A DNA stretch of 64,000 nucleotides from Thozetella sp. PMI_491 (taxonomy: Eukaryota > Ascomycota > Sordariomycetes > Chaetosphaeriales > Chaetosphaeriaceae): assembly GCA_021432635.1 (NCBI GenBank), contig MU270047.1, forward strand, positions 496,001 to 560,000, written 5' to 3'. Positions 1 through 64,000 of the stretch are shown here, piece after piece. The translations under genes and the position numbers were made by a program. A model generated the notes under the pieces. It was given only the letters and a program-made list of their open reading frames with translations, searched no databases and was not told the DNA's origin. The stretch's first letter is position 1; each line of letters begins with the position of its first letter.

Positions 1-2
1 CC

Positions 3-530
3 ACCTCTGGGATTCACAACTTCATATTTGCCCTGTCGCTCCGTGACCCTCCAAGAGATGCAGCCAGAGGCATTATCGGCGTCCTGGGCCTTAACCCCCG
101 CGGCTCTCTCTGTTATATGCTATATCCGGACTTCTCTGGCCAAGGCTACTGCACCGAGGCACTCCGGGCCTTCCTAGAGGCTCTTTTTAAAGTGCAACCA
201 CAGAGACATGAGCTGGAAGCTTGGATATTCGAGGACAATATCTCCAGTCGGAGGGTCGCGGAAAAGTGTGGCTTTGAGTATAGAGTACCAGTTGCAGAAC
301 AACGACGCCGGTTCCTGGAGCAGGAGGAAGAGGATGAATTAAAACAGGCAGTTGTGAATCTCGGGCAGAAGCTCGAGGCTGACCTAAAACAGGCAGTTGT
401 GAGTCTGGGTTTGCCGAGGGCAACCCAAGAAAGGGCAATGCTGCGGTTTGTTTATGAGAGGAATGCCACGGATGCTGGAGTCAACGCAAATGAAGGCGTA
501 CTACAGGAGGGGCAGAACATAGGAGGGTGA
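3..530 (+). CDS. GNAT-family N-acetyltransferase, 5' end missing
   Basis: The reading frame is open from the window edge, so the N-terminus and start lie upstream. The visible part carries the second half of a GNAT fold of the RimJ/RimL kind: a beta strand ending in GIIGVLGLNP, the acetyl-CoA loop in FSGQGYCTEAL, and the C-terminal signature DNISSRRVAEKCGFEY. Such enzymes move an acetyl group from acetyl-CoA to an amine; the substrate here cannot be read. After the domain there is a charged helical tail containing two near-identical copies of LKQAVV(N/S)LG spaced 15 residues apart, encoded by a direct DNA repeat. The next gene is about 0.8 kb away on the same strand. The family call is firm; the specific role is unknown. 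Confidence 0.75.
   Translation, partial: TSGIHNFIFALSLRDPPRDAARGIIGVLGLNPRGSLCYMLYPDFSGQGYCTEALRAFLEALFKVQPQRHELEAWIFEDNISSRRVAEKCGFEYRVPVAEQRRRFLEQEEEDELKQAVVNLGQKLEADLKQAVVSLGLPRATQERAMLRFVYERNATDAGVNANEGVLQEGQNIGG
341..406 (+). repeat. Short direct repeat inside the acetyltransferase tail
   Basis: Two copies of a roughly 21-nt unit beginning aaaacaggcagttgtga lie at 341-361 and 386-406, differing at one position. They are 45 nt apart, which keeps the reading frame and duplicates a short helical peptide in the protein tail. Confidence 0.8.
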
Positions 531-1338
531 CAAATAGATCGATTGATGCTTTCAAGAAGTTGTATCGTCGTGCTTCAGAGAGGTATAGCGGCCAGCTCGT
601 CTGTCGAACACGGGTCGAGGCTGGCTTCAGATTTTGGTATGGCCCGTGCGCCCGAGATAGGGGCCTCTCTCCCGATATAAACAAAACAACAGGGAGCATG
701 AGAACGCTCCGCTAATCCTCAAGATTACAAAAAAAGAATAATAAGGATTTTCTCATGATAAACTAGAAGCATATACCAAATAGTTATATGCATTAGGAGA
801 AGAAGCAGAGAGAAGATGGCGTCGACGATATAATGCATAGTAGAGTAGAAAGCTAGCATCTCCGAGAACTACAAAATGAACAGCAAAAAGGTCACTACCT
901 AGCAGTTAATGTATATTTTGACGATATTATTAAGATTCGGGTTGGCCGTGAGTTCACTGCCGCGCTGTTGGGTGGTAATATTCGAGGCTCTGCTTATCTT
1001 GAAAGATTAAAGAAATGTGTTAGCCGACGGTGAACCAGAAGATGACTAGACTTTCCACCTATTTGATACTGCCTCTCTAGCGTATGAAGTGATTTTAAGA
1101 CCGAGGTGAGGGAGCCAAAGAGTGGATGATTCGATGCCGCAGTGCTGAACTATCCTGAGCTGTCGCAACGTCTGCCTCTCAGTCACCGCCCCGGGACAAT
1201 AATTCACCCGAAGTAAAATAGGTCGAAACCAATATTCACACCAAGACATCCCAAGAGTACACACCTAGAATGGCCGGGCGGGTCGGTATTGCCACGATCA
1301 AGAGAACCGAAGAAATCAGAACAACTTAAGGCGATACG
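531..1338. other. Intergenic, no gene seen
   Basis: This stretch is AT-richer than most of the window and holds only short frames without family resemblance. It should contain the acetyltransferase 3' end and the promoter of the next gene. No transposon ends or RNA genes were noticed. Confidence 0.5.
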
Positions 1339-2043
1339 ATGCCCGAGTCGATATTTGTCGACGCTATTTCCATGCCTACATCTCCCAAATCAGGTGGTGA
1401 TCTCGACCAAGGCGCCACCTTGAGCCATAGTGGCGAGGACGAAGGTCACTCTGGCCACCATATCAACCACCCCAGCCCCGCGGTTCCTCATGCCTTCCCT
1501 ACCAACAAGACATGCCAAACCAGCTCTCACTCTTCAAAACCAACCGCTGAGTTGCGCATTAGCGATGAAGAATGTGATACTCTTGGAGACATGCTCAATG
1601 GGCGACTTGGTATAGAGCTCGAGAACGACAAGGCTTGCACCAAGCTTTGGGAAGCAGCCCTGTCAGTGAGGGCGGGGGAATATCATCAGGCAGAGCAAAC
1701 GACACTTCTCTGCTACCAGGATGTAGTCAAAAATCTTCACAACGACGCCGCCTTCTTGCAGGCTGTCTATGACTACAACCAACTGTCCAGAGAGGGCATG
1801 ACCATCGAGCTTCTTCGCAAGGCATTAGCCCCGAGAGCACTGACCGAAACCGAGCAATCCTTAATCAACATGTCCATTTCGGAAGCCCATATGCAAAACA
1901 ATCTCGCGTATCGAAACTTACCCCCAGCCGCCCCGGAAGTGGGCGTCTGGGATCTCATGGTCCTCAACGGATATCAGGTCCCCATCGAGTACTTCCATCT
2001 ACAACTCATACCCTCAGGGTTTGTATATTCCTTCGACGAATGA
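1339..2043 (+). CDS. Hypothetical protein, 234 residues
   Basis: A single uninterrupted frame starts at an ATG in acceptable context and ends in TGA. I do not recognise the family. Residues 1-70 are low-complexity, rich in Ser, His and Pro. From about residue 75 the protein looks folded and mostly helical, with many acidic and aromatic positions, for example ECDTLGDMLNGRLGIEL and a C-terminal stretch near VWDLMVLNGYQVP. No signal peptide, membrane segment or known catalytic motif is visible. It lies beside another unplaced gene in AT-richer DNA, which would fit a lineage-specific gene. No intron is required. Confidence 0.55.
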   Translation: MPESIFVDAISMPTSPKSGGDLDQGATLSHSGEDEGHSGHHINHPSPAVPHAFPTNKTCQTSSHSSKPTAELRISDEECDTLGDMLNGRLGIELENDKACTKLWEAALSVRAGEYHQAEQTTLLCYQDVVKNLHNDAAFLQAVYDYNQLSREGMTIELLRKALAPRALTETEQSLINMSISEAHMQNNLAYRNLPPAAPEVGVWDLMVLNGYQVPIEYFHLQLIPSGFVYSFDE

Positions 2044-2527
2044 GTTTTTCTCAAGAATTTATGTTAGAGGTGAGAATATATTGCTAGATATCCGGAGGCA
2101 ATAAGGCAAATCTGACGATATGGTGAGTGGGTGGTTCATATTCAATACCAAAGCCCCCCATTTAGCAGCCAAGACAAAACAACTACCATGCTCTATGTAC
2201 CTGTGCCGCTTAATATCCTAGTCACCAGTAAGGCCGCTTTTTACCTCTACTCTTTGCTATTTTCTTCCTCTCCTCCCCTTATTTAATCAGATACTTGACA
2301 TTCTCTCAGCCTCCCGTCCCACCATCAGTCCCTCTCCACTTTCCTCTTGCCTCTTGACTATTTCGGTCGGCCTGTGCGGAAGTTGGATTCTACCAACTCG
2401 TCTCAGATCATTTGGTCTATTGCTTTCTTCCGATGCCGGACCCGTCACTAAAAGTTCTAACACCTTTACCGTGCGGGTCACTCTTTAGATCTCGGTCATC
2501 ACTTTCTCGGTCGTTGGGCCTGGCATC
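2044..2527. other. Intergenic spacer with pyrimidine-rich leader
   Basis: There is no gene. The distal half (about 2240-2460) is rich in C and T, as is common in front of filamentous-fungal start codons, and probably is the promoter and leader of the gene at 2528. Confidence 0.5.
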
Positions 2528-3961
2528 ATGCCCGACATAGATCAGGACCAGGACCGATCAGCGGGAAAAGACGTACTCGTTCGAGTAAGGGAGCTTGACA
2601 AGATTCTGTCACAGATTGGCGTAGGTCTGCGGCCGGACAAGCAACTGCGACTTCAGCACGCCAAGAAACTCGAGCTTGACGGGCTCTCTGCCCATCAGAT
2701 CCGCCTCGCAATTCCAGGAGTCGACATTTTGCTACATGAATGGAAAACTCTCGAGGCAGAGAGATCGAGGTGGGTATACACTGCTCTCAAAGACCTCAGA
2801 AGACGAGAACTTGATCACAAGTTCACCGCTGCTAACAAGCCACGGACTGAGCTCGATTTCCCAGAGCTCTTTGGACACTATCCACAAGATGTCATCCATG
2901 CCGATATGGGTCGAGAAGGTGGGCAGACCGGCCAGTCTAAACGAGTCAGTGTGACTTCTCAAACCACGCATGGTAGGGACGGGACTCGGCCTCCTAGCTC
3001 ATCTGCATCAAGCCCGTTCAGTCTCCGCGAGCTCACTACCCTTGGCTGTGTCGGTCCTCAAGGCCGGGAAAACAATATAATTCCTAGCCGCTATCGCGTG
3101 GACTCGATGAAATATCATCCCCCGTCCGAAAGGCTGCTCCGGCAGGAGTTCTTCGACGAGGAGATGGAGTCATGGCGGAAGCGAGACTCGCTCCAAGTTG
3201 GCTTCGCTTTCGAAATGCCATCAAAGATATCATACCGCAGTGACCTCACTCCGGTCGAGCTCGAGACCAAAAGCATTACAAGTAAGGCTGGGAGAAGAGA
3301 ACTCCGCCAGTTCCGGCACTACTCCCGGCGGGTGAAAGACACGTTAGCCACCCCGCTTCGTGTACCTCGCTACGACCCCGACAGCTATTATCAGGAGGAA
3401 GATCGGTATTTTGATGAAATCGATACGAGAAACGTCGGTAGTAGCCATATAGCACCATCGGCCCACTCCTTCCAACCTGAGCCCCGAGTTCCAGCTAGCT
3501 TTGGCCGTGAACTGCATCTGACGACCAGGTTCCCGAACATGCCAATCAGCCAGATCCTCAGCGACAACATCCGAGAGCAAATCTGTCCGTAGGAGGATCA
3601 GCGCTTCGGACACCAAATCTCGGGGAATGCCGGAGAGATCTTGTGTCCTAGAGATGTGTACTTCGAACGCACCATTACTGGCAAAGACGATATTCCAGAC
3701 GTGGCCCGCCCCTGCCGATATGTTAGCTTTGGCCGCTACAGCAACACGGCTCAAGATGATCCCGGCAACGTCTCAGCCCCCATAGCCCCTGGTATACTGC
3801 ATGCTCGAAGAGCAGGGGCCGCGAATGATGAGCATATGACCGTGGACAGCACGGATCATACGGTCGAGGATGAAGCGGACAACACCTCGGAAGAGGACAT
3901 TATGGCAGTGGCATTTGAGGTGAACAATGATGATGAGAAAGACGAGGACTATGTCGACTAG
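2528..3961 (+). CDS. Hypothetical protein with one inferred intron
   Basis: The frame opens at an ATG in good context (catcATGcc) and runs to a TAG at 3590-3592, but the same frame stays open beyond it to 3961. A 63-nt intron at 3589-3651 (donor GTAGGA, acceptor TGTCCTAG, length divisible by three) would remove the stop and join two exons into about 456 residues. The donor and branch site are weak, so a real stop at residue 355 remains possible. The N-terminal 120 residues look helical and charged (VRVRELDKILSQIG, LEAERSRW); the middle is Arg- and Asp-rich; the C-terminus is very acidic and ends in DEKDEDYVD. No known domain was recognised. Confidence 0.5.
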
Positions 3962-4733
3962 CCATACGGACCATAAGGGTCGAAGCACAGATACAGATTA
4001 ATACATAGCTGGCTGAGATGGGGATCATGACCGAGGCACTGTGGTACCCTGAGCTTAGTGCATGTGCGGACGGGCCGATACTTCTAAGGCCTGAACGTTA
4101 TCCAGAGCAAGGGAACGCTCCCGCACAACTGATACAGTTCAGCCGTCTCATAAGAACAGACCTAATATCCAATACTGAAAGGGGCGGAATAAACAGAACA
4201 TCATGGAGCCTGCCCGCCATCTTGAGGCCAGACTTTACTTTCCATGGCTAACTACCTATGGCAGCACCGCTTGCGTGCCGCGGCCCGTCGGCCGAAAGTT
4301 TCTTAGCGAAGCTGCTTGAAGAAATTCCACTGCAGCAACCGATGGGGCTTCAAGTGCACCACCCCTCGTTACCCCACCTCGAGCCAACATCTTGACCAAC
4401 TAGAGATGGCGGGGATGTCGTCACCGAAGAGCCAAAGGTCGAGAGGGGCCGGCAGAGGGAGTCATTGAAAACGAGCTGTACGAATATTAGGTGTAAATTC
4501 GAGCTTGTACATTACCTAAGTGGATGTCTGAGGAGAAAAGTGTTATTCCATTATTCCAGCGGAGGCTAGCACGGATTTATAATCACTCGAGAAGGAGTGC
4601 AGCCCCAGGGGAAGGAGACCTCTTCCACCAACCAAGACGGCATCGACAATAAATACCGCCTTCTTTTTTAAAGAGAACAAAAAATAAATATATACAGAAA
4701 CCCGATACTGTCACCACTCCGACCGCTTTCCAA
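3962..4733. other. Intergenic, no gene seen
   Basis: An ATG-initiated frame of 77 codons at 4018-4251 is the longest feature and has no family resemblance, so it is not called. An A/T-rich part near 4660-4700 precedes the transferase gene and may belong to its promoter. Confidence 0.5.
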
Positions 4734-6179
4734 ATGGCTACCCCCACTGAGATTCACCTGTACACTACGCAGACACCAAATGGCATAAAAGTGTCGATCC
4801 TACTCGAGGAACTGGGCCTGGCCTACAAGGTGAGCTGGACAGCATCCTTATGGTATCTGCTCCTGAGCGTCGTGCTGACTTTCTCTAGACTACCAAGATT
4901 GCTCTGAGCGAGAACACCCAGAAGGCATGAGGGCCCTGACATGCAGCCCCGCTTCTCTAGAAGAGAAGACACCTAAAAAGAAGGCACACGGCCTCTATAA
5001 GCTAACCAATAGTAGGAGCCGTGGTTCCTCGAGATTAACCCCAACGGCCGCATTCCTGCGCTCACCGATGTACATACTGACGGAAAACCAATCCGCCTGT
5101 TCGAGAGCGGCTCCATCTTGCAGTACCTCGTTGACCGGTATGACCCCGAGCACAAGATATCATACCCGTATGGCTCGCGAGAGTACTGGGAGGCGAACAA
5201 CTGGGTAAATATTGCTTACGTCCGCGCATCAGAAAGCTAGATTTCTAACGCTGCCGCAGCTTTTCTGGCAAATGGGAGGCCTAGGGCCAATGTGAGTACT
5301 TGCGTGTCCTTGATCCCGCCTCTAGACCATCCTGGAAGTAGCTGTATACCTGGAACGCCTTTGGCATCCGCTCCACCCCCGAGACGTCACTTCGAACTCC
5401 AAAGACATTCTTCAAAGTTTGACAAAATAGCTGACACTTCCTAGGCAAGGGTAGGGACCCGTTTGGTTTGTATAAAGATCCATATGCGCGCGGCTGACCC
5501 TTCTTGCCTTACAGACAAGCCAACCACTTTGGACGTAAGTGGCACCCCCATGGCGGTAGCCAGTTCCTTCCTTGTACTTGTCACTGACTTTGTGTAGGCT
5601 AGTACGTATTTCGCGACCAAATTACCCCCCTTCAACTTCCTAGTTTGCCTACGAATGGACAATCGCAACCGATTTGGTTCCTAATTCGAGGTTTTCCGGT
5701 ATGTCACAATCCCGCTCAAGGCAATTATTAACCCCAGATGCGGGAAGTGCCCCTGAGAAGATTCAGTACGGCATAGATAGATACCGAAACGAGACCCGCC
5801 GCTTGTACAAGGTCATGGACACGCAGTTGGCGAAGTCAACTTCAGGCTTCCTTGTTGGCGACCGCCTCACTATCGCCGACATTTCAGCTTGGGGTTGGGT
5901 CGCCGCTCACCGTATGTCTCAGCCCGCCTATAACGTGTGTTCCCATATTGACTAGAGTGCGCCATAGACTGGGCTGGATTGTCGCTCGCCGAGCTTCCCC
6001 ACCTAGATGCCTGGCTGGACAAGCTGCTGGTGCGCCCCGGCTTCGAGCGTGGTCGGAATATTCCCGACCGCCACACAGCCTTTGACCAGCGGAAGCTGAC
6101 GGAGGAGGAGCTCGAGAAAGCAGCCCAGGCCAGTCGCGCCTGGGTGCAGAAGGGCATGGCAGAGGATGCCAAGCAGTAA
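4734..6179 (+). CDS. Ure2-like glutathione S-transferase, nine exons including two microexons
   Basis: Exons: 4734-4829, 4889-4924, 5016-5204, 5260-5291, 5445-5450, 5515-5534, 5598-5601, 5748-5911, 5968-6179, giving 252 residues, normal for the family. Residues 7-95 form the thioredoxin-like glutathione-binding half, with TPNGIKVSILLEELGL (Asn16 of the TPNG motif) and the ESGSILQYL loop. The helical half has the family core GPMQGQANHF, RYAPEKI and VGDRLTIADI. The core is complete only when 6-nt (GCAAGG) and 4-nt (GCTA) exons are spliced in. The second intron begins with GC instead of GT. It probably conjugates or reduces electrophiles with glutathione in the cytosol, or is a Ure2-type regulator. 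If splicing fails at the GC donor, the frame stops after 45 residues. The last acceptor has an in-frame alternative at 5955. Confidence 0.8.
5445..5450 (+). other. 6-nt microexon of the transferase gene
   Basis: The hexamer GCAAGG is bounded by CTTCCTAG and GTAGGG. It completes the codons AT|G CAA GG|A, giving Met-Gln-Gly between Pro and Gln, as in the family motif GPMQGQANHF. The flanking introns (153 and 64 nt) each have a CTGAC branch site. Skipping it would keep the frame but give GPIQANHF. Confidence 0.7.
5598..5601 (+). other. 4-nt microexon of the transferase gene
   Basis: The tetramer GCTA is bounded by GTGTAG, with a CTGAC branch site just upstream, and by the strong donor GTACGT. 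It completes C|GC TA|T, giving Arg-Tyr of the conserved RYAPEKI motif, provided the next acceptor is GGGAAG at 5747. Omitting it with acceptor CCCCAG at 5737 also keeps the frame but gives HAGSAPEKI. Confidence 0.6.
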
Positions 6180-7362
6180 AGTCGATTGGCTATGTGCTCT
6201 GTAGGTGTAGGAAGCACGGTTGGTCTGAGAAACATCTCTGAACCTGTAACGCATGGAGAAACCCGTTGGAGCCGAGCTAGAGATAGTACGCGTTCAAGAC
6301 AGCTGTTGAGCCCATAGGAGACGCATCAGATCGTTGGAATGAGCACCGAAATGGAGCGTGAAGATGTCGCTTTGAGCCATTATAAACCTCACCCATTGAT
6401 CTAGAGTTTACACAGGGAGCTAATTCGTGGTCTTCCACCAAACAGCTAGGAAAACTTGGGTAGTCACGCGTAAGAAACGTGGTGACGATGGCTGCTTGTT
6501 ATACTGATATTGCTCAGCCCCCTCAATAGGAAGCAAAGATGTGTAATCTCGGGCTTGGCTTTCTGAGGAACAGCAGAAGCGCTGACCCGTATAAATACAA
6601 CTAAAGTTGCAGAAAATTCATTAACAATGAGACTGACGAACTAGACTAATAGAGGGCCAGATAATCTTCCACAAACGGAGGTGCTGGTATCTCGACGCTG
6701 TAACCAAATCGCAAACTGTTGGCACCTGCGAGTCCGGCACGTTGAGCTCGCGGGCAGCATATCGCCAGTTCCGACCATGACATATATGTCATCTCTGAAC
6801 TTAAGTCTACCCGCCTTTATTTCCATTGATAGCTTACTCCTTGCTGCCATCTCTGCTTGGCGTTTCTCCGCTGGGTCGGAAGCAGACATACCTACTCTCA
6901 TACTTGAAACCCTAACCCTTGGCTAGGAACTGGACCCAGTCAGGAGATAAACTCGGGAGATGCGTGCGCATCTTACTACACAGCTCTTGAGCATGGGATG
7001 GCCTGAGAAATGTGTAGCATAGAAAATCGTAGGAGCCTGTTGGACGTACAAGTCGGAGAACAGCCATCGCCGGCACATACCCGGTATGGGTGGTCAGAGA
7101 GACGAACGTATCTCAGATGTCCACGGAGTAATAATTAAATACTTCTTCCTCAAGCGGCGAGCGAGATCCATGGGAGGCAAGTGGGGCAGCAGGGGTAGTG
7201 TGGATGGCCCATGCTTGATTCGCCACCGTTGTTTCGCTGGAAATTTACCACGCGAACCGAACCATCCATCCAACTTTCCTCCTTCTTTGCACTGCAACCA
7301 ATTTTGCGACCCTATCGCCGCCTGACGAACGCTCATCACCGCCAAGCGGCCCCGAAATCGCC
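6180..7362. other. Intergenic, no gene seen
   Basis: This stretch holds only short unrelated frames. The last 150 bases before 7363 are C-rich and likely form the leader of the BBP gene. No repeats or RNA genes were noticed. Confidence 0.5.
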
Positions 7363-9461
7363 ATGTCGTGGAGAAATCAAGGGATCACCGGATCCAACAA
7401 TATCCCTCTGGGGAAGATGCGTCGCTTCGGCGGCGACGAAGACGGCCCGCCGCCTTCGAACGGCAGCACTCCCCCCTACTCGAATGGCGATCGCGACGGA
7501 AAGCGCGGTCGTAGCCCCGAGCGCTCCGAGGACGGTCCGCGTCGCCGCAAGAAGAGGAATCGTTGGGGGGATGCGACTGAGAACAAGGCCGCGGGTTTGA
7601 TGGGTCTTCCCACTGCCATCGTGGCCAACATGACCAGCGAGCAGCTTGAGGCCTACACCCTGCACCTTCGTATTGAGGAGATCACCCAGAAACTCAAGAT
7701 CGATGATGTTGTTCCGGCCGACGGTGACAGGTAAGTTCACTTCTTCCATAGCCCCTCCTACGGCTGTTGCCTCCCATCTCCCCTTTCCTTCCCTGGGTTG
7801 GATGTCTCTTTACTGACCGCACCTCTCGGTTTCTAGGTCTCCCTCACCAGCTCCGCAGTACGACAATCATGGCCGACGTGTCAACACGCGCGAATACCGA
7901 TACCGGAAGCGCTTGGAGGACGAGCGACACAAACTCATCGAGAGGGCGATGAAGACGATCCCGAACTATCACCCGCCGCAGGACTATCGCAGGCCCACCA
8001 AGACCCAGGAGAAGGTCTACGTGCCGGTCAATGACTATCCTGAGATTAACTTCAGTATGATTGCTAACCCTCTAACCTCTCTAACCATCCCCTCCCCCCT
8101 TTGGTTTGATGCTAGGCATGCCGCCGCCCTCCCACGTGGTGCTGTGCCTGGCACGCCGATCTTGTTGAGCTCTAACCTGTCTGTCCCCGTCTCTGTTTGA
8201 CTCGAATACTAACACTTAGCTCTCCCTCATTAAGTTGGTTTACTTATTGGACCCCGTGGCAACACCCTGAAGAAAATGGAGGCCGAGTCTGGTGCCAAGA
8301 TTGCCATCCGTGGCAAGGGTTCCGTCAAGGAAGGCAAGGGCAAGTCTGACGCCGCTCACTCCAGCAACCAGGAGGAAGACCTTCACTGCCTCATCATGGC
8401 CGACACTGAGGAGAAGGTCAACAAGGCTAAGAAGCTGATCCACAACGTCATCGAGACTGTACGTTACCTCTGCCCGCCACTTCGTCCCACCCCTGAACCA
8501 TCATTACTGACAATCATAATTATACTAGGCCGCCTCCATCCCCGAAGGCCAGAACGAGCTGAAGCGAAACCAGCTGCGTGAGCTTGCTGCGCTCAACGGT
8601 ACGCTGCGTGACGATGAGAACCAGGCCTGCCAGAACTGTGGCCAGATCGGTCATCGTAAATACGACTGCCCTGAGAAGCAGAACTACACAGCCAACATCA
8701 TCTGCCGTGTCTGTGGTAACGCGGGTCACATGGCTCGTGACTGCCCTGACCGACAGCGTGGTACCAGCTGGCGGAACGACGGTCCTCGCCCTGGCGGTCG
8801 CATCGCCGGCCCTGGTGCCGGCGGTGGCGGCGGCGGAGATGCCGTTGACCGCGAGTATGAGGTTAGTCCCGTCCCAGCCTCGCGTACAACCCCCCCCGAT
8901 ACTAACTCTAGAAAGCAACTCATGCAAGAACTCGGCGGCGGCCCCGCTCCCGCTCGCATTGAGGCAGGTCCGGGCTCATATGATAACGGCGGCGGCAATG
9001 GTGATGTCAAGCCCTGGCAGCGCGGCCCCACTGGCGCACCGGCCCCGTGGCGTTCCCGCAACAATGATAGGGACCACGAGGGTGGCGGAGGTTCCGGAGG
9101 TCCAGCTCCTTGGGCTCGCGAACGTTCGAGCCGCAACAACGATAACCGCGACGGAGATTCTTACTATGGTGGGCAGAGCTATGGTGCGGCGCCACCGGGC
9201 ACTGCCCCTCCTCCGTGGCAGCAGGCACCTGGTGCTTCTGCCTACGGCGGCTATCCTGGCTACGGCAGCTATGGTGCTCCCCCCGGAATGGGTGCTCCGC
9301 CGCCTCCGCCCCCTGGCGGACCGGGCGCTCCCGGCATGTCCGGTGGCCTGAATGCGCTTATCCAGCAGTACTCTGGTGCCCCACCGCCTCCTCCTTCTGG
9401 CGATGCTCCTCCGCCGCCGCCACCCAGCGATCAGCCTCCGCCGCCCCCTCCCGGCGCGTAA
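7363..9461 (+). CDS. BBP: Branchpoint-bridging protein (SF1/BBP)
   Basis: Exons: 7363-7730, 7837-8054, 8235-8458, 8529-8861, 8916-9461; 562 residues. BBP binds the intron branch site and contacts U2AF in the early spliceosome, in the nucleus. Order of parts: Arg/Lys-rich N-terminus with RKKRNRWG, helix-hairpin region near residues 75-190 ([17 protein letters not shown]), a KH-type RNA-binding domain with [17 protein letters not shown], two CCHC zinc knuckles ([14 protein letters not shown] and [14 protein letters not shown]), then a Gly- and Pro-rich tail with long proline runs. Introns 2 and 4 both skip a TAG placed 6-7 nt after the branch adenosine and use AAG. Intron 4 (54 nt) has no in-frame stop, so its retention would add 18 residues. 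Start ATG is in strong context. Confidence 0.93.
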
Positions 9462-10499
9462 GGGCCAGAGGTGGGGGTTGAGAAAGAAGCTCGAATCAAC
9501 CCATAAGACGAGCGTGGAGCGTATATGCATGCATTGGCGGTACCTAGCAGGAGGAGTCCCGCCGTTTACTGACCAACTAGTCGACAAGGACAACTAAACC
9601 TTTCCGTCTCCAGCTTTTTCTTTTGCAACATACTCGGGAGGCCAGCACTGACTGACAGGTCGTTCACTAACTGGAACCGGACCCTTAGCACTGCGTTCGG
9701 ACTAACTGTAAAATTGCGCTTTTTCTTAGGTAGTAATACATGCTGTCAACTTTGCGTCCGTATGTGGTGATCGTGATAGTGTCTTGTAGGTGACGATGCG
9801 AGGCGTGCCCAACTCGTATTAGATAGAATGGATCAACCAACCGCGATGTTTGCGGTTTGCGGGGGAAGCAAGCTGACATCACAGCGCATTATGCACGTCA
9901 CCTCGACACGCAAAAGGACAAGGCAGTCTCGATTTCATACTGATAGGACTACTTGATCCTAGGCAGGTCCTTCCGCCCGTGGGCATCGAGACTAAACCCG
10001 TGCCGTCTTGAATACTCAGGTCCAGTCGCGCCGTTGTGCTTTGGTGGGCAACGCTACTGAGGGAAAGCTCGGGGCTAAAGATCGGCCGCTAATGCTACAA
10101 AACTGATCGCTTCTACGAAGTAGTAGTACAGCCCGCTTGGGAGGGAGCTTGGGCCACCAAGGTACAGAAGTGGAGCACAGCACCACCTGAGCTTCCTTCT
10201 TCATCACCAACCAACCCCTCTCTCGGGTTCCCTCTGTCCCCTTCCCTTCGCCTCAGCATTCCTCTTGGAACGTCTGGCTCTTGTTTGCGCCCAAGATTGG
10301 TATCGGGGCTACGCATGAGAGACATTCTGTGAGGATACTTATTTGCGCAGCAGCAGCAGGTGTGTGTAGGACCTTGCACCCTGGCCACGGGGTTACTCTC
10401 TAACCCACGACCCAACCGTTGCCTGCCTTCTCTGTCCCCGCTCGGTCATCCAACATTTCCTCGACGGTGCTCTCGCGCGTCTCCTATATATGTCCTAAA
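9462..10499. other. Intergenic, no gene seen
   Basis: It contains the BBP 3' region and, towards 10140-10490, C/T-rich DNA leading into the protease gene. No coding frame with family resemblance is present. Confidence 0.5.
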
Positions 10500-13400
10500 A
10501 TGCTAAACCCTATCTCCTTCCGGCCGGGGCCGGTAACCTTCTGGACTACCCTCGTCTACCTGGCCCTGCTTATTCCCGTCATCGTCATCAACGAGACAGT
10601 CCCGCCTGCGCCGGCTGAGCACCCCGGCGTCAATCTAACCGAAGCTTGGCTCGACCTCGCCACCCTCACCAAACATTACCACCCTTTCAACAGCCACTAC
10701 AACGACGTAGTGCATGATTGGCTGCTGGCGCGAACCAAAGAGATTCTAGTCTCGAATGGCGTTTCATGGACTCAGGAGGACTTCCGGCCCGGCAGGTACA
10801 GACTGCAAGATCTTGATCCAAGTCACCCATACTAACCGGCCCGTAGTCCTAGGAAAGATGCCGATGTTACTGTATTCGACGACGTGGTGGCGAACGCGAC
10901 CTTCCTGTTCGCCGGTTCCACGGGCCCGAAGGGTGGAATGGCCGCCTACTACGAAGGCACTAACATCTACGTTTATATCAAGGGCTCAGAGGACGAAGAC
11001 ATAACATGGTGGGACACAAACGACGTGGACCCGTCCAGGTATAGTGGAAAAGGTCTCACGCTGGTCAACGCTCACTACGACTCGGTCGCCTCCGGCTACG
11101 GCGCCACAGACAATGGTATGGGCGTCATCACCCTGCTGCAACTAATACGATACTTTACCGGCCCTGGGAACCAGCCCAGGAGGGGCATTGTTGCACTCCT
11201 GAATAATGGCGAAGAAGATTTCCTATATGGAGCCCGCCTCTTCGTGCGTAGCCCGCTGCTACCGTACATCCACACCTTCCTCAATCTCGAAGGCGCTGGA
11301 GCAGGCGGTCGCGCGCTCCTGTTTCGGACGAGCGACCAGGAGGTCACGGCAGCATACGCTGGGACCGAGGACCCCTTTGGCACCGTCATCACCTCGGATG
11401 CGTTCGGCTTAGGCTTTATCCGCAGCCAAACGGACTTTGTTGTCTTGGATGGCATCTACGGTCAGCGTGGCTTGGACTTGGCCTTCTACAACCCGCGCTC
11501 GCGGTACCACACCAACCAAGACGATATCACGCACACTTCCCGGAGGTCCTTGTGGCACATGCTCTCGGCTTCGATCCATACAATGGAGAACCTGTCAGGC
11601 GACATGGCCGGCAACTTTGACGGGCCGCGGCCGGACGGAGCTCGCGACAAAGTGGACAACGGCACGCCGAGTGACGGCGTGTGGTTCGATATTTTCGGAA
11701 AGGGCTTCGTGCTCTTCAACCTACGTGGAATGTTCGCGTGGTCTCTTACTGTGCTTGTTGTGACGCCGTTGGCCCTGCTGCTTGTCACGTACCTTCTGCA
11801 CAAGGCCGACAAGTACTATTTCTTCACGTCTCGCATCAGGACCTATGAGCAGCCTGACTATGAGCCTGTGTCATTAGCTGGTTGGAAGGGCCTCTTTCGC
11901 TTTCCGCTCGCCCTCGGGTTTGCCGTGGCCCTCTCACTCGGGGCAGCGTTTTTGCTGCGTAAAGTGAACCCGCTAATCATCAATAGCAGCAGGTACTCTG
12001 TGTAAGTCCCTCGTGGCCGTTTTCCGCAAGATGTCGGAAAGCTAACACTGAAGTAGGTGGGGCATGTTCTTCTCCTTATTCTACGTCTCCTTCTGGGCCA
12101 TCATGCGAGGCGCCAACTTCGTTCGCCCTAGTGCCCTTCATAGGGGCTACGTCAATATTTGGCTCTTTGTGCTCGGCTGGGCTGTCCTGGTGGCTATCAC
12201 TGTCTATGAGGACCGTTTTAGGATTAGTGCCGGCTACATCCTCGTCTTCCTACAGTCAGCCATCTTCCTCTCGACCTTGATCACGCTCCTGGAGCTGTTT
12301 GCTCTCCCCAAGAGAACCACCTGGGGCCAGCAAGCTCGGGAGGACCACGAGGCAAGGCACCAGCTTCTTGGAAGCAGTTATCATAGCGAGGATCTCATCT
12401 CCCCAACTCCGGGCGAGGCCGTGACTCCTCTGGCTCGGGAAGAGGAGCATGACTCCGAAGATGAGGGGCCGAATGAGTCTACACCGCTTGTGGGTGGCAA
12501 CTCTAGCAATGACAACACCAAAGTAACCTTTGCGACAACCTATCGGCGCTCCATATCGGCGGTCGTGAATGCTGCCCGCAAGGCCAACGTGAGCAAGGGC
12601 GACTCACCGTTCGAGAGTGAACAGGCCTGGTCAGCTCGGCTTCCATCGTGGACATGGTGGTTCCAGTTCCTGCTGCTAGGCCCCATAATCATCGTCCTTG
12701 CCGCGCAAGCGGGCCTAACGCTCGTTGATGCGATATACCAGACTGGCTACGACGGCAGCAGCACACTCTTCCCTTTTTTGCTCATGATTGGGATTAATAT
12801 TTTGATTCTGCTGCCCCTGAGCCCTTTTATACACCGCGTCACACACCACATACCTGTCGTTCTCTTGGTTGTCTTCATAGCCACCCTCACCTACAATCTC
12901 GCGACATTTCCCTACTCCGCGAACGCTAGACTGGTCACCATGTTTCAGCAGACGGTTGACCTTGACACAGGTGTCGCCTTGACCCATTTCCACGGGCTCG
13001 ATGAGTACGTGCGTGCAATTGTTGCCGAGATGCCCTCGGCCTCCGGAAAGGAGTTATCCTTCGGCGAGGGCAGATATCCAGGCACGGTCGACTGCCATTA
13101 CGATTCCTCGCTTCTGAAGCCGAACCTAGGCGCGGCAGACGAGAAGCTTGTGACAATCAATGTCACGCGTGGCGCAGGAAACAAGGCTACCTTTGAGATC
13201 GACGCCGTTGATACCAAAGGGTGCTTCCTTGACTTCGATTTCCCCCTGACCAGCTTCACAGTTCGCGGCTCGTCGGGGTGGGAGGAGCGCTTCGGGCATT
13301 ACCCCGACAATGGCATCGGCCAGATCAAGCTTTGGCGCCGCAGCCGTGGGAAACCATGGGTCGTGGACGTTGAGTGGGCGGACCTTCCCCCGGCTGACGG

Positions 13401-13572
13401 GAGCGCCAGGGGGCTAGGAGGCCAGTTGCTCTGTGATTGGAGTGATGCCAACACGCCTGGGAACATCCCTGCCTTTGACGAAGCACTCAAGTTCGCGCCT
13501 ACGTGGGCGGCAGTATCGAAGAGAGCGGAAGGGCTTGTGGTGGGAACTAAGAAGTTCAAGATTGAGTCATGA
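10500..13572 (+). CDS. PFF1: Vacuolar membrane protease, peptidase family M28 (PFF1 type)
   Basis: Exons: 10500-10795, 10847-12001, 12057-13572; 988 residues, normal for the family. The start [17 protein letters not shown] is the family's own; a first membrane helix follows at once. The lumenal M28 domain shows the metal ligands in NAHYDSV (His175, Asp177) and ATDNGMG (Asp187), the acidic pair in LLNNGEEDF (Glu221/222), and YHTNQDD near its end. About eight further membrane segments follow, interrupted by an acidic, Ser-rich cytosolic loop (around 12400-12520), and then a C-terminal lumenal domain. The yeast homologue sits in the vacuole membrane; the natural substrates are not known. The 51-nt first intron has CTAAC, which also gives an in-frame stop if the intron is retained. 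Confidence 0.92.
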
Positions 13573-14392
13573 TGGGTTAGTGTTGTGATACGAAGCATAT
13601 TCTTGGCCTGGCGTTGGGGCGTTTTTGGATTGGCCAAGCACGACCGCCGTCTGCCCCCCGTTCTGTACATTATTGCGTCTCCGGCCTTCGCATCGGAGAA
13701 GTGGTTGAAGACAGCTTCGGTGGTAGCGGAACATGCCGCTTAGTTTTGGTGCGTATAAGTGTACTAGAACACGCGAAGCGGATGCCTCCCCCTATAACAC
13801 TTATTCATTGTGTACGCTGAAGCTGCTCGCTACCTATGGATACTTGAGGACCAAATCTAGCTGTGTTTTCTGCTTTTAATTGACCGCTGTCCCATGCTGA
13901 CCGAGATAACGTGCTCGCCAGGGCAATGCTAAGGCACCAGGACATGCATGGAATGTCGGGCCATGTGATAGATGTGTGTTTGGATATGGATGGCGTTCTA
14001 GGATAGCGCTAAGCCGACTCCAACCGGGCGGGTTCGGTGGGTATTCAGCGAGCTCGGTGTGTTCCGGAAGTCGCCAAACCAGAGACGGGGGGGCCCTAAC
14101 TCGGAGAGCTTCCGTAGGCGGAACGGATCGGACGCGATAGGCAAAATCAGACTAAATTTCTGCCATACGACACCGACCAAATTTTCGAAAGAACGACAAA
14201 CGTTCCCTTGTCGGATGTAAATCTTCCTGGACTCCCTAATCTGGCTCAGTCGACTGTATGCCGCTGTTGAACTATCTGTAGAGCGAACGAGGGACGAAAA
14301 AAAAATTAGGGGGCGGAATCCACAGCAACCAGCATTGGATGACCTTGCGAAAGGGGCTCCCCCACGGGAATAAACAAACAGGGGCGGGGACG
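13573..14392. other. Intergenic, no gene seen
   Basis: No coding frame is supported. A run of nine A's near 14297-14305 lies just before the next gene. An ATG at 14339 is in frame with that gene and is discussed there. Confidence 0.5.
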
Positions 14393-16906
14393 ATGGCCGC
14401 CACCGCCGGTCGTCATCGCATCCTCTTTCTCGACGCCTATGACTCGTTCTCCAACAATATCACGTCCCTCCTCACGACCCTGCTGGACGTTGATGTCTTT
14501 GTCCTGCCTATAGACTCCCCGCTGCCGGACCCGTCACTGCCTGGCTTTGCGGAAGCCTTTCGGAAGGAACTAGCGCACTATGACGCCGTCGTATGTGGGC
14601 CCGGCCCGGGCTCACCGGAGAACGGCGCCGATGTTGGGCTCATGGAACACGTCTGGCGGCTGGGCGAGGAGGATCTGCTCCCCGTCCTCGGGGTTTGCCT
14701 CGGCTTCCAGAGTATGGTGGCGGACAGCGGCGGCAGGGTCAGGAGGCTTCAGAAGGGACTGCACGGCATGGTGAGGGACATCCTACACGCCAGGGAGATC
14801 GAAGGCGGCATTTTCAGCGGCGTCGGGCGGTTCCAGGCGACATTGTATCACAGCCTCTGTATCGACATTGGACAGGACCAGATCCCCATGGACGAGTGGC
14901 CGGTGGCAAGGTGGACGGCATCTCCCGCCTATCCCCATGTTGTGCCCCTGGCCTGGATAGAAGAACGACGGGAAGAGGGGGCAGAGCGTATCCTGATGGC
15001 AGCGAGACATGCTGTGAAGCCATTCTGGGGTGTTCAGTACCATCCCGAGTCGGTGTGCACGGAAGAAGAGGGCAACAAGGTCATATCCAACTGGTTTCGC
15101 GAAGCCGTCCTCTGGAACCGGCTCCACGGAAGAACGCCCCTGCCTGGCCGCGACATCCTGGCTAGGAATGCCAGGAAGCCCAGTTTGTTGGCCCAACTCT
15201 CGCCCCAACACAGAGCGCAGTCGTGGTGGCAAACATGGGGTGTTGACAGCCTCTACGAATCGAAGAAGATACCTCTTCCTACGCATATCCAGATCACCCA
15301 CGTCCTAGAGATCCTGCAATCTGGCGCAAAGGAAGATTGCATCGTCTTGGACTCCTCTAATGCCGCCGCCTCGGCCTTTGCGAAAGCTGACGTGCGTGGC
15401 CGATACAGCATCATGGCGCTAGAGGCAACAGAGGCACTGAATATCGAATACCACGCGGGCGACAACTATGTATCGCTGAAGCTGGCTGGCGAGAAGAGAA
15501 ACGACATGCCTCTGCGGTTAGAGAAGGTTACATTAGGTCATTTCAAAGACATATGGGGCTTCTTAGCTCATTTCCAGCACGCGAGGCGGCTTGAGGTCGA
15601 CCCAAGACATGATCACACGCCATTCCTCGGCGGTTTCATGGGATATATCACTTACGAGCAAGGCTTATACGATATCGGCGTGCCGCTTCGAAACGCTAGA
15701 GGACACCACCGCCCCGACGTTTGTCTAGCTTGGGTGACCAAGAGCGCTGTTATTGATCACACCAACAGAGTGCTCTACATTCAGCATCTACGACAGCCCG
15801 CGAAAGAAAAGAAAGAGTCGTGGGTCGAGCGTACCGCGGCAAGACTCGTGGCATCTCCGGTATGGCGGAATGGCTGGGGGACTGAGTCTCACACCCTTCG
15901 AAAAGCCCCAGCTTCTCCGAGGCTACGTCGGCTATCTAAGTCGTCCATTCAGACACCTCAGACGGCAGAGTATGAAAAGAAGGTCCAGCTATGCCAGGAG
16001 TTCATTGCTGCCGGGGAATCCTACGAGCTTTGCCTTACAGACCAGACCAGAATTGCACGATCAAGGGGCATAGAATCCCATCACGGCGGGTTCGAGACTA
16101 GCTACCAAAAGAGTAGTCAGCTGCCTTCCATGGCCGGTCGTGGCTCTTGGGATCTCTTCAAGTCACTGCGCTCGCGCCAGCCGGCGCCCTTCGCTTCCTA
16201 CCTCCGTCTCGGAGGGGCTACTCTCGTTAGTGCCTCTCCAGAGCGCTTCTTACAGTTCGATCAAGACGGACTGTGCTCGATGCGACCAATGAAGGGCACT
16301 GTGCGCAAATCTGACGCTGTGTCCACGCTAGAAGAGGCCGAGAAGATCCTGCACGTGCCGAAGGAGGAGGCCGAGAATTTGATGATTGTCGATTTGGTCC
16401 GTCATGACCTCCACGGCATATGCGGTGCAGGAAATGTGTCAGTTCCGCATCTCTTGAAGGTGGAGGAATACCAGAGCGTCTTCCAGATGATCACGGTTGT
16501 CGAGGGTCGACTGCCCCGACCCGAAGGAGCAGAAGTCGAGACCGAATACGGCGGCCTGGATGTCCTCGCCGCGAGTCTGCCCCCGGGGAGCATGACGGGT
16601 GCTCCGAAGAAGCGGAGCTGTGAGCTGTTGCAGCAGATCGAGGACGGAAAGGAGAGAAGCCTATACTCTGGGGTTGTGGGCTACATGTGCGTGACTGGGG
16701 CTGGAGACTGGAGCGTCACGATCAGGAGCATGTTTCGCTGGGACGATGAGCAGGCCGGGGCTTCTGATGGAGGTGAGAAGGAGCAGGAGGTCTGGCACAT
16801 CGGAGCCGGCGGTGCGGTCACCATACTCAGCACACCGCAAGGCGAGAGGGAAGAAATGTTTACAAAACTGGCGGGACCACTTGGCGTTTTCGGGGAGTCT
16901 GGTTGA
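14393..16906 (+). CDS. ABZ1: Aminodeoxychorismate synthase (fused PabA-PabB)
   Basis: This is one intronless frame of 837 residues. The N-terminal third is a class I glutamine amidotransferase: nucleophile Cys102 in GVCLGFQSM and His217/Glu219 in QYHPES. The rest is a chorismate-binding domain with PMKGTVRK, ENLMIVDLVRHDL, PGSMTGAPKKRSCELL and YSGVVGYM. Lys634 in PMKGT is the PabB-type active lysine, which anthranilate synthases replace with Ala, so the product should be 4-amino-4-deoxychorismate for p-aminobenzoate and folate. The fusion of both subunits is the usual fungal and plant arrangement. I chose the ATG at 14393 (gacgATGgcc) because the amidotransferase strand begins right after it; the in-frame ATG at 14339 would add 18 mostly basic residues. 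Confidence 0.93.
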   Translation: MAATAGRHRILFLDAYDSFSNNITSLLTTLLDVDVFVLPIDSPLPDPSLPGFAEAFRKELAHYDAVVCGPGPGSPENGADVGLMEHVWRLGEEDLLPVLGVCLGFQSMVADSGGRVRRLQKGLHGMVRDILHAREIEGGIFSGVGRFQATLYHSLCIDIGQDQIPMDEWPVARWTASPAYPHVVPLAWIEERREEGAERILMAARHAVKPFWGVQYHPESVCTEEEGNKVISNWFREAVLWNRLHGRTPLPGRDILARNARKPSLLAQLSPQHRAQSWWQTWGVDSLYESKKIPLPTHIQITHVLEILQSGAKEDCIVLDSSNAAASAFAKADVRGRYSIMALEATEALNIEYHAGDNYVSLKLAGEKRNDMPLRLEKVTLGHFKDIWGFLAHFQHARRLEVDPRHDHTPFLGGFMGYITYEQGLYDIGVPLRNARGHHRPDVCLAWVTKSAVIDHTNRVLYIQHLRQPAKEKKESWVERTAARLVASPVWRNGWGTESHTLRKAPASPRLRRLSKSSIQTPQTAEYEKKVQLCQEFIAAGESYELCLTDQTRIARSRGIESHHGGFETSYQKSSQLPSMAGRGSWDLFKSLRSRQPAPFASYLRLGGATLVSASPERFLQFDQDGLCSMRPMKGTVRKSDAVSTLEEAEKILHVPKEEAENLMIVDLVRHDLHGICGAGNVSVPHLLKVEEYQSVFQMITVVEGRLPRPEGAEVETEYGGLDVLAASLPPGSMTGAPKKRSCELLQQIEDGKERSLYSGVVGYMCVTGAGDWSVTIRSMFRWDDEQAGASDGGEKEQEVWHIGAGGAVTILSTPQGEREEMFTKLAGPLGVFGESG

Positions 16907-17432
16907 CAACACCGAGTGAACCGGAAGGGGGATTATCTAGATGATAACTCAACGTATCACGAGAAAAGGGACACGGATAGACTGGTTGGTAATCTTAAAG
17001 CGTTATAGCATAGACTCAAGACCTCAACGGAAGAATCTAGACAGATGATATACTGCTCTGCAGGGTTTTTGTGTCTTGGTCGAGCAAGTTTCCCAAGACC
17101 TGCGCTCATATAAGGAAAATGCAAGTTGGATGCCTGTGAAAGTGGTTGGGTGTCATGCCTGGTTGGGCCCTTTCCAATCGTCCGAGTCTCACCCGCCGAA
17201 AGGATGCCATTCTGCGCCACCACCCTGGAAGTCGCCCGTAAGTATTCGTACAAAGCATCGTCAGAATGCTCTCAAATAGACGCTACATAGCCACCACCCA
17301 CGTGGGTCTTCCTCTCCGCCTCTCTCTCTCTCTCTTTTGCTCTGTTGCGTCTCTCTGTCGCTCTGTAACATCTCTCCGTCTCTCTGTCGCTTTCTCCATC
17401 TCGCGTCCGGCGCACCGCTAGCCCAAGGATGC
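16907..17432. other. Convergent intergenic spacer
   Basis: The spacer lies between two convergent genes and should hold both polyadenylation regions. It contains the pyrimidine tract listed separately. No gene is seen. Confidence 0.5.
17318..17400 (+). repeat. Imperfect TC-rich simple repeat
   Basis: About 80 bases consist almost only of C and T built on TCTCTC and GTCTCTCTGTCGC units. On the minus strand this is a purine-rich tract just after the Vps55 stop codon, so it would lie in that gene's 3' untranslated region. Confidence 0.7.
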
Positions 17433-17888
17433 TTAGAAGTCCTGCTCCTCCTGGAAGAACATGGTGAAGCTGATGATCGTGCCGTAGATGAGCAGGCCGC
17501 CGATGACCGACATCACCATGGCGCCAACTTCGATGATGCCAGAGTGTGCCAGGACAACTGGGAGAGCTATTCACATACGTCAGCACCTGGAATATACTCC
17601 TTTCTCCCCGTGAACCTAGAACGATAACTTACCAATGCCCATTACCACGAGGAATCCAGTGCAGAAGCGCCCAAGATCTAGCACAGCGGCGCCTGAGCTT
17701 TCGACAAAGTCATCTGGGTTGGCGCACCGGCTGCATATCCAGTTGGGCACGGGTGCCAGCACATAGGTGGCCACGACGAGCAGTGGGTAGTATGCTTTCC
17801 ACAGCGCACACGACAGGATCACCAGGAGGAAGCCGACGGCGAGGACGAAGGAGAGGGCGATGATGGTCTTTAGGCCGGCGGTCGGCAT
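17433..17888 (-). CDS. VPS55: Vacuolar protein sorting-associated protein 55 (Vps55/LEPROT family)
   Basis: Two exons on the minus strand, 17888-17633 and 17566-17433, split by a 66-nt intron with GTAAGT, CTGAC branch and ATAG; 129 residues, close to the yeast protein. Four membrane segments are visible: MPTAGLKTIIALSFVLAVGF, the ALWKAYYPLLVVATYVLAP region, GFLVVMGIALPVVLAH, and VMSVIGGLLIYGTIISF. The family signature CANPDDF is present between segments two and three. Vps55 forms an endosomal membrane complex with Vps68 and supports transport from late endosome to vacuole. The frame is open upstream of the chosen Met, but the family begins here. It is divergent from the proteasome gene. Confidence 0.93.
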
Positions 17889-18522
17889 ATTGGGCGAGGT
17901 GAGATTTGGGGAGCCCGATAGGGTTTCTTTATTGTTCGGGGTCCGGAGGACGAGGCGATGGGGGTAACGGAGGAGGGGTTTGGCGATAAACTGCGCCGTG
18001 GGCCGAGCGGGTCGACTTGGATGGCTGTTCGCAGGCGAGAGGGGACGTGGGTGAGAAAAGAGCTTCGGAAAGAATAAACAAAAGAGAAAGCTGCTATGCG
18101 CAGATTGCGGCGGTTCGGAGGATCGCACCTGGAGGTCTGGAGGTTGGATGATGGGCTGTCGGTTCTGCGCTCGCTCTGGATCCCACGACGACAACGACGT
18201 CGTCAGCCTTGGCCCTTGGGTGGGCCATGTTTCCAGAGCGCTGAACCCCAGCTGCGGTGGTCTAGCCTAATTAGTACTAGCGCCCCGTTTGTTGCACCTC
18301 CCCAGCAGGCTTTGGCCCCATAATTCATCTGGCGAGGCAGGTACGAAGCTTGGAGCTGCCTACGGCTGGGAAACCGCGGAGCTCTCTCAATCCTCAGACC
18401 CCCCCCCAAGACGAACTCGAACAAACTCAGCGACCACATCTGACGGCGACGAATCTCCCCTACGGAACATCTTGAGACCCCCATAGCCACGCTAGCCGGA
18501 CCTTTGTCGCGATCCTGCCACC
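17889..18522. promoter_or_regulatory. Divergent promoter region of VPS55 and the proteasome gene
   Basis: The 634 bases separate two outward-facing start codons, so both promoters must lie here. I looked for the yeast Rpn4 proteasome element and did not see a clear copy. Confidence 0.45.
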
Positions 18523-19509
18523 ATGTTTAGAAACAACTACGATAACGATTCCGTCACATTGTAAGCTCCGACTGTCTCCTCCCCGGTCAACATTTCGCGG
18601 ATCTAGGGACTAATAGAACCAAGCTCGCCCCAAGGCCGGATATTTCAGGTTGAATATGCGGGCGAGGCGGTCAAGCAGGGCTCAGTTGTCGTGGGCATTG
18701 CCAGCAAGACACATGCCGTGCTCGTAGCCGTGAAGGTAACAACAACTCGCCCTTCCCCCAGAGCCTTGTGATGCAAACAATCACTGGCCTTGTTCCCACC
18801 CTCTTGCTCAGATATAGGCTGACGTTCTGGCCCTCTTACCTAGCGCAACGCCGAAGAACTCTCGTCGTACCAAAAGAAGCTCTTCCCCATCGACGAGCAT
18901 GTCGGCATCGCCATCGCCGGTCTGACGTCGGACGCGCGCGTGCTCTCCAACTTCATGAAGCAGCAGTCGCTCGGCCACCGGCTAACGTACGGACGGTCCA
19001 TCCCCGTCCGGTCACTGGTCGACATGATTGGAGACAAAGCCCAGGTCAATACGCAGCACTACGGCAAGCGACCTTACGGCGTCGGCCTGCTGGTAGCGGG
19101 GGTCGACGACCGGGGCCCGCACCTGTTCGAATTCCAACCCAGTGGCATGACGGAGGAGATGGTGGCGTTTGCCATCGGTGCCCGGTCGCAGATGGCGCGC
19201 ACATACCTCGAGAAGAACATCGACGCCTTCGCCGACTGCGACCGCGAGGAGCTCGTGCGCCACGGCCTCAAGGCGCTTAAAGAGAGCCTCGTGCAGGACC
19301 GCGAGCTGACGGTGGAGAATACGACCGTCGCCGTGGTGGGTGTGACGAAAGCGGCCGACGGCACCAAGAAGACGGAGCCGTTCAAGGTGTACGACGGCCA
19401 AGAGGTCAGCGAGTGGATAGAGAGCGTGGCGGACGACAAGGAGGGAGGCGACGACGCGGAGGGCGGCGAGCCCAGCGCGAGCGGCGAGGGCATGGAGGTC
19501 GATGGTTAG
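18523..19509 (+). CDS. PRE5: 20S proteasome subunit alpha type-1 (PSMA1, yeast Pre5)
   Basis: Exons: 18523-18560, 18624-18735, 18844-19509; 271 residues. The subunit belongs to the outer ring of the 20S core and has no catalytic threonine. The N-terminal alpha signature reads [13 protein letters not shown] then [19 protein letters not shown], followed by [12 protein letters not shown]. Later landmarks are [34 protein letters not shown] and the acidic C-terminal tail typical of this subunit. In intron 1 the TAG that overlaps the CTAAT branch site is ignored and AAG at 18621-18623 is used, which is required for the Phe-Ser-Pro-Gln-Gly reading. It is convergent with the LOG gene 400 bp downstream. 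Confidence 0.94.
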
Positions 19510-19908
19510 AGAGGCTTGGCGAGGTCGCGTGCGGCCACGAGGGCACCATTCTACCGGGCAGGCGACGCTGTACACTACTTAGAGGCTCATGAAATGGGAT
19601 ATGCTTTGCCGGCGTTTCTGTCGTCCTCAAACACTGCGGCAGGGCTTACGCAAGCCATTCACTACGCCCTCTCGGCCGCCAGCACAAGCCCTATGCAGTG
19701 TGAAGATGTGTTAGGCTCAGGTAGCTCGGTCGCATCCTAGCTAGGCGCCGTATCAACGCTCCTCGGTAGACTGTTAGGGGCATTACTAGGGTGTCTACTA
19801 GGCGCAGCCAGTGTTAACTACGTGCCAGGAGACCACTGAAAATGAGAACCTGAATAAGGAATAACGAGCGGAGTGTATTTTGGCCTAGCACACCGCCTTG
19901 ATTTCTCT
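19510..19908. other. Convergent spacer
   Basis: It holds the 3' regions of two convergent genes. No gene is seen. Confidence 0.5.
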
Positions 19909-20788
19909 CTATTCATTGCCCCATTGCAACTTGAACGTCGACGCCGAGACCTTGTATTCTCTAAGAGCCTTTACCGAATCCTCGGCCGTCTTGGCCTCCA
20001 CCAGGATGTCGACATTTGCTCCCTTGATGAATCCCTCGCTAGCGCTCTTCCGTATCCAGTCCAGCAGGCCATCGTAGTACCCATCTATGTTTAGCACACA
20101 AATGCCCTTGTCATGGATGCCGAGCTGGTTCCAGGTGACCGTCTCGAGCAGCTCCTCCATGGTGCCATACCCGCCGGACAGGGCGATGAAGCCGCTGCCT
20201 GGCCCGCCCTGGATCACCTCTTGCGCCATTATCATCTTGCGCGTGTGCATGTCCTTGACGACCGTGGTCCGGCCAAACACCTGCTCCTCGGGTATAGCTA
20301 GGCCCGATCCAGAGCGCCCGTCGGCCAGCGTCGACTTGTACGTCCCGTCCCGCTCGTACTTAACAAGTGCCTCGGGGATCACGCCGTGGACTGAGTCTGG
20401 GCCTGAGAGGGAGACGAGTGTCTTGGCCACCTCACCCATAAGGCCGACAGTGCCTCCGCCGTAGACTAGAGCTCGGTTAGCTGCAGGAAGCCAGAATTTG
20501 CACAGGCAGAAGGACGTTTATATATTTTATTTTTCCACTTCCGGAGGTTTCTCTACATGAAGAAGAGGAAATAATTGTCCCCCGAAAGGACTTACCAAGG
20601 GCAATATTGTTCGTGGCCATAACACGGGCGAGAGCGCGAGCCGCCTCCATGTGCGCTGGGCTGCTGCCCGGAGACGAGCCGCAGTAAACGCATATCTTGG
20701 TCCGGCGTGAACCATCAGGGTTGAGGTTGGACGGGGTAGCCGTCCCCGACGCCGGGATGACCAGCGGGGTGTGGCCGCCGGACTCCAT
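19909..20788 (-). CDS. LOG-family nucleoside monophosphate phosphoribohydrolase
   Basis: Exons on the minus strand: 20788-20596 and 20465-19909; 249 residues. The Rossmann-like LOG fold shows KICVYCGSSPG, LVYGGGTVGLMG, the MHTRKMIM segment with the catalytic-site Arg, and GGYGTMEELLE with its Glu. LOG enzymes release adenine-type bases from ribose monophosphates and can make free cytokinins; older annotations call them lysine decarboxylase-like. Here the usual PGGYGT motif reads SGGYGT, a variant I believe also occurs in other fungi. The acceptor TAG at 20468-20466 is preferred over a GAG only 5 nt behind the branch adenosine, and gives the canonical ALVYGGG. Whether this protein makes cytokinin is not shown by sequence. 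Confidence 0.87.
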
Positions 20789-22059
20789 TGTGTAAGATTG
20801 TCCGATTCGTGGGCTATAGTAGAGGCTCGATGGTCCTGACGGCGAAAGCTAGCAGAAGAAGAGGGAGGGATATGCTCTTGAGTCTAGGTACGCCAAGCTA
20901 TAAATCGGCTTGTTCGGACGCAGGGTCGTGAGTGCCAGGTAGAAAGAAGTGAGTCACGCGGCAACTACACTAAAAAGTACAAACAATGCCGACCTTTGGA
21001 GCGGGTACGGGTAGAGGAAGGGGTGAGGGGAAAGCGGTGAGAGTGGCCGGAAGAGAGAAAGGAAGCTACAGATACCTACAACCTAAGGGTGCGGAGGAAG
21101 TCGCAACTGGTGTTTAAGTATCTTATATATCTATCCGGAGGGGGAGGGGGGGGGCGGCATTCTTTGCGGTCACGGACCGGAGGCGGCTGGCGAGCAGCCG
21201 GGGTGGCTAGTCCGAGAGCCAATTCACCATGACGAGGTACATTACATTATAGGTATTCTTCCCCCTACCCTCACACTTCCTATCATACTGGGTGTCCTGC
21301 TGACCAAGGGCCTAGGCCGGACTTGCATACATAAACAGTTTCGAATTGGCGAACGATTGGCCCGGGAAGGTGGTCGACCTTATGACAAGGAACTTGGGAC
21401 GCAGCCAGATGCCACGTCAAAGATCCCCTCGTCAGGCACTCTTTTTTTGGGCGTTGGAAGCAGTTCCCGCCAGTGACTGTGCAAGTACCAAGATATAGTT
21501 TAGCACTGACGGAATGGTGAGTGCAGCAAACTTGCAATCGGTATTTTAGCCCGCTTCGCTCCCCAGAACTGAGAAATGTCTCATATGAGGCCCTACCATG
21601 TACCGCTTGTATTGGACGGGATGGTCCCTCGGGCAGGCAGAGTACGTATCTAATACTACGAACCTGCCCTTGCTGGCCCCTCGCAAAACTGAGTTGGAGA
21701 AACGAGGGTTTGGGGGAAGGGCGTCGGGCACCGTGGCGCCCGATCAGACTGTGATTCGCCGGGTCTCCGTGCTATTCCCTCTCTGGGCTGGTCTCCCGCT
21801 AAGAGGGGGCGGGGGCTGGGGTCAGTCTCGGAGGCGGATAACGACATCGGGTGAAAAATCGCCGCTGGCCTTTTCGTTGTACCCTCACACCTCACTCAAC
21901 CCTCCAGGTGTGCCCGAACGCAGTGTGCCGTCGCGGAACCAGCAAGCCGACTCACACCTTGCCTGACGATCCGGGTCCCCGCGACGCATCTATCAGATTG
22001 TCTTCTATCCTTCCTTTCTCGTCGAACAGAGCAGCGAGGGCTGTCATCGCGAAGTCAAG
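20789..22059. other. Divergent intergenic region
   Basis: It lies between two outward-facing genes and must contain both promoters. A G-rich tract occurs near 21137-21155. No coding frame is supported. Confidence 0.5.
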
Positions 22060-24211
22060 ATGCCGGAAGGAAACGGCGCCGCTCAGCGGCCTGCCGAAGA
22101 GCAACAGGGGGTATGCGCCCCCCTCTCCTACTCGCGCTCCTCTTTGGCATGCAGCACCGCAAGCGCGTGTCGCGTGCGCTCAGTATTGAGCAATTGTGCT
22201 TCCCGCACCGCTGGCTTGACGGCTGAGTGCCCAAGCGCTGACATGTCTCGTCTAGCAATCCATGATCCGCACCTTCATCCAGATGGCGGCCATGTACATG
22301 TTTGTGCAGTTCGCCATGAAGCAGTTCATGCCCAAGCCTCAGACGACCACCACCACCACCACCACGACCGACTCCGAAGGCAACACGATCCAGGTGCCCG
22401 CCAATACCGGCGAGGTCCCTCCCTATCAGTTGCGCCCGGATCGACTCGACGAGGGCGCGGTCTACAACCAGATCCCTCAGCGTATCGTCCCGATCTGGCC
22501 TGAGGACAGTGTCATCGACATCGTCGTCACCGTCTCGCCCTCCTTCGTGCCGACCCCCCTCAAAGACACGGCCAAGGACCGCGTGGTGCTCGACGAGAAG
22601 AAGTTCCGCATCGGCAACTACAGCGACAAGCGCGTCTTCGACACCACCATCCAGGTCCCCACGCAGGTGCAGAACAACGGAACCCTCTTTGGCCACTTCT
22701 ACATTGGTCTGACCGGCTCCCCGCTTGACCCTACCCAGCCCGGCTTCGACCCCGCGACCGCCTACCACTTTGTCTACCCCATGACGCAGCACATCTTCAA
22801 GAAGAAGGAGGTCAAGACGAAGAAGCTGCTTGGAAACGACGACAGCGACGAGGTGGAAGAAGCAGCGGTGGAGGAGCCGGAGAATGCTAAGTCCTCTGGG
22901 CCCACCATCGCCAACTACTATCATCCCAACCACACCCTCTACTTTGTCCCCGGCACCGGCAACTTGGTGTACCCACAGTCACATCCAGCCATCCGCCACT
23001 TCCTGCACCTCGAGCCCACTGGCGCCCGGGACGGCAGCGGGCAGAACTCGTGGTACTACCCCGTCTTGTTCGTGACCAGCTTCTGGCAGCTCAAGACCCA
23101 CATGACCCTCCTGAACGAGACGGTCAAGACCCTACCGATGCGCATTGATCTCAGCAACCTAGCGAGTTGGAAGTTCCACGCCATATCAGCCATTGAGCTG
23201 AGCTCCAAGGAGGCAGCCAAGCAGTCGGCCTTTGGCAACTCGGTGCCGGGTGGCAGCGACGGCAGCGAGGTCGAGATGATCAAGGAGATCCTGCTGGACA
23301 CCAACCCGATCCTCCTGGGCGTGACGGTCGTCGTCAGCATCGCGCACGTCATCCTCGAGACGCTGGCCTTTGGGTCCGACATCGCCCACTACCGCAAGAA
23401 GAAGGACAACGTCGGCATTTCGGTCCGCTCCATCCTGGCCAACGTCTTCATGCAGGCCGTCATTTTCCTGTACCTAGTGGACCAGTCCGCCAACACCAGC
23501 TGGATGATCCTGGGATCGCAAGCCATCGGCATCTTGATCGAACTCTGGAAAGTCACCACCATCGTCAACGTGAGGCTGCGGCCGGCCCCGCCCGGCTCGA
23601 TGGTCCCGTACTACATCAGCTTTGAGGACAAGCACAAGCTGAGTGAGACCGAGGAGAAGACCAAGGAGTACGACGAGATCGCGTTCAAGTACATGTACGT
23701 CGCCGGCGTGCCGCTGCTAATCGCTTACGGCGTCTACTCGCTGGTGTACGACACCCACAAGTCGTGGTACTCGTATGTCATCACTACGCTGGTCGGGTCC
23801 GTCTACGCCTACGGCTTCCTGATGATGGTGCCGAGCCTTTACATCAACTATCGCCTCAAGAGTGTGGCACACATGCCGGCTAAAGCCATGATGTACAAGT
23901 TCCTCAACACCTTCATCGACGACCTCTTCGCCTTCACCATCAAGATGCCCTTCCTGCATCGCCTAGCCACCTTCCGTGACGACATCATTTTCTTCATTTA
24001 CCTCTACCAGCGCTGGGCCTACAAGGTGGATTACACACGCGTCAACGAGTTCGGTCAGGGCGGCGATGACGAAGAGGAGGAACAGGCGGCAAAGCCGTCA
24101 GCGGTGGCGGCTAAGGGGGCCAAAACGGCGGCCGTAGCCGCTCCCTCTGGCGCCAAGGCCACGGCCAAGGCGACGGGGGCGGATACGGGAGCGGCCACCA
24201 AGAGAAAGTGA
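22060..24211 (+). CDS. CLPTM1-family transmembrane protein
   Basis: Exons: 22060-22110 and 22256-24211, 668 residues. The family comprises cleft-lip-and-palate protein 1 and CLPTM1L, multi-pass ER proteins tied in animals to receptor assembly and, for CLPTM1L, to lipid scrambling. An N-terminal hydrophobic segment (MIRTFIQMAAMYMFVQFAM) is followed by a large lumenal domain with WPEDSVIDIVVTVSPSF and HFYIGLTG, then about five membrane helices in the second half. Conserved family stretches include DTNPILLGVTVVVSIAHVI, FGSDIAHYRKKKDN and DDLFAFTIKMPFLHR. The Ala/Lys/Thr-rich cytosolic tail ends in KRK. The 145-nt intron ends with CTGAC branch and GTCTAG. The fungal function is not established. 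Confidence 0.92.
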
Positions 24212-26483
24212 GACTGACGACCCCACGTGCAAATGGGGCACGAGGAGACATGTTAGAAAAGCCTACTGCTCGGATTGAAGACTCCTTATGAGCACTGGTG
24301 AGCTTGTGTGCATAGAGACGCTCCGCCGTCATAGCCGAGCGGGTTGCATTAGATCCCAAACAAAAATCTGCATGCCGCATTTACATTACAGCCTCGCTGT
24401 CTGGCTGTTAATGTGGGAATTACAGTAAAAAGCCGCTGTCTCAAATTTACTACTCGAGGTCATTCGAAAAGATACAGGATGCTTACAGGGCCGTTTACTG
24501 GCCTTCAAGCCCTCAAATCTTGCTAGGCTTTGTCTTGCACTTAAGCTAACGATCACACAAGGTGCGGAGTGTAAAGAGACACCCGAGCGCGCATTCTAGC
24601 ACCACTTGGCATGCTGCTTTTCCCGTACAGACTCCTTGTTGTATTATAAGGACGACGGGAGATGCATGCTTACGAGCGGCGCAGCTTGGCTGACTGGTAC
24701 TTCGCAGTGCTTGTCGCGGAGGCAGAATCGCGGGTCCAGACATGCGTAAACGACAGTACGGCACTGATAGGCAAAGTATACCCGTTCTGCTCCGAGTTTG
24801 GTGTGGTAAACCGCCCCACGCTGGGCGCGATGGAGATGGCTCTCAAGGGACGGGGCGCCGGCGGAACTTTGGCAGGATGGGATCCCTGAAAGGTGGCCAG
24901 AGGACGTACATAGGGCTGAAGCTCAGATCGTCGCATGGCGCTAAATGTGCATCGTCCAGTTGGCTGGAGCGGTGGCTACAGCCTACTTAGTACTATGTAT
25001 GTACTCCTTAGAGGGTGCAGCCAGCACCCACCCACCCCCCCGCGGCTGAAGAGAGGCAAGCCGTACCCTCGCCAATAAGTGCTTCGGCGCCGAGGTCCCT
25101 GATTATTGGTTCCTCTCCCGCCATCCCAAGAATCCCAACCCCTCGTTCGTGCCACCACGCTCGTAAGGCAGGTCCCAGTCGGCGGGCCACATGGCCAAAG
25201 ATAGAAATGGCCACAAGAGAGAGCGCGCTTGGCTTGGGGGAAGGAAGAGGAAGAGGCGGGCGGGGATCAGATGCCTCGAGATTGTGTAAGACGGGGCCCA
25301 AACAGAACTGCCGGTGGGCGACCAGGGGCCCGCATACCTTGACTCGCAAGCTGTCACGTCCAACCTCCAATCCTCTTCTCTTCCCCCTTCCTCTCGATCT
25401 GCCCTTTTTTTTTGTTTCTTTGTTTTCTTGACTTGTCTGAAGCCGCTTCGCCCTTTTTCCATCGGATGGTCCCTCCTCCCATGTCGTATCCGGCATGCTC
25501 ATGTTAGTTATCGCACCCCCCTGCAGCCGACACTGCAGTCCGGCCTCGAGAAAGCGCTCTCCTGCCGGAAGGAAGGGTGATCCCGCTGCTGGAGACAGTT
25601 CCTCCCTATCGATATCGATACGGAGCAGCGTCATCAATTGGGCGCTCGCTCTCGCTAAAAGGGGGTCCTTTCGGGGTACATCTTACACCTTAAAACGACC
25701 CAATATTTCAGATTTCGCCAACCCCTAGAGCTAGGGGTGGCTAGAGAGAGAGATACCTTAGCTCTTCAAGCTGTCAGCGCCCAGCGAGCGCCAGCTGCTA
25801 CGCTTGTTTTTTTCTTCTTCACTCGCTTGCCACAAGCTCTCTTCCTTCCCACCCTCCGAAAAGTCTAGGCTTTCGCAAAAAAAAATCCCCACCGCCCCTC
25901 CTCCGTCATCACAGGAAGCTTTATCGGCAGGATTCCCCTCTCCGGGCATTCACCGGTGCGCTCTCCCACCGCCCATCACCCGCCCGTCACAGACGCTCGA
26001 GCTTCGCGACAACCCTTGGGAAGAGGCCGCCGGCACTGACCTACCTCAGATACGCGCATTCCCCGCGCTAGGAATCCACACCCCTTTTAGAACCCGCCTC
26101 CCCGGCCCGGGCCACTCCCCTCTCCCTCTCTTGCTAGCTTCCGTCGCGAACAGCTCCGGCCGCCCTCCACGATTTCTTTTAAAGGAATTGCCGACCAACT
26201 TGAGCGCCACAGAGCCAGCAGGGGAGAGCCAGTTACGACTGTGGTACGCACACCACTTTGCACGCGCCATCAGTGTCACGCCACCGCCACGGGTGCGCGA
26301 GGAGGAAGCAAGCGTGCGTTGCCAAGGTGACATTACAGACCAATTGAAGCTTAAGCACCGAATCTCGCGACATCCGGCCTGCTGCAATCCGTGTTTCCTT
26401 AGGCTCAGAACCCATCAGCTCTGCGGAAGAACGAAACCAAAACCAACAACGGGGAAGGACGGCACTGATAGGACCGCCAAGCG
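24212..26483. other. Long intergenic region, no gene seen
   Basis: The 2.3 kb hold no convincing gene. A pyrimidine-rich block lies at about 25360-25435, and C-rich DNA continues to 26460. A stretch at 25804-26487 is free of stops in one frame but has no ATG. This is probably a long promoter and leader for the gene at 26484. Confidence 0.5.
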
Positions 26484-27711
26484 ATGAGCGCCGTCGGGGT
26501 CGGCGGCGGGGGTGGCTCCGACACTGTTGGGTCCCTGCTGGCCGGCATCGCGACGTCGCTGAGCGAGGCGCTACGGGCATTTATGTTTGCCGACAAGCGC
26601 CAGTGGGGTCCCGACGAGTTCGAGCAGATCCGTGCGTTGGAGGAAGCGCTTGATGACGCCAAGAAGGACTTCCAGGAGATGGGACCTTTGGTCAATGGGC
26701 AGATTTACTACGAGAACGACCGGAGAGGTGAGTGAGATATTGGTCCCTGTCTCTCCCCCATGCTCGCCCCTGTTTCCGTGCTTCTGGGGAGAGGACACTC
26801 AACACACTTGGTGTCGTATCTAACCCGTACACGCAGTCGAGTCCATCGAGGAGCTGCGGGCGCTGCATACCAACTTTGACTTTCATGCCCAAAACTTTAG
26901 GGATTGGATAAGAACTGGCGGCCCGATCAATCCTATATGGGCACGCGAGACAGCCGGCTTGCAGCGGGAGCTACATCGCGCACAATGCCGAGCGGCGCGG
27001 CGCATCTTCGCCGGTACGCATCAGGAGAGCGGCCGTTGCCTTGGCGCTTTCCTAGTGTACCGGCGACAGCGGCAGCATGAGGCCGAACGGCAGCAAAGAG
27101 AGCGCGACAGGCAGGAGCTCCCGCTGTGGCAGCAGCAGCACCATACGCTCGAGGATGAGGCTGCGCGGCAAAGGGGGGAGGCCACCGACGACCCGACCCG
27201 ACGGTCCAGTCTCGAGCTGCTAGTACCCGACTGCAACGCAATCGGGCGCTTCGAGCGCTTCGGCGAGCACGACATCGCCTTCCTGTGCGACTACTGCGAC
27301 GGCCATATCGTCTGGGAGGACCTGACAGTCATGCCCGCCGCACGCAGCCCACTTGCGCCGGGTGACATGCAGCCCAACTGGCAGGCGGGCGGGATGACGC
27401 ATCCCAAGGAAGACGAGCCGGCCGCCACCAAGACGATCGTGTTCGCGCCGCTCGCCATCGCCAACCACCTCCCGCCCGAGCGGGGCGACTGGCTTGCGCG
27501 CCTAATGTGTCCCTTCTGCGACAACTACACGTACTACGACCAAGGTGAGGACAGCGAGGATGAGGTACGCTGGTCGCAGGAGGACGGCGGCTTTGATGAC
27601 CTCCAGAGCTTCCAGGAGCACCTGGAGTGGAACCACACCGCGATCCCGGTCCCCGCCCTGCCGGCCCTGCCAGTCTTGCCGAAAGAGGCAAACAAGTGCG
27701 TAATGATGTGA
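26484..27711 (+). CDS. Hypothetical protein with paired CxxC motifs, likely zinc-binding
   Basis: Exons: 26484-26727 and 26837-27711, 372 residues, with a 109-nt GTGAGT...GCAG intron. I do not recognise a named family. The N-terminal 80 residues are Gly-rich, then helical (WGPDEFEQIRALEEALDD). Residues about 110-200 form a long Arg/Gln/Glu-rich helix, perhaps coiled coil. Two metal-type motifs follow: Cys232-x2-Cys235 in LCDYCDGHIVWED, and Cys306-x2-Cys309 in MCPFCDNYTYYD, the latter followed by HLEWNH about 50 residues on, which could complete a zinc site. The C-terminus has a Pro/Ala/Leu repeat and ends KCVMM. No membrane segment or signal peptide is seen. It is convergent with Sec22. Confidence 0.7.
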
Positions 27712-28353
27712 TGGGGTTCTTGGGATTTCGCTTTGATTTTGGCACAGGCAGCGTGCCTCAGGATATCTGCTACCGGCGTTTGGTCCAGGGAACAGCAGCG
27801 AATGCCTGTTCGGTCAGGCAAAGGGGTCAAGGACTCGGTTGAACACATGGACAGCATCACGTACCTCTTCTTTTTTGGCATACCCCTCCTCTGCTACGAG
27901 CTATGGCTGGAGTTTTACGGCGCTCCCTTCCGACATGCACATTTCCTGATGACTTGGGGTTTGATGAACAACCCTTGGATGACAGACCATGACACGGCCC
28001 TCCGAAAAGGTTTCCAGTTTCATGGTGAAGGATGAGTTTAGAAAAAGCTCCCTGAGAGGGCTCTTCAGAATGATCAAGCTCTTGTCTAGCATGTCATTGG
28101 CCCTTACCCTATCTTTCCTCAGAATATACCAACCCGCCACCACTTCCCACGGCCACGATTCCGGGATATATATAAATCTTATATAATTACATAGACCTCA
28201 GCGAGTACTATAATTTTTTGTTCGCGGCCAAGAGCGCCACAAGTTCCCTTTCCCAACTCCATGCTGTGTTAGATCCGAGCCGCCTATGCATACAACCGCA
28301 CTCATCGTGCTCGCGTTTTCCTTGTCCTACTTCCCCGCCTCCTGGTGGGCCCC
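27712..28353. other. Convergent spacer
   Basis: It holds the 3' regions of the zinc-type protein and Sec22. A short ATG frame at 28286-28627 reads against Sec22 and is a shadow. No gene is called. Confidence 0.5.
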
Positions 28354-29133
28354 TCAAAAGAACCTCCACCAGAAGAATATCAAGATGATGAGGCCCAGGG
28401 CGGCAAACGGGCCGTACTGCTTAATCATCAGGTCCCAGTTGATCTTGACAGCAGCCTTGCGGTACTTCTTGCTATCGTCGCGCAGGCGGGAGCTAATCTC
28501 GCCCATGCGCTCGAGGCTGTCGCCGCGGTACAGGAGGTCTTCGATGTTCTTGGTCATGACCTTGGTCACATCACGCAACTCGTCGTTGAGCTTGTCTAGG
28601 TTCTGGGTCGCGCGGGTGTCGCTGTAGGTGGCCTTGGTGCGCGAGATGAAGGTGTCGAACTCCATGAAGGCGTAGGGCCGCAGCGTCGGCGACAGCACCT
28701 GAGCGGCCGGGTAGGTCGTGTGGAACTCGTTGGCTAGGTCCGACAGGTAGGTGAAGGCCAGCTTGCGCGGGTATGAGCCGTCGGCGATGACGACGAAGAC
28801 GATGTCGGACGAGACGAGGTAGTGCAGGTTGAAGGCGCCGCTCTCGATCGACGCCTGTGGCTCCGAGTTGCGGTTGAGCCGCCGCAGGATCAACCGCACC
28901 TGGTTCTTGACCTCGGAGAGAGCGGCTTCGGACTGCTCGTCGTCAACGGACGCACAGAGCATGATGCCTAAGGAAGAGGGGAGGTCGGCGTTAGCTCAGC
29001 CCTGCGCAACCCGGAATGCAGATGGGCGAATGCCCCTCTGGAGGCGTCCACGGGGGCATAGCCACTCCAGTGGCCAATTAGGGCAAGACAGAGACATACC
29101 GTCCAACCGTGCTATTTGTGTTGAGCGGATCAT
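28354..29133 (-). CDS. SEC22: R-SNARE Sec22
   Basis: Exons on the minus strand: 29133-29100 and 28967-28354, joined across a 132-nt intron (GTATGT...TTAG); 215 residues, matching the family. Sec22 is the vesicle SNARE of traffic between ER and Golgi. The protein starts MIRSTQIARLDG then IMLCASVDDE, a longin domain (about residues 1-120), followed by an R-SNARE coil with the zero-layer Arg in DLLYRGDSLE, and a C-terminal tail anchor FAALGLIILIFFWWRFF that ends the chain. The first coding exon is only 34 nt long. The position and sequence of every domain fit, so the call is firm. Confidence 0.95.
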
Positions 29134-30361
29134 TGTGGCGGCGAGGATGAGGGCAACGAAGCGAAAAGGGCGATACTGGTTGTTTCGTCTCCGGGGCGAG
29201 CTGGCTTTGGCAGCTATTTAACCAGACCAGGTGTCTCGTTGGCTTGGTCTCGTGATGATGTCAAGGCCTACGTGGCTTGAGCGGACGGTTTGCCGTCCGA
29301 TGGCGGCAGCCTAGGCTACGGTGCAGGTGGATTCCGTCTTTGTGAAAGTGGTTGCCTCTATAGCTTCGCAATTCTCAGGCCGACCGGGGGGGAGGGGCGT
29401 GCGCAGGGTGGGTGGTGGTAAGCGTGGTGTTTTCTGGAGGTCTCGTCGTGCTCTTTAGCTGGCTTCTTTGGCTCTGGAAACACTGGCCTGGAGGCTGGCC
29501 CGCAACGAAGAAGGAACCGGGGGGGGGGGTGGCCCCGGTGCAAGGCAGCCAATCAAGAGCGCGCAAATTCGGACAGACGCTGTCGTTGGTGTAGGCGGGT
29601 TTCCATTGTAGCTTCAAACTCCCAATTGCCAAGGTAGGTACATATGCACCTCTCAAAACCTTTACATTCATACCCACCTCTATAGGCAGGGCTGCTTGTA
29701 GACAAGTTCGCAGATAACAAATCATTGCGTCACGTCTAGGCATTCATTTCTCAGAGACCTACGTAATGCTAGACGAGATGCTTCGGCCGGGCAGCAGCTG
29801 TGGCCGTGGAGCCTTAAGGTATGACATTTCGAGCACTCATGCTCGGCAGCCTCTCTGGTTTCATTATAGTGAATCGGGAGGTAGTGCATGCGGCCATGAG
29901 ATCACGACGTAGGAGCCATTGGCTGAAAGATGGCTTGCCCAGCAAAGATGCAAGTGTCCTATAGTGTTTACGGAGGAGAGTAAACACGCCCAGCGTTCAG
30001 AAAAAGGGAGCGCGGGCCTTTGTTAGATGTGTTAAAAGGGAGGGTTTGGCCAATCACGACAGGTTACTCACTCTGTCCAATCAAAAGGCACGCAGCTGGG
30101 AGCTCGGGTTTTAGTCTGAGAACCATCCTTGCTCCTGCTCTTGGGGCCTTGCATCTCGAGCGGCCTAGGAGCGAGCTTAATGGGCCGTACATACAAAAGA
30201 GCAAGCGAGACCCTGGCCGGTGATCACCCACGAGCTTGGCCCCCGGAACCTGCCTTGCTTTGCCCACCAACCCGCTTCCTTTCCCCGCAGAGTTTACTGC
30301 AGTACTACCTTGCCTATCTAGGCTTCAAGTTCTCGCGTCATCTTGATCGCGGCTACCAACT
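29134..30361. other. Divergent intergenic region
   Basis: Both promoters of SEC22 and the ASXH gene must lie here. A run of ten G's is at 29520-29529. No coding frame is supported. Confidence 0.5.
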
Positions 30362-31459
30362 ATGTCGTCGGCCGGAAGTGACCTCTCAGAAGTCCCAGGC
30401 GTAAGCCTCCCGGGCAGCCAGGGCCAGTCCAACGTCCCCGACAGCCCTGGAAGATCAGCCCATTCTAGGGCGTCGGATGGCCATGCACTCCTGGAGAAGC
30501 TCAAGCAAATGGACATTGAGCTCCCAGATCAGGCTGGTAGCCTCGAAAGCAGCGACAGCCAAGCTGCTCAAGATTCCGTTCAGGTCGCCTCGGCGCCTGA
30601 GAATGAGGACGTCCCAGACACCCAGCCTCCGCAAGATGCGCCTACACCTCCGGCCGAGACCGCCACGAGGAAAAGAAAGACCACCGCTACGGCCCGCAGT
30701 CGCTCATCCAAGGCTGCGCCCCCCAAAAAGGCCAAGCGTGCGTCAAAGAAATACGAGGCGCCGTTCGTTCTCGAAGACCCAAAGTCCCCTCTGGCATGGG
30801 CAGACCTTAGGGTGCGCGCTCACTTGCCCCCACCACTCATGGGGTGCCGCGCTTCGCTAACCTAGCTGTCCTAGGCCATCCTTCTCCATCCTAAAGCATG
30901 GGACGTTCTCACAAAAGAGGAGAAGCAGGAGATTCTCGGCTTCTTTCCTGATGGCACCCACATCATGCATGCGGGCACGGATGGTGCCCGGCCGAACGTC
31001 ACCTCGCTGCGAAATGACAATCATTTTCGCCACGACTGCGTTCGCTACTGCGAGAACCTCGAATTGGGCAAGCATGACCCGGACTGGCTGCGCTCAGCGT
31101 GGATCGCCCACGCCCGGCGGAACCGCGGAGATTTCGATGACCACATGGTCACGACGTTCGAGGAGAATTGGGGCGTCGAGCTACCCGAGGAGCATTATCC
31201 CAAATCGCTCCGCAGCAAGCAGTCAGACCATAGCCATGAGCAAGACCACGAAGACGGCAAAGCCAGTGTAGACAATAGTCAGCGAGTCGACGAGGCGGCC
31301 AATGAAGATGCAGCCAAGGAAGGAATCGTAGCCGCGACATCATCTCCAGAAACAGAGGTGGTGGTCAAGACAGACAGTGCTGCAGACGCCCCAGATCCTG
31401 CAGCTGCTGGCGGCGATTCCATGGAAGCTGATTTGAACACTTCCGAGTGTGTACCCTAA
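30362..31459 (+). CDS. ASXH (Asx homology/DEUBAD) domain protein
   Basis: Exons: 30362-30811 and 30875-31459 with a 63-nt intron (branch CTAAC, acceptor CCTAG); 344 residues. The N-terminal 120 residues are Ser/Pro/Asp-rich and disordered in look; a Lys/Arg cluster near residues 100-128 (TRKRKTT, PPKKAKRASKKY) is a probable nuclear signal. After it comes the ASXH-type helical domain, with LAWADLRAILLHPKAWDVL and TKEEKQEILGFFPD, extending to about residue 265. The acidic, low-complexity tail follows. In animals this domain binds and activates the deubiquitinase BAP1/Calypso on chromatin. A fungal partner is not apparent here, so a role in ubiquitin-linked chromatin control is only an inference. 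Confidence 0.85.
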
Positions 31460-31915
31460 ATGACGACAACCCGAGCCATAGCCGAGGCTGCTTCAATAGG
31501 GTGGCACCAGGAAGCTGAAGGGAGGCAGGATCCGGAGACCATTGTCTGCTCACATAGCAACTGAGCATGCATGGGCAGTGAAGCAACAGGTCGGGGATAT
31601 GACGATACGGCACGGAACGGAAGCATGCCGCTAGAGGATTATTAGTGATTGCAAGAGATACCCATTGGAACTTAGAAGAGATAAATTTATGACGTCTCTC
31701 CGAACTGTCTTGTGCCGCGAGATTATTCTGTCTGCTGTGGGCCACGAATGTGTGGCGATCCGAACTATTGTATACTGGAGCGTGAGAGTAAACCACGCAG
31801 GGAAACATATACCGTATACTACATATAAAGGCCACCGAGGGAGGCCCTCGTATCATTTCTATGCGCCAAAGCCTGCCCGCCCCCGCCCTCCCGCGCGTTG
31901 GCCGAGCTGCGTACG
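31460..31915. other. Convergent spacer
   Basis: It holds the 3' regions of the ASXH gene and the aspartic protease. No gene is seen. Confidence 0.5.
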
Positions 31916-33485
31916 CTACGGAAGCCTCTTCGCGAACCGAAGCTCCATCTTACCCAGGTCGAACACGTTGACGAGACCCTGCATAAACACATCGCCCAGG
32001 ATGTAGGGAGCGCTGTCGACGGCACCAATGCCCGTGGCGCAGTAGCCCGTCTCTGGGTCGCGCACCTGCGGGAGGATCATGCTCGCCGGGTCGGTCCACA
32101 GCATCTGGCCGCCGAGCTGGACGCCGAAGCTCGGCGGCACCGCGTTGCATGGCACGAACCAGCCGCCCTGGGAAGGGTTGAGCTGGGCGTGGGGTGTGAA
32201 CATGGAGTTGATAGAGCGCGCCATGTCTGGAAGGCCAGAGCCAGGGGTTAGTAAACAAACGAGATTGCCACCGCGCATTTACTTAAAGCTGTGGATTTAT
32301 GGGTGGCACTTACCGTACGGAAGCAGGTTCAATGTCGTGCCGCTATCGACAATGACCTGCGGCCCGGGGCTCATTGTTTGGTTCAGCTGCGTGCTGTTCC
32401 AGGAGAACAGCTCGGGATTGATGGTGTAATAGAAGTAGTCGGACCCACCGGACCTCCTACCCATCTATGGAAAGCATACACGTCAGTCTCTGTGCCTAGA
32501 ATGAGAGATAGAGGAAGGGGGTATTGGAAAAAGACAATTCAGTCGGTTTTCCCGAGACCTCTTACCTTCTGCAACGGGGTTGACGTGTAGGGCCCAACCT
32601 TCACGTCCTCGGGGACGCCACCAAAGGCGAGGAAGGACTCGGTCGACTTCCGGGAGAGTCCCAGGCTGAAGATATCGTTGTTGATCTGCTTGGAGACGGT
32701 AGTGACAACCGGGTTGTATTGCACTACGTTCTGAAGGCCGTCCTGGCCAGGGCTGTTGCCCGTGAACGCCTCGGTCAGCGCCGGAAGGCCGAGCCCAAGG
32801 ATACCGCTCGAGATGCCGTCACCGTTCCAATAGCCCAGGTTAGCGAGAGCAACCTGCTGCTTTGGGATGGTGACACCGGCGAGAGTGAGACTGGAAACGA
32901 GCCATGGGGAGTCAGTATTTACAGATCTCTCAGGGCGTGGGGGATTCCCGTAGGTGCGTGCTACTCGCCGGCCCCACAACGAACGTACTCAGAATAGCCC
33001 ATCACACCGTTCAAAAAGGGGCCGTTTGCGCTCCCGTAAGTGATATTGAAGTGCTGCTCTGTTATCTTCCCGCCGGGGAAGTCTCCGCTCCACGTAGGGC
33101 CGAAGTTGCAGGCCCTTAGGCTGGTGCGCTGGCGGCGCGAGGTGAGGCACTGGAAGTCGTCCCGAACGAACCACGTGTCGGAGCTCCCCGTGTCAATGAT
33201 GAGGGAGAAGTTTCCCTTGCCGGCCTGAACGCTGATGAGGTACTCTATCTGGTTCTGCGCCGCCACCGCCGTGCCCACGCCCACCGGGGTCGCGTCCGGG
33301 CCGACGATTTGGCGGAAGCGCCGGTAGCGGTCGCTCAGCGTCGCGCCCGGCTTAGACACGATGCTGCGCTCCAGCGCGAGCACGTGCTTCGCCGCGGGTA
33401 CCTGCGCGGACCGTTCTTCTACAGGGGCGGCCGCCGAGCTGGTTAGGAGCAAGCTCCCGGCGACGAGAGAGAGAAGCCTGGTCAT
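31916..33485 (-). CDS. Secreted aspartic protease, pepsin family A1
   Basis: Exons on the minus strand: 33485-32989, 32890-32566, 32464-32314, 32226-31916; 427 residues. A signal peptide (MTRLLSLVAGSLLLTSSAAA) opens the protein and a short propeptide of about 60 residues follows. Catalytic Asp98 is in LIIDTGSSDTW, catalytic Asp314 in VIVDSGTTLNLLP, and the flap Tyr is in FNITYGSANG. LGDVFMQGLVNVFDLG near the C-terminus is the conserved end of the fold. There is no GPI-type tail, so a soluble extracellular or vacuolar protease is expected. Upstream in-frame codons exist, but the signal peptide fixes the start. Introns are 98, 101 and 87 nt with GTACGT/GTAAG donors. Confidence 0.9.
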
Positions 33486-35003
33486 GGTGAGGCAGAGGAG
33501 ACAACGAGACGAGAAGGAACGAGAATCAAGGACTCGAGCGTCGACTTCCAGCAGACCAGTGTGTAGCTCCAAGTCAGAACAGACAGACCCGGAGACCTTC
33601 CCCAGAAGGAGGGTGGCGCGCACGGGACGGATGTATCATGACTATATAGAGACACAGGCCGTGCCTTGGCCTCCATGAGAGCTCGCCACTCCCTCGCTCG
33701 GGAGCAAGGGTGTGGGAGGGGAGCTTGGGGCAGGACGGGCACACCTCAGAGCTACAGATACGGGCCGCAGCTCGCGGCAGGGAAGCCAGGCTCCGCAAAT
33801 AGCATATCTAGATTGGATGAGAGTCTTGGCACGACCGGGACGAGGAGGAGCCCCATCAACCGGGGGGGGGTGAAGGAAGGGGGCACCCGAGGTGCGTAGC
33901 GAACTCATGGGAGACGGCTAGAGTGCAAACTTTAGCTTGCCATGCTGGGGGTTACCTGTGACCTGTTGACATGGCAATGCACCGGGCCCTAACCTACTGC
34001 TTTGTTTGGCAGCTCAGGAAGTCCCCCTCGACCACCTGCTTAGGGTTTGCCCCCAGCATACACCGGTGTGCAAGTTGTAAGGGCAAAGCTCTCTCCACTG
34101 GACAGGAAGGCGGCTGGAGGTCGGATTTTTTTTTTCTCGTTTTTCTGGAGCTACCTACGGAATACTTCCTGGGTGCTCATACATAGTATCCAAGACATGG
34201 AAATGAGGATATTAAACGGTCAGTATACAACAAGTTAGGAACATGGAGTGTAATTCCTGGCTGGGCAATTCTGCTGGGTCCGGATCGGGGAGGGGCCAAG
34301 TCCTCCGCAAGGGAAGCAGTGCTTGCCCGAGCTCTTTGCACCTTTGGGCGCTTACCCTCAAGATTCAGTTATATTGTTTAATATTCTACTCTCGCTGGCG
34401 AAGAGGGGAGCGATATATATCAGAGATAATGCACGACCAGAATGGGAGTCCGTCCGGCAGATCTCCCCTGGCCCCTGCTAATTAGCCGCACCATCCGGCC
34501 GCCCAGCACAGCGCAACCCAGCGCAAAAGTAAGTAGTATGTATAACCACCCCCTGTGGAGCCGTGACCGTTGGCGCCGTGAGGTGCCGGCGCCGGGGGGC
34601 GCCTGTGCAAAGTTATAGGCCGAAGGGAGCCATGGGGCCCGCAAAATATAGTGCCCGCTCGGCAGTGTCAATCTCGACACCGAGTATTGGAAAGTTGGGA
34701 TCCGTTGGTCAGGCAAGTTCGCCGTTCCAAATTTCCAAAATTTCGTCATATCCTAATGGGAGGGCCACACCAACCAAAAAAGAAAAAAAAAAGAGAGCAC
34801 CCCACACCAAGTAGAGCAGGTACAGTACCTTGTCACCCGCTGCCGCTGCAGCTCAGATCTGCGGAACCCCATTTCTGCGAACCAGCCGCACTCGCAGGAT
34901 AGGGACCTGGGGAACCTTAGGCAGGAGGTCTGGTGACCGACTGACCGATTGATCACGGCGCCCAGAGACGCTCGCTCCCTTTCATACGACATATCGAGCA
35001 ACC
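33486..35003. other. Divergent intergenic region
   Basis: It contains the promoters of the aspartic protease and ELP5. A G9 run is at 33862-33870, a T9 run lies near 34126, and an A-rich tract near 34777-34792. No coding frame is supported. Confidence 0.5.
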
Positions 35004-36454
35004 ATGGCTCCATCGGCGCAGGCGCACAACCGCTCTCACAGCCTTCTACTCCTGCAGAAATTGCTCAATCTACGTGATAGCGCTAGCCCGCTGACGTTGA
35101 TCCTGGATTCCCTCGAGCAGTCTGCACAACCTCTACTCCGAGAGTTCATCGATAGGGCAAAGGTAAGCGAAACCCTCTGTCGGCCCACCGCCGGTATGCT
35201 ATGAGACGCCTATTGCGCAACCCTACCATGCTATGCGCGGGTGGCGGCTCACCCACTTGCCTGCCCGCCCGTTGCTCCCGCCCCCCTCCCCCCTTGTCTC
35301 CTACCCAAGCTCTTTACGTTCCCGCCTGCCTGGCTGCGCATGCAGAGCACGAGCCGTCATCCAGCCCCCCGATCACTGGTGCTCCTCCTGCTCCTCTCAC
35401 GGAGAGACCCTGCGCCGATCAGCATGCGTCCCCGGCACCTTGAAGCAGATGTTAATATATCCATCCTTAGATTGCGCGCTCCAAGATCGTCTTCGTCTCC
35501 TTCGCCACCGTCAAGAAGCCGCGTGACGCCGACTTCTTCGTCAAGGGTCGGGGGAAGTCTCTCGACGCCCTCCGGTCCGAGATAGCCGCCCACTGCCCGC
35601 CGCCCTCGGCGCTCGGGACCAAGGATGGGATCCAGACTCAGAGTAGGTGTGGTGATCGGTCTGGAAGGACCTCGCCAGCCCCCCACCCTCTCCCCCTCCC
35701 CTCTGATTCGTGGACAAGCCCCCGCTGATGCTAAGAACCATCATGACCAGAGGTCCTGATTGTAATCGACTCTCTCAACTCGCTGGCTAGCTCGGAGCCT
35801 CATTTCCTGTCGGCCTTTCTCTCGGCAGTCATCACACCGCTGGCCTCTGTTGTGGTCGTCTACCATACTGACGTGCCGCTGGTGCTGCCGGCGACGTTCG
35901 GGGAGTACGAGCCACACCCCCTGGCAGTGCTGTCCCATCTAGCTACCTGCATATTCCGTGTCGAAAGCCTGTATCAGGCCGCGGAGAGACGCCGAGCCCA
36001 GAATCGGAGCCTCCCGGAGCCCGAGTTTGGGCTCCACGAAGGGCGTGAGGGCGTCCTGGTTGGTCTGAGGAGCATCGCCCGAGAGAAGCATCTCCATGGA
36101 ATCGTTATCAAGATGGAGATGAGGAGACGGAGCGGCCGCGCCGTGTCAGAAAATTTCGTCCTCGCTCCTAAGCTAGAGAGCACAGGCATGGGTCTAGCTT
36201 CTATCAAGCTTCTGTCTGACCATCCCGTGTTCGCCGCGCCCGAGGATGCAGAGCCTGGGCCCCAACAAGGCGAAGGGCAGGAGATTGACGCCACCTTCAA
36301 CCTCGGGTTGACTGACAAGCAACGAAAGGACAGGGAGGGCATTGTGTTGCCGTATTTCGATGCGCAGACTGACATAGGGGCCGGAGAAGGAGGACGTATC
36401 TTGTATGACATGGGACGGGAGGACGACTTCGACGAAGAGGAGGACGAGATTTGA
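35004..36454 (+). CDS. ELP5: Elongator complex subunit Elp5 (Iki1)
   Basis: Exons: 35004-35162, 35471-35642, 35751-36454; 344 residues. Elp5 with Elp4 and Elp6 forms the RecA-like ring of Elongator, which modifies wobble uridines in tRNA. The protein starts with HNRSHSLLLLQKLLNL; the RecA-like core shows SKIVFVSFATVKKP, VLIVIDSLNSLAS and LSAVITPLASVVVVYHTDVP. There is no Walker lysine, as in other Elp5 proteins. The C-terminal part has FNLGLTDKQRKDREGIVLPYF and a very acidic end (EDDFDEEEDEI). The first intron is 308 nt, the longest called in this window. Start ATG is in strong context (accATGgc). Confidence 0.9.
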
Positions 36455-37248
36455 ACGATGATACCCATACGAGAGTAGACTAGACAAAACTCTGCGACTA
36501 TACTCATATCCAACTATCGAATTTACGGTATTCCAAGATGGGCAGGTAGGGCATGTTTGATGTGCTACGACTATCTAGAATTGCTAGTGCTGGCTGCTAA
36601 CACTCTGCCGAAGGTAAATATTTCACTGGTGAAAAAAAGAAAAAAGAAAGTCTAACGACGCAGGGAGCCTCCTAGTGTCAATTGCCTTCAACGGAGCCCA
36701 CGACTAGCATCTAAGGAGCTCGTGCGGGCATTTGGTTCAAGCTTTGAGGGTGTTTCTGATGCAAGGTGAGGAGTGACTGCCCTGTCCGACTTTCAAAGTC
36801 CATTGAGGAGGGCGATGTGGCCCTGGTTATTCTATACGGCCCAAGAGATAATGGGCAACGATATATTAAATTTCAAGTGTATAGAAAATAGCAGAAAGAC
36901 CACAACCCTGAAAGATGCGAAAAGGCTATCCATAAAAAGGGGGTCAAGACGTGTATATTGATTATTCAGAACAGGGCGTAGGAAAGGGGGTTACCTGGAA
37001 GCCTTAGACCCACTGAGAAAAACGGCTAGTGGAGGGCCCTGATTGGGCGAGTTGTGTCTCTGCCGCGGCTGGAGAAAGTCGCAAGGCAAGCGGCTCTTTT
37101 TCAGCCTCGACTTTAGCGCTTTGGGTCCGAATTTTTGCCCCTCCTACCTGTTCTTTGTTCCCCCAATCACCATACAAACACTTTGTGCGCTCTTACTGCG
37201 GCATCCCAGTTTCTACTTGCTAGCTCATCATTCCCTAGTAGAGCGAGC
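36455..37248. other. Intergenic spacer, no gene seen
   Basis: It holds the ELP5 3' region, an A-rich patch near 36632-36648 and C/T-rich leader DNA before 37249. Confidence 0.5.
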
Positions 37249-38190
37249 ATGTCGGACCGGAACTCCAAGCAGGGCCGCCGCGGGGGCGACTGGCCGTCAC
37301 GAGATGAGCGTGATCGCTACGGCGGTGGCAGAAACCGCGATCGCGACTACGAACGGGACAGAGGGGACCGTCGTGAGCGGGTTCGAGATAGAGACGACGA
37401 CAGAGACCACCGCAGACACCGCTCCCGCTCCCCTAGAGACCGGCGGGACCGGCGGGATCGTGAGCGGGAGTACGACCGACGGGGCGAACGAGCTCGAGAC
37501 GGCGGCAGAGCTAAGGAAGGACGTCATCACGACGAGACACGGGAGCGGGACAGGGGCCACGATCGCGACCACGGGCGTCAGGACAGACAGGACAGGGCAG
37601 GCGACAGAGGGGATCGTGACGGTGGAAGGTCTACGGGTAAGTGGGCAGCCGGCCAGCCTCTCCTCGCGTCAAGGTCACATTTAGCTAACAAGTACCCAGA
37701 CAAGCGCGAGAAGCAACGAAACCGGTCCCCACGCCACTCGGCGACACCCCAGAACCGATCTGCTAGCCCGAAAGGCCGTTTCGAAGACGATGGGGACGAC
37801 GGGCGCCTGGGCCCGCTGCCCACGCGCTCGAAGCACGACAGAACGGAGAAGCACGAGAAGTCCGATAAGCCCGATAGGCCAGGCGCCCCTCTGTCCTTCA
37901 AGGTCAAAAGCCAAGACCGGGAGGAGGAGCGTGAGCGTGGGCGCCAGCGTCTGGAGAGCGTCGACGCTGACCTTGGCGCGGAGCCTATGGAGGAGGATGA
38001 GGAAGAGCTCGATGTCGAGGATGACGGCGGCATGGCGGCCATGATGGGGTTTGGCGGCTTCGGCACCACCAAGAACCAGAAGGTGGCAGGAAACAATGCC
38101 GGCGGTGTCCGGAAGGAGAAGAAGACCGAATATCGCCAGTACATGAACCGGGTGGGAGGCTTCAACCGTCCGCTGAGCCCAGGCCGATAG
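37249..38190 (+). CDS. U4/U6.U5 tri-snRNP 27 kDa protein (SNRNP27 family)
   Basis: Exons: 37249-37636 and 37700-38190; 292 residues. The N-terminal half is an RS-like region made mostly of Arg, Asp, Glu and Ser (DRDYERDRGDRRER, RHRSRSPRDRR). The C-terminal 60 residues are the family's defining domain: an acidic stretch, MAAMMGFGGFGTTKNQKV, and the end MNRVGGFNRPLSPGR. The protein is a component of the spliceosomal tri-snRNP in the nucleus. The 63-nt intron has perfect signals (GTAAGT, GCTAAC, CCCAG) yet is divisible by three and has no stop in frame, so its retention would give a variant with 21 extra residues. An AAG 4 nt after the branch adenosine is passed over. Confidence 0.92.
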   Translation: MSDRNSKQGRRGGDWPSRDERDRYGGGRNRDRDYERDRGDRRERVRDRDDDRDHRRHRSRSPRDRRDRRDREREYDRRGERARDGGRAKEGRHHDETRERDRGHDRDHGRQDRQDRAGDRGDRDGGRSTGKWAAGQPLLASRSHLANKYPDKREKQRNRSPRHSATPQNRSASPKGRFEDDGDDGRLGPLPTRSKHDRTEKHEKSDKPDRPGAPLSFKVKSQDREEERERGRQRLESVDADLGAEPMEEDEEELDVEDDGGMAAMMGFGGFGTTKNQKVAGNNAGGVRKEKKTEYRQYMNRVGGFNRPLSPGR

Positions 38191-38982
38191 AGGCGCCGGA
38201 ACCCTTGCTGAAATCGAATCGATCGAGAGCTAGAACACGAGTATCGGCAGCTGATGGCATCGAGAAAGGGGCTGGGAGGGAGTGGCCTCGCCTATTTATC
38301 CTATATCAAGCTGCAGTATGGCTGGGACGAGGAGGCAGAGCGGCGGAGGATGCATGCGTCTTTAGCGAGGATATTGATACCCATTGCACCATAGGGTTGC
38401 TCTTTGAATCCACGGAGACATCTCCATGGGTAGCATCTCTTGTAGAATGCGAGCATGAAAATGCAAGAAAGCCTTCCGACAGAATCGATATGATGTGGGG
38501 CTAGCCAAGACAAAGCGAGTGCCTGGCCTGCTGTATTGCAAACCTCAGTGCTTGCTTCACCGTAGACGTCTCTCGTAAGGAAAGAGCTTCTTTGTTCAAC
38601 TCTTTATTAGCTGAGCAGCCTATACACCGGATAGAGCCACACAAGCTCGAAACCCGAAGAAGAAAAAAGACGAATGCTATCATACATGTTCCCACATGTA
38701 ATGCCGTAATATGAAGAAGGGCCGTAACAGACAAGCACCTTGGTCCTCCATGAAGTGGAAGATGTGAAATGCCTACGCCTCGCTTGATTGCCCCTTTTTG
38801 AATGCCGCCCTCAACACCTGAACCGACTAGCCGAGAGACAGCGCGGTTTATCGTGAAGGCCTCCGCGTCCCCATGTTCCCTATGTTATTGGGAAGCGGCG
38901 GCTGCTGGGGCTTCTGGCCCCATGTGTGACGGCAGGGTTATGGTATTTTCTTTGCATCTCTCCCCGCAAAACCTGCCAGCGC
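38191..38982. other. Convergent spacer
   Basis: It holds the 3' regions of the 27K gene and the Ysy6-like gene. No coding frame is supported. Confidence 0.5.
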
Positions 38983-39416
38983 TCAAAGGAAGAACCGCGA
39001 GATCAGCTCGAACACGAGGCCGCCGAAGACGATGAAGCCAAGGACTCCTGTCAAGAGGAGCGGTGGTTAGCCACAAAACGGCGCCATTGGGGCGGCCACC
39101 CCAATCCCTGGGGTCGCAGGGGGAAGCTCCTTACCTATCCAGATGGGCGAGATGGGCGACTTGATCACCTCCTTGGACCGCTTCTTGATCTGGTCCTCCG
39201 ACTTGCCTCGCCGGGCATCCTGGTCCTTGGCGAACCGCGCGTTCGCTCTCCGCTGGGCGGGTGTCTGGGCTTGGGCCTTGAAGAGGGAAGAGCGAGGTCA
39301 GCCTAGGTCTTGTGTCTAGAGCCAGCGGGCGGTGTCGTCTCGAGGGTCGCGCGACAGGGGCAGTTCGGACGGGAGCCGGGGGACTCTCGGACGGGGGACC
39401 GAGATCGACTTACCAT
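38983..39416 (-). CDS. YSY6: Small ER membrane protein Ysy6/RAMP4 (SERP) family
   Basis: Three coding exons on the minus strand: 39416-39414 (only the ATG), 39276-39135 and 39047-38983; 69 residues, the family's normal size. The chain reads AQTPAQRRANARFAKDQDAR, a basic cytosolic part with IKKRSKEVIKSPISPIWIG, then a tail anchor GFIVFGGLVFELISRFF. RAMP4/SERP1 proteins sit at the Sec61 translocon and stabilise new membrane proteins during stress. The first intron (137 nt, GTAAGT, CTGAC branch, TTCAAG) follows the start codon directly, so the first coding exon is three bases. The gene is too short and split to stand out as an open frame, but the peptide match is clear. Confidence 0.9.
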
Positions 39417-39957
39417 TGTGGAGTTTGAGGGGGGGAGAAAGGTAGCTCCTTGTAGTACGGGGAAGTAGGGAGACTGGTGAGATGGACGCGGGACTGGGTC
39501 AATTGGCTTCTCGGGATGGCTCGCGGGAGTGCAGTTCGGGTTCGCCGGGTTGTTGCGACGACAATGGCACTGGCACCTTCGCTATAATATACCCCTGGTT
39601 GCTGGTGGTGAAAGTGGCTCCTTTGACCTCACTGAAATCGGGCCACATTGCCTCTGCAGCACCGGGGACTTTTTTTTGGCCATGTGTCGTTCCGCCCCAG
39701 CCTAGGCCGCGCCTAGCTGCAGCTAGGGGTTCTGGCGGACCGCGGGGTTCCAGCTAGCGCTGGCCAATGGCAACGAGAGGGGCCTCATTCCCCCCCCCCC
39801 TGGCCCCTTGGCCCGCCTTGCGCCGTCGCTGGCAGGCCCAGCGCCCTGGTCGCGCTGTCCAAAAAAAAGTCATTCGCGTCTGGCACCGGCTGTGCAGCAC
39901 TTGGATGACTCGACTGCCTCGTCTGAGGCCCCCCCCGCGATATCTGTCAACTTCATC
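39417..39957. promoter_or_regulatory. Divergent promoter between YSY6 and a small mitochondrial-type gene
   Basis: The two start codons face outward across 541 bases, so both promoters lie here. No specific factor site was identified. Confidence 0.45.
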
Positions 39958-40422
39958 ATGGTTCTTCGGGCTTCTACCACGTCAATGCGAAGTCTCGCGG
40001 CTTTCCGGGCGGTTCGGCCGCCTTCGATGAGCGCGAGGAGATGGAACTCGGCCTCGTCACAGCCTTCGCCCACGGTACACAAGAGCCCCCCCACCCTCCT
40101 TCTCCCCCATTGACCCTCCCGGCCTGGCTTGCTTAAGGATGAGACTGACGAAGGGCCGAGTCATAGAACAACTTTTACAAGACTTTCGCCCGGCCGGTGG
40201 TCAAGTGTCTACTGATTGCGGTGCTCACGTACCAGATGCTGTACCTCGGCTGGGTGAAGCTTGAGGCTGAGGAAGTCAAGGCAGAGCGGAAAGGTGTGTA
40301 TCCGCGGCTCCCACCTATGTACCCCGGATACGAGACGAGATGCTAATATCCCGCCAGCCGAAATATCTGAGTTGGAGGCTCAGGTACACACTTTGCAGCA
40401 GAACGCAGAGAAAAAGAGATAG
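39958..40422 (+). CDS. Small probable mitochondrial membrane protein
   Basis: Exons: 39958-40074, 40167-40293 and 40358-40422, total 102 residues. Introns are 92 and 64 nt with CTGAC and CTAAT branch sites. The first 33 residues have seven Arg and no acidic residue (for example LAAFRAVRPPSMSARRW), as in a mitochondrial targeting peptide. Then come NNFYKTFARPVVK, one hydrophobic segment (LLIAVLTYQMLYLGW) and a charged helix with heptad character (EAEEVKAERKAEISELEAQ). I do not know the family name; the layout resembles small inner-membrane assembly or scaffold proteins. Splicing was chosen from signals and because it gives one continuous amphipathic protein. Confidence 0.7.
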
Positions 40423-41044
40423 ACATCTCCCATAGCTGTGAAGCTGTGGTTTGCTGCTCAAGGCAGTGATAAAAGCAGAACTACCAGTCGCTCGCCGACT
40501 GCATGCAGCCATGTGGGAGACAGCGAGCAAGTCCAGTCGCATGATCTGTATAGACACTCAAGCAGACGAGGGCGAGAAAGGACATAGACAAGGGGTGACG
40601 GATGTGAGTCTATCATTGTATCATACCGAATCGCAAGCAAGCTGTGTAGGAATTACACAAATCGATACCCCTTTCAATATTGTACCGACCATCCAGTCCC
40701 AAGCCAATGCAATGTACGCTCGCTCACTCACTCCCTGCTTTCTCCCGCGCCCGGGAGTATCCATCCCAACATCTGGGGACACAGCTTTGGGGCGGTTCTC
40801 TCCCAGCAAGACCACCCTGGGGCCCAAATCAAATCTACCGAGCCACCGACTCTATTCCGTATACTCCCGGGTGACCAAACAAACACAAGATGCACACGCA
40901 AAAGCCTTCGCACGATAAATAACCCAATGCCGCGCCAAGTGAGCCTCGAGATTCCCTTTCTTGCACCTAAAACGCCGTTTCCTAATACATCTCCGCCTAG
41001 GGCCGTGTCCGACCCCGGCAGCACCGGCCCATGCAGTCGCATCG
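40423..41044. other. Convergent spacer
   Basis: It holds 3' regions of the small mitochondrial-type gene and MID1. No gene is seen. Confidence 0.5.
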
Positions 41045-43036
41045 CTACAGCAGCTCCAGGGCCAGCAATACGACGGTCAGGCTCACGAGCACCCACGGCA
41101 CCGCGTTTCGCCCGCCAGCCGAGAATAGGTGCATGGAGCCTGGGTAATTGCACGTGATCTCGCCGTTGGCGTCCTCGCTAGTCCGTACGCCATAGCTTGT
41201 GTTGAAGCCCGGGTCGCCCGGCTGGGGGCAGCTGAAGCTGAGTTTGGCGGGGCAGCTCTGGACCAGCGTGTAGCAGAGGTCTTCACAAGGAAGCACCTCC
41301 TTGTAAGGGCCGGGGGCGATCTTCTCGTCGATCAAGGGGTTGCGGCTGGCTAGGAAAGCGTTGGTTTGGGGGAACGCGCTGGCGTCAGCGTCGGAGAGTT
41401 TGTCGCCGTTGGGGAACGACTGGTTGATGGCGCGCGGCTGGAGGTACGTGGCCTGGTTGTTGAAGTCCTCGCACTTGGGGATCACGACCGAGCAAAGCCA
41501 ATTCTTGTAAGCAGTTTTGCAGTCGTCACATGTGCGTGCCAGCGAGTATCGCTGCGAAGACGGTGCTTCGCAGGGGATCTGGGCCATGACCTTGTTGGTA
41601 AAGGTATCGTACACGGACGCCGCATAGTCGTCGTAGATTTTGGCAAGTGCCGTGGTGTTGCCGCTGAAGCTGGGGTTGCTGGGTACGGCATACGTGACCT
41701 CCGTGCAGAACTGAAGGTCGGTGATAATGTTGCAATTTCCATGGTCTATGCAGCGATTAGCCTCTGGCCCCGGTACAGCCATCGGATGGCCTATGCGGCA
41801 GAAAGGGGGAAAGGGGGAAAGGGGGAAAGGGGGTTCAAGTAGAAACTCACCCGATTTGGTAGTAAAGTTAGTCGCTCGGAAGACGTGGCCGCCGCCTCCA
41901 ACTGCACCTTCGGCGCGCTTCCCGGCTGTTGAGCTGTTCCCGGGTGAGGCCAGGATCCCGAGGTAGCTGGAGCTCGTGTTGAGTCCGCTAAAGTAAAACT
42001 GCTGCTTCGGCATGTTGCCCTGGCCCCTCCGGGTCATTGTGGACTTCACCATGCTCGTGAACTTGCCGTTCTTGATGGCCGCTATCTGGGCGTAGTTGGC
42101 GAGTCCGCAGTACGAGTACCTCAAGCCGTTGATGGAACGGTCGTTGACGTTCTGGGCGAACATGACATACGGCTGCGTCTGCATGATTTTGGCCGACATG
42201 GCCGGGTCGGTGCTGTCGGTCAGGTTGTGGGTAATGAGCAGCGCGCCCTGTGAGTCGCTATCGACCCAGATGAGGTCGGCGTCGGCCTGGACGTTGAAGC
42301 TGTGGTACCAGTTATCCGCCGAGGCGGCAACCTGAAAGTTGTAGGTGGTGGATGTGAACACAGTAGAGACGTTGGGCGCGTAGATGCCAAAATACAGGTC
42401 CGAGGAGGTGGTCGTGTTGAACATGGCGGCCCCCTCAGTGAACTCAACCCAGGTCTGCTTAGAACGGTCCCCCATGGGGTTGGGTGCCTGGTTGAAGGGC
42501 GAAGTTGACACGTACATGGTCAGCTGCGGAGGATCCATGGTGGTCTTGGTCGGGTCGATGGCCTGGGGCTGGAGACAAGTGTTGGCCGAGACAAAAACGG
42601 TCCGGTTTGCCCGTTTCGCCAGCCCATCTCTTTCCTGAAGCCCATCGGCCACCGGCCCGGGGTGTTCTGCCCTAAGATCCAGCGCTCCTTCTCTTGTCGA
42701 TAGCGAAGCTGCCGGAAACATGAAGTATTGGGTCGTCCCCGGCACCACGTTCATCGACGAGGGTACGTTTGGCTGAAGCGTAGTGACGCCTGCAGGGGCC
42801 CGGCCGATGATGCTCCTATCGAACAGCGCAAAGTCCGGCTCGTAGCTGGGATCGAGGGGGCTCCGGGCCGGCAGGGGGCCGACGAAGTCTGCATCGTCTA
42901 GAATAATGGGAAACGCCTCTTTCAGTTCGGCGGCGAGGGCGAGCTGGGGCGAGAAGAGGGCGAAGTAGAGCAGCACCAGGAGGCAGCTCGCGACGGCGGA
43001 CGCCGCGAGCCTCGACTGCAGGGGACTAAGCTGCAT
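41045..43036 (-). CDS. MID1: Stretch-activated calcium channel subunit Mid1
   Basis: Two exons on the minus strand: 43036-41851 and 41745-41045; 628 residues. Mid1 works with Cch1 in high-affinity calcium uptake at the plasma membrane and ER. An N-terminal signal or anchor (AASAVASCLLVLLYFALF) leads into a long extracellular domain with many Asn-x-Ser/Thr sites. The second exon holds the Cys-rich C-terminal domain (HGNCNIITDLQFCTEV, TCDDCKTAYKNWLCSVVIPKC, PCEDLCYTLVQSCPAKL) characteristic of the family, and a hydrophobic end (VPWVLVSLTVVLLALELL). The 105-nt intron has no in-frame stop; retention would add 35 residues. It carries a tandem repeat, listed separately. Joining at TCG G|AC CAT restores the conserved Asp-His-Gly-Asn-Cys. 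Confidence 0.93.
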   Translation of the reverse strand: MQLSPLQSRLAASAVASCLLVLLYFALFSPQLALAAELKEAFPIILDDADFVGPLPARSPLDPSYEPDFALFDRSIIGRAPAGVTTLQPNVPSSMNVVPGTTQYFMFPAASLSTREGALDLRAEHPGPVADGLQERDGLAKRANRTVFVSANTCLQPQAIDPTKTTMDPPQLTMYVSTSPFNQAPNPMGDRSKQTWVEFTEGAAMFNTTTSSDLYFGIYAPNVSTVFTSTTYNFQVAASADNWYHSFNVQADADLIWVDSDSQGALLITHNLTDSTDPAMSAKIMQTQPYVMFAQNVNDRSINGLRYSYCGLANYAQIAAIKNGKFTSMVKSTMTRRGQGNMPKQQFYFSGLNTSSSYLGILASPGNSSTAGKRAEGAVGGGGHVFRATNFTTKSGEFLLEPPFPLSPFPPFCRIGHPMAVPGPEANRCIDHGNCNIITDLQFCTEVTYAVPSNPSFSGNTTALAKIYDDYAASVYDTFTNKVMAQIPCEAPSSQRYSLARTCDDCKTAYKNWLCSVVIPKCEDFNNQATYLQPRAINQSFPNGDKLSDADASAFPQTNAFLASRNPLIDEKIAPGPYKEVLPCEDLCYTLVQSCPAKLSFSCPQPGDPGFNTSYGVRTSEDANGEITCNYPGSMHLFSAGGRNAVPWVLVSLTVVLLALELL
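41802..41833. repeat. (AAAGGGGG)4 minisatellite in the MID1 intron
   Basis: Four perfect 8-nt units lie inside the 105-nt intron; in the transcript they read CCCCCTTT and sit near the donor end of the intron, not in the polypyrimidine tract before the acceptor. Gain or loss of units would change intron length and its divisibility by three. Confidence 0.85.
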
Positions 43037-44228
43037 CTTGCGCAGCGGAGCGGAGATGGAATATGCCCTCGCGGGGCGGTAGACGGGTAGAAAGAACCAG
43101 GCGTCGGAGGGGCGTCTGCGCGCTGTCGTCGGGTGCCCCTGTAGATCCCCTCGGCCACGGGGAACAACACGAGGTCGTCAAAGCGTCTGTGCGGCTCGGC
43201 GGTTGCAGATGAATCACGGAGAGAGCCAATTTCCTATCGCAACATGGCAGTGCAGCCGACAGCAGCAGCAAAGGTTCGAGAGGGAGTCGCCCGAATTCGT
43301 GTAGATATGGTCTTATCGCTAGTGGCCCATCGAGTCGTTGTCGGCGTCGAGGGTTTTGCTGTCGAGTTTCATGCGGCGCGATCCCAGACACAGCTGCGCC
43401 CACGCTTTTCCTGTGTCAGCCCAGGACCCACGGTGCCAGCTGTGGCTTGTGCTGCTGCCACCAGGGGGGGGTCTGGTCCCTGCGGAGGTGGCCTTTGGTG
43501 GCGTTAAACCACTAACTTGACCTGCAACTCCGATTGGAGCGATCCTGATACAGTGCTAGCTCCACACGCCCAACTCCCCGAGCCCTCAACCACGGACCAC
43601 CAGATTCGACAACACCAGCCATTCCTGACTGGGGCAGGCCTGGAGGCCTGGGGAGAGATGATGACGACAAGGCGGTTCTAGCCCCTCTCGTGGGCGTGGG
43701 GCATCTAGACAGGGTTCCTATAATCCCCGAGTCGAGCAACACGGGTGCTACCGCAATCGCCTAGCACCTACCCTGCTGCGGGCACGAGGAACAAACAGGT
43801 AGCGAGAGTGGTCTCGGGTGGTTCGCGATGAACATATGCAACGATTTCCACTCAGCGATAAATTCACTCTCCCCCTAGCATACATTTACAGGCCGGCATC
43901 CTGAAACCCACGAGTCTATCCCACCAGCGCACCCAAGACCGCGAAAAAAAGAACCCGTGCCCAGTATCAACACCCCGTTGTCCTCCCCCCGCCCGTCATA
44001 AGATTAGTCCCAAGCCCTGTCATGTTGTCTGTCTGTGGTTCCCGCCCTGTCGTTGATTCGCGTGGTCGTTAATCATGTCCAACGTCAAGAGGGAAAGAGG
44101 GCAGTCGAGATTGCAGTTTGTCGTCGCTGCTTCGGTCTCTGCACGTCTGCCGAGCAAGCTGGCCTCATTTGCGGTCTCACCTAGAACCACGCGCATTATT
44201 CTGGTGAGTCCACAGCGGCGGCTGCCGC
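43037..44228. other. Intergenic spacer, no gene seen
   Basis: It contains the MID1 promoter and the YOP1 3' region. Only short unrelated frames are present. Confidence 0.5.
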
Positions 44229-44982
44229 TTACTCGGTGTGGAGAGAGTCGGCCTTAGCCCGGAGACCGCTGGCGGTCGAGCCCTGGGCAAAGTACTTGCC
44301 GAACACCGGAACGATGAAGGATCGGAAGACGACATCGGCACCCCTGGTGGAAACGGTGAGCCACGTATATTTACGAGAGGCGAAGCAGGAGCGGGGGATG
44401 GGTAAACAAGGGGAGGGGGCCACCTACTTGAAGCTAGGGAGGGAGAGCCACAGCAAGAAGACAAACTTGAAGGTGTAGTAAAAGGGGAACCAGTAAACGA
44501 CGCTGACAAAGCTCTCGACGACGCTGTGATCATTCCTGTTAGCGGCACCGAAGGGGTATCTTGGCCGGAGGAAGCTTGCAGACTTACGTGAAGAGGGCGA
44601 AGACGACCCAGTAGGTCAGCCACTGCGTGTCGTCATTCTTGTTCGTCGTGAAGAGGGCCTCGAGGGAGTAGTATCCGGGGATGGCGAAGCCGGCAATGTT
44701 GGTCAGAAGCTGTCCGCCGAGGTTGAAGATAATCAGGAAGAAGTAGAGCGTGGCGAACCCAATGACGGCGTAGGCCTTGGGTACCGTGGTGGTCTTCTCC
44801 AGGTTGTTCAGGGCGGGGTACTTGGAGAGCTACAAAAGAGACCAGAGTTAGACCAGCTCAAAGTATACCTCGCAATTGTGCGCGATGCCAAGTCCCAAGA
44901 TTGGGCGTATGCGGTGTGCCGGCCTTACCTCCTTGTCGAGCTGAGCAATGTAGTGCTGCACACGATCTTGCGGGGACGACAT
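44229..44982 (-). CDS. YOP1: ER-shaping protein Yop1 (REEP/DP1/HVA22 family)
   Basis: Four exons on the minus strand: 44982-44929, 44829-44588, 44523-44428, 44343-44229; 168 residues, standard for Yop1. The protein bends ER membranes into tubules. It starts MSSPQDRVQHYIAQLDKELS; the TB2/DP1/HVA22 domain follows with paired hydrophobic hairpins (AYAVIGFATLYFFLIIFNLG, LLTNIAGFAIPGYYSLEAL), the diagnostic DDTQWLTYWVVFALF, and SVVYWFPFYYTFKFVFLLW. The C-terminus (VVFRSFIVPVFGKYF then a Ser/Ala-rich end) is cytosolic. All introns have proper signals: 99, 64 and 84 nt, with GTAAGG, GTAAGT and GTAGGT donors. Confidence 0.94.
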
Positions 44983-47900
44983 GGCTACGGATGCGATATG
45001 CTAAAGAGAAACGTTAGACACTGTCCCAAACAAGGTGCAACCACCTGGACCATGCGTGCTGACGGGCGTCGCCGAGACAGCTCGAGGTTGTCTGGAGCGG
45101 GGATAAGGGCACGAAGGAAGCTGACGAGGGGATAGGTGGCTTTGTGCGGGACTTGCCCTGAGGGGTCGCGAGGTCACTTACTTCTCTTGTATATGGGTAG
45201 GGAACGAAGAGGACGAAAAAAAACTCAAGACAAGGCGCCGGGCGATGTTGCTGTCGATGTGGTAGGCAGTTGAAGTAGGAGATTTCTTGTGCTCGAGTCC
45301 TGGTGCGGAAGGGCGGCAGATGCTTTGGATGGATAGTGACGTGTGCAGTTGACAGGACGGACCAGGTTCACAAGCTCGAGGCACGGTGTTCACAACCCTG
45401 AGCTCGGGCCAACGGGCGATGCTCGGTGACGCAAGTCAGGTGATCTTGTACGGTTTATTGCATCTTTGTGGCACTTGCAATCGAGGCTATCGTTTCATCA
45501 AACCAGGACGGTTAGAAGCCGGTTTATTCCTATATCAAGGCGGGCTCCCGATAAGAAGAAATGGCGTGATAGAGACCTTAAGCAGAGCAGTCTCCATCTC
45601 GCAGAGGGGCGACAGCGGGCAAGTTGTGCAGCAGCAAACCAACTGCGGGTATAGATCGGCTCATAATCCATATGTATCTTTGCTAAGGAGACATGGGTTG
45701 GCTACTATCGATTCCATATTCGGCTTCATGCCGCAATCATATATCAAATATCTTTATCAAAGAAAGCCCTACATGCCCCGAACAAGTATCAACTAGTGAG
45801 TGGCCCCCGGCCCCTGTTGCAGCAACAGTGAACACGCATCGATACCTGTCGCTTTCACCAACTTGGAAGTTGGTCGTCTGCGTCGAAAGCTAGCTCACTA
45901 TCTTCTCGATTTCCGCGTTTAGAAACGCTCCGCGAGCAAGGCCGAGCCGGCACGGGATCAAAAGGGAAGCTCCATAGATTGGCACTGGTGAGTCTAACTT
46001 TCTTTTGCGCCAGCGCCGGGGCAGCAGCCTAGACTCAACAGCCCACTCTGCGAGGCGCAATCTGATGCGACTGTGTTCTTGGTGACTACACCGTAGGCAG
46101 GTGGTGATTCTGCCGCGGCCTGAGCGTAAAAACGGCGCTGAATTGTTGGCGCCGCCAAGGCTAACAGCGCCGAAACTCGGGACCACCTCGGGATCCTGCC
46201 TTCTGTAACTGTAACAGTCTTCTGAGCCTCTGCGGCGCCGACCGAAAGAGTGCCGTGAGCCGATGCCCAGAAGCCAAATTGGCGCGCGCTGGGGTCCGGA
46301 CGGAGTACAATCTCTTTATACTACGTAGTGCCAACATCCATCGGCCGGGGACAAATTTGCTATTCGTCAAGGGGGAGCTTTGGCTAACCGAGAGGGTCAT
46401 CAAGGGTCAGTTGGACGATTGACGTGGCCCTCTTTCGATGTGCAGGTCCCTTGCCCGTGGCTATCTTTACTCAGTATAGCATAATTCCGAGGGTGATACT
46501 TGCGTGGACTGGTTTGAACAGGCTAGCCCTGTGTGACAGGGTACGAGAGCCAGCACTCTCAGTCTCTCCAGGATGCCGCCCTAGCCCATTGCTGGAATAT
46601 TTAATTATTCGATTCCCTTTTTTGCCAGTACTCTGGTTCTCTCCTCGATTGCATGCACCCCGGCCGAGTCCGTTAGCTCTCCTTCTTTCACCTAGCCGAC
46701 CTTTCGTCTCCTGCTATTCCTGTCGCACTGCCCACCGAGGTTGGCTAGCTTGGCGCTGCAGAGAAGCGAGGCTCCCTGCATGCGTGCCGCGGGCGCGAAG
46801 CACGTCTGGACCCCCGGTCATGTTCCCAAGATTTCCAAGCCGGCAGAAGGATGTGAGGTGTATAGCCGGGGGGGAGGCGGCTGGCGCTAGAGATGCATTG
46901 CACCATGGAACAGAAGGGCGATGCCCGATGCCAAGCGACTTGGCTGGCTTCTAAAAAAGCTTGTCGGGTCTTGTCGAGGCTTGATCTATCGTCACCCATG
47001 CTCGCTATGCACCCTGATCTATCGCTTGTTCTTCTTCCTCCTAATTACTACTGGTGCTAGCATCCTGAGGCATCATGGACGTTGTGGCATCGTTGCTTCG
47101 CAAGGAGCACGCGAGGTGGCGATTTCATCTTCTCCGATCTCCTATCACTGGTGGGCCGCTGCGCCGCGGCGCTTGGGGCCGTCCGATGGGATCATACTAC
47201 GTATTCACAGATAAACCCATAATAAATAGTTTTCTTCCTCCTCAGGCATAGGCCCCACGCAGGTATTTACGTACGACCTCACACAACCGGGCCGTCACCC
47301 CAGCTCGGTGCGGGCACGTACGGCCTGCAGCTCCCACAGCGATCTCCGCCCCTCTTCATATCGACGAGATGAGAACAAGCCGACTTCGTTTATAGACTCT
47401 GCTCCGCTGGAGGACCCCACACATCCATGTGTTAACGGCCACCACCAGCGCAATTTTCGCCTCCCACCATCCCCCCTGGGCTATCAATGGCCGGTCTAAG
47501 CCGGTCAACACAGACCCTCCAGCCCTGTGGACAAGTCCTTCCTCCGCGCGATTGCCCTTGTCGGCCCCCCGGGCCCTCCCAACAGGCAACGTAGCGCGCC
47601 ATGCGACGTTATAGCTACTCTTTACTGGTATTGTGCACCGGCGTCCCCGTCCCGCGTGCTTCTCCATAGTACACTCGCTGTATGCTACTGTACATACCTA
47701 TCGCACGAGGTACCGTACATTACGACGTTGGCGCCAGACATGCGAAGCACTGCTACTATAGCCCTTTTAGAAGGAGCGTATGTCCCGGACGGCACCTGTG
47801 GTGCCGAGGCCAATTGGCAGCCAACAGCATGGCACCCGTCAGCTAAGGTAGGTACCGAAAGGGCATGCGCGGGCTCTTTCTAAAGCCTCCCGTCCGATTG

Positions 47901-49119
47901 ACCGACCGACCGACCGACCAACAGATTGACAGCACCGCACCCCCCGACAGTTGACAGGCGTGTGATCGATTACCATATGCCACAATATTGCCCTAGTAGT
48001 AGCCTCTACGGTCATTTTCCATTCGCATTGGGTATCGCTGCGCGCTTAATCTCTCATCTCTGCTTGAGTGATGGCTCGGCAGGGTAGAGGAGAAAGTCCC
48101 ACCTTGGGGGGCAATTGTGCCATGTGGTGCTGGTATGGGACAGAAATAGGAGGCGAGAGCTAATACTATTAGTGGGAAACGTCCTGGCCTGGCGGGAAAT
48201 TTTCTCGAAGAAACGCTGCAAGGAACCGTGGGACAGGGGCAGGCCAGGGCCCCCCGCTAACGCATCGGTCACACTCGGCATGTGTACAGCACCGTACCAT
48301 TCCTTTCGGTGATGCTTCTCGCGTGGTACCAAAAAAAGAGTATTACTATATGTTCAGACACACGAGCAAAAGAGAAGGGCGAGATGATGGACAGACAAGG
48401 TAGGTGAGGGGCAGGACGAGGGGTCACGCCACCCGACTCGCTGTTCTTCATTTGCATCAACGACGCCTCCTCTCGACCGGAGGCTCCGGCCATTAGAGCA
48501 CTGCAGTCCAGTAGAGAGGCAGGAGAAAAGAAACCTGCGCGCCCTTGGGCATCCTAGCCTATAAACGGCAGGAGTGTTGCTGGCAACGAAAGTCCCCGTT
48601 CAGCGGCTCCTCCCCAACAGAGGGAGCCCCGATCGTGAGGGTGGTTGGATGCTTTCAGCCTAGCTACTACTCCCCTTGATCAGGAAGGTCTCAATCCTGG
48701 GGTACCTTGGCTTTCTATTCGCATGATCGCTTGTCTGGCCACGGTTCGCCCGTTCTTCCGCCCTTTAGGGGTTTATCCAAATGGCTAGAGCCCTCGCCTG
48801 GCCCGGTTGATCTTGGCGAGCATGGGCCGGGCCCTGTGGACTCCCGAGCATGGTTGCATGGGTGGTATCTGGAGTATCTGGGGGGCGACCCGTCCCACGG
48901 AGCACCAGGTGCACACTTTCTTGGCGCCACGGCGATCCGTTGGGCGATGCGAGTAGAAATACCCGGGACGCGCCCTCCCCATGGCCCACGGACCGTGAGC
49001 TTTCCCAGTAGGCTTCGAGGGTTCGTGTCGCCGCTTGTACTATACAGCGTAGCCAACCCTGAGGGGAACAGTCCACCCGAGCACCCCATCTTTGCTTCTT
49101 GACCAAACCAACTGGCGCC
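44983..49119. other. Gene-poor 4.1 kb interval
   Basis: This is the longest stretch without a gene. It separates two outward-facing genes. Stop-free frames of 130-180 codons occur (for example 45386-45796 and 46424-46954) but lack ATG starts or protein-like composition. A (GACC)5 tract is at 47900-47919. No tRNA-type promoter boxes or transposon ends were recognised. Confidence 0.5.
47900..47919. repeat. (GACC)5 microsatellite
   Basis: Five perfect tandem copies of GACC lie in the gene-poor interval upstream of the oligopeptide transporter. Confidence 0.85.
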
Positions 49120-51873
49120 ATGGGCCTTCTCTCCTGGCGAGGCAAGGCCTCTGAGGAGCCCGCCACCGAGACGGTGACGGCCACCGGGTCTGAAAGCGAC
49201 ATCAGGCCCGAGGTCGACCTCCGGAACTTCAAGAAACACCACAAATGGGACCCCTTCCTCGAAATCGACCAGCTCGACGCTGTGGACTCGGCTCTGCAGA
49301 CGGGGGATATCGAGAAGGAAGCTGTTGTGGAGGAGCAGCTGCTTCTCGAGGACTCCCCCTACGCCGAAGTCCGCGCCTCGGTACGTCCCTTCCCTCTCCT
49401 CCCCCCCCTCCCCTCCCCTCGTCCTCGTCCTCTTCTCTCTATGGACCTCGCCCTGAGGACTTACCCCGGTAAAGAGCAGTGGATAAGCGGTGAGAGGGGA
49501 GGGACCTGAGCTATAGCAGCTTGACTGATATCAGAAAATAGGTGAAACCTACCGACGACCCCGAGGCGCCCGTGGATACTATCCGTGCCTGGGTGATTGG
49601 TGCCATTATGTGCACTATTGTCGCGGCTTGCAACATTCTTCTCGGTCTGCGTCGGTCACCTATCACCATCCAGTCAACCGTTGTCCAGCTGATTGCCTAC
49701 CCGTAAGCCACCCCGCCCGTCCCTGGGTCCTCTCAAGTGCCTCTATTCATCCCGTCAGGATGCTGACTGTTCGTTTCTCACAGCATCGGCGTCGCTTGGG
49801 AGAAGTTCATACCCAATGCCACTTTCAGGGTCTTTGGCAAGCAGTTCGAGCTCAACCCGGGCCCGTTCAACGTCAAGGAACACACGCTCATCACCATCAT
49901 GACGGCCGCCGGCTCCGCTTCGAGCTATGCTATTGACATCTTGCTCGCCCAAGAAGTCTTCTACCACCAGTTCTTCCAGTGGGGCTTCCAGTTGCTGCTC
50001 GTGCTCTCCACCCAGGCGATGGGATTCGGTCTCGCCGGCGTTCTTCGACGCTTCCTCGTCTACCCTGCTGCTATGATATGGCCTGCGACTTTAATTTACA
50101 CCACAGTCATGGGCTCGCTGCACGACCACTCGCCGTCCGACCCCTCCAAGACCAACGGCTGGAAGATTGGACGCTACCACTTCTTCCTCCTCGTCGCCGG
50201 CCTGACTTTTGTTTATGAGTGGATTCCGCAGGTTATCGCCCAATTCCTCCAGGTCTTCACCTTTGTGTGCTGGATCGCCCCCGAGAACGTGGTCGTGAAC
50301 CAAGTCTTCGGTGGCCAGACGGGTCTTGGTATCCTCCCGATCTCGTTCGACTGGGCCACCATCAGCGGGTTCCTCTACTCGCCGCTGCCAGTTCCCGGCT
50401 TTGCCCTGATCAACGTCGGTGCCGGCATTGCCTTCATGTTTATCGCCATGATCGGCCTGGCCTGGGGTGGTCCTGACTACTACCAGTACCTGCCCCTCGC
50501 TGCCAATGCCAACTTTGACCACTTCGGAAGCTCGTATAACACCTCGCGGATTCTCAACCCGGACATCACCTTCAACGAGGAAGCCTACAAAGAGTATTCC
50601 CCCCTCTACCTCGGCGCTGCCTTTTCCCTCAGCTACGGCCTGGGCTTTGCCGCCCTCATTTCCACCCTTGTCCATGTCGGCCTCTTCTACGGCCGTGATA
50701 TCATTGACCGCATCCGAGATGCCCAGAACGAGGAGGCCGACATCCACCTGAAGCTCATGCGCAAGTACAAGGAGGCACCCCAGTGGTGGTTTCTTGCTGT
50801 CTTCGTCATCAGCTTCGGCTTCGGCCTTGCCGCCGCGCTCGCCTGGGACACCCATCTCCCGGCCTGGGCGTACATCCTCTGCATCATCATCGGCACCTTC
50901 TTCATCCTGCCCGTCGGCATGATCCAGGCCATCACGAACCAGCAGGCTGGCCTGAACATCGTCACCGAGATGATCTGGGGCTACATGCAGCCCGGCAAGC
51001 CCATTGCCATGATGATGTTCAAGAGCTGGGGCTACATGATGTGCGCCAACGGCCTGCAATATGTCCAAGGTGAGCCTTCCGCCTCTTCCCTCTAACCACT
51101 CGTCTTTGGCTAAACTTAAATGATCAATCAGACATGAAAATTGGTCACTATCTGAAGATCCCTCCCCGTTCCATGTTCGCTGCGCAGCTCTTCGCCGTTG
51201 TTTGGCTTTCGATTGTGCAGGTTGCCACCTACAACTTCATCCGTGGCAACATCGAGGGGATTTGCACGCCTACCCAGGCGCAGGGCCTGACCTGCCCCGG
51301 CGCCCGAACCTTCTACAATGCTAGCGTCATCTGGGGCGTCATTGGCCCGGCTAGGATGTTCGGCGCCGGCGCCATCTACTCGTGGGTCAACTGGTTCTGG
51401 TTCATCGGAGCCGCCGTCCCGGTCCTCCACTATATCCTCGCTCGCCGCTTTCCCCGCAGCTTCCTCCGTTACGTCTTCACCCCGGCCATCTTCGGCGCTG
51501 GTGGCATGATCCCGCCGGCCACCCCCTGGTACCTCGCCCAGTATGTCATTGTCGGCTGCATCTTCAACGTCTGGATCCGTCGCCGGTGGTTTGGCTGGTG
51601 GAGTGAGTCCCTTCTCCCCGCGCCTTGTGGGCTGTTAACATGCTAACCATGTCTCCAGGTCGCTACACCTACGCTCTCTCTGGCGCTCTCGATATCGGCA
51701 CAGCGCTGGTGGTCGTTATCGCTGGCCTGAGTCTCGGCCTGAGCGGCAAGACCTTCCCCGACTGGTGGGGCAACACCGTTTTCAACAACAACCTCGATGC
51801 CGACGGTGCCGCCGTTAGCAAGGTCCTCCCTGATGATGGCTCTTATTTCGGCCTACCGCCAGGATCTTGGTAG
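49120..51873 (+). CDS. OPT-family oligopeptide transporter
   Basis: Exons: 49120-49380, 49542-49702, 49784-51069, 51132-51602, 51659-51873; 797 residues. Members are proton-coupled importers of tetra- and pentapeptides, glutathione or metal chelates at the plasma membrane. The hydrophilic N-terminus ends in the family motif SPYAEVRAS. Around 14-16 membrane helices follow; landmarks are RRSPITIQSTVVQLIAYPIG, NPGPFNVKEHTLITIM, QAMGFGLAGVLRRFLVYPA and NQQAGLNIVTEMIWGYMQPG. The C-terminal end has PDWWGNTVFNNNLDADGAA. I chose the ATG at 49120 (gcgccATGgg). Which peptide or chelate is carried cannot be told from sequence. Confidence 0.93.
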
Positions 51874-53885
51874 ATATGTGTTTTTTTTGGGGGGGGGGCG
51901 TGTTTTACGACCATTGGAAGGATGTCACGAACGTAATGAGGGAAGGTGGTGGATGGGAATCGACGCTGTGATGTCGAAAAAGCCGAGACTATCATTTATT
52001 ATATATACCCATCAAGGCTTGGAGGGGCATGTAGTGCGGGCTGCGTTTAATCAGTTCCCGGCGGTGGAAGCGAAATCTGTTCTGCTGTCAACTTGAAGAG
52101 TAGGTAGCATCACTGGCTCGTTCAGCCGCTGGAGAGCATGTTGTTTAGGATTCAATATCTAGACTGGCTGCCCCTCCTTGTAGTGACCGTCGGCTTATGC
52201 TCCCTTGCCGTCGCTGTGTGGAGGAATGTCCAAGACGAGAGACGCTTTGTCTGGCATCTTTGACCACCAGTTCGTCCCTCGCCTCGCTCATCCCCTGTCA
52301 AGCAATACCGTGTTACTGTACAAGTAACCCTCTGTATGATTGTTAACTTGGTGCAATACAGAAGCCGGCCAGGCATGAGAGCTTGGAAGCCAGTAAACAG
52401 ACCTGTAGGTTTGTTCTTGGCCCTTTTGGCTCCCTGTTGGTCGTGTAAACTCCCCTGTATCTGGGTCAACTAGGTACTTTTCTTGCGAAAACAGTGGCTT
52501 TTCAACTCCCACGCTAACAAAACAAACAGGGGGGTTGTATTGCAAGAGCTGGCATAGCTGGTAATTTTCTAGCCCCCACCAGGCGTTCATTCATCCTATT
52601 CGTCAACGGATAAGGGGTATTGGCTATTTCGTAAACATGGCTTGAGCAGGGCATTACCGAGACAAAAATCTATTATCTTCCCCATTTTCGTTTCTCCGCC
52701 TCCTTTCTTCCTCTCCATTTCTGTCTAGAACATACTGGGCAGCCGCTGTTTGGGTCTAGTAATATCCCTTCCTCTCCGAATGAGCGGAATGCGAGGGAGC
52801 CATTTCTAGATAACCTTTTTTTCTGTAGCCGCAATGGAAGAGTTTATAAGGTGTGTCGGCTGGCATTGGCCGAAATGCGTTTAATTTTGTATGGGCCGAA
52901 AGATGTGGATAACTGACGTCGTTTTCTACGATATATTTGCGCATGATGCGAGGGCGCAGCGGACAGCAATAGCGGTGGACAAATGGCAGAGATAGAATCG
53001 CCGCCAATCCGCTGTTGACGGCTTCACATTAACCACACAGCCGTTTTGTTGACTTGGAGGCAGGGCAAGGGAAACAACCCCTCTTTTGCGGCCCCGGCCG
53101 GCTACAAATGGCTGCACCTCGGGGGACAATGTTTACTTTGTTGTTGTCGGCAAGCTCGTTCATTGCTCAATGTTTATTCGGCCGTCAAGGCTCGGAGTTG
53201 GAAAAGCCGAGCTGAGACAAAGACGGTTGGGTGTTGGAGATCAAGCCGACAAAAGGTTCTCGGAAATGACGGGTCGAGGTATGTAAAGCCTCAGTGCACA
53301 ATGGAATCGGACCTGAGCTTTATGCTCAGAAGACTGCGAGGGATGCTGCATATGGTGTTCTTCCCACCTCTCTTTTACTTGGAAGAGCTATTAGGCTTGT
53401 CCTATCTTTTGGTGCCCTCTCATCGTGCCAAATGTACATGAAGCCATTCGCGCCACAAGAAGCGAAGCAAAACAAAAATACCAGTTTTTGAAGGGCATTG
53501 TTTCCCCCGTCCGAATAAGACCACGGAGCCGACCCAATCAAGTGCGGCTTCGAGGTGGGGTTGTGTGGCACGTGCGGCAGCCTGCGGAGAGCAAAGTGGG
53601 AGGTTGGAGCGCATTGCCCCGGGTAGCGCCTCCCGTCCCATGTTTGTTGACAATTTCTCCTCTCACTGCAAGTTTATCGAGGCCAGGTCGACACAAAAAC
53701 TCGACATTCTGCTTCGCTACCTTTGCGCATCGGCTGCGCACACTGTCTAGAGCCGTCCGCCACCTTTTCTACGGCATTATTTCCCGTCAGTCTTTTCGAA
53801 TAACCTTTTCGCGCCCCGTGACGGCCGTCGGCCTGCGCTGGTTCCCCTTGTTTTGATACCAGCCTCGCAAAGAAAACAACAACCC
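51874..53885. other. Intergenic, no gene seen
   Basis: The 2 kb contain a T8G10 homopolymer pair at 51881-51898 just after the transporter stop. The rest should hold the transporter 3' end and the RFX promoter. No supported coding frame was found. Confidence 0.5.
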
Positions 53886-56531
53886 ATGGATCCCTCTCAC
53901 GGTAAGCCCACAGCTTCGCGCCCTCGTCGGCCCCCTACGAAGGTCGCAGGCAGCCTTGCCCATTGCCCGCTCTATTCTACCAATTCATTTTCTCTTTCTT
54001 TGCATCGCTGACAACTCCTGCAGACTCGTTGGCTATGGCCAACCCCCGAAAGCGGCCTCGCTCCAGAGACTCGACTGCCTCGGTGCACAGCGCCGCCACT
54101 CAACCGAAGCTTGATCACTCTTTCAACGAGGGCCCTGAAGTTTACGCGGCTCAGTGGCTCGCCAGTGGTATCTCCGATGGACTCCCCAGCTCTCACGCCC
54201 AACATAGAGAGCTAGCCCCAGCTCCTCACCACCAGATGACCCCCGAGGACCTACTTCTCGCCTCCCAACTCCAGGCCAGCCGTGAATTCATGGATGGCCC
54301 TTTGGCCGCCTCCATGCACAATGCCTCCTTCTCCCAGAGCCACAATGCCAGCCGTCAATCCATGTCGGCCGACTCTTTTGCAGGAAATGGCAGCTTCGCC
54401 GAAGATAGCCAGATGATGGACCGTGACGGCAACGACGAGGGCGATTCGTTCGCTGGCGTGCCACCAAACGCGAAGCCAGGATCGAGGGCGAGTGCCAACA
54501 ATGAGCAGGAAATGCGGCAGCTATTCACCACCAACAAACACCGGAGCCTGCAGGAGGTCGCGGTGGAGCTGCACGGAAACGAACGCGGGCCCAACTCCGA
54601 GCGTACTCGCCAGGTGTTCGCAATGCTCTGGTAAGTTCATCTACCTGGAACAGCCTCAGCCACATCCCATAACAGTTTACTGACACTGTCGCTAGGATCA
54701 ACCAGGTGTGCTCCAAGGGCAAAGGATCTGTCCCGCGAGGCCGGGTTTATGCAAACTATGCATCCAGGTGCGCGACCGAGAGGATAACGGTGCTCAATCC
54801 TGCCAGCTTCGGAAAGCTGGTCCGCGTCCTCTTCCCCGGCCTCAAGACAAGGCGACTTGGTGTTCGTGGAGAATCCAAATATCACTACGTCAACTTCACC
54901 TTGGCTGAGGATTCCTCGGACCTTCGGGACCCTGTCCCTCAACCACAAGTCCCACTCGGCGAGGGGGCGTCTTTCTCACAAAGCTTCAAGTATGTTTTCG
55001 TCACTTGTCCCAAACTCTGGGCCTTGCTAACACCTCGAGCAGCACTCTTCCTACTGCTGCAGCCTCAATGCGCTCAGAAAGGCAATCTTTCACTCAGGAT
55101 ATCGACCAGCCACCTCAGAGCCGATCCACCCGATCGCACGAGTTCTCGCATAGCCTATACAACCAGACCATGCTTGTCAGCATGGATCAACTACAGTTGA
55201 CGAGATCCAAGACCGCACAGACCTTGACTTTCTGCCCCGAGCTCACGCAACCTCTTCAGCCGACAGAGTCTCTTATGCTACCGAATGTCGAACCTTTCCT
55301 CCCTCCCGGCACAGACCCGGATGCGGCGAAATCTCTCACCGCTCTGTATCGGTCCCACTGCACGTCGTTGGTCGAATGCATGCGATACTGTAAGGAAAAG
55401 ACGTTTTTCCATCTCTTCACGTCCTTCCAAGGCACCCTCACCATGCCGGTACAGAAGCTCTTCGGTAACCCTGCCATGGCGCCGTGGATCGAGGCCTGTG
55501 ATTTCATCTTGTACCAACGGATGATGCGGATCATCTCGCTGCTCACACTGCAGGTGATCCCGAAGCCCGTCTTGGATACGCTCCGCAACATCTCGTCGCG
55601 GCTAGTCCCGCACATACGAGAATCGTTCCAGGGCCAGCCGCTCCATGTAATTCGTGCCAAGGAAGCCCCGGCGACGATTTTTGCAAGCTTACTCGACAAG
55701 GCCCTTCGTGTTAACCTCACGGCCCATGCTGCAGCCAACATGCTCTCGAATCCGGCCAACCGTGACCTAATGTACTTGGACTGGATTACTCTGATCGACA
55801 TCCGCAAGGTTGCAGAGTCGATTCCTACACGTGGCATGGACGACACTGTCATGGTCCTCTTGACTGAGATGCGGGATCTATTGGATCCAGTAGACGTTCC
55901 CTGGGACGCCGAGGCCAACATCCACGGCGAAGTGGCGATGCTGCGCGAAAAACGAGAGTTGAAGGTGCATGACTCGGAGAGCTCCGTGTCCACCATCATT
56001 GAACGCTGGGTTAGGTTCTTGGAATCTCTGCCCCAACGGTTCCCGTACGCGTCACATACGGACGTCGTCTGGTGCGTGCAGCGGATTGGCACTACCATCA
56101 TGAGGGACCTCACCCTTCAGCAGGGTAAGAGCTTTGGCTCGTGGTGGGTCACCAAATGCTGGATCGACGAGCAGATCCAGTTCATGGCGGAGCACGGCGG
56201 TTTCATGAAACAGAAGTCTACCAACAGCTCGCTCGCTACCGCTAAGCAGCATGGCACGGATCGCAATGTTAGCAACCCGGGCTCCCGATATAGCAGTGCT
56301 AGTGACGACTTCAATATGTCGCATGTGCCGCAGACTCAGCCCGACCGGGCGCCGTTTCCCTCTGCGCCGGCGGCTAGTAACGAGAGTATGAACAACCAGG
56401 CCAGCCACGACGATAGCGGTATCGGCATCCGGACACCGGAGGAGGAGCTTCCTCCCATGGACAAGTTCACCTTCACCCCAGCTGCGAACACGCAGGATCT
56501 GTTCGCAGGCACAGAGCTTGCCGGCATGTAG
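53886..56531 (+). CDS. RFX-family transcription factor
   Basis: Exons: 53886-53901, 54024-54630, 54696-54989, 55043-56531; 801 residues. The winged-helix RFX DNA-binding domain spans about residues 175-275: HRSLQEVAVELHGNERGPNS, then across intron 2 VCSKGKGSVPRGRVYANYAS, and SFGKLVRVLFPGLKTRRLG then RGESKYHY. Fungal relatives are S. cerevisiae Crt1/Rfx1 (repressor of DNA-damage genes), S. pombe Sak1 and the Penicillium/Acremonium RFX regulators of beta-lactam genes and development. The large C-terminal half is the conserved dimerisation/extended region. The first coding exon is 16 nt. Intron 3 ends in a tandem GAGCAG acceptor, allowing one extra Ser. Target genes cannot be read here. Confidence 0.92.
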
Positions 56532-58085
56532 GGCAGCCCTGCCTTATGATCACCATCGTGCTCGGCCGGGACCGACTTGTGTTTTTTTTCTTCTTTGCTT
56601 CCTGCAATACTTTGTTGTTTGAACCGCAAATTCGCACGGCCTGGAGTTTGGTGTCCGGATATACCAGCTTCTTGTTGTCGCTGTGGCTTTTTCTGCTTAC
56701 GAAGCCAACGACGAGATGAATGTTTACGATTACAGAACCAACATCAGGCCGATTGAGTGGCCCATGTGTTGAGAGACAAGATCGAAAAGGTATATTAAGG
56801 CAGAATCTGAACGGGGGGGGGGGTGAGAATTTGCCTCTATATACCTGCCTTCTAGCCCTTGCAAGAGAGACGCAAGGCGAGGGTGGTGATCTGGGACCAG
56901 CTCATTCGGAATTTGAAAGGGAAAAGGGGTACGGGTATTGGGCTGGGTGTGCTTTCTATATTCGACGGTGTCTGGACTCGCGCGTTGCGAGAGCCATTTA
57001 TTTGCGAAAGAGGTTTCCCAGTTGGTACATGGGGCTTGGCTTTTATTTGCTCGAGGTTTTCGGGTGGCTACCTGAGGGAGGGGCAGAGATGTGTTGTGTA
57101 CGGTTCTGTGTATTTGTTCTACTACTACGTCTCGTAATACCAGGAAGCATGCATGCCTGTTCTCAGAAGATGTCCGGCTCCAGTCCCTGCTACTCATGAG
57201 CGATGTCGTCCTATTCTCCCCTGCCCTTGGTACATATCTAGCTGGTTGTCGATAAGGATCCGGCTGGTTGATGGGCCGACTCGGGACCTACCATTCAGCC
57301 GGCCGACGGAAGCAGGTACGGAGAGATGTTGTAGCATCGGGCTGCGGGTTGGGATTGTCTTGGCTGTTTTAGCTCATCGAGTAGGTCCGGCTCTCTAGGC
57401 CACTAATATGAAGGGCGTAAATGGCCCTATAAGGCGCCGGATCTTGGTGGAGTCTGTTTGCCGAAAGGAAGGCCCCAGCAAAGACCTGCGGGGCATTGTT
57501 TTCGGCGTTGCCCCCAACGGAGTGTTGCGAAGCTCTCAAGTTGCCCCGACCCTTAAGCCCCATGCCTTAGGTAGCTTTCTACCGAGGCTGCCTACTTTGA
57601 TACTGTGTTGGTAGGTAGCATAGGCGCTCGAGACTACGAAATTTAGCGCGGTTCTGACTCCTAGGACAAAGCCTGGGCTAGGATCTGGGACCCCCCGGAG
57701 CTGTCGTGGGGACCTAGCGCCCCGCCACTTTTCTACTGGTGTGTTCACATGCCTCTGACCGAGGAGATCGGGGCCGCGGGACCTTTCGTCACCGACAAGC
57801 TGAAAAGTTACCTACAGCACAGCTCTTCCCAAAACTGCCAAACAATCCACAACCTCGCTCCTCTCTTTGAACCAGCAAGGATCGTAGCATCGCTAGCGTG
57901 GAGATACCGAACGCAACCGGCTAGGTAGTCCTGCTTCGCCAGTCTGCAGCCAGCCGTGCCAAATAAAAAGAGAGCCCAGAGCTGCAATACCCTTGCGCAG
58001 ACAACCGCTGTAGTTGACACAAGGCGCTTTCCATCTCCTATTACCTTAGTACCGCCAGAGCTCCCAGGGAGCACGACTCGGCAAG
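56532..58085. other. Intergenic, no gene seen
   Basis: It contains the RFX 3' region, a G11 run at 56813-56823 and the promoter of the lipase gene. Stop-free frames here lack family resemblance. Confidence 0.5.
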
Positions 58086-59064
58086 ATGGTGAAGGTTATA
58101 GAGGGAACTATTGCCATGGACGATGGCAAGGAGCTTTACACCAAGACCTGGCTCGTACGTAGACGCTCGCCCCCTACTCTTGCCCCTTTTCCAGTGCTAA
58201 CTGCTTGGCCGCATGCAGCCCGATGGACCGATCAAGGCCAAGCTGGTCTTCGTGCACGGCTTCAGTGACCACATCAATAGGTACTACGACTTCTTCCCCG
58301 ACCTTGCCGAGCGCAACATCGCCACCTATGGCTTTGACCAGCGCGGCTGGGGTCGCAGTGTTACCAAGCCGGCCGAGAAGGGTCGGACGGGGACAACCGC
58401 GCGCGTGCTGGCCGACATCGTCGCCGTCGCCACGCCGCAGCTCCCGACGTCCCCATCGGACCCCCCGCTTTTCATCGCCGGACACTCGATGGGCGGCGGC
58501 GAGGTCATGTACCTAGCGTGCGACCCTACGTACAAGGATTTCGTGTCAAAGGTGCGCGGGTTCCTCCTCGAGGGACCGTTCATCGGGTTCGCCCCGGAGC
58601 TAGAGCCCAGTATCGTCACCGTGGTGCTCGGCCGCCTGGCCAGCAAAGTGGTCCCTCATCGCCACATGGTGCAACGCATCCCTCCCGAGAACATTACGCG
58701 CGACCCGGCCGTGGCCAAGGACCTGCATGAGGACGACCTGTGCCACGATACTGGCACGCTCGAGGGTCTGGCTAGCATGTTAGACCGCACCAACTCCTTT
58801 TCCGGGGGCAAGTCCCGGCCTGGCAAGCATGTCCGTGCCCTCTGGCTGGGACACGGCACCGAAGACAAGGGCACCGCCTACGGGGCGAGCAAGCAGTACT
58901 TCGACAAGTACTGCGGCGACATCGAGGACCGGGAGTTCAAGACATATGAGGGCTACTATCACATGCTGCATGCTGACGGCAAGGAGGCATCCGCGGTATA
59001 CACCAACGACTTTGCCAACTGGATTCTAGCGCGGGTCGAGGACAAAGCCGAGGCCAAGCTTTGA
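58086..59064 (+). CDS. Monoglyceride lipase (alpha/beta hydrolase, Yju3 type)
   Basis: Exons: 58086-58154 and 58219-59064, with a 64-nt intron (GTACGT, CTAAC branch, TGCAG); 304 residues. The enzyme should split monoacylglycerols into glycerol and fatty acid on lipid droplets or ER. The alpha/beta hydrolase core shows LVFVHGFSDHINRY (oxyanion HG), TYGFDQRGWGRS, the nucleophile Ser113 in GHSMGGGE, Asp239 in GHGTEDKGT and His271 in YYHMLHAD, a complete triad. The GHSMGG form and HG dipeptide agree with Yju3 and mammalian MGL. Start ATG follows CAAG; the N-terminus EGTIAMDDGKELYTKTWL is typical. Confidence 0.92.
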
Positions 59065-60573
59065 TTGAGTTTGAGTTCGTGGGTGCGAGGCAGGGCAGGG
59101 AAGGGGCGCCGTGGTGCGTTCCGACAGAGATTCTTCTGGATGGATGATCTCGTGGCCCAGGTATCTCCTCTGGGCCGTTCGCGGTTTATCCGTATATCCA
59201 CCAAGGCACTCCTGCATGTGATACGAATAGCTACATTGATTCTAGGCACTATGTGCTCTCCGGGTTTGAGGGCTTGTGATTTTACATACTAGCTGCTTCC
59301 AATCAGCTAGAATATCAACGCGTTGTCTCCCTTCCAATCTGCCAATTATCTATCCATCTACCTACCTACCTAGATATGGAAATCGGCCGAAAGCCCTTCC
59401 ACTGCCTGCCTATGTCTCCGGACTGGCTTGTCTCGGATTGGTGCACACCGCGCCTGGTGGACAAGGCTTGGCCATGCCCAAATGCCCAAATGGACGTGAG
59501 CTGATAGCAGCTTGGCGGTCGTCCCACCCCAATCCTGGGGGGGATCCTCCAGTGCCACAGCACCCTGAAACGCACCCGGGTGCTCCCGACTCGTGGGGAC
59601 TCGTGGGGCCAAGCGAGCCAAGAAGGTCGGTCTGCCTGACTGAGTATACGCGCCGCGACGTACCTTTAAATAAGGCGCCGATAACCTCCCGCCAAGCATC
59701 GCGACCTCCTCCCTCTTCTCCTAGCATAAACCGTCCCAGCAATCCAATCCATGCTCCGATCGATGGCTTCGTCCCCAGATGGTCCAGGGTTGTCGGCTGC
59801 GCTAGACTTGACAAAATGGCAGGCGAAAGCACTCCCGGCTAGGCCTATTAGGCCCACCCAACAACCAATGGCGTTCCTGCCGACGACCACACGCATCGGC
59901 TGCTGAAGGTTCCGGCGGCCCTGAATACGTCGCGTGCGACGGCGCCTACGGCGAAAGAAAGAGGCTCTGAGTAGGTAGGTGCCGAGCTTTCCGTAGCGGA
60001 AGGCTTAATGACCTCGCATCGGGAGAACACCCCTCCTTTCGCTCTCCGAGTTGGAGAGTTTATGGCTGCTGACAGAAAGAGCCAAGGCGCGGCCCGGGCT
60101 CAACAGTGATAGGCATCACTTCAGTTAAGCAGCTTTGCGCGGCTCTCTCGGGGTAGCAGCGGGGCAAGTGCAAAGCCACCTCGTTCCTTCTTTTTCTTGA
60201 ATCCCTAGCACCTCTACTTCGGGTTCTTGCTCAGATCAATATCCCAACTGGACGAACTTATTGGCCTCGCCTTGTGCCTGCCGTACTCCAAGTCAGACAT
60301 AATTACGGTAATTGTTCATTTCGCTCGCGTGGCTCGTGCATTCGCGACCATAGACACCCACGCACCATCCACAGTCCAACCCGGAGAGAAGAAAGATTAG
60401 TAGCAACCCGAATCGACGTGCAGCTTCGACGCCCTCCTCCTGTGTGACCCCCACAACCGGCCTCTTGGCCTCAAGTGGCTTTGCCTATCACGCAGCTGGC
60501 TGGTTGCCCTCGCATATATCCCGCGGCCCCCTACGTATTCGAAAGCCGCCACGGGCGCACTGCCTCGACGACC
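59065..60573. other. Intergenic, no gene seen
   Basis: It holds the lipase 3' region and the promoter of the transporter. Non-ATG codons from 60475 are in frame with the next gene, but the first ATG is at 60574. Confidence 0.5.
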
Positions 60574-62082
60574 ATGGAGCCCGACCTCTCCAACACAATC
60601 ACCTTCGCTCCCCATCCCTTCCGGACCCAATCTCAATCTACCAACTCTCTGGTACACGCCACATCGCGCATGTCGAGCCACAGTCCTGCGCCCGCGCCTT
60701 CCGGCAGCGCTTCGACGAAAGACAAGCGGGTCGCAAATAGCACCGGCATCGAGACCACGACCGGCGGCGAAGACAAGACGATTGCCCGGCATCCATCCGG
60801 CGAAGGCACCGATGTCGAGAGCCAGGTAGCTGGCCGTCTCCCCCTTGGGGACGCACAGAGTGACCCATACGGCCTCTCTTCGCGGTACAAGACGGCCACA
60901 CAGCTAGAGGAGATCAAGGCGAACACGTCGCGGAAGCGCAACGCCCGGCTGTCAGGCGCAGACAATGGCACCGTCAGCTCCACTGACGAAACCGCCAACT
61001 CTCGATTGGGGACCGGGTTGGCAGGAGGCCGCCTCGGGCAGTACATGCCCGGCTTCACGCGGACGGCCCTACAGGCGCGGCGTGTGCAGGGGTTCTACGA
61101 AGCTCAGAACGAGACGATCGAGCGGCTTCTCAAGAGCGTCGAGGAACACAGGGCCGAGGCCAGGCAGGAGCAGGGCGACGACCACCTCAAGTACCAGATT
61201 GCGGTATGGGGGTCCTTCGGGGCCAACATCGTCCTGGCTGCCTTGCAGATATACGCGGCCATCTCATCTGGGTCGCTGTCGCTCTTCACCACCATGGCTG
61301 ACGCCATCTTCGACCCCATGAGCAATGTGACTCTAATAGTGACGAACCGTGCCGTGGGCCATGTCGATCCGTCACGATTTCCTTCAGGCAAGGCCCGCCT
61401 CGAGACGGTGGGCAACATTGTCTTCTGCTTCCTCATGACGGCCGTGTCCTTCATCCTGATCGCCTTCTCCGTGCGCGAGCTCGCGGAACACGGTTTCGGT
61501 AACGACGATGTTAAGAGCTTCCACCTGCCGTCTGTCATCGCGGTCGTGGTCGCGTTCAGCACCAAACTCGCTCTGTTCTTCTATACCTGGTCCATCAAGG
61601 ACAAGTACTCGCAGATCCGTATCCTGTGGCAGGATCACCGCAACGACCTGCTTATCAACGGCTTCGGTATTCTGACCAGTGTCGGCGGCTCCAAGCTCAT
61701 CTGGTGGGTCGACCCGGCTGGCGCCATCGTCCTCTCGGTGACGGTTGCCTTCATCTGGTTGCGCACAGCCTTCACCGAGTTCTTGCTGCTCGTTGGCGTC
61801 GTCGCCAATGTCGAGATCCAGCAGCTCATCACGTACATTTGTATCACGCACTCGGACGCCATCCGCCAGATCGACACGGTCCGCGTCTACCATTCGGGCC
61901 CCCGCCTCATTGCAGAGGTTGACATCGTCATGGACCCCGGGGCCAGCCTCATGGCCACGCACGACGTCGCTGAGGACCTGCAGTTTAAGCTCGAGAGTCT
62001 GCCGGACATTGAGCGCGCCTACGTGCACGTGGACTACGAGACAACACACAAGCCCGAGCATGCGTATAAGAAGGATCTGTGA
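60574..62082 (+). CDS. Cation diffusion facilitator, probable Mn2+ type
   Basis: This is a single exon of 502 residues. The start (gaccATGgag) has ideal context. The first 200 residues are hydrophilic, Ser/Thr-rich and cytosolic. The transmembrane domain begins near residue 205 (YQIAVWGSFGANIVLAALQIY). The metal-site motifs are DAIFD in helix 2 (about residue 243) and DHRND in helix 5 (about residue 354). Both are DxxxD, the pattern of the manganese clade; zinc carriers have His in helix 2 or 5. The C-terminal cytosolic domain contains DTVRVYHSGPRLIAEVDIVM and ERAYVHVDYE. Such proteins move metal out of the cytosol into vacuole, Golgi or medium by proton exchange. No intron is needed. Confidence 0.92.
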   Translation: MEPDLSNTITFAPHPFRTQSQSTNSLVHATSRMSSHSPAPAPSGSASTKDKRVANSTGIETTTGGEDKTIARHPSGEGTDVESQVAGRLPLGDAQSDPYGLSSRYKTATQLEEIKANTSRKRNARLSGADNGTVSSTDETANSRLGTGLAGGRLGQYMPGFTRTALQARRVQGFYEAQNETIERLLKSVEEHRAEARQEQGDDHLKYQIAVWGSFGANIVLAALQIYAAISSGSLSLFTTMADAIFDPMSNVTLIVTNRAVGHVDPSRFPSGKARLETVGNIVFCFLMTAVSFILIAFSVRELAEHGFGNDDVKSFHLPSVIAVVVAFSTKLALFFYTWSIKDKYSQIRILWQDHRNDLLINGFGILTSVGGSKLIWWVDPAGAIVLSVTVAFIWLRTAFTEFLLLVGVVANVEIQQLITYICITHSDAIRQIDTVRVYHSGPRLIAEVDIVMDPGASLMATHDVAEDLQFKLESLPDIERAYVHVDYETTHKPEHAYKKDL

Positions 62083-62871
62083 GGAACAATCCGCACTTGC
62101 CGCGCTGCCTCCTCGGTGGCGCCACATGCTACCGACGCACCCTTGTCATCGACGGATGGAATACCAGTCGGCGGGTCGTCTACCTCGCCTTCTCCCGAGA
62201 CGTCGTCAATGGTGTCGTCAGGGTCTGTGTCGGTGCTAGCAAGGCAGATATCGACGCAGGCGTCTAGAGCGCCTGCCGAGCCCGACGCCTAACTGTTGCG
62301 GGCTATTCAGCCTTGCCTCACTCCCCCTACAATCGCTGCAATCCCTCCAACTGAGCCGGGTAACTCGGTCAACGCTTTACAACAAGGGAACTAAAGACGT
62401 TACATTTGCGCTCTGCAATGGAAGGGGAAATGGTGGGACATGACAAGTGACAAATCCGTGTGCATACGTGTGCCGTTCCTTGGGTGCGACCGTTGTTACC
62501 AACATACCGATCGAAGGACGGGAGCTCGGATGTCCCGACGATGCGATGGCTTGTACATAGCCGTATTGAACATCCATACGCAAGTACACATACGACGGTA
62601 TCTTCTAGTCTAATTATTAGAGCCTTTTGCAGCGTGTTATATTCGGGTTGTGTCATCAGTACCATGGTCCTGCCTAGCGAGGTCGGTAGGAGGTAGGCAA
62701 GTCTAAGTCTCATCCCTGGTATCCCCAGTCAGCCTTTTTTACCTAGTCGTTTCGTCGTAAATGGTAGCCGTCCTCCTCGCATTGCTATGCTAGCCAGAAA
62801 ATGGAAAGGAAACGGCCCGGTGAAATCATCTTCACTCGTCTGACTTTAGGCTGCATCAGGATGCTCGCCTT
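62083..62871. other. Convergent spacer
   Basis: It holds the 3' regions of the transporter and the 2EXR-type gene. No supported coding frame was found. Confidence 0.5.
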
Positions 62872-63709
62872 TCAAAGAGTCCACTTCCCACAACTCGGGC
62901 ATTTGAAGCCATGGTCTCGCTCCTGACTCGACTCGGTCCAGCCGAGATGGGCCATTATATTATGGTTGATGCTTGAGAACACCTCGCGTAGCCTCTCAGG
63001 CGCCGCGAGCATTTCTCCCCGGTGGAAAGCATTCTCGATCGGACTCGGTGGGAAGAGGGCAATGCACAACGCTGCACCATTCGTTGTCCACCGCGTTTTG
63101 TCTTCCGAGTGAACGAAAGCGACGCCACCGCAGCGACACGACGCAGTGAAGTCGATAGAGCGGATAAGAGACAGTGTTGAGCGGCGTAGGTGCCAGAGCA
63201 AGAAGTTGTGCGTAATGTAGCCACCGAGGTACGGGTCTCGGCCTTGCCCAAGGGGGATAACGTCTGGGAAGGAGTGTCAGGCATCGCAGAGCCGGTCAAC
63301 GAGCAAGGATAAGCGGACAAGTATGACAAGTAAATGCTCTGGGGAGGAGGACAGGAACATTCCACCTACGTTCAACGAGGAACTTGTTTTGCCCGTACAA
63401 GATCTCAGTCCCCTCTCGGTTGATCTGCCGGCACGTCACAAGGAAGGCGACGGGCAGCCGTGGGAAGGACAATGAGGGATCGTATATGGCCATCTGGACG
63501 CCGCGAGACCGCCGGAACAGAATCTCGTACATGGGCAAGTGCCTGTTTGTCGGGCTGATGACGACGGTGCTGGGTGCGCGGAAGAGAAGTTCATAAATGG
63601 CAACCCGGAGCTCGGCTGGGAGATCGAGGAAGCCGCATCGCGGTGCCTTGGGCCTTGGACCGCAGCTCGGCTGCGACACAAACTGATTCGGGGCTGTTAA
63701 TAGATACAT
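62872..63709 (-). CDS. 2EXR/F-box-like fungal protein of unknown function
   Basis: Exons on the minus strand: 63709-63370 and 63263-62872, with a 106-nt intron (GTAGGT...CCCAG); 243 residues. The motif FLDLPAELRVAIYELLFRA near residues 25-45 is the helical start common to the large fungal 2EXR/F-box-like families; PVAFLVTCRQINREGTEILYGQNKF follows and is equally typical. The second exon ends with a Cys pair (FKCPSCGKW), possibly a partial zinc site. These proteins are numerous in Pezizomycotina and almost uncharacterised; some may be ubiquitin-ligase adaptors. The start is the only ATG before the motif. An additional upstream exon cannot be excluded because the window ends 291 bp away. Confidence 0.75.
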
Positions 63710-64000
63710 GTTGCTCGCATTGGAGGGGGCTGAGAATTTTGGCTCAGCTAAGAGACAACCATGTGATCTCGAGTCTCTCCCAGAGTCGCCGAGCCAGTGC
63801 ACTCAGGGGCAAAGTAAACAAGGGCTAACAAAGTTGGCAAAGCGGGTCTGCCGGACCGCACCGATGTACAGCATGGACCACAGCGCCCCGCACAACGACG
63901 AGTTGATCGTCGGGCAGAATATCAGATGATGGGGGTGGTGACGTTTGGCCCCGCGCTCTGTTACGTCTTGATGTGCAAGAACTGGGTCGCACTATCTGGG

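What the first reader, a model, noticed from the sequence alone, without database searches (positions are those of the whole stretch)
5292..5747. Two microexons (6 nt and 4 nt) inside the core of a glutathione transferase gene
The conserved family core GPMQGQANHF-RYAPEKI cannot be encoded with ordinary exons here. It appears exactly when GCAAGG (5445-5450), a 20-nt exon (5515-5534) and GCTA (5598-5601) are spliced in. Each neighbour intron has its own donor, and the three upstream introns have a clear CTGAC branch site. Three exons totalling 30 nt within 450 bases is extreme for a fungal gene, and a 4-nt exon raises the question of how the spliceosome defines it.
Basis: partly seen in the sequence, partly recalled or inferred. 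Interest (0 to 1): 0.82.

Follow-up and report, generated by a model that had tools for sequence, protein, structure and literature searches.

The report
Jumping intron created a 4-nucleotide exon
A probably fungal glutathione transferase gene carries two extra introns that cut off exons of only 6 and 4 bases; one of those introns is a copy of a repeated intron found in other genes of the same genome, which suggests that mobile introns landing beside old ones can create ultra-short exons.

Summary
Splicing in GCAAGG (5445-5450), the 20-nt exon (5515-5534) and GCTA (5598-5601) gives an open glutathione transferase frame. The best evidence is a paralogue, L029. Its six introns lie at coding positions 96, 132, 321, 359, 379 and 547. 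The window gene has these six plus 353 and 383, so L029's 38-nt exon is 32+6 here and its 168-nt exon is 4+164. The 20-nt exon is therefore older; the 6-nt and 4-nt exons come from two added introns, A (153 nt) and B (146 nt).

Intron B is a repeat. 27 related copies were found elsewhere in the genome. The resolved ones are sense-strand introns of unrelated genes, alike from a GTACGT-like donor to the final AG. B is thus a degenerate introner-like element that landed 4 nt from an older splice site. Two other copies border predicted 26-nt exons. Intron A has no detectable relative.

No RNA evidence was available, and the organism is not identified. An in-frame bypass of both microexons exists but scores 23 bits worse. 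Introners and microexons are both known; the combination is a new variant.

The parts
4734..4829 (+). exon 1 of the glutathione transferase (96 nt)
   Evidence: same length in L029
4889..4924 (+). exon 2 (36 nt); followed by a GC-AG intron
   Evidence: L029 has a GT donor at the same coding position
5016..5204 (+). exon 3 (189 nt)
5260..5291 (+). exon 4 (32 nt); first part of the 38-nt exon of the paralogue
5292..5444 (+). intron A, 153 nt, absent from L029, no relative found, origin unknown
   Evidence: only itself in the genome at E <= 10; no match to the introner family
5445..5450 (+). 6-nt microexon GCAAGG
5451..5514 (+). older intron (64 nt), shared with L029
   Evidence: coding position 359 in both
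5515..5534 (+). 20-nt exon, also 20 nt in L029
5535..5597 (+). older intron (63 nt), shared with L029; L030 has an intron in the matching codon, same phase
   Evidence: coding position 379; L030
5598..5601 (+). 4-nt microexon GCTA
   Evidence: its 3' end coincides with the 5' end of the introner family
5602..5747 (+). intron B, 146 nt, degenerate introner-like element with its own donor GTACGT, branch-like TTAAC and acceptor AAG
   Evidence: (E 6e-30)
5748..5911 (+). exon 8 (164 nt)
   Evidence: 4+164 = the 168-nt exon of L029
5968..6179 (+). last exon (212 nt with stop); acceptor CATAG preferred over GACTAG, which would start the exon at 5956
   Evidence: 265.2 against 259.0 bits

Best explanation
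This is an intact glutathione transferase gene of the Ure2p/YfcG-like kind in a genome that looks fungal. It already had a 20-nt exon between two short introns. Later two longer introns entered the flanking exons: A, 6 nt before the older donor at 5451, and B, 4 nt after the older acceptor at 5597. Each cut off a microexon without adding or losing coding bases. B is a degenerate copy of an introner-like element, a repeated intron mostly of about 145 nt that carries its own splice signals. A may be a more decayed element of another family. The four introns are probably removed one by one by intron definition, in any order, so the 4-nt and 6-nt exons need no recognition of their own. Shown: the sequences, the paralogue comparison, the repeat family. 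Inferred: the splicing itself, its order, the direction of change for A (parsimony) and the origin of A.
For: Intron positions in coding coordinates: window 96, 132, 321, 353, 359, 379, 383, 547; L029 96, 132, 321, 359, 379, 547. 13 copies of the element align end to end. Model R1, built from those 13, gives 23 matches in 42 sources, all at E <= 2.5e-11: the 13, L047, and 9 in L054-L062; 5 more in L119-L122. The copies outside the model were first found by BLAST or pattern, so the model confirms rather than discovers them. Intron B is the only match in the 64-kb window up to E 10. Reading frames join across the element in unrelated genes, and a Pfam domain runs across the junction in 11 of 19 tested hosts, in L042 by one residue only. 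A 30-base pattern of the 3' end, up to 3 mismatches, has 12 matches and its reversed control 0. Profile of 55 bacterial relatives: both microexons 265.2 bits, 5738 acceptor 254.8, 6-nt exon skipped 251.9, neither 242.5. With a profile whose alignment never contained the query: 265.6, 255.1, 252.2, 242.9.
Against: No transcript data. Intron A has no relative, so 'introner' covers only B. B's acceptor is AAG, where the 20 other copies tabulated have TAG (18) or CAG (2). An in-frame bypass acceptor lies at 5737. In the bacterial relatives M118 (49/55), G120 (54/55) and Y128 (53/55) are conserved, but Q119 is not and R127 is in 14/55, so part of the core proves little. A GRYAP-restoring microexon is not very rare by chance (129 of 20,000). 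No orthologue from another fungus could be examined; everything rests on paralogues in one genome.
Confidence: 0.86

Rival explanations
1. The microexons are not used: the spliceosome joins 5291 to 5515 and 5534 to 5738, giving GPIQANHFGHAGSAPEKI.
For: Both joins keep the frame and give a full-length protein. CAG at 5737 is by general knowledge a better acceptor triplet than AAG at 5747.
Against: 22.7 bits worse against the bacterial profile (the same). It would change an exon pattern that otherwise matches L029 to the base up to coding position 547. Homology to the introner family puts the acceptor at 5747, 16 nt from the branch-like A as in the family consensus, while 5737 is 6 nt from it (that 6 nt is too close is inference).
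Confidence: 0.07
2. Both forms are made: inclusion or skipping is regulated and gives two enzyme isoforms.
For: Skipping is in frame for the 6-nt exon, and for the 4-nt exon through the 5738 acceptor.
Against: Skipped forms lose residues that are nearly invariant in the 55 bacterial relatives. In-frame skipping of a 6-nt exon follows from its length alone.
Confidence: 0.1
3. The gene is a decaying pseudogene and the apparent microexons are remnants.
For: A GC-AG intron and an unusual density of introns.
Against: No stop or frameshift over 252 codons, GST_N and GST_C above their cut-offs, exon lengths kept against L029 up to the last exon.
Confidence: 0.03

Closest known systems
Introner-like elements of Dothideomycetes (Collemare 2015, PMC4457414; abstract and the whole results-and-discussion section read)
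   Same: Repeated introns in coding genes, longer than regular introns, degenerating with age. Three of them lie 1, 8 and 3 nt from positions that hold introns in other species. The paper also mentions a peroxidase position, marked by many introns within 15 nt, that holds two introns in Lentithecium fluviatile.
   Different: In those three cases the nearby intron is in another species; here element and older intron coexist in one gene and leave a 4-nt exon. Sequence relation to those families could not be tested.
Sister stwintrons and symmetrical introns of Hypoxylaceae (Fekete 2021, PMC8469720; abstract, two of three parts of the results and one of two parts of the discussion read)
   Same: Dozens of copies, seamless insertion on the coding strand, no target duplication, terminal inverted repeats that fade in divergent copies.
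   Different: Here single introns, mostly about 145 nt, with a short imperfect inverted repeat near the ends; no stwintron seen. There no bias at the exon border; here A or T precedes the element in 20 of 21 copies.
Introners across eukaryotes (Gozashti 2022, PMC9860276; passages and one section read)
   Same: Ascomycete families there have no TSDs and are an outlier; no TSD is evident here by eye.
   Different: Ascomycete families there have no TIRs; a weak inverted repeat is present in the consensus here.
Microexon of Xlr2 in Trichoderma virens (PMC11121469; passages read)
   Same: A microexon in a filamentous fungus.
   Different: A regulated switch in a transcription factor; here probably constitutive and traceable to intron gain.
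Ultra-short exons of plants and animals (PMC4674806, PMC8831610, PMC9929638; only the starts of the abstracts in search listings)
   Same: Exons of 1-15 nt are known, including a constitutive 4-bp exon in MPC1.
   Different: No introner origin is mentioned in the lines seen.

Membership tests
Introner-like element (intron B) | Many similar copies dispersed in the genome | tested here: met
   28 copies including B: 23, 1, 4; lower bound, since searches were capped
Introner-like element (intron B) | Similarity begins and ends at the splice sites | tested here: met
   exceptions: L047 and L061 match only the 3' part and L121:1522-1647 lacks the first 17 model positions
Introner-like element (intron B) | Copies are spliced introns of unrelated genes | tested here: met
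   by sequence only: frames join; Pfam across 11 of 19 junctions; L061, L120 and L121 not resolved; RNA not available
Introner-like element (intron B) | New position, absent from the related gene | tested here: met
   L029 lacks it; L030 also has no intron there
Introner-like element (intron B) | Near-identical recent copies | tested here: not met
   pairwise identity 59-79%, median 68%, among 19 copies: an old, degenerate family
Introner-like element (intron A) | Similar copies in the genome | tested here: not met
   only itself at E <= 10; no family match
DNA-transposon type introner | Target site duplication and terminal inverted repeats | tested here: inconclusive
   no duplication evident by eye in 21 copies; consensus inverted repeat reached by 3 of 2000 plain shuffles; of 13 single copies, 5 have 10 or fewer of 300 shuffles at their score and 8, B among them, have more
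Ure2p/YfcG-like glutathione transferase | GST_N and GST_C domains, solved relatives of that class | tested here: met
   (run on the model with the 5956 acceptor)
Microexon | Exon of 30 nt or less included in mRNA | not testable with these tools
   length met; inclusion is inferred from frame, paralogue and introner ends

The most novel reading that the evidence does not exclude
Introner insertion next to older introns is a general source of microexons in fungi, and the retained old introns 4 nt and 24 nt away show that the element entered the gene as genomic DNA (or unspliced RNA), not by reverse splicing into mature mRNA followed by cDNA recombination. Intron A would be a second, more decayed element in the same spot.
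Probability: 0.35. Interest if true: 0.75.

Novelty: new variant of a known kind. Interest (0 to 1): 0.62.

Why it matters
It gives a mechanical origin for exons too small for exon definition. The ends of the repeat fix two splice sites without relying on the protein. An introner 4 nt from an intron that the paralogue shares also limits how introners can move: a copy that passed through mature mRNA and cDNA would be expected to erase its neighbour. Gene finders that forbid exons of a few bases would break such genes.

Tried and rejected
Intron A as a member of B's family: rejected; its ends show no inverted repeat either (201 of 300 shuffles reach its score). A structured RNA in the introns: no Rfam match at gathering score in 4600-6300, and RNAalifold gave no consensus base pair for the family. 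Acceptor giving a last exon from 5956: replaced by 5968, which scores better and drops four residues that L029 lacks. A bypass test with the exon starting at 5739 was a coordinate slip of mine; one search does it correctly at 5738. The first bacterial profile came from an alignment that also held the query; one search repeats it without the query, with the same ranking. Orthologues from other fungi: no fungal collection was offered; the relatives used are paralogues in the same genome and 56 bacterial loci, of which 55 were used and one short translation was dropped.

Print: searches (microexon + fungi, 61 papers, 30 listed; 133, 20 listed; introner-like elements + fungi, 22 listed; introner + microexon, 2 papers, neither about this by title and abstract start; 126, 20 listed; 32, 15 listed; 61, 15 listed) showed no paper on an introner-made microexon in the rows seen. 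This is an open-licence library only.

Full report
What is there. The window (contig C33 of a 72.3-Mb genome in 157 contigs) holds a glutathione transferase gene at 4734-6179. With nine exons it reads 252 codons without a stop. It has GST_N and GST_C domains above their cut-offs. The solved relatives are YfcG/Ure2p-like transferases; the best match by phmmer is 4ivf, E 7e-56. Searches used a model that is four residues longer at the last intron.

Is it chance? A microexon that restores the first half exactly arises in 2 of 20,000 shuffles, and one that restores the second half in 129 of 20,000, or 16 with a branch motif. Against a profile of 55 bacterial relatives the full form scores 265.2 bits. 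With the 5738 acceptor it scores 254.8, without the 6-nt exon 251.9, with neither 242.5; a profile aligned without the query gives 265.6, 255.1, 252.2 and 242.9. M118, G120 and Y128 are conserved in 49, 54 and 53 of 55; Q119 is not, and R127 is in 14.

The paralogue is the strongest check. L029 (C1:715800-717400), whose exons match the window protein at 63-79% identity, has seven exons of 96, 36, 189, 38, 20, 168 and 224 nt and introns of 48-57 nt. Its six introns are at coding positions 96, 132, 321, 359, 379 and 547. The window gene has all six and two more, at 353 and 383. So 38 = 32+6 and 168 = 4+164, to the base; only the last exon differs in length (212 against 224 nt). The 20-nt exon is shared. 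L030 (C31) lacks the intron at 359 but has one in the codon matching 379, in the same phase. B is a gain, since it is a repeat; for A a gain rests on parsimony only. At 153 and 146 nt they are longer than the other six (44-91 nt; the last becomes 56 nt with the 5968 acceptor).

Intron B is a repeated element. A BLAST of B against the genome found two relatives, 76% and 71% identical. The similarity starts at GTACGT, at the donor, and stops at or next to the acceptor. Further searches and a sequence model built from 13 copies give 28 copies including B: 23 in 42 sources, one in L119, four in L120-L122, two of them in one locus. This is a lower bound. Pairwise identity among 19 copies is 59-79%, so the family is old and no fresh copy was seen.

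Copies are introns of other genes. The frame joins across the element in genes that look like V-ATPase subunit A, a Cys/Met metabolism enzyme, an MFS transporter, an RTA1-like protein, GH92, GH125, an arabinofuranosidase, a semialdehyde dehydrogenase, an alcohol dehydrogenase and others (the subunit name is recalled). L056 also joins, in phase 2. Of 19 hosts given to Pfam, 11 have a domain across the junction (L042 by one residue only), 3 have one that does not cross it (L049, L050 and, below cut-off, L058), and 5 have no match (L041, L046, L054, L057, L059). L061, L120 and the two L121 copies remain unresolved; L047 keeps only the 3' part. The base before the element is A in 14 and T in 6 of 21 copies and G in one, so it is not at the usual AG/G site; no target duplication is evident by eye. 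The consensus has an imperfect inverted repeat near its ends (3 of 2000 plain shuffles reach its score), which B itself has lost.

Other short exons. In L048 (GH125) and L060 (helicase) an introner copy follows a predicted upstream intron after only 26 nt, and the hand-joined proteins match GH125 and AAA_12 across that exon. So 3 of the 28 copies border an exon of 30 nt or less, as far as looked at; the upstream side was read closely for 5 copies besides B, the rest by open frame length only. This is about what random insertion in intron-rich genes might give (rough inference), so no targeting is claimed.

How it probably works. Each of the four introns between 5292 and 5747 has donor, branch-like motif and acceptor within 63 to 153 nt, which fits intron definition. 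After either neighbour is removed, the 4-nt exon is part of a longer exon. The repeat fixes the ends of B without use of the protein: the acceptor at 5747 lies 16 nt after the branch-like A, as in the consensus, while the bypass CAG at 5737 is 6 nt from it. The intron at 379 is shared by the paralogue and so was most likely in place when B entered 4 nt away. Had B gone through mature mRNA and a cDNA copy, that neighbour should have been lost. Insertion into genomic DNA, such as the direct reverse splicing discussed in PMC8469720, fits better. This is inference from one polarised case.

What is known. Introner-like elements and fungal microexons are both in print (PMC4457414, PMC8469720, PMC9860276, PMC11121469; parts read are given under Closest known systems). 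The searches named under Tried and rejected showed no paper on an introner-made microexon in the rows seen. The nearest precedent is the remark in PMC4457414 on elements 1-8 nt from intron positions of other species.

Noticed in passing
4925-5015: The second intron of the gene has a GC donor (GCATGA); the paralogue L029 has GT at the same coding position.
   Followed up: partly
L121:780-876 and 1522-1647 (minus strand): Two introner copies lie 645 nt apart on the same strand, perhaps in one gene.
   Followed up: no
L119:1460-1602 (minus strand): One copy seems to have mutated its donor to GCACGT, a possible GC-AG introner.
   Followed up: partly
L047:1581-1679, L061:1583-1663: Copies that keep only the 3' part of the element; in L047 a different donor could serve.
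   Followed up: partly
5956-5967: Two possible acceptors for the last intron, 12 nt apart and both in frame.
   Followed up: yes
L031:600-780: The GST gene on C8 holds a run of C and a masked N stretch flanked by a repeated sequence where the GPM core is interrupted.
   Followed up: no
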